Positions 1 through 41,887 of a stretch of 41,887 nt of DNA are shown here, piece after piece. Made by a program: the position numbers and the translations under genes. This stretch comes from Steroidobacteraceae bacterium (GTDB taxonomy: Bacteria > Pseudomonadota > Gammaproteobacteria > Steroidobacterales > Steroidobacteraceae). Within the stretch, counting starts at the first letter, position 1. Each line of letters begins with the position of its first letter. The notes beneath the pieces are model-generated. The model was not told where the DNA came from and ran no database searches. It saw only the letters and a program-made list of their open reading frames with translations. The stretch spans positions 1 through 41,887 of the forward strand of contig JAGOXN010000002.1 in assembly GCA_018059685.1 (NCBI GenBank). The letters run 5' to 3'.

Positions 1-117
1 TATGGAAGAGCGCCGGATGCCGGACCAGATGTTCCGCATGGGGTTCTCGCGATTGGTGCGCGGCTTGTCTCGTCATGGCCAGGGAGTCGGCAGCCTGGCG
101 AAAATCTTGCGCGGCAC

Positions 118-146
118 TTGCCCTGAGGCCGTAAACTGTATATAAA
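118..146 (+). promoter_or_regulatory. candidate sigma-70 promoter of the lexA operon
   Basis: TTGCCC (118-123) and TATAAA (141-146) are separated by 17 bases, a good sigma-70 arrangement. The -10 element lies inside the first LexA box, so LexA binding would block RNA polymerase directly. No transcript data are available; the assignment rests on motif and spacing only. Confidence 0.5.
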
Positions 147-151
147 TACAG
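136..151 (+). promoter_or_regulatory. LexA (SOS) box 1
   Basis: The 16-mer CTGTATATAAATACAG matches the enterobacterial/gammaproteobacterial SOS box pattern CTG-N10-CAG with an AT-rich centre. It overlaps the likely -10 element and lies 27 bases before the lexA ATG. It implies LexA autoregulation and SOS control of the downstream imuA-imuB-dnaE2 genes. Confidence 0.9.
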
Positions 152-154
152 TTG

Positions 155-170
155 CTGTACGTGTATACAG
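155..170 (+). promoter_or_regulatory. LexA (SOS) box 2
   Basis: The 16-mer CTGTACGTGTATACAG is a second CTG-N10-CAG box, three bases after the first (centre-to-centre 19 bases). It ends just before the GGAG ribosome-binding sequence of lexA. Tandem boxes are known upstream of E. coli lexA, where two LexA dimers give tight autorepression. Confidence 0.9.
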
Positions 171-178
171 GAGCCGCC

Positions 179-796
179 ATGGACGACCTCACCCCGCGCC
201 AGCGTCAGGTCCTGCGTTTCATCCAGGATGCCGTGCTCCAGCATGGCATGCCGCCCACGCGCGCCGAGATCGCCGAGGCGCTCGGCTTCAAGTCCGCGAA
301 TGCGGCCGAGGACCACCTGCGTGCCTTGCAGCGCAAGGGCGTGCTCGAGATCAGGCCCGGCGCCTCGCGCGGCATCGTGCTCAGGGATTCCCTGCGCGAG
401 CAGCTGGGCCTGCCGCTCATCGGCCGCGTCGCCGCCGGCCGTCCCATCCTCGCCGAGGAGAACATCGAGGCGCACTACCAGATCGATCCGCAACTCTTCC
501 AGCCGCGGCCGCACTACCTGCTCAAGGTACGCGGCATGAGCATGAAGAATGCCGGCATCCTCGACGGTGACCTCGTCGCGGTGCACCGCACGCCCGAGGT
601 ACGCAATCGCCAGATCGTCGTGGCGCGCCTCGAGAACGAGGTGACGGTGAAGCGTTACCGGCAGGAGGGCGCGGTGGTGTGGCTGCTGCCCGAGAACCAG
701 GACTTCGAACCCCTGCGCGTCGACCTGAAGCACGAGTCGCTGATCATCGAGGGCGTGGTTGTGGGCGTGGTGCGACAGGAGGCGGGCCGGGCGTGA
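179..796 (+). CDS. lexA: LexA, SOS repressor / self-cleaving protease
   Basis: LexA represses SOS genes and inactivates itself when RecA filaments form on damaged DNA. The 205-residue product starts [12 protein letters not shown], with the winged-helix DNA-binding domain at about residues 1-70. The cleavage bond is Ala86-Gly87. The S24-type protease dyad is Ser121 (in RGMSMKNAG) and Lys158 (in VTVKRY), spaced 37 residues as in E. coli Ser119/Lys156. The frame is open from an upstream TTG at 152, but that lies inside the SOS boxes; ATG 179 has GGAG at the right distance and gives the family N-terminus. It is first in an operon with imuA (16-base gap), imuB and dnaE2, so it should control its own operon. 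Confidence 0.97.
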
Positions 797-812
797 CCAC
801 CGGCGCATCGCC

Positions 813-1451
813 ATGGCCTTCGACGACCTGCTGCGCCACCCGGCGCTCTGGCGAGCCTGTGAACGGGACGGGGCGACCCACGCACCCGGGTTGTCCACCG
901 GTTTCGCCGCGCTCGACCGCTGCCTGCCGGGTGGCGGCTGGCCACGGCAGGGGCTGGTCGAAATCCTCACGGATCGCTACGGCATCGGCGAGCTGAGCCT
1001 GTTGATGCCCGCGCTCGCCGCGCTGTGCGGCACCGGGCAGGACGGTGGCTGGCTTGCCTGGGTATCCCCGCCTTACCAGCCTTATGCACCGGCGCTGGCG
1101 GCGTGCGGCATCGACGTGCGCCGGCTGCTCGTCGTGCGTGCACAGCCTGCCGAATGGGCCATGGAGCAGGCACTGCGCTCGGGTGCCTGCGATGCCGTGC
1201 TCGGCTGGGCGGCCTTCCGCGATTCCAGGGCGCTGCGCCGGTTGCAGCTCGCCGCCGGGCAGGCACGGTGTCTCGCCGTGATCTTCCGGCAATTACACGC
1301 GGCCGGGGAGCCGTCGCCGGCCGTGTTGCGCCTCGCGCTCGGAGTCGGTCAACGCGGTCTCGAGGTGCGCATCCTGAAGAGCCGCGGCGGACGGGTGACG
1401 AGCGTGTGGCTCGGTGGACTCGCCACGGCGACGCAAGCGCTCGCGCACTGA
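813..1451 (+). CDS. imuA: ImuA, translesion-synthesis accessory protein
   Basis: This 212-residue protein is a RecA/SulA-like member of the mutasome. ImuA is thought to interact with ImuB and RecA to help the error-prone polymerase DnaE2 act at lesions. The N-terminal part has the family pattern LSTGFAALDRCLPGGGWPRQGLVEI (about residues 27-51), which resembles the RecA-core entry but lacks a proper Walker A GxxxxGKT, as is usual for ImuA. ATG 813 gives the expected MAFDDLLRHPALW start; the frame is open further upstream but that would overlap lexA. It sits 16 bases after lexA and 2 bases before imuB, so the genes are almost certainly co-transcribed under LexA control. Confidence 0.9.
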   Translation: MAFDDLLRHPALWRACERDGATHAPGLSTGFAALDRCLPGGGWPRQGLVEILTDRYGIGELSLLMPALAALCGTGQDGGWLAWVSPPYQPYAPALAACGIDVRRLLVVRAQPAEWAMEQALRSGACDAVLGWAAFRDSRALRRLQLAAGQARCLAVIFRQLHAAGEPSPAVLRLALGVGQRGLEVRILKSRGGRVTSVWLGGLATATQALAH

Positions 1452-1453
1452 CC

Positions 1454-3118
1454 ATGTCGTCGCGCAGGCCGCAGCGGGCGCAGCCCGCAGTCCTTCCGTC
1501 ACTCGTCTCCGAGCGACCCGGTCTCCGGGTTGCAAAAGGCAACGGATGCCGCGACGGCGTGCCGGCACGCGCGAGTGACGAACTGTGGCTCGCGGTGCAC
1601 CTGCCGCATTACGTGCTCGAGTCGCTGCACCGGCCGGGCGTGCACGGGAATGAGGCTGTTGCGCGCGCCGGCTGCGTGGCGAGCGTGGTCGTGGACATCG
1701 AGCGGCAGGGCAAGGTGGTCTGCGCCTGCGATGCCGCGGCCGCGGCGGCCGGCATCGCGCCCGGCATGGCGATCAATTCCGCGCTCGCGCTCGCACCCGC
1801 GCTGCGCGTGCTGGCCCGCGAAGCGCATAGCGAACGTGCGCTGCTCGAGGCGGTCGCGGTGACCATGTCGGAGTTCACTCCGCGTGTCGTCCTCGAGCGG
1901 CCCGATGAGGTCCTGCTCGAAGTGCGCGGCAGCCTGCGGCTGTTCGGCGGTGTGCGGCGACTGTGCGCGCAGGTGCGCGCGCGGCTCGAGTCCCTCGGCG
2001 TCCAATCGCGACTCGCGCTCACTCCCACGCCGCTCGCCGCGCTCTGGTTCGCGCGCACGGGCGAGGAGGTGGCACTGCGCCGTGTGGACGAGCTCCCGGG
2101 CCGTCTTGCACCGCTGCCGCTCGAGTGCACGCGCTGGCCGGCACGCAGCCTGCAGTCGCTTGCGACCATGGGCGTGCGCACCGTCGGTGATTGCCTGCGC
2201 CTGCCGCGCGACGGCTTCGCGCGCCGTTTCGAACCGGGCCTCCTGCGTTCGCTCGATCGCGCCGTTGGTCGCGTGCCCGATCCGCGCGCGACCTTCGTGC
2301 CCGGCGAACGGTTCGTGGCGCGCCGCGACCTCGAGCCCGAACTTGCCGACGCCGGACAGCTCGGCCGCGTGGTCGAGCCGCTGCTCGTGGAGCTGTGCGC
2401 ATTCCTGCAGCGGAGAGGGCAGGGCGTGCAGATGCTCGAACTGCGGCTCGAGCATCGCGAGGCACCCGTCACGAAGCTGCGGTTGCGGTTCGTCGAGCCG
2501 GTGGCCCAGGCGCGGCGGATCGCCGGACTGCTGGATGAGCGACTTGCCCGCGTGGTGCTGCCGGAGCCGGTGCGCGCCCTCGGGTTGCGCAGCGGGCGGC
2601 TGGCCGAGGTGCGCGAGCATTCCGTGGATCTCTTCGCGCTGGATCGACGTCGCTCGTCGGGCGTGCCACAGCTCGTCGAGCGCCTGCGCGCACGCCTCGG
2701 CGCGGAGGCCGTGCAGGGGGTCGGCATCGTTCCGGAGCATCGACCCGAGTCGGCCTGGCGTATCGCCGAGCCCGGAAGAGGGGGAAAAGGGGACATTCAG
2801 ATTTTTGACGAAGCTCTTCGTCAAAAATCGGAACGTCAAAAATCGGAACGTCAAAAATCTGAATGTCCCCTTTTCCCCCTCTTCCGTCCGCTGTGGTTGC
2901 TCGCCGAGCCGCAACTGCTCGGTGGCGATGAACGACCCCGCTACGAAGGCGTGCTCGAGATCGAAGAGGGTCCCGAGCGCATCGAATCGGGCTGGTGGGA
3001 CGGCCACGACGTCAGGCGTGATTACTACGTGGCGCGCACGCAGGCCGGTGTGCGGCTCTGGGTGTTCCGCGAACGCACGCCGGAGCGTCGCTGGTTCCTG
3101 CACGGCATCTTCGGCTGA
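1454..3118 (+). CDS. imuB: ImuB, catalytically inactive Y-family polymerase homologue
   Basis: ImuB is the Y-family-like hub of the mutasome. It lacks polymerase activity but recruits DnaE2 and ImuA to the beta sliding clamp. The 554-residue product keeps the Y-family fold ([13 protein letters not shown] near residue 52; [11 protein letters not shown] near 158) but lacks the N-terminal catalytic acidic motif of active Pol IV/V. The segment HSVDLFAL (about residues 392-399) resembles a clamp-binding motif. The C-terminus [17 protein letters not shown]...[10 protein letters not shown] is typical of the family. ATG 1454 follows the imuA stop by 2 bases. Unusually, residues about 440-478, between AWRIAEPG and RPLWLLAEP, are encoded by a 114-bp palindromic element (2773-2886) inserted in frame, giving three RQKSE repeats. 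Function may be retained because the insertion is in a linker before the C-terminal part. Confidence 0.93.
2773..2886. repeat. palindromic insertion element inside imuB (38-bp perfect inverted arms)
   Basis: The left arm, 2773-2810, is the exact reverse complement of the right arm, 2849-2886 (38 of 38 bases). The arms start CGGAAGAGGG and end CCCTCTTCCG. The 38-base centre holds part of a 15-bp tandem repeat. A second, nested hairpin (2800-2813 with 2816-2829, 14 bp, 2-base loop) competes with the outer stem. Homopolymer-rich blocks (GGGGGAAAAGGGG, ATTTTT) contrast with the surrounding GC-rich coding DNA. The total of 114 bp is 38 codons, so imuB stays open. This looks like a non-autonomous palindromic mobile element of the kind mobilised by REP-associated Y1 transposases; that assignment is inference, since no transposase lies in the window. 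Confidence 0.85.
2819..2863 (+). repeat. three tandem 15-bp repeats within the imuB element
   Basis: CGTCAAAAATCGGAA occurs at 2819-2833 and 2834-2848, and CGTCAAAAATCTGAA at 2849-2863. The unit is a multiple of three, so copy-number changes keep the imuB frame and add or remove one RQKSE block. Each copy contains CGTCAAAAATC, able to pair with GATTTTTGACG at 2800-2810. Confidence 0.9.
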
Positions 3119-3125
3119 GCGGCCG

Positions 3126-6100
3126 ATGAGCTACGCCGAGCTCCATTGCCTCAGCAACTTCAGCTTCCTGCGCGGCGCCTCGCATCCGGAGGAACTGGTC
3201 GGGCGCGCGGCTGACTCGGACTATGTCGCGCTCGCCATCACCGACGAGTGCTCGGTCGCCGGTGTCGTCCGCGCACACGTGGCGGCGCGCGACCGGAAGT
3301 TCAAGCTGATCGTCGGCAGCGAGTTCCGCCTCGCGGACGACCTGCGTTGCGTGCTCCTCGCCACGAGTCGCCGCGGCTATGGACAGCTCTGCAGGCTCGT
3401 GACGCGCGCGCGTCGCGCGGCCACCAAGGGACAGTACCGGCTCGTCCGCGACGATTTTCTCGCGCAAGCAGCGGGCGAAGGGGCGGGGGAGGGGTCGTCC
3501 CTGTCCGACTGCCTCGCACTCTGGCTGCCAGGCCTCGGGCCGGATTCCGCCGAGGCGTCCTGGCTCGCCTCGATCTTTCCCGGCCGCCTGTGGATCGCCG
3601 TGGAGCTGCTCACCACCGGCCACGACCGCCGTCGCCTCGCGACCCTGCAGCAGCTGGGACGCGCGCTCGGCCTGCCGCTTGTGGCCGCGGGCGACGTGCA
3701 CATGCACGTGCGCGGCCGGCGCGCGCTGCAGGACGTGCTCACGGCGACGCGGCTTCGCACGACCGTCGACCGGGCGGGATACGCCTTGCATCCGAACGGC
3801 GAGCGGCACCTGCGGCCGCTCGCCCGCCTGCAGGAACTCTATCCGCGCGAACTGCTCGAGGCGACGCTCGACATCGCGGGGCGCTGCGCGTTCTCGCTGG
3901 ACGAACTGCGCTATGAGTATCCCCGCGAGATCGTGCCCGAGGGGGAAACGGCCGCGAGCTGGCTCGGCAAGCTCACGCGGGAAGGCGAGCGCCGGCGCTG
4001 GCCGGCGGGAACGCCAACGCAGGTCGCGCAGGCCGTCGCGCGCGAGCTCGCGCTCATCGCCGAGCTGCGCTACGAGGCGTACTTCCTCACCGTGCACGAC
4101 ATCGTCAACTACGCACGCTCGCGCGACATCCTCTGCCAGGGCCGCGGCTCGGCGGCCAACTCGGCCGTGTGCTACTGCCTCGGTATCACCGAGGTCGATC
4201 CCGCACGCATGTCGTTACTCTTCGAGCGGTTCATCTCGCGCGAGCGCAACGAGCCGCCCGACATCGACGTGGACTTCGAGCACGAGCGGCGCGAGGAAGT
4301 GATCCAGTACGTCTACGCGAAGTACGGCCGGCATCGCGCGGCCCTTACGGCGACCGTGATCTGCTACCGGCCGCGCAGTGCGTTGCGCGACGTCGCGAGG
4401 GCGCTCGGCCTCGACCCGCTGCAGGTGAACGCGCTCGCGCGTTCGATGCAGTGGTGGGACGGCTCGAGCATCGACGAGGGGCGCGTGCGCGAGGCGGGCC
4501 TCGATCCGGCAAGCCCGGTGCTCGCCCGGGTGATCGCCCTCGCCCGCGCGCTGCTCGGCTTCCCGCGGCACCTCTCGCAGCACGTGGGCGGTTTCGTCAT
4601 CGCACGCGACCTGCTCGAGGAACTCGTGCCCGTGGAGAACGCGGCGATGCCGGAGCGCACCGTCATCCAGTGGGACAAGGATGACCTCGACGCGCTCGGC
4701 CTCCTCAAGGTCGACCTGCTCGGGCTCGGCATGCTCGCGGCCATCCGTCGCAGCTTCGACCTCATCGAGGGTCTCGGCGGACCGCGCTTGACGCTCGCGA
4801 CGGTGCCCGCCGAGGACCCGGCCGTGTACGAGATGATCGGCCACGGCGACACCATGGGCGTGTTCCAGATCGAGTCGCGCGCGCAGATGGCGATGCTGCC
4901 ACGCCTGAAGCCCGCCACGTACTACGACCTCGTGATCGAGGTGGCCATCATCCGTCCCGGACCGATCCAGGGCGACATGGTGCACCCGTACTTGAGGCGC
5001 CGCGCCGGCCTCGAACCCGTCACCTACCCCAGTCCCGAGGTCGAGGGGGTGCTGAATCGCACGCTCGGCGTGCCGATCTTCCAGGAGCAGGTGATGCAGC
5101 TTGCGGTCGTCGCCGCGGGCTTCACGCCCGGCGAGGCGGACCAGCTGCGCCGCGCCATGGCCGCGTGGAAGCGCAAGGGGGGCTTGAGCCACTTCGAGGA
5201 GCGGCTCATCCGCGGCATGCGGGAGCGTGGCTACGCCGAGGAATTCGCGCAGCAGATCTTCCGGCAGATCCTCGGCTTCGGCGAGTACGGCTTTCCCGAG
5301 TCGCACGCCGCGAGCTTCGCGCTGCTCGTCTACGTCTCGGCCTGGCTCAAGCGTCACGAGCCCGCGGCCTTCGCCGCGGCGCTGATCAACAGCCAGCCGA
5401 TGGGGTTCTATGCACCGTCGCAGCTCGTGCAGGACGCGCGCCGGCACGGGGTCGAGGTGCGGCCGGTAGATGCGCGGGTGAGCCAGTGGGACTGCACCCT
5501 CGAGCGGTGTGCGGACGGCGGTGCGGCGCTGCGCCTCGGCCTGCGCCTGGTGAAGGGCCTGTCACGGGCCGCCGCGGAGCGGCTGGTCACGGCGAGGCAG
5601 GCGGCGGAATTCCCGGGCGTGCAGGAACTCGCCGGACGCGCGCGGCTCGACCGCCGCGAACTCGGCTGCCTCGCCGCCGCTGGTGCGCTCGAGGGACTCG
5701 CGGGGCATCGCCACCGCGCGGCCTGGAACGTCGCCGGCATCGAGGCGCCCCTGCCGCTCATGCCGCAGCCGCGCATCGCGGAAGGCATCCCGCTGCTGCG
5801 GGCGCCGCGCGAGGGCGAGGACATCGTGGCCGATTACGCCCACGCGGGGCTCACGCTGCGACGCCATCCGCTCGCCCTGCTGCGCGCGCGACTCGACCAG
5901 CGCCGCATCGTGACCGCGGCACGGCTGCGCGAGTTGCCTGACGGCTCGACGGTGCGCACGGCGGGGCTCGTGATCACGCGCCAGCGGCCAGGCAGCGCCA
6001 TGGGCGTCACCTTCGTGACGCTCGAGGACGAGACCGGCCATGTGAATCTCATCGTCTGGCGCGACGTGGCCGAGCGCCAGCGGCAGGCGCTCATCGCCTC

Positions 6101-6227
6101 GCGCCTGATGGGCGTGGCGGGAAAACTGCAACTCGAGGGCGAGGTGCTGCACGTGATCGTGCACCGGATCGTGGACCTCTCGCGCTGGCTCGGGCGGGTC
6201 GCGGCGCCGTCCCGCGATTTCCACTGA
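3126..6227 (+). CDS. dnaE2: DnaE2, error-prone DNA polymerase III alpha-type subunit
   Basis: DnaE2 is the C-family polymerase of the ImuA-ImuB-DnaE2 mutasome and performs mutagenic translesion synthesis during SOS. The 1033-residue length is typical for DnaE2 and shorter than replicative DnaE (about 1160). The PHP domain opens with [22 protein letters not shown]. The palm carries [14 protein letters not shown] with Asp379, Asp381 and Asp383, followed by the fingers with [14 protein letters not shown] and [22 protein letters not shown]. The C-terminal OB-fold is around [32 protein letters not shown]. The frame is open far upstream through the shadow of imuB; ATG 3126, 7 bases after the imuB stop, gives the standard MSYAELH start. 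Last gene of the lexA operon. Confidence 0.97.
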
Positions 6228-6249
6228 ACCGCACCAGGGCGGGCGCCGG

Positions 6250-6501
6250 TCAACGCCTGCGCGGCGGCTTGCGACCGTCCCCGATGTCGTAGTCGTCGAA
6301 GTCGCTCAGCAGCTCCGACGTGCGCTTCTGCTCGAGCAGCCGCTCGAGCTTGCGCCACGCAGGTTCCGTGCCCCGTACCGCTCCGCGCTTGCGCTTGTCG
6401 AGGTCCTGCATGAGCCGGTCCACGTCGAGCGACTCGTCGCCGCTCGCGACGTCGTCGGCGTCTTCGTCTTCGAATTCGTCGGACTCAGGCTTCTCGACCA
6501 T
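6250..6501 (-). CDS. small highly acidic protein, possibly PA3496 family
   Basis: The 83-residue product has a very acidic N-terminal half (EDEDADD and similar stretches), a helical centre (WRKLERLLEQKRTSELLSDFDDYDIGD) and a basic end (RKPPRRR). The layout recalls the small PA3496-type proteins of gammaproteobacteria, but I am not certain of the match and no function is established from sequence. It has no signal peptide or membrane segment. It converges on dnaE2 with a 22-base gap and lies 91 bases downstream of the CnoX-like gene on the same strand. The acidic composition and codon use make it more than a random frame. Confidence 0.6.
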   Translation of the reverse strand: MVEKPESDEFEDEDADDVASGDESLDVDRLMQDLDKRKRGAVRGTEPAWRKLERLLEQKRTSELLSDFDDYDIGDGRKPPRRR

Positions 6502-6565
6502 CGAAGGACCCAGGGGTGATCGTCGGACGCGATCTGCGGCTTCTTATACTTCGACGACCCGACAC

Positions 6566-6586
6566 GGGCAAGAGCAGTTCTCGCCC
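6566..6586 (-). terminator. hairpin downstream of the CnoX-like gene, possible weak terminator
   Basis: On the minus strand GGGCGAGA-ACTGC-TCTTGCCC forms an 8-bp stem with one G-U pair and a 5-base loop, starting 6 bases past the stop of the thioredoxin-like gene. It lacks a T-tract, so termination is uncertain. Confidence 0.3.
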
Positions 6587-6592
6587 TCCGCC

Positions 6593-7456
6593 TCAGTGGA
6601 GGAGGCTCGCCATCTTCCGCCGGTAAGTCGCGACCAGTTCGTGACCCTCACCGAGCATCTCGAACACTCCCAGCAGGCTGCGCCGCGCGCGGTCCGCGTC
6701 GAAGGTCCGGTCACGTCGCATCAGCTCGAGCCACTCCGCCAGTGCGGTGGCGTATTCGCCGGCGAGCGCATGGTGCGCCGCGAGCGCATGCCGTGACGCC
6801 GAGTCCGCAGGGTCCCGCGCCAGCGCATCGCGCAGAGCCATCACGTCCGGTCGGGCCACGGCCGCGGCGAGGATTTCGACCTGTGCCCGCAGGGCCCCGA
6901 GATTCCGGTATCCCGGATCGAGCGCCGCGAGACGGTCGAGCGCGGACGATGCGGCGACCGGGTCGCGGAACGCCACCCGCACCGAGACCAGTTCCGCGAG
7001 GAGGGCGGCGTCGCCCGGTCTCGCGGCCAGGGCACCGTCGATCGTCAGCACGGCGGCGGCCAGGTCGCCTTGACGCACGAGCCGCCGTGCCTCCTCGAGC
7101 ACCCCGCTGTCCGCCGTCCCGACGTACTTGTCGAGCAGGGCACGTATGACGTGCTCCGGCTGCACCCCGACCAACTGCTCGACCGCGCGACCCTGGTGGA
7201 ACAGCATCACGGTCGGGATGCTGCGGATGCCGAAGTGGCTGGCCGTCGCCGGCTGTTCGTCGGTGTTGAGCTTGGCGAGGGTGAAGCGGCCCGCGTAGTC
7301 ATCGGCGATGCGCTCGAGCAGCGGCATCAACGTCCGGCAGGGGCCGCACCATGGCGCCCAGAAATCGACCAGCACGGGGCGGGAGCTTGAGCCATCGACG
7401 ACGGTCGCCGCGAAATTCGCGTCGGTGACGATCACCTTCCAGGGAGCATCGGTCAT
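6593..7456 (-). CDS. CnoX/YbbN-like thioredoxin-TPR chaperone
   Basis: The 287-residue protein has an N-terminal thioredoxin domain (about residues 5-115) and an all-helical TPR-like C-terminal domain, the architecture and length of E. coli CnoX/YbbN (284 residues). Such proteins hold unfolding substrates, transfer them to GroEL/DnaK and can protect cysteines. The active site is WAPWCGPC with Cys37 and Cys40, so it keeps a canonical redox pair, whereas E. coli CnoX has SQHC. The cis-Pro region is IRSIPTVMLF. ATG 7456 gives a normal thioredoxin N-terminus; the frame is open upstream but with low-complexity sequence. It is transcribed divergently from the DUF481 gene. Confidence 0.88.
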   Translation of the reverse strand: MTDAPWKVIVTDANFAATVVDGSSSRPVLVDFWAPWCGPCRTLMPLLERIADDYAGRFTLAKLNTDEQPATASHFGIRSIPTVMLFHQGRAVEQLVGVQPEHVIRALLDKYVGTADSGVLEEARRLVRQGDLAAAVLTIDGALAARPGDAALLAELVSVRVAFRDPVAASSALDRLAALDPGYRNLGALRAQVEILAAAVARPDVMALRDALARDPADSASRHALAAHHALAGEYATALAEWLELMRRDRTFDADRARRSLLGVFEMLGEGHELVATYRRKMASLLH

Positions 7457-7525
7457 GGTTGCCTCACGCACGCGGGAGCGGAATTGTCCGGAGCGGGCCG
7501 CCTGCCGGCAAGTGAGACCGTCCGT

Positions 7526-7531
7526 TATACT
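7526..7531 (+). promoter_or_regulatory. candidate -10 box for the DUF481-putA-sdaA operon
   Basis: TATACT lies 41 bases before the ATG of the DUF481 gene, in the 116-base region between divergent genes. The best -35 position (TGCCGG, 503-508 of the 7 kb block) is poor, so an activator or alternative sigma factor is possible. Confidence 0.35.
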
Positions 7532-7572
7532 CGCGCGGCCGCCCGTGCGGTGAGTGATGCGAGTCAAGGTGA

Positions 7573-8304
7573 ATGAAGGTCAGAAGTTTCGACAGGCCGC
7601 GCCTCTGGGCGGTGACGGTTGGTGCGGTCCTGTGTGGCGGATTCAATGGCGTCGCGCTCGCGGAGTGGACGGGCAAGGGTGAGCTCGGAGCGTCGTTTGC
7701 CAGCGGTAACAGCGAGAACGAATCGGTGAACGCCGCGCTCGGGATCGGCGTGACGTTGGACAGGTGGACTCACAAGCTGGGTTTCGCGGGTAACTACGGC
7801 AGCGACGGACGTGTCACGACGGCCCAGCGCTGGGAAGTCCGCGGCCAGTCGAACTACGACATCACCGGACGGGCCTACTGGTTCGGCGCCGGCCGTTACG
7901 AGGACGACCGGTTCAGCGCCTACGATTTCCAGTCGACCGTTGCGACCGGTCTGGGGTACAAGCTCATCGACTCGGAGCGCACCAAGCTCTGGGTGCAGGG
8001 CGGTCCGGGCTATCGCTACGCGGAGTTCAACGAAACCGGTGAGTCGGAGGACGGCGTGATCTTCCGCGGCGACCTCGGGTTCGATCACCAGTTGACCGGG
8101 ACGACCAAGATCGTCGAGCGGTTCCTGGTCGAGACCGGTTCGGAGAACACGTACCTGCAGAACGACCTCGGCCTGGAGGTGACGATCGAAGGTGCGCTCG
8201 GACTGCGTGTCGGGTACCAGGTCCGCCACAACACCGAGACACCGCCCGGCATCGACAGGACGGACACCCTGACGACGGTGAGCCTCATCTACGAGACGAA
8301 ATGA
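7573..8304 (+). CDS. DUF481 outer-membrane beta-barrel protein
   Basis: The 243-residue product has a signal peptide with the likely cleavage after GVALA (about residue 30), then alternating strand patterns typical of a beta-barrel. The family hallmark is near the mature N-terminus (EWTGKGELGASFASGNSENESVNAALG). The repeated DRWTHKLGFAGNYG / RYEDDRFSAYDFQSTVATGLGYKL / RVGYQVRHNTETPP blocks match the DUF481 (YdiY-like, 'salt-induced outer membrane protein') family, whose function is unknown. The last residues, SLIYETK, end on a strand but without the usual terminal aromatic. It is 31 bases upstream of putA on the same strand and may share its transcript. Confidence 0.88.
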   Translation: MKVRSFDRPRLWAVTVGAVLCGGFNGVALAEWTGKGELGASFASGNSENESVNAALGIGVTLDRWTHKLGFAGNYGSDGRVTTAQRWEVRGQSNYDITGRAYWFGAGRYEDDRFSAYDFQSTVATGLGYKLIDSERTKLWVQGGPGYRYAEFNETGESEDGVIFRGDLGFDHQLTGTTKIVERFLVETGSENTYLQNDLGLEVTIEGALGLRVGYQVRHNTETPPGIDRTDTLTTVSLIYETK

Positions 8305-8335
8305 GCCGCCCGGCGCGGCTGCGAGGACCATCACC

Positions 8336-11300
8336 ATGGACCGATCCGCAGGCGATGCAACCGCGACGGGCTTCCTGTACAGCGATGCGGCCGACCTGCA
8401 GACGCCGGTCGGCCGCGCCATCAACGGCGACTTCCTCGCGGACGAGGAGGGCGTCGTGCGGCGGCTCGCGACGGCCGCGCGTCTCGACGACGCGACGTCG
8501 GCGACGATCCAGGCCACGGCTGAGCGCCTGGTCGCCGCCGTGCGCGCCGCGCCTGCCGGGCGCAAGACGGGGCTCGATGCGTTCCTGCGCCAATACGACC
8601 TGTCATCGCAGGAAGGGGTCATCCTCATGTGCCTCGCCGAGGCACTGCTGCGCATTCCGGACGACGAGACCGCCGACCGGCTGATCGCGGACAAGCTCCG
8701 GGCCGGCGACTGGGCGAGCCACCTCGGCGACAGCCAGTCGCTGTTCGTCAACGCGTCGACCTGGGGCCTGATGCTGACCGGTCGCATCGTGAGGCTCGAC
8801 CCGGGTGATCTCGCCGCGCCATCGGGCGCGATGTCGCGCGTGGTCGGACGGATCGGCGAGCCCGTCGTGCGCACGGCGATGCGCCAGGCAATGCGCATCA
8901 TGGGTCACCAGTTCGTCATGGGGCGCACGATTGCGGAGGCGCTCGACAACTCCCTGTCGGGCACCAACCGGCGCTACCGCTACACCTTCGACATGCTCGG
9001 CGAGGCGGCGCTCACGGTCGCGGACGCGGACCGCTACTTCGAGGCCTACGCCAAGGCGATCGGCGCCCTGAAGGCCCGCGTCGGGGAGTATCCGGACGTC
9101 GAGGCACGGCCGAGCATTTCCGTCAAGCTCTCGGCCATGCATCCGCGTTTCGAGCGGGCGCACCGCCGCCGCGTGCTGGCGGAACTGGGACCACGGCTCG
9201 CGGCTCTTTGCGTCGCGGCCCGTGACGGCGGCATCGCGCTCACGCTCGACACCGAAGAGTCGGAGCGGCTCGAGCTCACGCTCGAGCTGCTCGATTCGGC
9301 CTGCCGCGATCCGCGGCTCGATGGCTGGTCGGGATTCGGCATCGCGGTCCAGGCCTACCAGAAGCGCGCGCCCGCGGTCCTGCGCTACCTCATCGATCTC
9401 GCCCGCGAGACCCGCCGCGTCCTGCACGTGCGCCTCGTCAAGGGCGCCTACTGGGACAGCGAGATCAAGCGTGCGCAGGAGCGGGGCCTGCCGGGGTATC
9501 CCGTCTATACCCGCAAGCCGAACACGGACGTGGCGTATCTCGCCTGCGCGCGCCTGATTCTCGAGCAGGGGTCCGGGCTCTATCCGCAGTTCGCCACTCA
9601 CAATGCGCACACGGCCGCCGCCATCCTGCATCTCGCGGAGCGCACGCGGCGGGAGTTCGAGTTCCAGCGGCTGCATGGCATGGGCGAGGATCTCTACGCA
9701 GAGCTCACCCGCAGGGACGGGCTCGCGATGCCTTGCCGCGTGTATGCGCCGGTGGGCGAGCACGAGGACCTGCTGCCGTACCTCGTACGGCGCCTGCTCG
9801 AGAACGGCTCGAACACCTCCTTCGTGAACCGCATCGTCAACGAGAGTGAGCCGATCGAGCAGATCGTCGCGGATCCGGTGCGCCTGGTGGATGGCTCGGC
9901 GCGGGTCGCGCATCCGCGGATCCCGCAGCCGGCGGACATCTACCAGCCGGAACGGCGCAACTCGCGCGGCCTGCAGCTCGCCGACGGTGCGGTGCTCGAG
10001 GATCTCGCGGCGCGCATGCAGCGCGTCGCGCGGCGACCATGGGTCGCGAACCCCGTGGTGTCCGGGCAGGATCTCGACGGGCCAGCGGAGCCGGTGCGCA
10101 ATCCGGCGGACACCGCGCAGATCGTGGGCACGGTCTGTACTGCCACCGCGGACCACGTGAACTCGGCCATCGCCGCCGCTGCGCGGGCGCAGCCGGCGTG
10201 GGATGCCGCGGGCGCCGGGCAGCGCGCGGCCGTCCTCGACCGCGCCGCGGATCTCTTCGACGCCAACCTCGAGGAGCTCGTCTGCATGTGCGTGCGGGAG
10301 GCCGGCAAGACGGTGCCCGACAGCATCGCGGAAGTTCGCGAGGCCGTCGACTTCCTGCGCTACTACGCGGCGCGTGCCCGCGTCGACTTCGGCGCGCCAT
10401 TGCGCATGCCCGGCCCGACGGGCGAGAGCAACGAGGTCTCGCTGCACGGCCGCGGCGTGTTCGCCTGCATCAGTCCGTGGAACTTCCCGCTCGCCATCTT
10501 CACGGGCCAGGTGGCGGCGGCACTGGCGGCCGGAAACACCGTGGTCGCCAAGCCGGCCGAGCAGACGCCACTCGTCGCCGCGCAGGCAGTGCGCCTGTTG
10601 CTGCAGGCGGGCGTGCCGCCGGACGTGCTGCACTTCGTGCCAGGTGACGGTGCCATCGTCGGTGCCCGGCTCGTCGCGGATGCGCGCGTGGCGGGTGTGG
10701 CCTTCACCGGCTCGACCGAGACGGCGCACCTCATCCACCGCGCGCTCGCGGCGCGCGAGGGCGCCATCCCGGTGCTCATCGCCGAGACCGGCGGCCAGAA
10801 CGCCATGATCGTCGACAGCTCGGCGCTGCCGGAGCAGGTGGTGCTCGATGCGGCGTACTCGGCGTTCAACAGCGCGGGACAGCGGTGTTCGGCACTTCGG
10901 GTGCTGTGCGTGCAGGAGGACATCGCGGCCAAGGTGCAGCGGCTGCTGGCCGGCCACATGAACGAACTGGTCGTGGGGAACCCGGCGCTGCTCGCGACCG
11001 ACGTCGGCCCGGCGATCGATGCCCAGGCGCGCGACGTGCTCGAGCGGCACGCCCGCGAGATCGCCCGGGGGGCGCACTGGCAGCATCGCTGCACGCTCGG
11101 TCGCGAGATGGAGCGTGGCACCTTCGTGGCGCCGCTCGCGGTCCAGATTGACTCGCCAGGCGTGCTCGCGCGGGAGGTCTTCGGCCCGATCCTCCATGTG
11201 GTCACCTATCGGGCGCGGGACCTCGAGGCGCTCGTGGACGCGATCAACGCCACCGGCTACGGGCTCACCTTCGGCATCCACAGCCGCATCGACAGCACCG

Positions 11301-11521
11301 TACAGCGGGTCGCGGCCCGTGTCGCGGCGGGCAACGTCTACGTCAACCGCAACATGATCGGCGCCATCGTCGGTACCCAGCCTTTTGGCGGCTGTGGCCT
11401 GTCGGGCACGGGTCCCAAGGCGGGCGGTCCACGCTACCTGCACCGCTTCGCGCATGAGCGCACCCTCACGATCAACACCTCGGCGGTCGGCGGCAACGCG
11501 TCGCTCCTCGCGATGGAGTGA
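8336..11521 (+). CDS. putA: PutA, bifunctional proline dehydrogenase / P5C dehydrogenase
   Basis: PutA oxidises proline to glutamate in two steps with FAD and NAD+, passing P5C through an internal channel; it is membrane-associated. The 1061-residue product has a proline dehydrogenase barrel at about residues 170-500, with RLVKGAYWDSEIKRAQ, HGMGEDLY and RRLLENGSNTSFVNRI. The aldehyde dehydrogenase half (about 550-1040) has catalytic Glu817 (IAETGGQN) and Cys851 (NSAGQRCSALR), 34 residues apart as in the ALDH superfamily. It ends ...SLLAME. The length and N-terminus show no ribbon-helix-helix DNA-binding domain, so unlike E. coli PutA it should not be a self-repressor. It is followed by sdaA after 16 bases. 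Confidence 0.97.
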   Translation: MDRSAGDATATGFLYSDAADLQTPVGRAINGDFLADEEGVVRRLATAARLDDATSATIQATAERLVAAVRAAPAGRKTGLDAFLRQYDLSSQEGVILMCLAEALLRIPDDETADRLIADKLRAGDWASHLGDSQSLFVNASTWGLMLTGRIVRLDPGDLAAPSGAMSRVVGRIGEPVVRTAMRQAMRIMGHQFVMGRTIAEALDNSLSGTNRRYRYTFDMLGEAALTVADADRYFEAYAKAIGALKARVGEYPDVEARPSISVKLSAMHPRFERAHRRRVLAELGPRLAALCVAARDGGIALTLDTEESERLELTLELLDSACRDPRLDGWSGFGIAVQAYQKRAPAVLRYLIDLARETRRVLHVRLVKGAYWDSEIKRAQERGLPGYPVYTRKPNTDVAYLACARLILEQGSGLYPQFATHNAHTAAAILHLAERTRREFEFQRLHGMGEDLYAELTRRDGLAMPCRVYAPVGEHEDLLPYLVRRLLENGSNTSFVNRIVNESEPIEQIVADPVRLVDGSARVAHPRIPQPADIYQPERRNSRGLQLADGAVLEDLAARMQRVARRPWVANPVVSGQDLDGPAEPVRNPADTAQIVGTVCTATADHVNSAIAAAARAQPAWDAAGAGQRAAVLDRAADLFDANLEELVCMCVREAGKTVPDSIAEVREAVDFLRYYAARARVDFGAPLRMPGPTGESNEVSLHGRGVFACISPWNFPLAIFTGQVAAALAAGNTVVAKPAEQTPLVAAQAVRLLLQAGVPPDVLHFVPGDGAIVGARLVADARVAGVAFTGSTETAHLIHRALAAREGAIPVLIAETGGQNAMIVDSSALPEQVVLDAAYSAFNSAGQRCSALRVLCVQEDIAAKVQRLLAGHMNELVVGNPALLATDVGPAIDAQARDVLERHAREIARGAHWQHRCTLGREMERGTFVAPLAVQIDSPGVLAREVFGPILHVVTYRARDLEALVDAINATGYGLTFGIHSRIDSTVQRVAARVAAGNVYVNRNMIGAIVGTQPFGGCGLSGTGPKAGGPRYLHRFAHERTLTINTSAVGGNASLLAME

Positions 11522-11537
11522 ACGCGGGATCGAACGC

Positions 11538-12908
<1,371 letters not shown>

Positions 12909-12928
12909 ACCGGGCGGAGGCCTGAACA

Positions 12929-13633
12929 ATGGACCAGACGGGACGGGTCGTGGTGGTGACCGGCGCATTCGGGGCGCTGGGGTCGGCGGTCGCGCGTGCA
13001 TTCGCCGCGCGCGGCGCAAGGGTGGCGCTGCTCGACGTCGCGCCGCAGCCTGCGCCGCCGCTGCGTGCGGAATTCGGCAACGGCCACCTGCTGCTCGGCG
13101 GCGTCGACCTGAGCGAGATGGAGGACACCCGCAAGGCCATGGCGGCGGTCGCGATGCGCTTCGGTGGCATCGACGTGCTCGTCAACGTCGCCGGCGGCTT
13201 CCGCTGGCAGACGCTCGCGGACGGCGAAGTCGAGACCTGGGACCAGCTCTACTCGATGAACCTGCGCACGGCCGTCGTGAGCTGCAAGGCGGCGCTGCCC
13301 GCGCTGATCGAGCGCGGCCGCGGCCGCATCGTCAATGTCGGTGCGGGCGCCGCGGCGAGGGCGGCCGCGGGCATGGGCGCCTATGCGGCGTCGAAGTCCG
13401 GGGTGCAGCGCCTGACGGAGAGCCTGAGCGAGGAGGTCAAGGACCACGGCATCACCGTCAATGCGATACTGCCCGGCACGATCGATACGCCACGCAACCG
13501 GGCCGACATGCCGGACGCGGACTTCAGCCGCTGGGTGCAGCCCGAAGGTATCGCCGAGGTGATCGTGTTCCTCGCGTCCGAGGCTGCGGGCGCCGTCACC
13601 GGCGCGGCGATTCCGGTGGCGGGACGAGGCTAG
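12929..13633 (+). CDS. short-chain dehydrogenase/reductase (SDR), substrate unknown
   Basis: The 234-residue protein is a classical SDR Rossmann fold: the cofactor loop TGAFGALG is at residues 11-18, NVAGG at 86-90 and the catalytic YAASK at 152-156. The residue 13 before the catalytic Tyr, normally Ser, falls in the run NVGAGAAA (Ala139), so the usual catalytic Ser seems absent. An acidic Asp36 (LLDV) at the end of strand 2 suggests NAD(H) preference. The substrate cannot be predicted. It follows sdaA by 20 bases and its TAG stop overlaps the stop of sixA on the other strand through a shared CTAG. Confidence 0.85.
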   Translation: MDQTGRVVVVTGAFGALGSAVARAFAARGARVALLDVAPQPAPPLRAEFGNGHLLLGGVDLSEMEDTRKAMAAVAMRFGGIDVLVNVAGGFRWQTLADGEVETWDQLYSMNLRTAVVSCKAALPALIERGRGRIVNVGAGAAARAAAGMGAYAASKSGVQRLTESLSEEVKDHGITVNAILPGTIDTPRNRADMPDADFSRWVQPEGIAEVIVFLASEAAGAVTGAAIPVAGRG

Positions 13634-14127
13634 ACGACGTTTTTCGGGTAGTCGAACTCGGCTTCCCGACCGCTTTGCCAGTCGAGGTCGGCCCAGTCCG
13701 CGACGTCGAACTCGGCGGTGAAGATGGCGCAGGTCGGCATGTTGTCGATCTGGTCGCCCGCGGAGAGCCGGTTCGCGAAATCCGTGATGCCGGGATTGTG
13801 GCCGAAGACCATCAGGTGCCGCGACGTGCCGCCGAGCTCGCGGATCACCGCGAGCATTTCCACCGGGCCCGCGAGGTAGAGGCGCTCGTCCTGGCGCACC
13901 CGGGCCGCCGGCACCTTGAGGTCGCGCGCCATGATGGAGGCGGTCGTGAGGGCACGCACCGCGGGGCTCGTGAGGACGAGGTCCGGCTTGAGCTTGCGCG
14001 CGCGCAGCCGCCGCGCCATTTCCGGCGCGTCGCGCTGGCCGCGCCGGTTGATCGGCCGGTCCCAGTCGGGCTGGCCCGGAAGCGACCAGTCCGACTTGGC
14101 GTGTCGCACCAGCGTGAGACGCCTCAC
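13630..14127 (-). CDS. sixA: SixA, phosphohistidine phosphatase
   Basis: SixA-type phosphatases remove phosphate from phosphohistidine; in E. coli the targets include ArcB and the nitrogen phosphotransferase protein NPr. The 165-residue product opens MRRLTLVRHAKSDW with the RHG catalytic motif (His9) and has the second catalytic His in VFGHNPGITDF (about residue 109). A GTG start at 14127 is used; it overlaps the Rieske gene stop as GTGA, so translation is probably coupled. This makes sixA the last gene of the suf operon, an unusual partner. Its stop overlaps the SDR stop. The frame is open further upstream, but that would run through the Rieske gene. Confidence 0.92.
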   Translation of the reverse strand: MRRLTLVRHAKSDWSLPGQPDWDRPINRRGQRDAPEMARRLRARKLKPDLVLTSPAVRALTTASIMARDLKVPAARVRQDERLYLAGPVEMLAVIRELGGTSRHLMVFGHNPGITDFANRLSAGDQIDNMPTCAIFTAEFDVADWADLDWQSGREAEFDYPKNVV

Positions 14128-14432
14128 TCGCCTCGCACCTCGACCCGTCCATCGACGACGCGGGTTTCGTAGCGGCGGACGGCCTCGTATGCGGGCGGCG
14201 TCAATGCCGCGCCCGAGCGCAGCGAGAAGCGTGCACCGTGGCGCGGGCAGACGACCTCGTGGTTCTCGACGACGCCCCCCGCGAGGCCACCGCCGTCGTG
14301 GGTGCACACGTCTTCTATGGCGAAGTACTCGCCGTCCACGTTGAATACCGCGACCAGGGCGCCATCGACCTCGACCGTGGCGTAGTCGCCGGGCGGGATC
14401 GCCGAGGCAGGCGCGACCGCGATCCAGCTCAC
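14124..14432 (-). CDS. Rieske [2Fe-2S] ferredoxin-like protein
   Basis: The 102-residue product is a stand-alone Rieske domain. Cluster ligands are CTH (in EDVCTHDGGGL) and CPRH (in EVVCPRHGARFSL), i.e. Cys-x-His and Cys-x2-His. Such small Rieske proteins serve as electron carriers, often for oxygenases, but in suf operons of gammaproteobacteria they are found without an oxygenase and may act in Fe-S assembly or repair. The GTG start at 14432 overlaps the sufT stop (ATGATGTGA), and its own TGA overlaps the sixA GTG, so sufT, this gene and sixA are translationally coupled. Confidence 0.9.
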   Translation of the reverse strand: MSWIAVAPASAIPPGDYATVEVDGALVAVFNVDGEYFAIEDVCTHDGGGLAGGVVENHEVVCPRHGARFSLRSGAALTPPAYEAVRRYETRVVDGRVEVRGE

Positions 14433-14977
14433 ATCATCCCCGTCTGCAGTCGTGCCGCCTCCGACATCATCGACGGGTTCCACGGCGGATCGAACACGAG
14501 TTCGACGTCCGCGCGCTTGACCGTCGGGATGACCTCGACCTTGTCGCGCACGTCCTGCACCAGCACCTCGCCCATGCCGCAGCCGGGCGCGGTCAGGGTC
14601 ATGGTCACGGCCACGATGCGCCCGTCGTCCTCGGGCGTCACCTCGCATGAGTAGACCAGGCCGAGGTCAACCACGTTGATCGGGATCTCCGGGTCATAGC
14701 AGGTCTTCATCTGCCGCCACGCGAGCTCTTTCACGTCTTCGTCGCTCGCGTTCGGCGGGAGCTGCGGCACGTCGCCCGCTTCCTTCCCGATCGCGTCCCC
14801 GTCCTTGCCGGCGATGCGGAACAGGTTACCCTCGACGTACACGGTGAAGCTGCCGCCGAGGGCCTGGGTGATGAAGCCTTCCTGGCCAGTGCGCAGCTTC
14901 ACGGGGATTCCCGCCGGGACCATGATCGCGTCCACGTCGCGCGTGAGGCGGACCGGTTCGTTGTCAGCTCGATACAC
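14429..14977 (-). CDS. sufT: SufT, Fe-S assembly protein (DUF59/MIP18 family)
   Basis: SufT proteins help cluster maturation, especially for demanding Fe-S targets or under high demand. The 182-residue product has an N-terminal extension of about 75 residues (VPAGIPVKLRTGQEGFITQALGGSFTVYVEGNLFRI) typical of the TIGR-type SufT, then the DUF59 domain with DPEIPINVVDLGLVYSCEV and TLTAPGCGMGEVL containing the conserved Cys. It follows sufU with a 21-base gap. No SufA-type A-carrier gene is present in this operon, so SufT may cover late delivery steps. Confidence 0.92.
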   Translation of the reverse strand: MYRADNEPVRLTRDVDAIMVPAGIPVKLRTGQEGFITQALGGSFTVYVEGNLFRIAGKDGDAIGKEAGDVPQLPPNASDEDVKELAWRQMKTCYDPEIPINVVDLGLVYSCEVTPEDDGRIVAVTMTLTAPGCGMGEVLVQDVRDKVEVIPTVKRADVELVFDPPWNPSMMSEAARLQTGMM

Positions 14978-14998
14978 GTTCGGCTCCGGACCCTGCGG

Positions 14999-15445
14999 TC
15001 ACTCGGTCGAGACCGGCGCCGCCTCGCGATGGAGCGCGGCGTCCAGCGTATGCCAGCACAGGCTTGCGCACTTCACGCGCGCGGGGAACTCACGTACACC
15101 CGAGAGCGCCCCGAGCTTGCCGATCGCGGCGACGTCGACCACGGCGTCGTCGCGCGTCAGGAGATCGTGTACGGCCTCGAAGAGCCGTTCCGCGTCCGGC
15201 ACGCTGCGGCCCTTGATGCTCTCGGTCAGGAGCGAAGCCGAGGCCACCGAGATCGCGCAGCCGGAGCCCTGGAATGCGACGTCGCTGATGGTGTCCCCGT
15301 CGAGCTTGACGTAGAGCGTCAGGCGATCGCCACACAGCGGATTGAAGCCCTCCGCGTGCCGGTCCGCATCAGGCATCGGCCGGAAGTTCCGCGGATTGCG
15401 GTTGTGATCGACGATCACGTCGCGGTAGAGGTCCTTGAGATCCAT
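14999..15445 (-). CDS. sufU: SufU, SUF-type scaffold / sulfur acceptor protein
   Basis: SufU accepts sulfur from SufS and, in Firmicutes, is a zinc-dependent sulfurtransferase replacing SufE. The 148-residue product shows the conserved residues in order: NPLCGDRL (Cys and Asp), GSGCAISVASASLL, and RVKCASLCW. The segment between the second and third Cys is longer than in IscU, as expected for the SufU branch. ATG 15445 overlaps the sufS stop by one base (TGATG). No sufE is present in the operon, so SufU is the likely partner of SufS here. Confidence 0.93.
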   Translation of the reverse strand: MDLKDLYRDVIVDHNRNPRNFRPMPDADRHAEGFNPLCGDRLTLYVKLDGDTISDVAFQGSGCAISVASASLLTESIKGRSVPDAERLFEAVHDLLTRDDAVVDVAAIGKLGALSGVREFPARVKCASLCWHTLDAALHREAAPVSTE

Positions 15446-16710
15446 CAGCCGAGCATCTCCCGCGCCACGTGGAGCGCATCGACGAGGCGGTCGACCTCCG
15501 CGCGCGTATTGTAGAAGGCGAAGGATGCCCGTGCGGTCGCCGGCACCCCATAGAAGTCCATGACGGGCATGGCACAGTGGTGGCCGGTGCGGATGGCGAC
15601 TCCCTCGTGGTCGAGGATCGTGCCGAGGTCGTGCGGATGGAGGCCCTCGACCGTGAACGAGACGACCGCGGCCTTCTCCGGCGCCGTGCCGACGATGACG
15701 AGGCCCGGGAACTCCAGCAGGCGTCGCGTGGCGTACGCGAGGAGGTCCTGCTCGGCCGCCGCGATGCGCTCGAGACCGATGGCTTCGAGGTAATCGACCG
15801 CCGCACCGAGTCCGACCGCACCGGCGATGTGGGGCGTGCCCGCCTCGAACCTGTAGGGCAGCGCGTTGTAGACGGTCCGCTCGAAGCTCACTGCCAGGAT
15901 CATGTCTCCGCCGCCCTGCCAGGGCGGCATGTCGGCGAGCAGGGTCTCCCTGCCGTAGAGCACGCCGATTCCGGTGGGCCCGCACATCTTGTGGCCCGAG
16001 AAACAGTAGAAATCGCAGTCGAGTGACTGGACGTCGACCGGCAGGTGCGGCGCGGCCTGTGCACCGTCGAGCAGCACGGGAATGCCACGCTGTCGTGCCG
16101 CCGCAATGAAGCGCCGTACCGGCACGACCGTGCCGAGCGCGTTCGATACGTGCGCGAGGGCGACGAGGCGGGTGCGCTCCGAAAGCAGCTGCACGTATGC
16201 CTCGAAATCCACTTCGCCCGACCGCGTGATCGGGACCACTCGCAGCTTCGCTCCGGTCTGCTCGCAAACCATCTGCCAGGGAACGATGTTGGCGTGGTGC
16301 TCGAGCCACGAGATCAGTATCTCGTCGCCGGGCGCGAGCCGCGGCCGCGCGTAGCTCTGCGCGACCAGGTTGATCGCCTCGGTCGTGCCGCGGACGAAGA
16401 TTACCTCGCGCGTGGAGCGGGCGTTCACGAAGCGGCGCAGTGTCTCGCGGGCCCCCTCGAACAGGTCGGTCGCCTCCTGGCTCAGGGTGTGCACGCCGCG
16501 GTGCACGTTGGCGTGTGTCGTCTCGTAGTAGCGGGAGATCGAGTCGATGACCGACTGCGGACGCTGGCTCGAAGCCGCATTGTCGAGATAGCAGAGCGGC
16601 CGGCCGTTCACCCGGCGGCCGAGCACCGGGAAGTCGCGGCGCACTGCCTCGACGTCCAGGTCTCCCGGGCGGCGCGCCTGCGCCCTGGCTGTGGCCGGGG
16701 CCGCGCTCAT
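15445..16710 (-). CDS. sufS: SufS, cysteine desulfurase
   Basis: SufS is a PLP enzyme that takes sulfur from cysteine as a persulfide for cluster assembly. The 421-residue product has the PLP lysine in FSGHKMCGPTG, the His stack residue in EHHANIVPW, and the catalytic Cys loop RTGHHCAMPVMDFYG, typical of group II (SufS/CsdA) desulfurases. ATG 16710 overlaps the sufD TGA as ATGA. The N-terminal extension of about 20 residues before the conserved DVEAVRRDFPVLGR is low complexity. Confidence 0.96.
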   Translation of the reverse strand: MSAAPATARAQARRPGDLDVEAVRRDFPVLGRRVNGRPLCYLDNAASSQRPQSVIDSISRYYETTHANVHRGVHTLSQEATDLFEGARETLRRFVNARSTREVIFVRGTTEAINLVAQSYARPRLAPGDEILISWLEHHANIVPWQMVCEQTGAKLRVVPITRSGEVDFEAYVQLLSERTRLVALAHVSNALGTVVPVRRFIAAARQRGIPVLLDGAQAAPHLPVDVQSLDCDFYCFSGHKMCGPTGIGVLYGRETLLADMPPWQGGGDMILAVSFERTVYNALPYRFEAGTPHIAGAVGLGAAVDYLEAIGLERIAAAEQDLLAYATRRLLEFPGLVIVGTAPEKAAVVSFTVEGLHPHDLGTILDHEGVAIRTGHHCAMPVMDFYGVPATARASFAFYNTRAEVDRLVDALHVAREMLG

Positions 16711-18004
16711 GTCGCCTCCAGCAGCCGCGCGAGGCGCGCGTCGAATGCGTCGTGCACGGCCGCGGCGAAACGCGGCTGGTCCATTCGCGAGAGGACTGCG
16801 GCCACGAATGCGCGGGTGAGGGCGCTGCGCGCCTCCTCGACACTCAGGCCCCGCGAGCGCAGGTAGAACACGGCGGCCGGGTCGAGCTGCCCGGTCGTCG
16901 CGCCGTGGCTGCACTGGACGTCATCCGCGTAGATCTCGAGCTCCGGCTTGGTATCGATTTCCGCCCCGGGCGTGAGCAGAAGGTTGCGGCTCGACTGTCG
17001 CGCGTTCGATTGCTGTGCCCCCTGGTGCACCACGGCCTTGCCGTTGAACACCGCGCGGCCGCGCCCGGCGGCGATGCCGCGGTAGTCCTGCAGGCTCCGC
17101 GTGCCCGGTGCGAGGTGATCGACTCGCACGTGCGTGTCGAGGTGGCGCGTACCGTCGGCAAGGAACAGGCCGGTCAGTTCCGCTGCGGCGCCCGGGGCCG
17201 CGAGGCGCGCGTGGAGGTCGAGCCTGGCGAGCGAGCCGCCGAGCTGCGCATCGTGCACGACGAGCAGGCCGCGCTGGCCGATCGTCGCGTCGATGCGCTC
17301 GATCTGGAACGCCTTCGCCCCCTGCGTCTGCAGGCGATACAGGTGCAGCACCGCATCGGAGCCAACCTCGACGTCGACGAAGGCGTTCACGAAGCGCTCG
17401 GTCGCATCGTCCCCGACGTGATGCAGGACGATGCGTGCCTCGCTGCCGGCGGCGGCACGGATGCGGATACGGGGATGCGACATCTGGCCGGTCTCTCCGG
17501 AGGCGAGCAGCGTCACCTGCAGGGCCGGCGTCGAACGCGCACCTGATTCGACGTCGATGACGAGGGCGTCCGGACAAAGTGCCGAATTGAGTGCGGTGAA
17601 CCGTCCCGTGCCGCCATCGGCCGCGACGCGCAGCAGCGCTCCCGGCGCCTCACCGTCGCGGATCGCTTCGGCGAGCGTCCGAACGCGCAGGCCCGCGGGC
17701 GGTGCAGCCGTGGGCGAGGCATCGGGAGCGACCTCGCCGTTGAACATCAGGATCCGGTGGTCGGCCAGTGGCGAGGGCACGACGGTGGCGGAAGGCGCGA
17801 TGCCCGGGGTGGCGACTTGGAATCGGCGGCCCGCCAGTCGCCGCAGGCTCGTGTATTTCCACGCCTCGTCGCGCTCGCCGGGGAAGCCGAGCTCGGCAAA
17901 GCGCGCGAACGCCGTGGCGCGCGCGGCCGCGGGCCCTGTTCGGGCCTGCATGGTCTCGAACGCCGCCGAGTAGGCGGCCAGCGCATCGGCCTGCACGACG
18001 GCGT

Positions 18005-18008
<4 letters not shown>
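16707..18008 (-). CDS. sufD: SufD, Fe-S cluster scaffold subunit
   Basis: SufD pairs with SufB in the SufBC2D scaffold complex that assembles the cluster. The 433-residue product has the N-terminal helical segment with GFPGERDEAWKYTSLRRL, a central right-handed beta-helix, and the C-terminal motif KPELEIYADDVQCSHGATTGQLDPAAVFYLRSRG. ATG 18008 overlaps the sufC stop (ATGA). Neighbours and length (E. coli SufD 423) support the call. Confidence 0.96.
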
Positions 18009-18760
<752 letters not shown>

Positions 18761-18777
18761 GTGTCTGGTTCCACCAT

Positions 18778-20223
18778 TCAGCCGACGGCGCCCTCGAGGC
18801 TCACCGACAGCAGGTTCTGGGCCTCGACCGCGAACTCCATGGGCAGCTCCTTGAAGACTGCCTTGCAGAAGCCGTTAACGATCATGTTGACGGCGTCCTC
18901 CTCGGAGATGCCGCGGCTGCGGCAATAGAAGAGCTGGTCGTCCGCGATCTTCGAGGTGGTCGCCTCGTGCTCGACCACCGCGCCTGGATTGCGGATTTCC
19001 ATGTAGGGAAAGGTGTGCGCGCCGCAGCGGTCGCCCATGAGCAGCGAATCGCACTGCGTGTAGTTGCGCGCTCCCTCAGCCGTCGGGAGGATCTTGACGA
19101 GGCCGCGGTAGGTATTCTGGCCGCGTCCCGCCGAGATGCCCTTTGAGACGATCGTGCTGCGGGTGTTGCGGCCGATGTGGATCATCTTGGTGCCGGTGTC
19201 CGCCTGCTGGCAGTTGTTCGCGAGGGCGACGGAGTAGAACTCCCCGACCGAGTTCTCGCCGGTCAGCACGCAGCTCGGGTACTTCCACGTAATGGCGGAG
19301 CCCGTCTCGACCTGCGTCCAGCTGATGCGGGAATTCGCGCCGCGGCACTCGCCGCGCTTGGTGACGAAGTTGTAGATGCCGCCGCGTCCTTCCTCGTCGC
19401 CCGGGTACCAGTTCTGCACCGTCGAGTACTTGATGTTCGCACCCGTGAGCGCGACGAGCTCGACGACCGCGGCGTGGAGCTGGTTCTCGTCGCGCATCGG
19501 TGCCGTACAGCCCTCGAGGTAGCTCACGTGGCTGCCCTCTTCGGCGATGATGAGCGTGCGCTCGAACTGCCCGGTGTTGGCGGCATTGATGCGGAAATAC
19601 GTCGAGAGCTCCATCGGACAGCGCACGCCACGCGGGACATAGACGAACGAGCCATCGGAGAACACCGCCGAGTTGAGCGTGGCGAAGAAGTTGTCGGTGT
19701 AGGGCACCACGCTGCCGAGGTACTGCTCGACGAGGGCAGGGTGGTCGCGCACGGCGTCGGAGAACGGGCAGAAGATGACGCCGGCCCTGGCGAGCTTCTC
19801 CTTGAACGTGGTCGCGACCGAGACGCTGTCGAACACCGCATCCACCGCGACCCCCGCGAGCCGGGCCCGTTCGTGCAGCGGTACGCCGAGCTTTTCGTAA
19901 GTGGCGAGGAGTTTCGGGTCGACTTCCTCGAGGCTCTTTGGCCCGTCCTTCTTCTTCGGCGCCGAGTAGTAGGAGATCGCCTGGTAATCGATCGGTGCAA
20001 TCCGCAGGTGAGCCCATTGGGGCGCCTCGATGCCGACCCAGTGACGGAAGGCGCGGAGACGCCAGTCGAGCATGAACTGCGGTTCGCCCTTCTTGCGCGA
20101 GATGAGGCGGATCACGTCCTCGTCGAGACCCGGAGGCATCGTGTCCGACTCGATGTCGGTGACGAAGCCGTGCCGGTATTTCTGGCCGACGATCTCTTCG
20201 AGGTCGTTGCTGGTGGTCGACAT
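18778..20223 (-). CDS. sufB: SufB, Fe-S cluster scaffold subunit
   Basis: SufB is the sulfur-accepting subunit of SufBC2D. The 481-residue product has the family segments [39 protein letters not shown] and the C-terminal [32 protein letters not shown]. Its start is 3 bases after the stop of the Rrf2 regulator, showing tight co-transcription. Confidence 0.97.
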
Positions 20224-20226
20224 CGA

Positions 20227-20664
20227 TCAGGCCCTCTGGGCCGGCCGCCAGGACGGCACCGCTTCCTGGCCCGAAAGCTGTGCGAGGCTGATGCCGTCGA
20301 GGGAACGGCGGATGGTCGCATTGATGCGCTGCCAGGATCCGCCCGTGCTGCAGACGTTTTCGAGATCGCAGTGGCTGTGATCGCCGCTGCACTCGGTGAT
20401 GGCGACGGGCCCCTCGACGGCATCGATGATCGCGGCTGCGCTGATGTGCGCAGCGGGCTTCGCCAACTGGTAGCCGCCGTGAGCCCCACGTGTCGAGGTC
20501 ACGAGGCCTGCGCGGTGAAAACACTTGAGGAGCTTGCTCACGGTGGGCAGGGCGAGGCCCGTGGCCTCGGCAACCTCGCTCGAGGTGCGACGCCGTCCCG
20601 CCGACGTGGCGAGACACGCGAGCACCACGGTGCCGTAGTCCGTCAGCTTGCTGATGCGCAACAT
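20227..20664 (-). CDS. SUF operon regulator, Rrf2/IscR family
   Basis: This 145-residue winged-helix protein heads the suf operon and probably represses it when Fe-S status is good. It starts MLRISKLTDYGTVVLACLA, with the recognition helix region PTVSKLLKCFHRAGLVTSTRGAHGGYQL. Three cysteines at 92, 99 and 105 (ECSGDHSHCDLENVC) match the IscR [2Fe-2S] ligand region (92/98/104 in E. coli). It resembles the gammaproteobacterial SUF regulator family (TIGR02944) rather than cyanobacterial SufR. ATG 20664 is chosen; the extra upstream codons would run through the operator at 20678-20700. Confidence 0.92.
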   Translation of the reverse strand: MLRISKLTDYGTVVLACLATSAGRRRTSSEVAEATGLALPTVSKLLKCFHRAGLVTSTRGAHGGYQLAKPAAHISAAAIIDAVEGPVAITECSGDHSHCDLENVCSTGGSWQRINATIRRSLDGISLAQLSGQEAVPSWRPAQRA

Positions 20665-20677
20665 GGGCCGTTCCTCA

Positions 20678-20700
20678 ATTAGGACGATTTTAGTCCCAAT
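20678..20700 (-). promoter_or_regulatory. IscR type-1-like operator upstream of the suf operon
   Basis: On the minus strand the half-sites ATTGGGAC and GTCCTAAT flank a 7-base AT-rich spacer (TAAAATC), a dyad with 7 of 8 positions matching. The core GAC-N7-GTC with an AT-rich spacer fits the IscR type-1 consensus closely. It ends 13 bases before the regulator ATG, where binding would block transcription or initiation, implying autoregulation by the Rrf2 protein. Confidence 0.7.
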
Positions 20701-20830
20701 AGCGCCAGAGATCAAAACCCAGACCCGTCCGGACCCGCTGCCGGGAGCACACCGTTGAACCTGCTAGAATTTCGCGGCTCGAATCCGAGCGACCCCGGCC
20801 CTGGCCGGGCGCAACCCCCGGAGGACCAGG

Positions 20831-20935
20831 ATGAACCGCGATGATCTCGAGGCTGCCACGCGCGCGTCGGTGGCCGGGGGCCGGGGCGACCCGGGCCCGG
20901 CCACGCGGGGGCAGTGCAGGTCTCGCGCCTCGTGA
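20831..20935 (+). CDS. candidate 34-residue leader ORF coupled to mlaF
   Basis: ATG 20831 has a strong ribosome-binding sequence (GGAGG, 20819-20823, 7 bases away). It begins MNRDDLEAATRASVAGG and ends at TGA 20933-20935, overlapping a GTG at 20932 that starts mlaF in the GTGA arrangement also used at sufT/Rieske and Rieske/sixA. The peptide is hydrophilic, Arg/Gly rich, without signal or membrane segment, and is not recognised. It may be a translational leader, or a remnant of an N-terminal part of mlaF lost by frameshift. A TAGAAT -10-like box at 20764-20769 lies upstream. Confidence 0.4.
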   Translation: MNRDDLEAATRASVAGGRGDPGPATRGQCRSRAS

Positions 20936-21786
20936 CGGCCCACGTCGCATCCGAGGCTGGTGCTGCGCCGGCCACGGCGAACGACATTGCCACGCTGCGG
21001 AGCGTTCACTACGCCGTGGACGGCAAGACCGTGTTCCGCGGCCTCGACATCGGCATCCGGCGCCGCGAGGTCACGGCCATCATGGGCCCGAGCGGCACGG
21101 GGAAGACCACGCTGCTGCGTCTCATCACCGGGCAGATTGCGCCCGACAGTGGTGAGGTGCTCGTCGACGGACACAGCGTTCCCGCGCTCGGCAGGCGCGA
21201 ACTCTACGCCCTGCGCCGCCGAATGGGGATGCTGTTCCAGAACAGCGCGCTGCTCACCGATCTCGACGTATTCGAGAACGTTGCCTTTCCGCTGCGAGAG
21301 CATGCGCGGCTGCCGGAGCGCCTGGTCCGCACCATCGTGCTGACCAAGCTGCATGCGGTAGGACTGCGCGGCGCGGCCGGCATGCTGCCGCGGCAGCTCT
21401 CGGGCGGCATGGGGCGGCGCGTGGCGCTGGCGCGCGCAATCGTCATGGACCCCGACATCCTGATCTACGACGAGCCGTTCGCGGGCCTCGATCCGATCTC
21501 GATGGGCGTCGTCCTGCGCCTCATCCGCTCTCTCAATGACGCGCTCGGCATCAGCAGCATCGTCGTGACCCACGACGTGCGCGAGGTCTCGCAGATTGCC
21601 GACGCGAGCTACATCCTGTCGGAAGGACGGGTGGTCGCGAGCGGGACGCCCGCGGAGCTGCGCGAGCATCCGTCGCCGATCATTCACCAGTTCATGGAAG
21701 GCCTCGCGGACGGGCCGGTGCCATTCCACTACCCGGCGCCGGACTACCACGCCCAGTTGCTCGCGGGCGGGGGCGCACGACGATGA
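20932..21786 (+). CDS. mlaF: MlaF, ATPase of the Mla phospholipid transporter
   Basis: MlaF powers the inner-membrane MlaFEDB complex, which moves phospholipids between inner and outer membranes. The ABC domain has Walker A MGPSGTGKTTLL, signature LSGGMGRRVALARAI, Walker B LIYDEPFAGLDPIS and switch His (VVTHDV). Conserved sequence begins at IATLRSVHYAVDGKTVF, leaving about 17 less conserved N-terminal residues. GTG 20932 is preferred because it overlaps the leader ORF stop; GTG 20914 is possible and adds 6 residues. The product is 284 residues from GTG 20932. Its TGA overlaps the mlaE ATG (ATGA). Confidence 0.93.
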   Translation: MTAHVASEAGAAPATANDIATLRSVHYAVDGKTVFRGLDIGIRRREVTAIMGPSGTGKTTLLRLITGQIAPDSGEVLVDGHSVPALGRRELYALRRRMGMLFQNSALLTDLDVFENVAFPLREHARLPERLVRTIVLTKLHAVGLRGAAGMLPRQLSGGMGRRVALARAIVMDPDILIYDEPFAGLDPISMGVVLRLIRSLNDALGISSIVVTHDVREVSQIADASYILSEGRVVASGTPAELREHPSPIIHQFMEGLADGPVPFHYPAPDYHAQLLAGGGARR

Positions 21787-22550
21787 ACCTGCTGCGCGAG
21801 CTGCTCGCGGCACTCGGCGGATTTCTCGCCCGCGCCGGTGCCATGACCCGGTTCGCCGGACGTCTCCTGCTCCTGGTGCCGTCGGGTTTCCTGCGCCCGA
21901 GGCTCGTCGTCGAGCAGGTCTACAACGCGGGGGCGCTGTCGCTCGTGATCATCATGACGAGCGGGCTGTTCGTCGGGATGGTGATGGGGCTCCAGGGCCA
22001 TGACCTGTTGAGCCGCATCGGCTCCGAGGATTCCCTCGGTACCGGCGCCGCATTGACGCTGCTCAAGGAACTGGGGCCCGTCGTCACCGCGCTGCTGTTC
22101 GCCGGCCGGGCAGGGACGGCCCTCGCCTCGGAGATCGGCCTGATGCGGGCCACGGACCAGTTGTCGGCCCTCGAGATCATGGCCGTCGATCCGATGCGCC
22201 GGGTCGTATTGCCGCGTTTCCTCGGCGGTACGATTTCCATGCCGCTCCTGACCGCCATCTTCGTGATGGTCAGCATCTACGGCGTGCAGCTCATCGGCGT
22301 GCAGTTCTTCGGCATCGACCAGGGCCAGTTCTGGTCGCAGATGCGTGGTGCCGTGGAACTCGAGGATATTCGCGAGGGTCTGATCAAGGGCTTCGTGTTT
22401 GGAGTGACCTGCAGCCTGATCGCGGTTTTCGAAGGCTACAATGCCGAGCCCACCGCTGAAGGGGTGGGGCGTGCCACGACGCGGACGGTGGTCATTTCCG
22501 CGGTGGCAACCCTCGTTCTCGACTACATCGTTACGGCCATCCTGCTCTGA
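21783..22550 (+). CDS. mlaE: MlaE, permease of the Mla transporter
   Basis: MlaE is the membrane permease of MlaFEDB. The 255-residue product shows several hydrophobic spans (for example AGALSLVIIMTSGLFVGMVMGLQG and MPLLTAIFVMVSIYGVQLIGV) and the coupling segment TALLFAGRAGTALASEIGLMRATDQLSALEIM that contacts MlaF. The end, VVISAVATLVLDYIVTAILL, is the usual terminal span. It overlaps mlaF by 4 bases and is followed by mlaD after 12 bases. Confidence 0.96.
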   Translation: MNLLRELLAALGGFLARAGAMTRFAGRLLLLVPSGFLRPRLVVEQVYNAGALSLVIIMTSGLFVGMVMGLQGHDLLSRIGSEDSLGTGAALTLLKELGPVVTALLFAGRAGTALASEIGLMRATDQLSALEIMAVDPMRRVVLPRFLGGTISMPLLTAIFVMVSIYGVQLIGVQFFGIDQGQFWSQMRGAVELEDIREGLIKGFVFGVTCSLIAVFEGYNAEPTAEGVGRATTRTVVISAVATLVLDYIVTAILL

Positions 22551-22562
22551 ACCGAGGCGAAC

Positions 22563-23054
22563 ATGCGTCAGTCCCGCGCCATCGACGTTTCCACCGGCCT
22601 GTTCGTGCTGCTCGGACTGGCGGCGATCGTCTTTCTCGTGACGCAGATCTCGAACCAGGATTTTTCCCTGACCGACGATTCCTACCGCGTGCGGGCCCGG
22701 TTCGAGAACATCGGGGGTTTGCGCGTCGGTGCGCCCGTCTCGATGGCGGGCGTCAAGATCGGTCGAGTCGAAGCCATCGGCTTCGACATGAACCTCTTCA
22801 AGGCCGTCGTCACCCTGCGCATCGACGGTGAATATGACCGGATCCCGACGGACAGCGACGCGAGCATCTTCACGGCGGGCCTCCTCGGAGGCCAGTACGT
22901 CGGCATCTCGCCGGGTGGTTCGGAGCAGGTGCTGCACGACGGGGATCAGGTCGAATTCGTGCAGGACGCGATCGTCCTCGAGAATCTCATCAGCAAGTAC
23001 CTGTTCAGCCAGGCGGGCAAGGAATCCGGTTCGAGTGCCCCGACGAAGGAGTAG
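22563..23054 (+). CDS. mlaD: MlaD, MCE-domain lipid-binding subunit
   Basis: MlaD forms a hexameric periplasmic ring on the Mla transporter. The 163-residue protein has an N-terminal signal anchor (STGLFVLLGLAAIVFLVTQIS) and a single MCE domain (about residues 38-118) with YRVRARFENIGGLRVGAPVSMAGVKIGRVEAIGFD. The C-terminal segment VEFVQDAIVLENLISKYLFSQA is the hydrophobic helix that lines the central pore in the family. It is somewhat shorter than E. coli MlaD (183). Confidence 0.95.
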   Translation: MRQSRAIDVSTGLFVLLGLAAIVFLVTQISNQDFSLTDDSYRVRARFENIGGLRVGAPVSMAGVKIGRVEAIGFDMNLFKAVVTLRIDGEYDRIPTDSDASIFTAGLLGGQYVGISPGGSEQVLHDGDQVEFVQDAIVLENLISKYLFSQAGKESGSSAPTKE

Positions 23055-23063
23055 CAGAAGCCG

Positions 23064-23723
23064 ATGCGTAACCATGTCCTGGCGCTGATCGCGCTCGCCG
23101 TCACCGCGGGTCCTGTGCTTGCGAGCGGGGCGCCGGCCTACGCGACCCTCGGCCCGCAGGAGCTGATGCAGAAGGTGTCCCAGGACATGCTCAGGGACCT
23201 GACGGGTAACCGCGAGGCCCTGCGCAAGGATCCGGCGCAGTTGCGCGCACTCGTCGACCGGCACCTGCTGCCTTACTTCGACACCGATTTTGCCGCTCGG
23301 CTGGTGCTCGGCAAGCACTGGCGCACGGCGACCGAGGAGCAGCGCAAGCGATTCATCGATGCGTTCTACCAGTCACTGATGCGCAACTACGGCGACGCGC
23401 TGCTCGAGTTCACGGACGACCGCATACGGTTCTTCCCCTTCAAGGGCGACCCGAACGCAGATACCGCCACGGTGCGTACCGAGGTCAAGCGCGACGACGG
23501 CACGCCCGTGCCGGTGAACTACAGCCTGCGGCGTACGGAAGCCGGCTGGAAGGCCTGGGACGTGACCATCGAGGGCATCTCCTACGTCAAGAACTTCCGC
23601 ACCGACTTCGGTGCGGAGATCGACCAGAAGGGACTCGACGCCGTCATCGAGCGGCTCGAGAGCCAGAGTGCCGCACCGGCCGCGGCGCCGCAGGCATCGA
23701 AGCAGGCGGCGCGGGGCGGTTGA
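23064..23723 (+). CDS. mlaC: MlaC, periplasmic phospholipid shuttle
   Basis: MlaC carries phospholipids across the periplasm between MlaA-porin and MlaD. The 219-residue product has a signal peptide (MRNHVLALIALAVTAGPVLASG) and the family pattern LVDRHLLPYFDTDFAARLVLGKHWRTATEEQRKRFIDAFYQSLMRNYGDALLEF, then VKNFRTDFGAEIDQKGLDAVIERL. An Ala-rich tail follows. Gap from mlaD is 9 bases; mlaB follows immediately. Confidence 0.95.
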   Translation: MRNHVLALIALAVTAGPVLASGAPAYATLGPQELMQKVSQDMLRDLTGNREALRKDPAQLRALVDRHLLPYFDTDFAARLVLGKHWRTATEEQRKRFIDAFYQSLMRNYGDALLEFTDDRIRFFPFKGDPNADTATVRTEVKRDDGTPVPVNYSLRRTEAGWKAWDVTIEGISYVKNFRTDFGAEIDQKGLDAVIERLESQSAAPAAAPQASKQAARGG

Positions 23724-23725
23724 TC

Positions 23726-24025
23726 ATGGCGGCGTTCGGCATCGAACGTGACGGCGAGGATCGGCTGCGCGTGAGTGGCGAACTCGGTTTCGCAACGGCC
23801 GCGGCTGCATTGCACGCTGGCTTCGCGCAGCTCGCCTCGCAACGGGAATGGACCGTGGACCTCGGACGGGTCGACTCCGGCGACAGCGCCGGACTGGCCG
23901 TGCTGGTCGAGTGGCTCGCCTTCGCGCGGGCACGGGGCGGCGCGGTGCGCTATGAAAACGTGCCCGCGCAGATGCTGGCCATCGCGCGCATCTCGGAACT
24001 CGAGGGCCTGCTGCTCGCGCGTTGA
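23726..24025 (+). CDS. mlaB: MlaB, STAS-domain subunit
   Basis: MlaB binds MlaF on the cytosolic side and is needed for transporter assembly and activity. The 99-residue STAS protein has VDLGRVDSGDSAGLAVLVEWLAFARARGG, where the DSAG segment holds the conserved STAS Ser/Thr. ATG 23726 is preferred; a TTG at 23720 overlapping the mlaC stop would add two residues. Last gene of the operon, converging on rnk with a 29-base gap. Confidence 0.92.
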   Translation: MAAFGIERDGEDRLRVSGELGFATAAAALHAGFAQLASQREWTVDLGRVDSGDSAGLAVLVEWLAFARARGGAVRYENVPAQMLAIARISELEGLLLAR

Positions 24026-24054
24026 GCGGGCAACGTGGACACACGAGCGGCCAG

Positions 24055-24468
24055 CTACCGCTGGAACTGGCCCGCGCGTTCCGGTTGGTACACGACCTTG
24101 AGGATTCTTACCTGGAGCAATCCGCCGCCGGGCCCGGGCCACGAGATCTCGTCACCCTCGCGCAAGCCGAGCAGCGCGCTGCCGACCGGTGCCAGAATCG
24201 ACACTTTTTCCGCACCGTCGCCGATGTCGCCCGGATAGACGAGCGTCAGCGAGAAATCCTTGCCCGACGACTCGATCCGGAAGGTCACCGTCGAGTTCAT
24301 CGTGACGACATCGGGTGGCATTTCTGCCGGCTCGACGATATTGGCCCGTCCCAGCTCGGCTTGAAGGTCCTCCCTGTTGGGGAACCGTCGACTGTCGAGG
24401 GAGTCGAGCATCTTCTCGAGCCTCGCCGCATCAAGTGAAGATACGGTGATGGGTGGTCTGTGTTCCAT
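24055..24468 (-). CDS. rnk: Rnk, GreA/GreB-type nucleoside diphosphate kinase regulator
   Basis: The 137-residue protein matches the length and layout of E. coli Rnk (136): a short N-terminal helical part (TVSSLDAARLEKMLDSL) and the C-terminal FKBP-like GreA/GreB domain with TVTFRIESSGKDFSLTLVYPGDIG and ILAPVGSALLGLREGDEISWPGPGG. Rnk binds RNA polymerase in vitro but its role is unclear; the name comes from an effect on nucleoside diphosphate kinase levels. It lies between mlaB and mlaA, transcribed in the same direction as mlaA. Confidence 0.92.
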   Translation of the reverse strand: MEHRPPITVSSLDAARLEKMLDSLDSRRFPNREDLQAELGRANIVEPAEMPPDVVTMNSTVTFRIESSGKDFSLTLVYPGDIGDGAEKVSILAPVGSALLGLREGDEISWPGPGGGLLQVRILKVVYQPERAGQFQR

Positions 24469-24562
24469 GATTGATCATCCTCACGCAGCTATTTCGTCCT
24501 GACCAACAGCAATTCGACGGCAGGATGGCGCCAATGAATTCCGCAATCGGGCGGTGCCAGCC

Positions 24563-24582
24563 CCGGCCGGTGTCCCGGCCGG
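24563..24582. terminator. GC-rich hairpin between mlaA and rnk, possible attenuator
   Basis: CCGGCCGG-TGTC-CCGGCCGG forms an 8-bp stem with a 4-base loop, 4 bases beyond the mlaA stop on the minus strand. There is no T-tract, so it may only stabilise the mRNA end. The rest of the 118-base gap should hold the rnk promoter, but I see no clear one. Confidence 0.35.
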
Positions 24583-24586
24583 CCGT

Positions 24587-25423
24587 CTACTCCCGGCCGC
24601 CGGTGATCGACGCGTCGGTCGTCGCCTCGCCTTTTGGGGCCGGTTCAGAGCCTTCCACTCCCTCGCCGCCCGGTTCCTGCAGATTCTCGTCGAATTCCTC
24701 GTCGAACTCATCCTCGATGGGCTGCTCGGGCGGGTTACCGTCGAACACCTGGTAGAGGCGCCGCTGCAGGAACGCATCGCGGATGAACGCGTAGCGGTCG
24801 AACGTGCGCTCGAGTGTCGCATCGAGCGGCAGCAGCCGCGCGCGCGTGTCCACGGCGTAGAGGGCCAGCGAGAACCAGCGCTCGTTGCTCGAGTTGTACC
24901 AGCGGAACGGCAGCACGAATCCGTCGACGAACCGCGACGGCGCGTCGCGTACGGTCGAAGGCCCGAGGAACGGCAGCATCAGGAAGGGGCCCGGCGGCAC
25001 ACCCCAGCGGCCGAGGGTCTGCCCGAAGTCCTCGTCGAAGTGCGGCAGCGGCGTGCCCGAGGCCACGTCGAAGATGCCACCCCAGCCGAGGGTCGTGTTG
25101 ATCAGGAAGCGCAGCGTGGCCTGTCCGGCCGCGACGGGGTGACCCTGCAGCAGCAGGTTGCCGATGGTCGCCGGATAGGCGAAATTGACGAAGAAATGCC
25201 CGACGCCCGTGCGCACCGGTTGCGGCACGGTGGCCTTGTAGGCGCGAGCCGTCGGTCGCAGCGCCGCGCGATCGAACCCTTCGTTGAAACGAAAGACGTC
25301 CCGGTTCGCCGGCTCCCAGGGATCGGCGGGGTGGCGATTCGGGGCGGTGGCGCAACCCGAGAGCAACAGGGCGGACAGGACGAGCGCAGCGCACCACGCC
25401 GCGCCCGTTCGGCAAACGGGCAT
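24587..25423 (-). CDS. mlaA: MlaA (VacJ), outer-membrane lipoprotein
   Basis: MlaA sits in the outer membrane with porins and removes misplaced phospholipids from the outer leaflet, handing them to MlaC. The 278-residue product has a lipoprotein signal with lipobox LLSGC (Cys24) followed by Ala, compatible with outer-membrane sorting. The family core is DPWEPANRDVFRFNEGFDRA, ATIGNLLLQG, DFGQTLGRWGVPPGPFLMLPFLGPSTVRD. After residue 235 there is an acidic, low-complexity tail with EDEFDEEFDENLQEP, making it longer than E. coli MlaA (251). It is encoded separately from mlaFEDCB, on the opposite strand with rnk between. Confidence 0.95.
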   Translation of the reverse strand: MPVCRTGAAWCAALVLSALLLSGCATAPNRHPADPWEPANRDVFRFNEGFDRAALRPTARAYKATVPQPVRTGVGHFFVNFAYPATIGNLLLQGHPVAAGQATLRFLINTTLGWGGIFDVASGTPLPHFDEDFGQTLGRWGVPPGPFLMLPFLGPSTVRDAPSRFVDGFVLPFRWYNSSNERWFSLALYAVDTRARLLPLDATLERTFDRYAFIRDAFLQRRLYQVFDGNPPEQPIEDEFDEEFDENLQEPGGEGVEGSEPAPKGEATTDASITGGRE

Positions 25424-25482
25424 TCATGACTCCAGGACCGCGACCTGCGGTGCCACGGGGTCGTTGATTCTACAGGTTGCCG

Positions 25483-27003
25483 CTACCGGTTCGGAGCCGG
25501 CGGGCTCGTGGACCCCTGGCGCTGCAGGCGCGCGCGCTCCTTGGGCAATGCCTCACGCAGTTCCTGCAGGCGCGCGATGAATCGTGCGCGCTGCACCTCG
25601 GAGAGACTGGGGACCGAAAGTGCGAGTTCGAGCTGATTGACCGCAAGCGGCAGGTCGCCGCCGAGGATGTGGTACTCCGCCATGTACGAATAAGCGTCGG
25701 CCACGTCGCCCGCCGCATTGGCTGCGAGGGCCGTGAGGCGGATCTGCTCCTGCGTCGGCGGCACGTTGTTGAACAGGTCGAGGAGCACTTCATGCGCGCG
25801 CTTCGGCCGGCCCGCGCGCAGCAGTGCCTCGGCGTAGCGTACCGTCACGGGGACGTTGCGAGGGGCGAGCTCGCGCGCGCGTTCGAGCGTCTCGAGCGCG
25901 GGTTTCACCTGGCCGGCCGCGAGCTGCGCCTGCCCGAGCGCCGTGTGGAACTGCAGCACCTCGGGATGCGCCGCGCGCAGCCGTTCGAAGGTGGCCACCG
26001 ATGCTTCGGCCTCGCCAGCAGCCAGGCCGGCCAGCGCCTTGCCGTAGATCTGCGCGAGCGTGGCGTCGGGCTCGTTGCCCGTCACCGAGGCGTAGTAGGC
26101 GCGTGGGTCGGCGCCCGAGGGGGTCGTCAGTACCCGCACGCGTTCCTTCATCAGCGCATAGCTCAGGGTGTCCCGTGCCGGTACGGCCGGGTACTGCGCC
26201 GCGCGTCCCCTGGACTCGGCGATGCGCGCGCTCGTGACCGGATGCGTTCTCAGGAGCTCCGGGACCTGGTCCGGCCCGAGCTGCGTCCTGCGACCCATGG
26301 TCTCGAAGAATGCCGGCATCCCGTTCGGATCGTAGCCGGCGCTCGCGAGAATGCCGATGCCCACGCGGTCGGCTTCGTACTCGTTGTCGCGGGTGAAGTT
26401 GATCTGCGACTGCGCGGCCATGCCCTGGGCCGCCGTGATCGCTCCCATCGTCGCGTCGCTGCCGCCGCCGGCGGCAGCGCCGATCAGGATGGCCGCCAGG
26501 GTGGCTGCCGTCGAGACGAGATTGGTCCGGGACTGGTTCTCGAGACCCCGTGCGATGTGTCGCTGCGTGACATGCGCGACCTCGTGTGCGAGGACGCCGG
26601 CGAGTTCGCTTTCATTCGACGTCTCGAGCAGCAGCCCGGTGTGGATGCCGATGAATCCGCCGGGCAGGGCGAATGCGTTGATGGACGGATCGCGGACGAG
26701 GAAATAACTGAACTTCCGGTTGCCGTCGTGGGCGAGGCTCGACAGGCGCAGGCCGAGCGACTGCACGTACTCGCCGACCTCGGGGTCCTCGAGCACGCGC
26801 CCCGACTCGCGCAGGCCGCGCATCACCATCCGGCCGATGCGCTGTTCGTCCTCGACACTGAGCGTCGCCTGCGCGGCCGTACCCATTTCCGGCAGCTGGT
26901 CCTGTACGTCCTGGGCACGAATCGCGACGGGCAAGGCCAGTGCCGCGGCCAGGACGACGCCGGGCAGCAGCAGGCGCATTGCGGGGGCAGGGGGACGGTT
27001 CAT
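25483..27003 (-). CDS. bepA: BepA-like M48 metalloprotease with TPR domain
   Basis: BepA is a periplasmic zinc protease/chaperone that promotes or degrades outer-membrane assembly intermediates such as LptD. The 506-residue product has a signal peptide ending at about AIRA-QD (residue 30), the zinc motif HEVAH (residues 140-144) and the third ligand in EYEADRVGI. The C-terminal half is TPR-like (QFHTALGQAQLAAGQVKPALETLERARELAP and neighbouring repeats). Length and layout match E. coli BepA (487). It is 54 bases downstream of phoH2 and 59 bases upstream of mlaA on the same strand, an envelope-quality neighbourhood. Confidence 0.93.
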   Translation of the reverse strand: MNRPPAPAMRLLLPGVVLAAALALPVAIRAQDVQDQLPEMGTAAQATLSVEDEQRIGRMVMRGLRESGRVLEDPEVGEYVQSLGLRLSSLAHDGNRKFSYFLVRDPSINAFALPGGFIGIHTGLLLETSNESELAGVLAHEVAHVTQRHIARGLENQSRTNLVSTAATLAAILIGAAAGGGSDATMGAITAAQGMAAQSQINFTRDNEYEADRVGIGILASAGYDPNGMPAFFETMGRRTQLGPDQVPELLRTHPVTSARIAESRGRAAQYPAVPARDTLSYALMKERVRVLTTPSGADPRAYYASVTGNEPDATLAQIYGKALAGLAAGEAEASVATFERLRAAHPEVLQFHTALGQAQLAAGQVKPALETLERARELAPRNVPVTVRYAEALLRAGRPKRAHEVLLDLFNNVPPTQEQIRLTALAANAAGDVADAYSYMAEYHILGGDLPLAVNQLELALSVPSLSEVQRARFIARLQELREALPKERARLQRQGSTSPPAPNR

Positions 27004-27057
27004 CGTGGAATTGGACCGGCCCGGGTCAGGACGGTTCCGCGACCGCCCGGCTCGGTG

Positions 27058-28476
27058 TCACAGCGTCTCCGAGGCAAAGTCGGCGAGGCGCGAGCGCTCA
27101 CCGCGCAACAGGGTCACGTGGCCGTAATGATTCCATCCTCGGAAGCGGTTCACGACGTAGGTGAGGCCCGAGGTCGTCTCGGACAGATACGGGCTGTCGA
27201 TCTGCGCGATGTTGCCGAGGCACACGAGTTTCGTTCCGGGACCGGCGCGCGTCACCAGCGCCTTCATCTGCTTGGGCGTCAGGTTCTGCGCCTCGTCGAG
27301 GATGATGTAACGGTTCAGGAAGGTGCGGCCACGCATGAAATTGAGCGAGCGGATCTTGATGCGGTTGCGCAGCAGGTCGTTCGTGGCCGCGCGTCCCCAG
27401 CTGCCGCCTTCCTGGCTCTGTGTGAGGACCTCCAGGTTGTCCATGAGCGCGCCCATCCAGGGCTCCATCTTCTCCTCTTCCGTACCCGGCAGGAAGCCGA
27501 TGTCCTCGCCGAGCGGGATCGTGACGCGCGTCATGATGATCTCGCTGAAGCGATTCGTCTCGAGCGTCTGCGCAAGGCCGGCCGCGAGCGTGAGCAGCGT
27601 CTTGCCGGTGCCGGCAGGACCGAGGATCGTGACGAAGTCGACTTCCGGGTCGAGGAGCAGGTTGAGTGCGAAATTCTGCTCGCGATTGCGCGCGTTGATG
27701 CCCCATACCCCGTGCCGGTCGCTGCGGTAGTCGCGCACGACCTCGAGCACGGCGCTGTCGTTCTCGACGCTGCGCACGATGGCCTCGAGGCCGTGGTCCC
27801 CGCCCTGGTGCAGGAACTGGTTCGGCACCCAGTTCGCGACGATGCGCCCCCGGACGCGGTAGTAGGAGCGTCCCTGGTCGTGCCAGGACTCGAGGTTGCG
27901 ACCGGCGCGATCCCAGAAATTCGCACTCAGCTCCTCGATGCCCGTGTAGAGCAGGTCCGCATCCTCGATGGTCTTGTCGCTGTAGTAGTCCTCGGCGTGG
28001 ACCCCGATGATTGCGGCCTTGATGCGCAGGTTGATGTCCTTCGACACGAGCGTCACCCGCGATTTCGGGTACTCGCGCTGCAGGGCCACGGTATGGGCGA
28101 GGATCGCATTGTCGGCGCCGTGGCCGGGCAGCGTGTCCGGCAGGCCGCTGGTCATGCGCCGGGTCTGGAAGAAGAGCCGCCCGGTGGGTGGCTTCTTGCC
28201 ACCGTTCACGTACTTGGCCGCCGGCAGCTCGAGGCCCCGGTCGATCTGCTGCTTGCTCGAGCTCGCCATCAGCTCGTCGAGGAAGCGGCTCACCTGCCGT
28301 ACGTTGCGGGCGGACTCCGAGACGCCCTTCTTTCCCGCATCGAGTTCCTCGAGCACGATCATCGGGATGAAGATGTCGTGCTCCTCGAAGCGGAAGATGC
28401 ACGTCGGATCGTGCATCAGGACGTTGGTGTCGAGCAGGAATATGCGGCGCTGGGCGGGCTTCTTCTTGGACGGCAA
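27058..28476 (-). CDS. PhoH2-type PIN domain-PhoH ATPase
   Basis: The 472-residue protein joins an N-terminal PIN ribonuclease domain to a C-terminal PhoH helicase/ATPase domain, the PhoH2 architecture reported to unwind and cleave RNA. The PIN domain starts RRIFLLDTNVLMHDPTCIF with Asp16, and SKDINLRIKAAIIGV closes it. The PhoH domain has Walker A GPAGTGKTLLTLAAG and Walker B YIILDEAQNLTP. The start is a TTG at 28476 with GGAG 8 bases upstream; an in-frame stop lies 8 codons before it and no ATG occurs before the PIN core. Its first 61 bases overlap the 3' end of bcp in another frame, suggesting coupled translation. Confidence 0.92.
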   Translation of the reverse strand: MPSKKKPAQRRIFLLDTNVLMHDPTCIFRFEEHDIFIPMIVLEELDAGKKGVSESARNVRQVSRFLDELMASSSKQQIDRGLELPAAKYVNGGKKPPTGRLFFQTRRMTSGLPDTLPGHGADNAILAHTVALQREYPKSRVTLVSKDINLRIKAAIIGVHAEDYYSDKTIEDADLLYTGIEELSANFWDRAGRNLESWHDQGRSYYRVRGRIVANWVPNQFLHQGGDHGLEAIVRSVENDSAVLEVVRDYRSDRHGVWGINARNREQNFALNLLLDPEVDFVTILGPAGTGKTLLTLAAGLAQTLETNRFSEIIMTRVTIPLGEDIGFLPGTEEEKMEPWMGALMDNLEVLTQSQEGGSWGRAATNDLLRNRIKIRSLNFMRGRTFLNRYIILDEAQNLTPKQMKALVTRAGPGTKLVCLGNIAQIDSPYLSETTSGLTYVVNRFRGWNHYGHVTLLRGERSRLADFASETL

Positions 28477-28967
28477 CGTGGGGCTCCGGGGCGGTCAGAG
28501 TTCGCGGGCGGCGCGAGGACTTCCTCCGCGTGGCCGTTCACCTTCACCTTGCGCCACTCCCGCCGCAGGACGCCTTTCGCGTCGACGAGGAACGTACTGC
28601 GCTCCACGCCCATGAACTTGCGCCCATACATGCTCTTTTCCCGGATGACGTCGAAGAGGCGGCACGCCACCCGGTCTTCGTCGGAAAGCAGCGCGAACGG
28701 AAAGCCGTGCTTCGCCCTGAATTTCTCGTGCGACGCGACGCTGTCCGGCGAGACCCCGACGATCTCCGTGCCCGCCTTGCGGAACTCGGCATGCAGGTCG
28801 CGGAAGTCGATGCCTTCCCGGGTGCAACCCGAGGTGTTGTCACGCGGATAGAAGTAGATGACGAGGTTCCGGCCGGTGGCCGAAGCGGGCTTCCATGCAC
28901 CGCCGCCGGTCGATGGCAGCGTGAAGGCCGGGATCTTTCTGCCGAGGGCGGCGGTCTTGTCAGTCAT
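28416..28967 (-). CDS. bcp: peroxiredoxin Q/Bcp, C-terminally extended, no resolving Cys at +5
   Basis: A thiol peroxidase of the AhpC/TSA-Bcp family that reduces peroxides. The peroxidatic Cys48 lies in YPRDNTSGCTREGID, with the PxxxTxxC motif intact. The resolving Cys found 5 residues later in E. coli Bcp is absent (EGID). The family usually ends near VNGHAEEVLA (residue 152); here translation continues for about 31 residues, rich in Pro, Arg and Ser and not Bcp-like, across the phoH2 start in a different frame. The tail includes Cys165 and Cys178. It follows gcvR by 6 bases. Confidence 0.93.
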   Translation of the reverse strand: MTDKTAALGRKIPAFTLPSTGGGAWKPASATGRNLVIYFYPRDNTSGCTREGIDFRDLHAEFRKAGTEIVGVSPDSVASHEKFRAKHGFPFALLSDEDRVACRLFDVIREKSMYGRKFMGVERSTFLVDAKGVLRREWRKVKVNGHAEEVLAPPANSDRPGAPRCRPRRSPPSAAYSCSTPTS

Positions 28968-28973
28968 TGCGCC

Positions 28974-29504
28974 TCATGCCTTGAGGGGTTCGAGGATCGC
29001 GTCGAGGTTCATGTGGTCGCACAGGTCCATGAATTCCTCGCGCAGGGCCGCGATGTGCACGCGCGTCGGTACGTGGACCACCATGTATACCGAAAACATC
29101 GGCGCGCCGGTGTGCGCGGCCGCGTAGGCACGCGTGCTGATGTCGCCGATGTCGATGCCGCGCGAAGAAAAAAAGCCCGCGAGCGCGTGCAGCACGCCCG
29201 GCTGGTCGAGGCACACCACGTCGACGGTGTAGGACACCATGTCCGTGCGGGCGGCCCGCGGCTCCGTGCGGCGGCTCGTGACCGTGAGTCCGGAGGTCTC
29301 CGCCAGCTTCGCGAGTTCGCCTTCGAGCTTCGCGAGCGTGTGCCAGTTGCCCGCGACCAGCATCAGCATGGCGAACTCGTTGCCGAGCGCGGTCATGCGG
29401 CTCTCGAGGATGTTGCCGCCGCAGTCGACCACCACGCGGGTCAGGTCGTAGACGAGACCCGTCCGGTCGCTGCCGATGGCGGAGATTGCGATGAGCTGCT
29501 TCAT
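28974..29504 (-). CDS. gcvR: GcvR-like ACT-domain protein
   Basis: GcvR in E. coli antagonises GcvA and represses the glycine cleavage operon. The 176-residue product has two ACT domains: LIAISAIGSDRTGLVYDLTRVVVDCGGNILESRM (from residue 4) and YTVDVVCLDQPGVLHALAGFFSSRGIDIGDIS (from about 92). The order gcvR-bcp with dapA divergent is the same as in enterics, supporting orthology. No gcvA or gcvTHP gene is in the window, so the target here is unproven. Confidence 0.88.
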   Translation of the reverse strand: MKQLIAISAIGSDRTGLVYDLTRVVVDCGGNILESRMTALGNEFAMLMLVAGNWHTLAKLEGELAKLAETSGLTVTSRRTEPRAARTDMVSYTVDVVCLDQPGVLHALAGFFSSRGIDIGDISTRAYAAAHTGAPMFSVYMVVHVPTRVHIAALREEFMDLCDHMNLDAILEPLKA

Positions 29505-29616
29505 GGTTCCTTCTGGCGCCCGAGTTTAGCGGGACCATGATCGCAGTACACGCGCTTTTCTTGCCTCACACGGCGTCACTTGAGTAGCATCCCGGGCTCA
29601 ATTGCACAGGGCCACC

Positions 29617-30498
29617 ATGTTCAAGGGCAGCATCCCGGCGCTCGTGACGCCCATGGGCGCCGACGGCGCGATCGATCTCGAGTCCTGGGACAGGTTGCTC
29701 GATTTCCATCTGCGCGAGGGATCGGACGGGGTCGTCGTCGGCGGCACCACTGGCGAGTCGCCGACGCTCGGCGAGGCAGAACTCGTGGAGCTCGTGCGTC
29801 GTGCAGGTGCGCGGGTCGCGGGCCGGATCCCCGTGATCGCCGGGAGCGGCACCAACGACACGATGCGCAGCGTGGCGCTGTCGCGCGCGGCGGCGGCGGC
29901 CGGGGCCGATGCGCTGCTCGTGGTCACGCCGTACTACAACAAGCCCACGCAGGAAGGCCTCTTCCGGCATTTCTCGGCGATTGCCGACGCGGTCAGCATC
30001 CCGGTCATCCTCTACAACGTGCCCGGGCGGACGGCCTGCGACCTGCTTCCGGAGACCATCGCGCGCCTGTCGCTGCATCCCAGGATCGTCGGTGTGAAGG
30101 AAGCCACGGGCGAGGTCGCGCGCGGCGTCGAGGTGCTGCGGGTCGCGAAACCGGGGTTCCTGCTGATCAGCGGCGACGATCCGTCGGTCGTGCGGCTCAT
30201 GAAGGAGGGCGCCTGTGGCGTCATCTCGGTGACGGCCAACGTGGCGCCGCGCGCCATGCACGAGATGTGTGCGGCCGCCCTGCAGGGTCGCCACGACGAT
30301 GCGGCCGCGCTGGATGTGAGACTCGCGCCGCTGCACGGCGCGCTGTTCGTCGAGGCGAACCCGATCCCGGTGAAGTGGGCCGTGCACCGGCTCGGCCTCG
30401 TCGGGCCGGCGCTCCGATTGCCGCTCACGCCGCTCAGCGCGGCGCATCATGCGAACGTCGAGGCCGCGATGGTGGCCGCGGGCCTGGCCTTGGCGTGA
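29617..30498 (+). CDS. dapA: DapA, 4-hydroxy-tetrahydrodipicolinate synthase
   Basis: DapA condenses pyruvate with aspartate semialdehyde in lysine and meso-diaminopimelate synthesis. The 293-residue product has GTTGESPTL (residues 43-51), TPYYNKPTQEGLFRHF, catalytic Tyr133 (ILYNVPGRTA) and Schiff-base Lys161 (IVGVKEATGEV), all at the E. coli positions. ATG 29617 gives MFKGSIPALVTPM; a TTG at 29602 would add five residues. It is divergent from gcvR with a 112-base intergenic region. Downstream is tRNA-Ser rather than the bamC often found after dapA. Confidence 0.97.
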   Translation: MFKGSIPALVTPMGADGAIDLESWDRLLDFHLREGSDGVVVGGTTGESPTLGEAELVELVRRAGARVAGRIPVIAGSGTNDTMRSVALSRAAAAAGADALLVVTPYYNKPTQEGLFRHFSAIADAVSIPVILYNVPGRTACDLLPETIARLSLHPRIVGVKEATGEVARGVEVLRVAKPGFLLISGDDPSVVRLMKEGACGVISVTANVAPRAMHEMCAAALQGRHDDAAALDVRLAPLHGALFVEANPIPVKWAVHRLGLVGPALRLPLTPLSAAHHANVEAAMVAAGLALA

Positions 30499-30561
30499 GG
30501 GCGACGGGTCAGGGTCTTTCCGGCCCGGTGCCGACCGTGTAGGCTCTGCGCCCCTTCCAGC

Positions 30562-30653
30562 GGAGAGGTGGCCGAGTGGTCGAAGGCGCTGGACTGGAAT
30601 TCCAGTTACATCTTCACGGGTGTACGTGGGTTCGAATCCCACCCTCTCCGCCA
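30562..30653 (+). tRNA. tRNA-Ser(GGA)
   Basis: A 92-nt class II tRNA. The acceptor stem GGAGAGG pairs with CCTCTCC (30643-30649), followed by G and an encoded CCA (30651-30653). The anticodon stem CTGGA/TCCAG encloses loop CTGGAAT with anticodon GGA at 30596-30598. There is a long variable arm (TACA...TGTA) and a T-arm GTGGG-TTCGAAT-CCCAC. It lies 63 bases after dapA and 32 bases before apbE, with no terminator visible between it and apbE. Confidence 0.97.
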
Positions 30654-30685
30654 GTTCCGCGTGTCGCGACATCCGTCGCAACCGA

Positions 30686-31723
30686 ATGAGCGTTACGGTC
30701 GCCAGTCGCGCATCCGTCCTGGCCGTGCTGGCGGCGCTCGCCGCCTGCGGGCGCCCTCCGGCGCCCGAGCAGTTCGACGGCCCGACGATGGGCACCACCT
30801 ACAGCGTGGTGGTCACGCGCCTGCCCGCAGGGCTCGCGCGATCCGACGTCCAGGCGCTCATCGACGGGGTGCTCGGAGACGTCGATCGTCACCTCTCGAC
30901 GTACGACCCGGACAGCGAAGTCTCGCGGTTCAACGCCAGCACCCGCACCGACTGGCAGGAGGTTTCGCGCCGGCTGTACGACGTCGTCGCCCTGGCGCGG
31001 CAGGTTTACCGCGAGTCGGGTGGTGCTTTCGACGCCACGGTCGGGCCGCTCGTGCAGTTGTGGGGTTTCGGCGGCGGCGGGGCCGCGGACCGCGACGAGC
31101 CGCCTCCCGAGGCGGTCGGTGAGGCACTCGGCGCAACCGGATTCGACAAGCTCGAGGCGCGCGACGAGGGGCCCGCGTTGCGCAAGGCGACGCCCGGACT
31201 GCAGCTCGATCTCAACGGAATTGCCCCCGGCCTCGCAGTCGACCTGATCGCAGTTGGACTCGAGACGCAGGGAGTCAACGACTACCTCGTCGAACTCGGG
31301 GGCGAGGTGCGGGCGCGCGGCCGCAGTCCCGCTGGACGGCCCTGGCGCATCGCGATCGAGGCCCCGGTGGCGGCAGGGCGGCGTCCCTATGCATTGATCG
31401 AACTCGATGGCCTCGCGGTCTCGACCTCAGGCGACTATCGCGATTTCCGCATCGTCGGCGGGCGCAGGCTGTCCCACACGATCGACCCGCGCACCGGCGT
31501 ACCGGTGGCGCACGCGCTGGCATCGGTCTCGGTCGTGCATCGGTCGACCGCCCTGGCGGATGCGTATGCGACGGCGTTGATGGCGCTTGGCCCGGGGCAG
31601 GGCGAAACGACGGCCCGCAGGCTCGGGCTCGCGGCACTCTTCATCGAGCGCGAGGCGCAGGGTGGTGGATTTCACGAGCGCGTCACGCCGGAATTCGCGA
31701 GATTGCGACGCCCCTTGGACTGA
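30686..31723 (+). CDS. apbE: ApbE, FAD:protein FMN transferase lipoprotein
   Basis: ApbE attaches FMN covalently to Thr/Ser of target flavoproteins such as NqrB/C or RnfG/D on the periplasmic side. The 345-residue product has a lipoprotein signal (VLAVLAALAAC, Cys21), then FDGPTMGTTYSVVV, DVDRHLSTYDPDSEVSRFN, VGPLVQLWGFG, and the C-terminal SHTIDPRTGVPVAHALASVSV with the Mg-binding TADAYATAL-type motif (TALADAYATALMALGPGQG). ATG 30686 is the first that gives a signal peptide; the frame is open upstream across the tRNA gene. No Nqr or Rnf substrate gene is in the window. Confidence 0.95.
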   Translation: MSVTVASRASVLAVLAALAACGRPPAPEQFDGPTMGTTYSVVVTRLPAGLARSDVQALIDGVLGDVDRHLSTYDPDSEVSRFNASTRTDWQEVSRRLYDVVALARQVYRESGGAFDATVGPLVQLWGFGGGGAADRDEPPPEAVGEALGATGFDKLEARDEGPALRKATPGLQLDLNGIAPGLAVDLIAVGLETQGVNDYLVELGGEVRARGRSPAGRPWRIAIEAPVAAGRRPYALIELDGLAVSTSGDYRDFRIVGGRRLSHTIDPRTGVPVAHALASVSVVHRSTALADAYATALMALGPGQGETTARRLGLAALFIEREAQGGGFHERVTPEFARLRRPLD

Positions 31724-31738
31724 AGGCTATCATCGCGC

Positions 31739-32302
31739 ATGGCCGACCCGTTGACCCGCCTGCGCCGCCGACCACTGCTCGCCCCGCTGCTCATCCCCCT
31801 GCTCGTCGTGCTTGCGGCGGGAGGGGGCGTGTCGTGGATCGGAACCTGGGCGCGCACCACAGTCGTGATCCTGGTGCGCCATGCGGAATCGACGACCGCG
31901 ATGAGCGGCGACCCGGACCTGAGTCCACAAGGCGAGGCGCGCGCGGCATTGCTCGGCGAATTCGTCGCCGACCTGCTCACCGGCGAGAAGGTGGATTACC
32001 TGTATGCGGCCGACACGCGTCGCGCGCAGCAGACCGCGGCCTCGGTCGCGAACCAGTTCCGGTTACCGGTCAATCTCATTGCGGGCAGCGACTGGGATGG
32101 ACTGGCGACTCGGATCAAGCGCGAGCATCGCGGCGAGACCGTCGTAGTCGTCGGTTATTCGACGACGATTCCAGGCATCGTGAGTCAGTTGAGCGCGACC
32201 AACGTGACGCTCGCCGAGAACGAGTTCGACCCGATCTTCGTGGTCGTCATGCCGAGTCCGGGACAGACACGCGTCCTGCGCCTGAGGTATGGCCCGCACT
32301 AG
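31739..32302 (+). CDS. membrane-anchored histidine-phosphatase-fold protein with altered active site
   Basis: The 187-residue protein has one N-terminal membrane span (about residues 12-35) and a phosphoglycerate-mutase/SixA-like domain. The RHG motif is VILVRHAES (His48), and the Arg-containing ADTRRAQQTA segment is conserved. The second catalytic His, normally in VGHSNT, is replaced: VVVGYSTTIPGIV, with Tyr140 encoded by TAT at 32155-32157. Activity is therefore doubtful and a binding role is possible. It starts 15 bases after apbE and may be co-transcribed. Substrate unknown. Confidence 0.8.
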   Translation: MADPLTRLRRRPLLAPLLIPLLVVLAAGGGVSWIGTWARTTVVILVRHAESTTAMSGDPDLSPQGEARAALLGEFVADLLTGEKVDYLYAADTRRAQQTAASVANQFRLPVNLIAGSDWDGLATRIKREHRGETVVVVGYSTTIPGIVSQLSATNVTLAENEFDPIFVVVMPSPGQTRVLRLRYGPH

Positions 32303-32329
32303 CCTCGCAGTTCGATGGGCTGCATCAAG

Positions 32330-32349
32330 CACGGAATCCATGTTCCGTG
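32330..32349. terminator. hairpin between convergent genes, possible terminator
   Basis: CACGGAA-TCCATG-TTCCGTG forms a 7-bp stem with a 6-base loop, 27 bases after the phosphatase-like gene. It is followed on the plus strand by AT-rich DNA (32350-32391) but not by a clean T-run, so it is a weak candidate serving the apbE transcript. Confidence 0.4.
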
Positions 32350-32388
32350 AATTCTATGAAAGTCGCATAACATGCTGATTAAAAAGTA

Positions 32389-32850
32389 TTAGTTTCTCTG
32401 TGCGCCAGCCTCGATTGCCTTCCGCACGAAGGCCTCGTGCGCACCGATCCGCAGGTCGGCGAGCACTGAGTCCTTGATCCTGCCGTCCCTGCCGATCAGG
32501 TAGGTGCCACGGCGCACGCCGAAGCCGAGCGGGCCGTCGAGGTCGTAGGCCTTCACGGCCTCCTTGCCGGGATCCGCGAGCAGCGTGAAGTTGAGCCCGT
32601 GCTGTTGGGCGAAGCGCTGGTGCGAGTCGACGTCCTGCGGGCTCACGCCGACGACGCGCAGTCGTGCCTTCAGCAGCTCCTGGTGGAGGTCCCGGAAACT
32701 GCAGGCCTCCCGCGTGCAGCCGGGCGTAAAGTCTGCCGGATAGAAATACAGGATCAGCGGTCCGGCCGCGAGCAACGACTTCAGGGTGTGGCGTCGCCCG
32801 TCCTGGTCGGCGAGTTCGAATTCCGGAGCCTTGCTGTCATTCGCGAGCAT
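32389..32850 (-). CDS. peroxiredoxin Q/Bcp, two-Cys type
   Basis: A second Bcp-family thiol peroxidase, 153 residues. Peroxidatic Cys45 and resolving Cys50 lie in FTPGCTREACSF at the same numbers as in E. coli Bcp, so this paralogue has the canonical two-Cys set-up that the first copy (28416-28967) lacks. Other family patterns are LILYFYPADFTPG, VVGVSPQDVDSHQRF and GFGVRRGTYLIGRDGRI. ATG 32850 overlaps the end of the GNAT gene by 14 bases, so the two are probably one transcript. Confidence 0.94.
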   Translation of the reverse strand: MLANDSKAPEFELADQDGRRHTLKSLLAAGPLILYFYPADFTPGCTREACSFRDLHQELLKARLRVVGVSPQDVDSHQRFAQQHGLNFTLLADPGKEAVKAYDLDGPLGFGVRRGTYLIGRDGRIKDSVLADLRIGAHEAFVRKAIEAGAQRN

Positions 32851-33334
32851 GCGGGTCACCTCCGGTGGACTGCACCGCCCCAGAGTAATCCACTTCCATG
32901 ACGAGATAACCGCTGTCGTGCATCCCGCAGCCACGATAGGTCGCTTGGGCGCGGTCATTCGCGCGCTCGACGTACAGGCGCAGGCCGCAGACTCCGGGGT
33001 CGGCCCGTGCGAGCCGCTCCACGTGAGCGTGCAGCGCGCGGAAAACGCCCGTGCGCCGCGCTGACGGCTCGACGTACACGCTCTGGATCCACCAGAACAG
33101 ACCGTTGCGCCAGTCGCTCCACTCGTAGGTGAGCATGAGCTGGCCCACGATCCTGCCCTCCTGCTCTGCAACGAGGTAGCGTCCGCGGCCTGGGTCGTCG
33201 AGGACCGCGCGCACGCCCGCGCCCACGATCACGGGGTCGAGCCGCTTGCGTTCGGTCTCGGACGCCATCGCCAGGTTGCAGCGTGCGATCTGGTCGGCGT
33301 CGGCGGGAACCGCCGGCCGGACGGTGATGCTCAT
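32837..33334 (-). CDS. GNAT-family N-acetyltransferase
   Basis: The 165-residue protein has the GNAT fold: N-terminal ITVRPAVPADADQIARCN, the substrate strand YLVAEQEGRIVGQLMLTYEWSDWRN, and acetyl-CoA binding around WIQSVYVEPSARRTGVFRALHAHVERLA, where the usual RxxGxG/A appears as RRTGVF. The C-terminal region GLRLYVERANDRAQATYRGCGMHDSGYLVMEVDY is typical. The acetyl acceptor cannot be predicted. It precedes the second Bcp with a 14-base overlap. Confidence 0.88.
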   Translation of the reverse strand: MSITVRPAVPADADQIARCNLAMASETERKRLDPVIVGAGVRAVLDDPGRGRYLVAEQEGRIVGQLMLTYEWSDWRNGLFWWIQSVYVEPSARRTGVFRALHAHVERLARADPGVCGLRLYVERANDRAQATYRGCGMHDSGYLVMEVDYSGAVQSTGGDPHARE

Positions 33335-33365
33335 GAGCCGATCATACCCGGCCCGTGCCCGCTGG

Positions 33366-33393
33366 TTGCGGGCCGGGGGGGCGATGCTAGAAT
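33366..33393 (+). promoter_or_regulatory. candidate promoter of tRNA-Ala
   Basis: TTGCGG (33366-33371) and TAGAAT (33388-33393) are separated by 16 bases; the mature tRNA begins 15 bases after the -10 box. A GC-rich discriminator follows (GCGCGCCC), as expected for stringently controlled stable-RNA promoters. Confidence 0.55.
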
Positions 33394-33407
33394 GCGCGCC
33401 CTCGCGT

Positions 33408-33483
<76 letters not shown>

Positions 33484-33491
33484 CGCACACA

Positions 33492-33523
33492 CGGCCGGGT
33501 CTCGAACCCGGCCGTTTTCTCTT
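33492..33523 (+). terminator. intrinsic terminator after tRNA-Ala
   Basis: CGGCCGGGT-CTCGA-ACCCGGCCG forms a perfect 9-bp stem with a 5-base loop, followed by TTTTCTCTT. It is the strongest rho-independent terminator in the window and separates tRNA-Ala from tRNA-Arg, so tRNA-Arg needs its own promoter or read-through. Confidence 0.9.
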
Positions 33524-33540
33524 ACACTCCCGTCGCGCGC

Positions 33541-33616
33541 GCCCCGGTAGCTCAGTGGATAGAGCGACCGCCTCCTAAGCGGTAGGTCGTCGGTTCAACT
33601 CCGGCCCGGGGCGCCA
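33541..33616 (+). tRNA. tRNA-Arg(CCT)
   Basis: A 76-nt tRNA. Acceptor GCCCCGG pairs with CCGGGGC (33606-33612), then G and encoded CCA (33614-33616). The anticodon stem ACCGC/GCGGT encloses loop CTCCTAA with anticodon CCT at 33574-33576, reading AGG. A weak -10-like TACACT lies at 33523-33528. tRNA-Arg(CCT) genes are frequent integration sites, but no integrase or duplicated 3' end is seen here. Confidence 0.96.
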
Positions 33617-33708
33617 ACCTGACGCTGCGAAGACGACGATCTCCGCCGGGCCAGCGCCGGTCACCAATTCCACGAGCTGGGAGACGCGGCACCGGTCACC
33701 TGGCACCC

Positions 33709-33736
33709 CTGACCCTCGCAGGTTTTTGGGTACACT
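33709..33736 (+). promoter_or_regulatory. candidate promoter of sucA-sucB-lpd
   Basis: CTGACC (33709-33714) and TACACT (33731-33736) are 16 bases apart, 54 bases before the sucA ATG. The -35 matches 4 of 6 consensus bases. The remaining 33617-33789 sequence shows no gene or other clear signal. Confidence 0.4.
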
Positions 33737-33789
33737 AACCAGCCTTTCCGCGTGGATTCGCACCGATCCGGCGGTCCGCGCATTCCCAT

Positions 33790-36675
33790 ATGGCAGGTCC
33801 GATGAGCGAACTCGATGCAATGCTGCCACCGACGCCGCTCAGCGCGGGAAATGCCGCGTACGTCGAGGCGCTCTACGAGCGATTCCTCGCCGACCCAGGC
33901 TCGGTGGAACCGGGCTGGCGCGGGTATTTCACCGGGCTCGGCGGTCTCGGCGACGACGTCGCTCATGGCCCGCTGGTCGAGGATCTCGCGCGACGATCGC
34001 GATCGTCGCGAGTCGCGTTGCAAGCGCCGTCCGGTCCCGATGTCGCCGCGAAGCAGGGTGCCGTCTCGAGGCTCATACAGATCTATGCGAACCGCGGACA
34101 CCTCGTCGCCAGCATCGATCCGCTCGGGCTCATGGTGCGACCGTGGCCCAAGGTGCTCGCCCTCGACTACTTCGGCCTGACCGAGGCTGATCTCGACACC
34201 GAGTTCCTGACCGGAAGCCGCAACGACGCGATCCGGCCGAGACTCAAGCTGCGCGAACTGATCGCTCAGCTGAAGCAGGTCTACTGCGGCACGATCGGCG
34301 CCGAGTTCGCGCACGTGTCGCACACCGATGAGCGCCTGTGGCTGCAGGACCGCTTCCAGGTCGGGCGCCTGCAGCAGCACTTCTCGTCCGACGAGAAGAA
34401 GGACATCCTCTGGAACCTGACCATGGGCGAGGGCCTCGAGCGATACCTCGCCACGCGCTACCCGGCCCAGAAGCGCTTCTCGCTCGAGGGCGGCGACAGC
34501 CTGATCCCGCTGCTCGAGGACATGATCCAGTCCGGCGGCCTGCGCGGCATCGAGGACATCGTCATCGGCATGGCCCACCGCGGGCGGCTCAACGTGCTGG
34601 TGAACGTGCTCGGCAAGGCGCCGGGCGAGTTGTTCTCCGAGTTCGAGGGCAATTACGACCTCGCGAAGCTCAAGGGCTCCGGGGACGTCAAGTATCACAA
34701 GGGGTTCTCCTGCGACGTCGGCACGCCGGGCGGCAACGTCCACGTGGCGCTCGCATTCAACCCGTCGCACCTCGAGGTCGTCGATCCGGTCGTGGAAGGC
34801 TCGGTGCGGGCTCGCCAGGAGCGTCGCGGCGACGCCAGGGGCGACAAGGTGATGGCGGTCCTGATTCACGGTGACGCGGCCTTTGCGGGGCAGGGCGTGG
34901 TAGCCGAGACGCTGCAGATGTCCCAGGCGCGCGCGTTCCACACGGGCGGCACGCTGCACATCGTCATCAACAACCAGGTCGGCTTCACCATGCACGACCC
35001 GCGCGACGCCCGCTCGACGCTCTATTGCAGCGACGTCGCGAAGATGCTCGAGGCGCCGATCCTGCACGTGAACGGCGACGATCCCGAAGCGGTCGTCTTC
35101 GCGGCGCGCTTCGCGCTCGACTATCGCATGAAGTTCCGCAAGGACGTCGTGATCGACCTCGTCTGCTACCGCCGCCTCGGCCACAACGAGGCGGACGAAC
35201 CCGCGGCAACCCAGCCGTTGATGTACGCGGCGATACGAGCCAGGCCGACGACCCGCCAGCTCTACGCGGAACAACTGGTCCGCACGGGCGTCGTCGAGTC
35301 GGCGGAGGTGGAGGCGCTGGCCGAGCGCTACCGGACGGGACTGGACGAAGGCCGGCCACAGGCGCACCAGGTGCTCGGCCTGATCGGCAACAAGCACACG
35401 GTCGACTGGTCGAAGTTCAACCACGTCGACTGGTCCGATCCGGTGCAGACGGGCGTGCGGCCCGAAGTGCTGCGCGAGCTCGCGACAAGGGCGACCACGT
35501 ATCCTGAAGGGTTCGTGCTGCACCGGCAGGTCCAGAGGATCGTCGAGGACCGGCGCCGCATGGCGATCGGGCAGGCCGCGGTCGACTGGGGTTTCGCGGA
35601 GACGCTGGCCTACGCGTCGCTGCTCGACCAGGGTTACGCGGTGCGCATCACGGGGCAGGACAGCGGGCGTGGAACGTTCTTCCACCGCCATGCCGTCGGG
35701 CACGACCAGACGACTGGCGCGACCCATGTGCCACTGAAGCACATCAAGCCCGGCCAGCCGCGCTTTCGCGTCACGGATTCGCTGCTGTCGGAAGAAGCGG
35801 TGCTCGGTTTCGAGTACGGCTATTCGACGACGGACCCGAACTGCCTCGTGATCTGGGAAGGCCAGTTCGGCGACTTCGTCAACGGCGCCCAGGTCATCAT
35901 CGACCAGTTCATCAGCTCGGGCGAGTCGAAATGGGGCCGCATCTGCGGGCTCACGCTGTTCCTGCCGCACGGCTACGAGGGGCAGGGTCCCGAGCATTCC
36001 TCGGCGCGGCCGGAGCGCTTCCTGCAGCTCTGCGCCGAAAACAACATGTCATTGTGCGTGCCGTCGACGCCGGCCCAGATGTTCCACATGCTGCGCCGGC
36101 AGATGCTGCGCGACTTCCGCAAGCCGCTGATCGTCATGACGCCCAAGAGCCTGCTGCGGCACAAGCTGTCGGTCTCGGCCATCGAGGATCTCGCGCGCGG
36201 CCACTTCCAGAACGTCATCGACGAGATCGACGACCTGGCGCCCGGCAAGGTCCGGCGCGTCGTGTTCTGCGCGGGGAAGGTGTACTTCGACCTGCTCGAG
36301 GCGCGGCGGGCGAGCGAGGTTCGCGACGTCGCGATCGTGCGCATCGAGCAGCTCTATCCGTTCCCGTCCGAGCAATACGCGTCAGTCCTGCGGCGTTACC
36401 CGAACGCGACGGAAGTCGTGTGGTGCCAGGAGGAACCGCAGAACCAGGGTGCCTGGTACCAGGTCCGCCACCGCCTGCAGGAACCGCTGAGCCACGGGCA
36501 GGAGCTTCTGTACTCCGGGCGGGCGCCGGCCGCGGCGCCGGCCACGGGAATTCCGCAGCTCCACAATCAGCAACAGCAGGGCCTCGTGGCGGCGGCGCTG
36601 ACCGCCTCGACGAGGGACGGGACGGCACGCGCGACCGCGCGCCTGCGAACGACCGGCAGCAGGAAACGATCATGA
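33790..36675 (+). CDS. sucA: SucA, 2-oxoglutarate dehydrogenase E1
   Basis: E1 decarboxylates 2-oxoglutarate with thiamine diphosphate in the TCA cycle. The 961-residue product has the N-terminal helix that binds E2 ([27 protein letters not shown]), ThDP/active-site segments [46 protein letters not shown], and the C-terminal domain with [19 protein letters not shown] and [26 protein letters not shown] 33790 is used; ATG 33802 with AGG 6 bases upstream is equally possible and loses four residues. Its TGA overlaps the sucB ATG (ATGA). Confidence 0.97.
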
Positions 36676-37886
36676 CCATCGAAGTTCGCGTACCACAGCT
36701 TCCGGAATCCGTCGCCGACGCCACGCTCGTCGCCTGGCACAAGCAACCTGGCGACGCCGTGGCGCGCGACGAGAACCTCGTCGACCTCGAGACCGACAAG
36801 GTGGTGCTCGAGGTTCCGGCCCCGACGGCCGGGATCGTGAAGGAACTCAAGGTGCAGAACGGCGCCACGGTGACGAGCGGGCAGGTACTGGCCCTGCTCG
36901 AAGAAGGCGCGGGAGCGGTGCCGGACAAGGCGGCGGCGCCCGCGGTGGCGGTCGCTGCCACGGCGCAGGCCGCGCCGTCCGCTGCGGGCGAGAAGCTCGC
37001 ACCGTCCGTACGGCGCCTGGTCGAGGAGCACAAGCTCGACGCCGGCGCGATCGCGGGCAGCGGACGCGACGGCCGCATCACCAAGGGCGACGTGCTGACG
37101 CACCTGTCCGGCAGGACCGGGGCACCGGCCACCGCCGCGGGCTCGACGGCGCCGGGCGCAACCACCCCGGCGGTCACCTCGACCGGTCGCGGGGAGCGCA
37201 GGGTGCCGATGACCCGACTGCGCGCACGCATCGCCGAGCGCCTCGTGCAGGCGCAGTCGACCGCAGCGATGCTGACGACCTTCAACGAGGTCGACCTCAC
37301 GGCCGTCAACGAGCTGCGGGCCCGGTACAAGGAGCGCTTCGAGAAGCAGCACGGCGCGCGCCTCGGCTTCATGGGCTTCTTCGTCAAGGCGTGCATCGAG
37401 GCCTTGCGGCGCTTCCCGGCGGTCAATGCCTCGGTCGACGGCAATGACATCGTCTATCACGAATACTTCGATATTGGCGTGGCCGTGTCCACGGATCGTG
37501 GACTGATCGTCCCGGTCCTGCGCGATGCGGATACGATGAGTTTCGGCACGATCGAGAAGGCCGTTGTGGCCTATGCGAACCGCGCGCGCGAGGGTTCGAT
37601 CACCATCGAGGAACTCACCGGCGGCACTTTCACGATCACCAACGGCGGCGTGTTCGGCTCGCTCCTTTCGACCCCGATCCTCAACGTGCCGCAGAGCGCG
37701 ATCCTCGGCATGCACAAGATCCAGGAGCGACCGATGGCCGTGGACGGACAGGTGGTGGTGCGCCCGATGATGTATCTCGCGCTGACCTATGACCACCGCC
37801 TCATCGACGGCCGCGAGGCCGTGCAGTTTCTGGTGGCGGTCAAGGACGCGCTCGAGGATCCGGCGCGCCTGCTGCTGCAGGTCTGA
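36672..37886 (+). CDS. sucB: SucB, dihydrolipoyl succinyltransferase E2
   Basis: E2 transfers the succinyl group to CoA and forms the core of the 2-oxoglutarate dehydrogenase complex. The 404-residue product has one lipoyl domain with Lys43 ([14 protein letters not shown]), an Ala/Pro linker, a peripheral subunit-binding domain ([33 protein letters not shown]) and the catalytic domain ending [16 protein letters not shown] with the active-site His. It overlaps sucA by 4 bases and precedes lpd by 16. Confidence 0.97.
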
Positions 37887-37902
37887 TCACCAAGGAGCGT
37901 CC

Positions 37903-39330
37903 ATGTCCGAGTCGTTCGATGTCGTCGTGATCGGCGCCGGCCCGGCCGGCTATCCCTGCGCGATCCGCGCGGGCCAGAATGGCCTCAAGGTCGCGTGCAT
38001 CGACGAATGGCAGAACCACGACGGCAGCCGCACATTCGGCGGCACCTGCGTGAACGCGGGCTGCATCCCGTCGAAGGCGCTGCTCGAGTCGACCGAGCTC
38101 TATCACAAGGCGCAGGGTGAATTCGGCGCGCATGGCATCCGCATCGGCGAACTCGCGTTCGACCTCGCGGTGATGCAGAAGCGCAAGGCGAAGATCGTGA
38201 AGGCCTCCACGCAGGGCATCGCCGGCCTGCTGAAGGGCGCCGGTGTCACGGCGCTGCAGGGCCACGGTCGCCTGTTGCCCGGGCGCAAGGTCGAGTTCAC
38301 CGGGACCGACGGCACGGTGCGCGAGCTCGCCGCGCAACACGTCGTGCTGGCCTCGGGCTCGGTGCCAATGGCGCTCGAGTCCGTGCCGTTCGACGGCAAG
38401 GCAGTGGTGGATTCCTGGGGCGCACTCGAGTTCGACGCGGTGCCGAAGCGCCTCGGCGTCATCGGCGCGGGCGTGATCGGACTCGAGCTCGGCAGCGTCT
38501 GGCGCCGGCTCGGCGCCGAGGTCATCGTGCTCGAGGCGCTGGAACAGTTCCTCTACATGGCGGACGGACAACTCGCCAGGGAGGCGCTCAGGCATTTCAA
38601 GAAACTCGGGCTGGACGTGCGGCTCGGTGCCAGGGTGAGCGGCGCGCGGTCCGGTGCGGACGGCGTGACGCTCACGTACATGGATGGCGCGGGCGAGAAG
38701 ACCGTGACCGTCGACAAGGTCGTCGTCGCGATCGGCCGGCGACCCTTTACGCGGGACCTGCTGGCCGCAGGCACCGGCGTCGAACTCGACGAGCGCGGCT
38801 TCGTGAAAGTCGACCACGAATGCCGTACGGTCGTTCCGGGCGTCTGGGCCATCGGCGACGTCGTGCGGGGACCCATGCTGGCCCACAAGGGCAAGGAGGA
38901 GGGCGTGATGGTCGGTGACCTGATGGCAGGGCACGTCTCCGAGGTCAACTACAAGGCCGTGCCGTCGGTGATCTACACCGCGCCGGAGATCGCCTGGGTC
39001 GGCCAGAGCGAGGAAGAGGTGAAGAAGCTCGGGCGGCCCTACAAGGTCGGCAGCTTCCCGTTCATGGCGAGCGGCCGGGCACGGGCGATGGAGGCGACCG
39101 CCGGCTTCTGCAAGGTGATCTCGGCGTCGGACGACGACGAGATCCTTGGCGTACACATCATCGGGCCGATGGCCGGTGAACTCATCGCCGAGGCGGTACT
39201 CGCGCTCGAGTACTCGGCGAGCACCGAGGACCTGCAGCGGACCATGCATGCGCACCCGACCCTGAGCGAGGCCCTGCACGAGGCGGCGCTCGGCGCGGAC
39301 GGGCGCGCGATCGACTATCCCAACAAGTAG
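37903..39330 (+). CDS. lpd: dihydrolipoyl dehydrogenase E3
   Basis: E3 reoxidises dihydrolipoamide with FAD and NAD+. The 475-residue product has the FAD site VVVIGAGPAGYPCAI, the redox disulfide Cys49-Cys54 (GGTCVNAGCIPSKALL), the NAD site LGVIGAGVIGLELGSVW, and the C-terminal interface HAHPTLSEALHEAAL with catalytic His/Glu. Its position after sucB points to service for 2-oxoglutarate dehydrogenase, perhaps also other complexes. ATG 37903 has GGAG 7 bases upstream. It converges on relA with a 10-base gap. Confidence 0.97.
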   Translation: MSESFDVVVIGAGPAGYPCAIRAGQNGLKVACIDEWQNHDGSRTFGGTCVNAGCIPSKALLESTELYHKAQGEFGAHGIRIGELAFDLAVMQKRKAKIVKASTQGIAGLLKGAGVTALQGHGRLLPGRKVEFTGTDGTVRELAAQHVVLASGSVPMALESVPFDGKAVVDSWGALEFDAVPKRLGVIGAGVIGLELGSVWRRLGAEVIVLEALEQFLYMADGQLAREALRHFKKLGLDVRLGARVSGARSGADGVTLTYMDGAGEKTVTVDKVVVAIGRRPFTRDLLAAGTGVELDERGFVKVDHECRTVVPGVWAIGDVVRGPMLAHKGKEEGVMVGDLMAGHVSEVNYKAVPSVIYTAPEIAWVGQSEEEVKKLGRPYKVGSFPFMASGRARAMEATAGFCKVISASDDDEILGVHIIGPMAGELIAEAVLALEYSASTEDLQRTMHAHPTLSEALHEAALGADGRAIDYPNK

Positions 39331-39340
39331 CCGGTTCCGG

Positions 39341-41464
39341 TCAGCGTCTGCGTCGCGCGCGGATCACGTTCGGCAGGCCCGCGAATCGCGACAGGAGACG
39401 GCTCAGCTCGTCGAGACCGTGTACCGCGACCGTGACGTCGACGGTGGCGGTGTTCTCGGCCGCGTCGGTCACGGTGTTCATGGCCTGGATGGCGATGTGC
39501 TCGTCGGCCAGCACCGACGAAATGTCGCGGACGAGTCCCCGGTGATCGAACGCGTCGATGGTCACCGCGACCGGGAACGTGCGCTCCGGCGACGGGCGTC
39601 CCCAGTCGACGAGCAGCACGCGCTGTGGCTGGGCATCGCGCATGCGCAGGAGGTTGGCGCAGTCCGCACGGTGGATGCTCACGCCGCGCCCGAGCGTGAT
39701 GTAACCCGCGATCGGCTCCGGCGGCACCGGACGGCAGCAGCGTGCGAACGAGCTCAGGAGGTCGCCGACGCCATCGATGACCATACCTGCGGCCGCGCCG
39801 GCCGCCGCGCGGCCCTGCGGCGGCGCGCGCGGCAGCTTCGGGGGTTCGCGTTCGTGCAGGCGCCGCTGCATGGCGCCCGCAACCTGGGCCAGCGTGAGGT
39901 CGCCTTCACCGAGCCCGATGAAGAGCGTCTCGGCATTCGGCAGCCCGAGTTCGTCGAGGATCTCGGGCAGCGGCGGCGCGCGCACGCCGAGCCGCTCGAT
40001 CTCGCGCTCGAACATCTGCCGACCGTGCTCCCGGTTCTGGCCGACGTCGAGCTTGCGGAACCAGCTGCGCACCTTGGCCCGGTTGCGCGGCGAGGCGAGG
40101 AAGCCCAGCGCGGGTACCAGCCAGTCGCGACTCGGGTTGGGATGCTTGCCCGTGACGATCTCGACGGTGTCGCCGTTGGCAAGGCGGTGGTCGAGCGACA
40201 CCATGCGCCCGTTCACCTTCGCGCCGCGGCAGCGGTGACCCAGGTTCGTGTGCACGTGATAGGCGAAGTCGAGCGGCGTCGCGCCCGACGGCAGGTCGAC
40301 GACCTCGCCCCGCGGGCTCAGCGCGTAGACGCGGTCCTCGAAGATCTCGGCCTGCAGGCCGTCGAGCAGGTCGGGTTCGGCACCGGAGCGGGCCGTGGGC
40401 TCGAGCAGCTCGCGCAGCCAGTTGATCTTCTGCTGGTAGCTCGTCTCGGCCTTGCGGCCTTCCTTGTACTGCCAGTGCGCGGCGACGCCGAGCTCGGCAT
40501 GCTCGTGCATCTCGCGCGTGCGGATCTGCACCTCGAGCGGCAGCTTGCCGGGCCCGATCACCGCCGTGTGCAGCGACCGGTAATTGTTGTCCTTGGGCGT
40601 GGCGATGTAGTCGTCGAACTCGCCCGGTATGTACGGCCACAGGCCATGCACGATGCCGAGTGCGGCGTAGCAGTCCGCCACGGTGTCGACCAGCACGCGC
40701 ATCGCGAGCACGTCCATGACCTGCTCGAAGGCGAGGCCCTTTCGCTGCATCTTGCGCCAGATGCTGTAGATGTGCTTCGGCCGGCCGGAGATCTCGGCCG
40801 CGATGCCGGCGCCGTCGAGCTCGCGCGTCAGCTCGCGCCTGACGTCGTCGATGTAGCGCTCGCGTGCCTCCCGCTTCGCCTTGAGCCAGCCCGCGATGCG
40901 CCGGTACTCGGCCGGCTCGCTGTAGCGGAACGCGAGGTCCTCGAGTTCCCACTTGAGCTGCCAGATGCCGAGCCGGTTGGCGAGTGGCGCGTAGATCTCG
41001 CGCGTCTCGAGCGCCGCGCGCCGCTGCTCGGGCTCCGTGGCGCCCTTCAGGCTGCGCAGCCGCACGAGCTGCAGCGCGAGGCGGATGAGCACCAGCCGCA
41101 CGTCCGACGCCAGCGACAGCAGGAGTTTCCGCAGGCCTTCGGCCTGCTCGGGCTTGAGCGCCTGACCTGGATTCCATCCGGCCGGGATGCCGCTGTCGCC
41201 GACACGCTCGAGTTCGCGCGCGAGGCGCACCGCCTGTTCGCCGAAGACATCGACTGCGCGCTTGTCGTCCCCGCCGCGGTCGCGCGGCCAGTGGCAGAGA
41301 AGCGCCGCAAGCAGGACGTCCTCGTCGGCCTGCAGCCCGGCCAGGAGGCCGGCGAGCTCGACGGCCCGCGACAGCTCGTCCTGCGATGCGAGCGCGCGCA
41401 TCTCCTCGAGCGCCGCGCGCAGGCGCGGCGAATGCGAAGCGATGTCGATCTCGGCGGGTCTCAC
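39341..41464 (-). CDS. relA: RelA, (p)ppGpp synthetase
   Basis: RelA makes (p)ppGpp on stalled ribosomes during amino-acid starvation. The 707-residue product has a degenerate HD hydrolase region (the HD pair is replaced in LLAALLCHWPRD, near residue 53), a synthetase domain with RPKHIYSIWRKMQ and EFDDYIATPKDNNYRSLHT, where EFDD is the EXDD motif of monofunctional RelA, a TGS domain (EDRVYALSPRGEVVDLPSGATPLDFAYHVH), a Cys-rich segment (FARCCRPVPPEPIAGYITLGRGVSIHRADC) and a C-terminal ACT domain. The GTG at 41464 is preferred; the frame is open further upstream only by overlapping ruvC on the other strand. Confidence 0.95.
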   Translation of the reverse strand: MRPAEIDIASHSPRLRAALEEMRALASQDELSRAVELAGLLAGLQADEDVLLAALLCHWPRDRGGDDKRAVDVFGEQAVRLARELERVGDSGIPAGWNPGQALKPEQAEGLRKLLLSLASDVRLVLIRLALQLVRLRSLKGATEPEQRRAALETREIYAPLANRLGIWQLKWELEDLAFRYSEPAEYRRIAGWLKAKREARERYIDDVRRELTRELDGAGIAAEISGRPKHIYSIWRKMQRKGLAFEQVMDVLAMRVLVDTVADCYAALGIVHGLWPYIPGEFDDYIATPKDNNYRSLHTAVIGPGKLPLEVQIRTREMHEHAELGVAAHWQYKEGRKAETSYQQKINWLRELLEPTARSGAEPDLLDGLQAEIFEDRVYALSPRGEVVDLPSGATPLDFAYHVHTNLGHRCRGAKVNGRMVSLDHRLANGDTVEIVTGKHPNPSRDWLVPALGFLASPRNRAKVRSWFRKLDVGQNREHGRQMFEREIERLGVRAPPLPEILDELGLPNAETLFIGLGEGDLTLAQVAGAMQRRLHEREPPKLPRAPPQGRAAAGAAAGMVIDGVGDLLSSFARCCRPVPPEPIAGYITLGRGVSIHRADCANLLRMRDAQPQRVLLVDWGRPSPERTFPVAVTIDAFDHRGLVRDISSVLADEHIAIQAMNTVTDAAENTATVDVTVAVHGLDELSRLLSRFAGLPNVIRARRRR

Positions 41465-41515
41465 GGCGTGCGCTATGATACCGCGCTGAATTTCCGACCC
41501 TCGTGAGGTGAGTGC

Positions 41516-41887
41516 TTGCCCAGGCTCAATCGTGGCGGCCGGCGCTGGGCGGTCCCGGTGCGCGCGGGCGTGGCGCGTGGCGAATCCGTCCGGATCCTGG
41601 GGCTCGATCCGGGATCGCAGGCCACGGGCTTCGGGGTCATCGACTGGGTGGAGGGCGAGGCGCGCTACGTCGCGAGCGGGGCGATCCGCACCGCCGGGAG
41701 CGAGTTCCCGCCGCGATTGCGGCAGATCTTCGACGGCGTGGCGGCGCTGATGCGCGAGTACGCGCCGCGCGAGGTGGCCATCGAACGCGTGTTCCTGCAC
41801 CGCAATGCCGACAGCGCACTCAAGCTCGGCCAGGCGCGTGGCGCGGCGCTGTGCGCGGCGTTCGCAGGCGATCCGGGCGTCTATGAG
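41516..41887 (+). CDS. ruvC: RuvC, Holliday junction resolvase (5' part, runs off window)
   Basis: RuvC cleaves Holliday junctions made during recombination repair. The visible 124 residues contain the first catalytic Asp ([17 protein letters not shown]) and the second catalytic acid with its helix ([26 protein letters not shown]). The gene continues past 41887. The start is uncertain: TTG 41516 has AGGTGAG upstream but gives a 24-residue basic extension before RILGLDPG, while GTG 41558 or GTG 41570 gives a more usual length. It is divergent from relA; the 51-base gap is short for two promoters. Confidence 0.92.

Follow-up and report, generated by a model that had tools for sequence, protein, structure and literature searches.

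The imuB gene of this Steroidobacteraceae genome carries, in frame, a palindromic segment (positions 2773-2886, unstranded) with perfect 38-bp arms, and this segment is an insertion belonging to a dispersed family of repeats. It is very probably a non-autonomous REPIN-like element, consisting of inverted terminal repeats of a Y1 (HUH) transposase, of the RAYT/TIRYT type, with no gene between them. The element itself belongs, as a variant, to a known kind of repeat; the part worth pursuing is that such palindromes recur in one linker of a mutasome protein. The sequence-only reading had taken the segment for an insertion and not for native imuB sequence, and this is borne out by many further copies in the genome and by the lack of the segment in distant ImuB proteins, the empty imuB site being known from protein-level comparison only.

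Within the window, i.e. the whole stretch of 41,887 nucleotides that was analysed, imuB occupies 1583-3118 on the forward strand and encodes a Y-family-like mutasome protein; position 1583 marks the onset of conserved sequence, not a settled start codon. An imuA-like gene with a weak RecA match, under the Pfam cut-off, lies upstream (759-1451, forward strand), and dnaE2, encoding an error-prone DNA polymerase of the III alpha type, follows downstream (3126-6227, forward strand), which is the standard gene order for a mutasome. The imuB gene is intact on both sides of the palindrome. In a comparison of 30 relatives, the stretch from the HRPE block to RPLWLL proved to be a linker that is hypervariable in both length and sequence; among 73 wider ImuB homologues, it is commonly ~19 residues by script count and of unrelated sequence. 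AlphaFold, run on 24 sequences, gave pLDDT values of 44-61 at residues 391-440, inside which the insertion falls, and of >80 over most of ImuB. A linker between RecA-NT and ImuB-C has been described in mycobacterial ImuB (PMC11791113), and from the order of motifs we read the insertion site as its counterpart. A different route of linker growth was seen at locus L372 (G081), where the ImuB linker consists of imperfect tandem repeats of the GPSQ type (KGPGQGPGQGPSKGPSQGSSQGPSQGP) and is free of GGGGACA.

At all 38 of 38 positions, the arm 2773-2810 is the reverse complement of the arm 2849-2886, as the sequence-only reading had stated, and the chance expectation for such repeats in a 41.9-kb window of the same GC content is ~5e-15. 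As a single strand, the segment folds with z-scores of -12.7 (DNA) and -13.9 (RNA). Each arm contains a half-site: on the left AAAAGGGGACATTCAGATTTTTGACG (2785-2810, forward strand), the AGA dialect of the GGGGACATTCNNNTTTT family, and on the right its exact reverse complement (2849-2874, reverse strand). Since the usual element in this genome, GGGGACATTCNNNTTTTCG...CGAAAANNNGAATGTCCCC, is shorter than the imuB copy, each arm has an extra outer layer of 12 nt (CGGAAGAGGGGG, 2773-2784, pairing with 2875-2886), a palindromic extension past the usual element, and the imuB copy is palindromic for 16 nt beyond the GGGG. At its end, the right arm runs for 3 nt (CCG) into codons of the conserved RPLWLL coding block, so the true insertion probably falls a few bases short of 114. 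The earlier claim of an in-frame insertion of exactly 38 codons thus stands as to the 114 bp being stop-free in the imuB frame, but probably not as to the exact length. Moreover, this stop-free reading is weak evidence, because one of the two other forward frames is likewise open across the 114 bp.

The interior architecture described in the same reading was recovered in full. Three 15-bp tandem units (2819-2833, 2834-2848 and 2849-2863, forward strand), of sequence CGTCAAAAATCGGAA, CGTCAAAAATCGGAA and CGTCAAAAATCTGAA, encode RQKSE repeats, with units 1 and 2 identical and unit 3 differing by one base, and a nested 14-bp hairpin uses the left arm (2800-2829, with arms 2800-2813 and 2816-2829). 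The interior can be accounted for by a simple palindrome of 52 nt, GGGGACATTCAGATTTTTGACGAAGCTCTTCGTCAAAAATCTGAATGTCCCC, with two additional 15-bp units on the right arm, and the nested hairpin with its flanking half-sites is likely the ancestral simple palindrome, as we reconstruct it. A BLAST search of the 114 bp against plasmids returned no match.

The window's own draft genome (G000, a MAG that is 84.8% complete) contains 94 exact copies of the core half-site GGGGACATTC (48 forward and 46 reverse; none for the reversed control), mainly as intergenic inverted pairs that are often nested. The GGGGACATTCNNNTTTT family numbers 76 copies in G000, 33 in G002 and 45 in G026, and is missing from most of 60 relatives. 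Other genomes use dialects of their own, with the tag GGGGACA present in every dialect read. The G000 copies are inverted GGGGACATTCNNNTTTTCG pairs in which NNN differs among copies and is usually the same within the arms of one copy; that is, both arms of an element change in concert. In G000, 31 of 39 pairs had concordant variable parts, where random pairing would give 7.2; in G018 the figure was 51 of 57 pairs, with 12.4 expected. Concordance was scarcely above expectation in G002 (8 of 16, with 6.8 expected) and G026 (12 of 19, with 10.6 expected), because dialect diversity is low there. Nineteen inner nested pairs were seen, the majority symmetric across the junction, and some copies are palindromic for 14-38 nt past the GGGG. 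G018 is a single contig whose 174 half-sites fall into two dialects, TGCC and GATC. Pairs of GATC lie within pairs of TGCC there; the reverse order was absent among the elements read. Tandem duplication of the right half, on one side only, was found at L153, L145 and L173 (the uvrA copy), which fits slippage at a hairpin.

Several further arrangements were encountered among these copies. A longer class of the family, with elements of ~260 bp, occurs in G018 in both orientations; its three representatives (L347, 1471-1740; L353, 1487-1745; and L354, 1466-1730) have in common the conserved interior sequence AAAACG[AG]GGCGTGAAGCGAAAAGCCCC.... At L346, L355 and L356 of the same genome, GGGGACAGATCT palindromes sit inside an apparently different palindromic repeat (GTGCCGGGTG...). 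At L170 (1480-1604, contig C417 of G000), the final codons and stop of the upstream open frame (CGCAATAAGAAATAG) recur in inverted form beyond the element. Contigs C289 and C290 of G000 and C34 of G002 stop at an element or a very short distance from one; it is therefore probable that the repeats interrupt the assembly, and they may conceal a transposase gene.

Relatives that have a family of this kind also have transposase genes with matching half-sites on their flanks. PF01797 genes with matching flanks of the local dialect were found in four genomes (G018, G026, G061 and G067). The flanks are direct copies in G026 and inverted in G061, and G018 has two transposase genes and two dialects, TGCC and GATC, with each gene flanked by inverted half-sites. 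One-sided or variant flanks occur in G005 and G001; the one-sided flank in G005, GGGGACATTCTCCTATTTTT, is close in sequence to that genome's imuB copy, GGGGACATTCTCCTGTTTT. The flanked proteins score above the cut-off for PF01797 and reach 66-80 bits against NF047646, the NCBI model for REP-associated tyrosine transposases, which leaves them slightly short of the cut-off of 80. The HUH motif (NHFH/NHVH) and the catalytic-tyrosine motif (YVERN/YVDQN) are present in the transposase translations, and, at E 0.001, Pfam matched no C-terminal helix-turn-helix of the Bac_DnaA_C, HTH_23 or HTH_28 type in the flanked proteins. GGGGACA does not flank the longer transposases of the HLNP type that belong to the same family (L109, L110 and L124). 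The resemblance to REP-associated Y1 palindromes proposed from the sequence alone therefore holds for the link to Y1_Tnp genes, seen in relatives through like half-sites, but not for the tag, which is GGGGACA and not GTAG.

As to how such a family might arise, spread would proceed via the transposase acting on folded single-stranded DNA, and new copies would often land at, or grow from, hairpin tips, producing nested and outward-extended palindromes. Template-switching at hairpins may keep the arms identical, and slippage on a hairpin arm may have produced the 15-bp units. Against the transposase-repeat explanation, no Y1_Tnp gene was found in G000 even with a lax cut-off, though this MAG is incomplete and several contigs end at these repeats; the transposase gene of G002 has no exact half-site alongside it in the DNA examined; and the arm concordance in G002 and G026 barely exceeds that expected. 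For canonical REPs, the mechanism of dissemination is likewise unproven (PMC8266576). Two other identities for the segment were considered. Native imuB coding sequence that is palindromic by accident would account for a segment that is in frame in a gene intact on either side; it is refuted by the copies dispersed through the genome, the absence from most relatives' imuB and the negligible probability of such an inverted repeat by chance, and we give it practically no weight. A structured RNA or transcription terminator overlapping imuB by accident is suggested by the very stable RNA fold (-73.8 kcal/mol), but Rfam yields only sub-threshold matches, to long-hairpin microRNA families, the position is mid-gene with the downstream part of imuB and dnaE2 intact, and such DNA arms are found in many unrelated contexts, all of which make this identity highly improbable.

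Palindromes of this kind are not confined to one imuB gene. In the family and order, 4 of 58 distinct ImuB linkers contain in-frame GGGGACA palindromes, with arms of 21-55 bp (G000, G002, G005 and G018), as compared to none of 264 equal-length control segments from the same genes, where the longest arm was 13. In the remaining linkers, the sole arm >13 bp is a GC-rich 14-bp pair in L271 that lacks GGGGACA. In the ImuB tree, G000, G002 and G005 form one clade (94/90) and G018, of a different genus, lies apart, a grouping that implies at least two origins of the linker palindromes. By eye, the linkers of G110, G100, G061 and G039 resemble decayed copies and are possibly decayed remnants. Among 80 ImuB loci from named genomes there was one insertion, the same as that of G005 (L192, WAS_Bin_33), so the linker pattern is confined to genomes dense in these repeats.

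Genic copies are rare overall: ~132 of 136 sampled elements lie outside any coding frame, and 4 of the ~136, sampled from four genomes, are in frame within genes, namely imuB in G000 and G018, uvrA in G000 and pbpC in G018. These counts come from a codon-usage frame test trained on two genes, which may miss others, and from a G018 catalogue holding roughly half to two thirds of the half-sites, among the matches listed. The catalogue also undercounts, because the dialect of the G002 imuB copy escaped the search pattern and that copy was found only via imuB. The in-frame uvrA copy (L173, 1495-1596, contig C445 of G000) lies between the LSGGEAQRLKLA and DEPTTGLHF blocks, and the penicillin-binding protein 1C gene (pbpC) has an in-frame GGGGACATGCC palindrome (L175, 1494-1550, G018); judging from motif knowledge, both presumably occupy short variable stretches.

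Why imuB should be affected repeatedly can be explained in several ways. The leading account is still neutral tolerance, which concerns the choice of imuB and is compatible with the identity of the element as a Y1 repeat: the linker would be a tolerant landing strip for in-frame insertions that fall at random, are not targeted and leave ImuB unaffected. We consider this reasonably probable, given that the linker is hypervariable from one relative to the next and modelled with little order, and that the uvrA and pbpC copies also lie in what we judge to be short variable stretches. In its favour, Di Nocera et al. (2013; PMC3733652) also allow for REPs being neutral where they sit in flexible linkers. 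However, disordered linkers are common, yet imuB accounts for 2 of the 4 sampled genic insertions and is affected in 4 of the 5 dense-family genomes examined. Given the G000 case, the probability of imuB being among the three other genic insertions is ~0.002 under a length-proportional null (~1.6 kb in 2.7 Mb, by our own arithmetic), a figure weakened by gene-to-gene differences in tolerance. A plausible, if not favoured, account for part of the pattern is a single old insertion in the common ancestor of G000, G002 and G005, whose sequence was later replaced in situ as it underwent conversion or template switching involving other copies. Their grouping in one clade and the identical reading phase of the first GGG GAC ATT in all three agree with this, but the dialect and right-hand flank differ among them, the distance from the HRPE block is ~10, 4 and 1 residues, respectively, and G018 is separate regardless.

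A preference for repair and mutagenesis genes, through single-stranded DNA and damage-linked transcription, a target motif, or selection for altered activity, seems to us unlikely, although both the imuB copies of four genomes and the uvrA copy of G000 would fit. The pattern echoes a published excess of REPs in repair genes: unrelated GTAG/CGTC families are overrepresented in uvrABCD, recBCD, polA and dnaE2, and the authors doubted that this was fortuitous (PMC3733652). However, the events are few and were spotted post hoc, pbpC is not a repair gene, and the copies in G000, G002 and G005 may derive from one ancestral insertion. More doubtful still is the fuller proposal that RAYT-type palindromes repeatedly enter the ImuB linker and repair genes by targeting or selection, altering hinge length and thereby tuning induced mutagenesis; if true, mobile palindromes would adjust the hinge length of the mutasome, here also in 5-codon steps. 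REP-like palindromes were reported in 2013 to be oddly frequent inside replication and repair genes, and the present case is a separate one, involving another repeat family and another mutasome gene, with the same short linker affected in at least two lineages. The imuB linker offers a definite place for distinguishing neutral tolerance from target choice and from selection on the mutasome. In addition, the GGGGACA palindromes are tied to their transposases by the dialects they share, in one genome by two dialects for two transposases.

The elements share features with several known systems. Like canonical REPs and REPINs, they are high in copy number, mostly intergenic, arranged as inverted pairs and matched to a Y1 transposase, with occasional in-frame genic copies, uvrA and dnaE2 included (PMC3733652). 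Unlike them, there is no GT[AG]G at the hairpin foot, and the half-site is a long terminal repeat instead of a single short hairpin. The Rickettsia palindromic elements are similar in being ~150-bp palindromes in frame in many proteins (PMC10969869), but belong to another lineage and are almost half genic, as compared to ~3% of sampled copies here. MITEs also have two terminal inverted repeats, no intervening gene and a dispersed distribution; in contrast, no target-site duplication was recognised by eye in the flanks here, and a subset of copies has palindromic flanks. In the literature searched on GGGGACA with RAYT, no paper names the motif other than the GGGGWSAS report, which describes the TIRtron inverted repeats of TIRYT transposases (Di Nocera et al. 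2013, PMC3733652). Quentin et al. (2018, PMC6006769) discuss them as probably belonging to TnpA-Y1 subclass 2.1, a subclass described with a C-terminal helix-turn-helix domain. The flanked transposases here are ~220-230 aa, with a YVERNA or YVDQNP motif and no helix-turn-helix Pfam match; because that tail was not found, we do not assign the elements to subclass 2.1. The copies here also differ from TIRYT repeats in being nested, near-perfect palindromes. Nevertheless, the closest published kind that they resemble is the GGGGWSAS-flanked TIRYT. The motif is fitted exactly by the GGGGACAG of G018, whereas GGGGACAT, which represents most dialects here, is one base off, matching 7 of 8 positions. 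As with TIRYTs, GGGG-tagged inverted repeats flank a Y1 gene (in the relatives G018, for two genes, and G061, with direct repeats in G026) and recur elsewhere as dimers or clusters.
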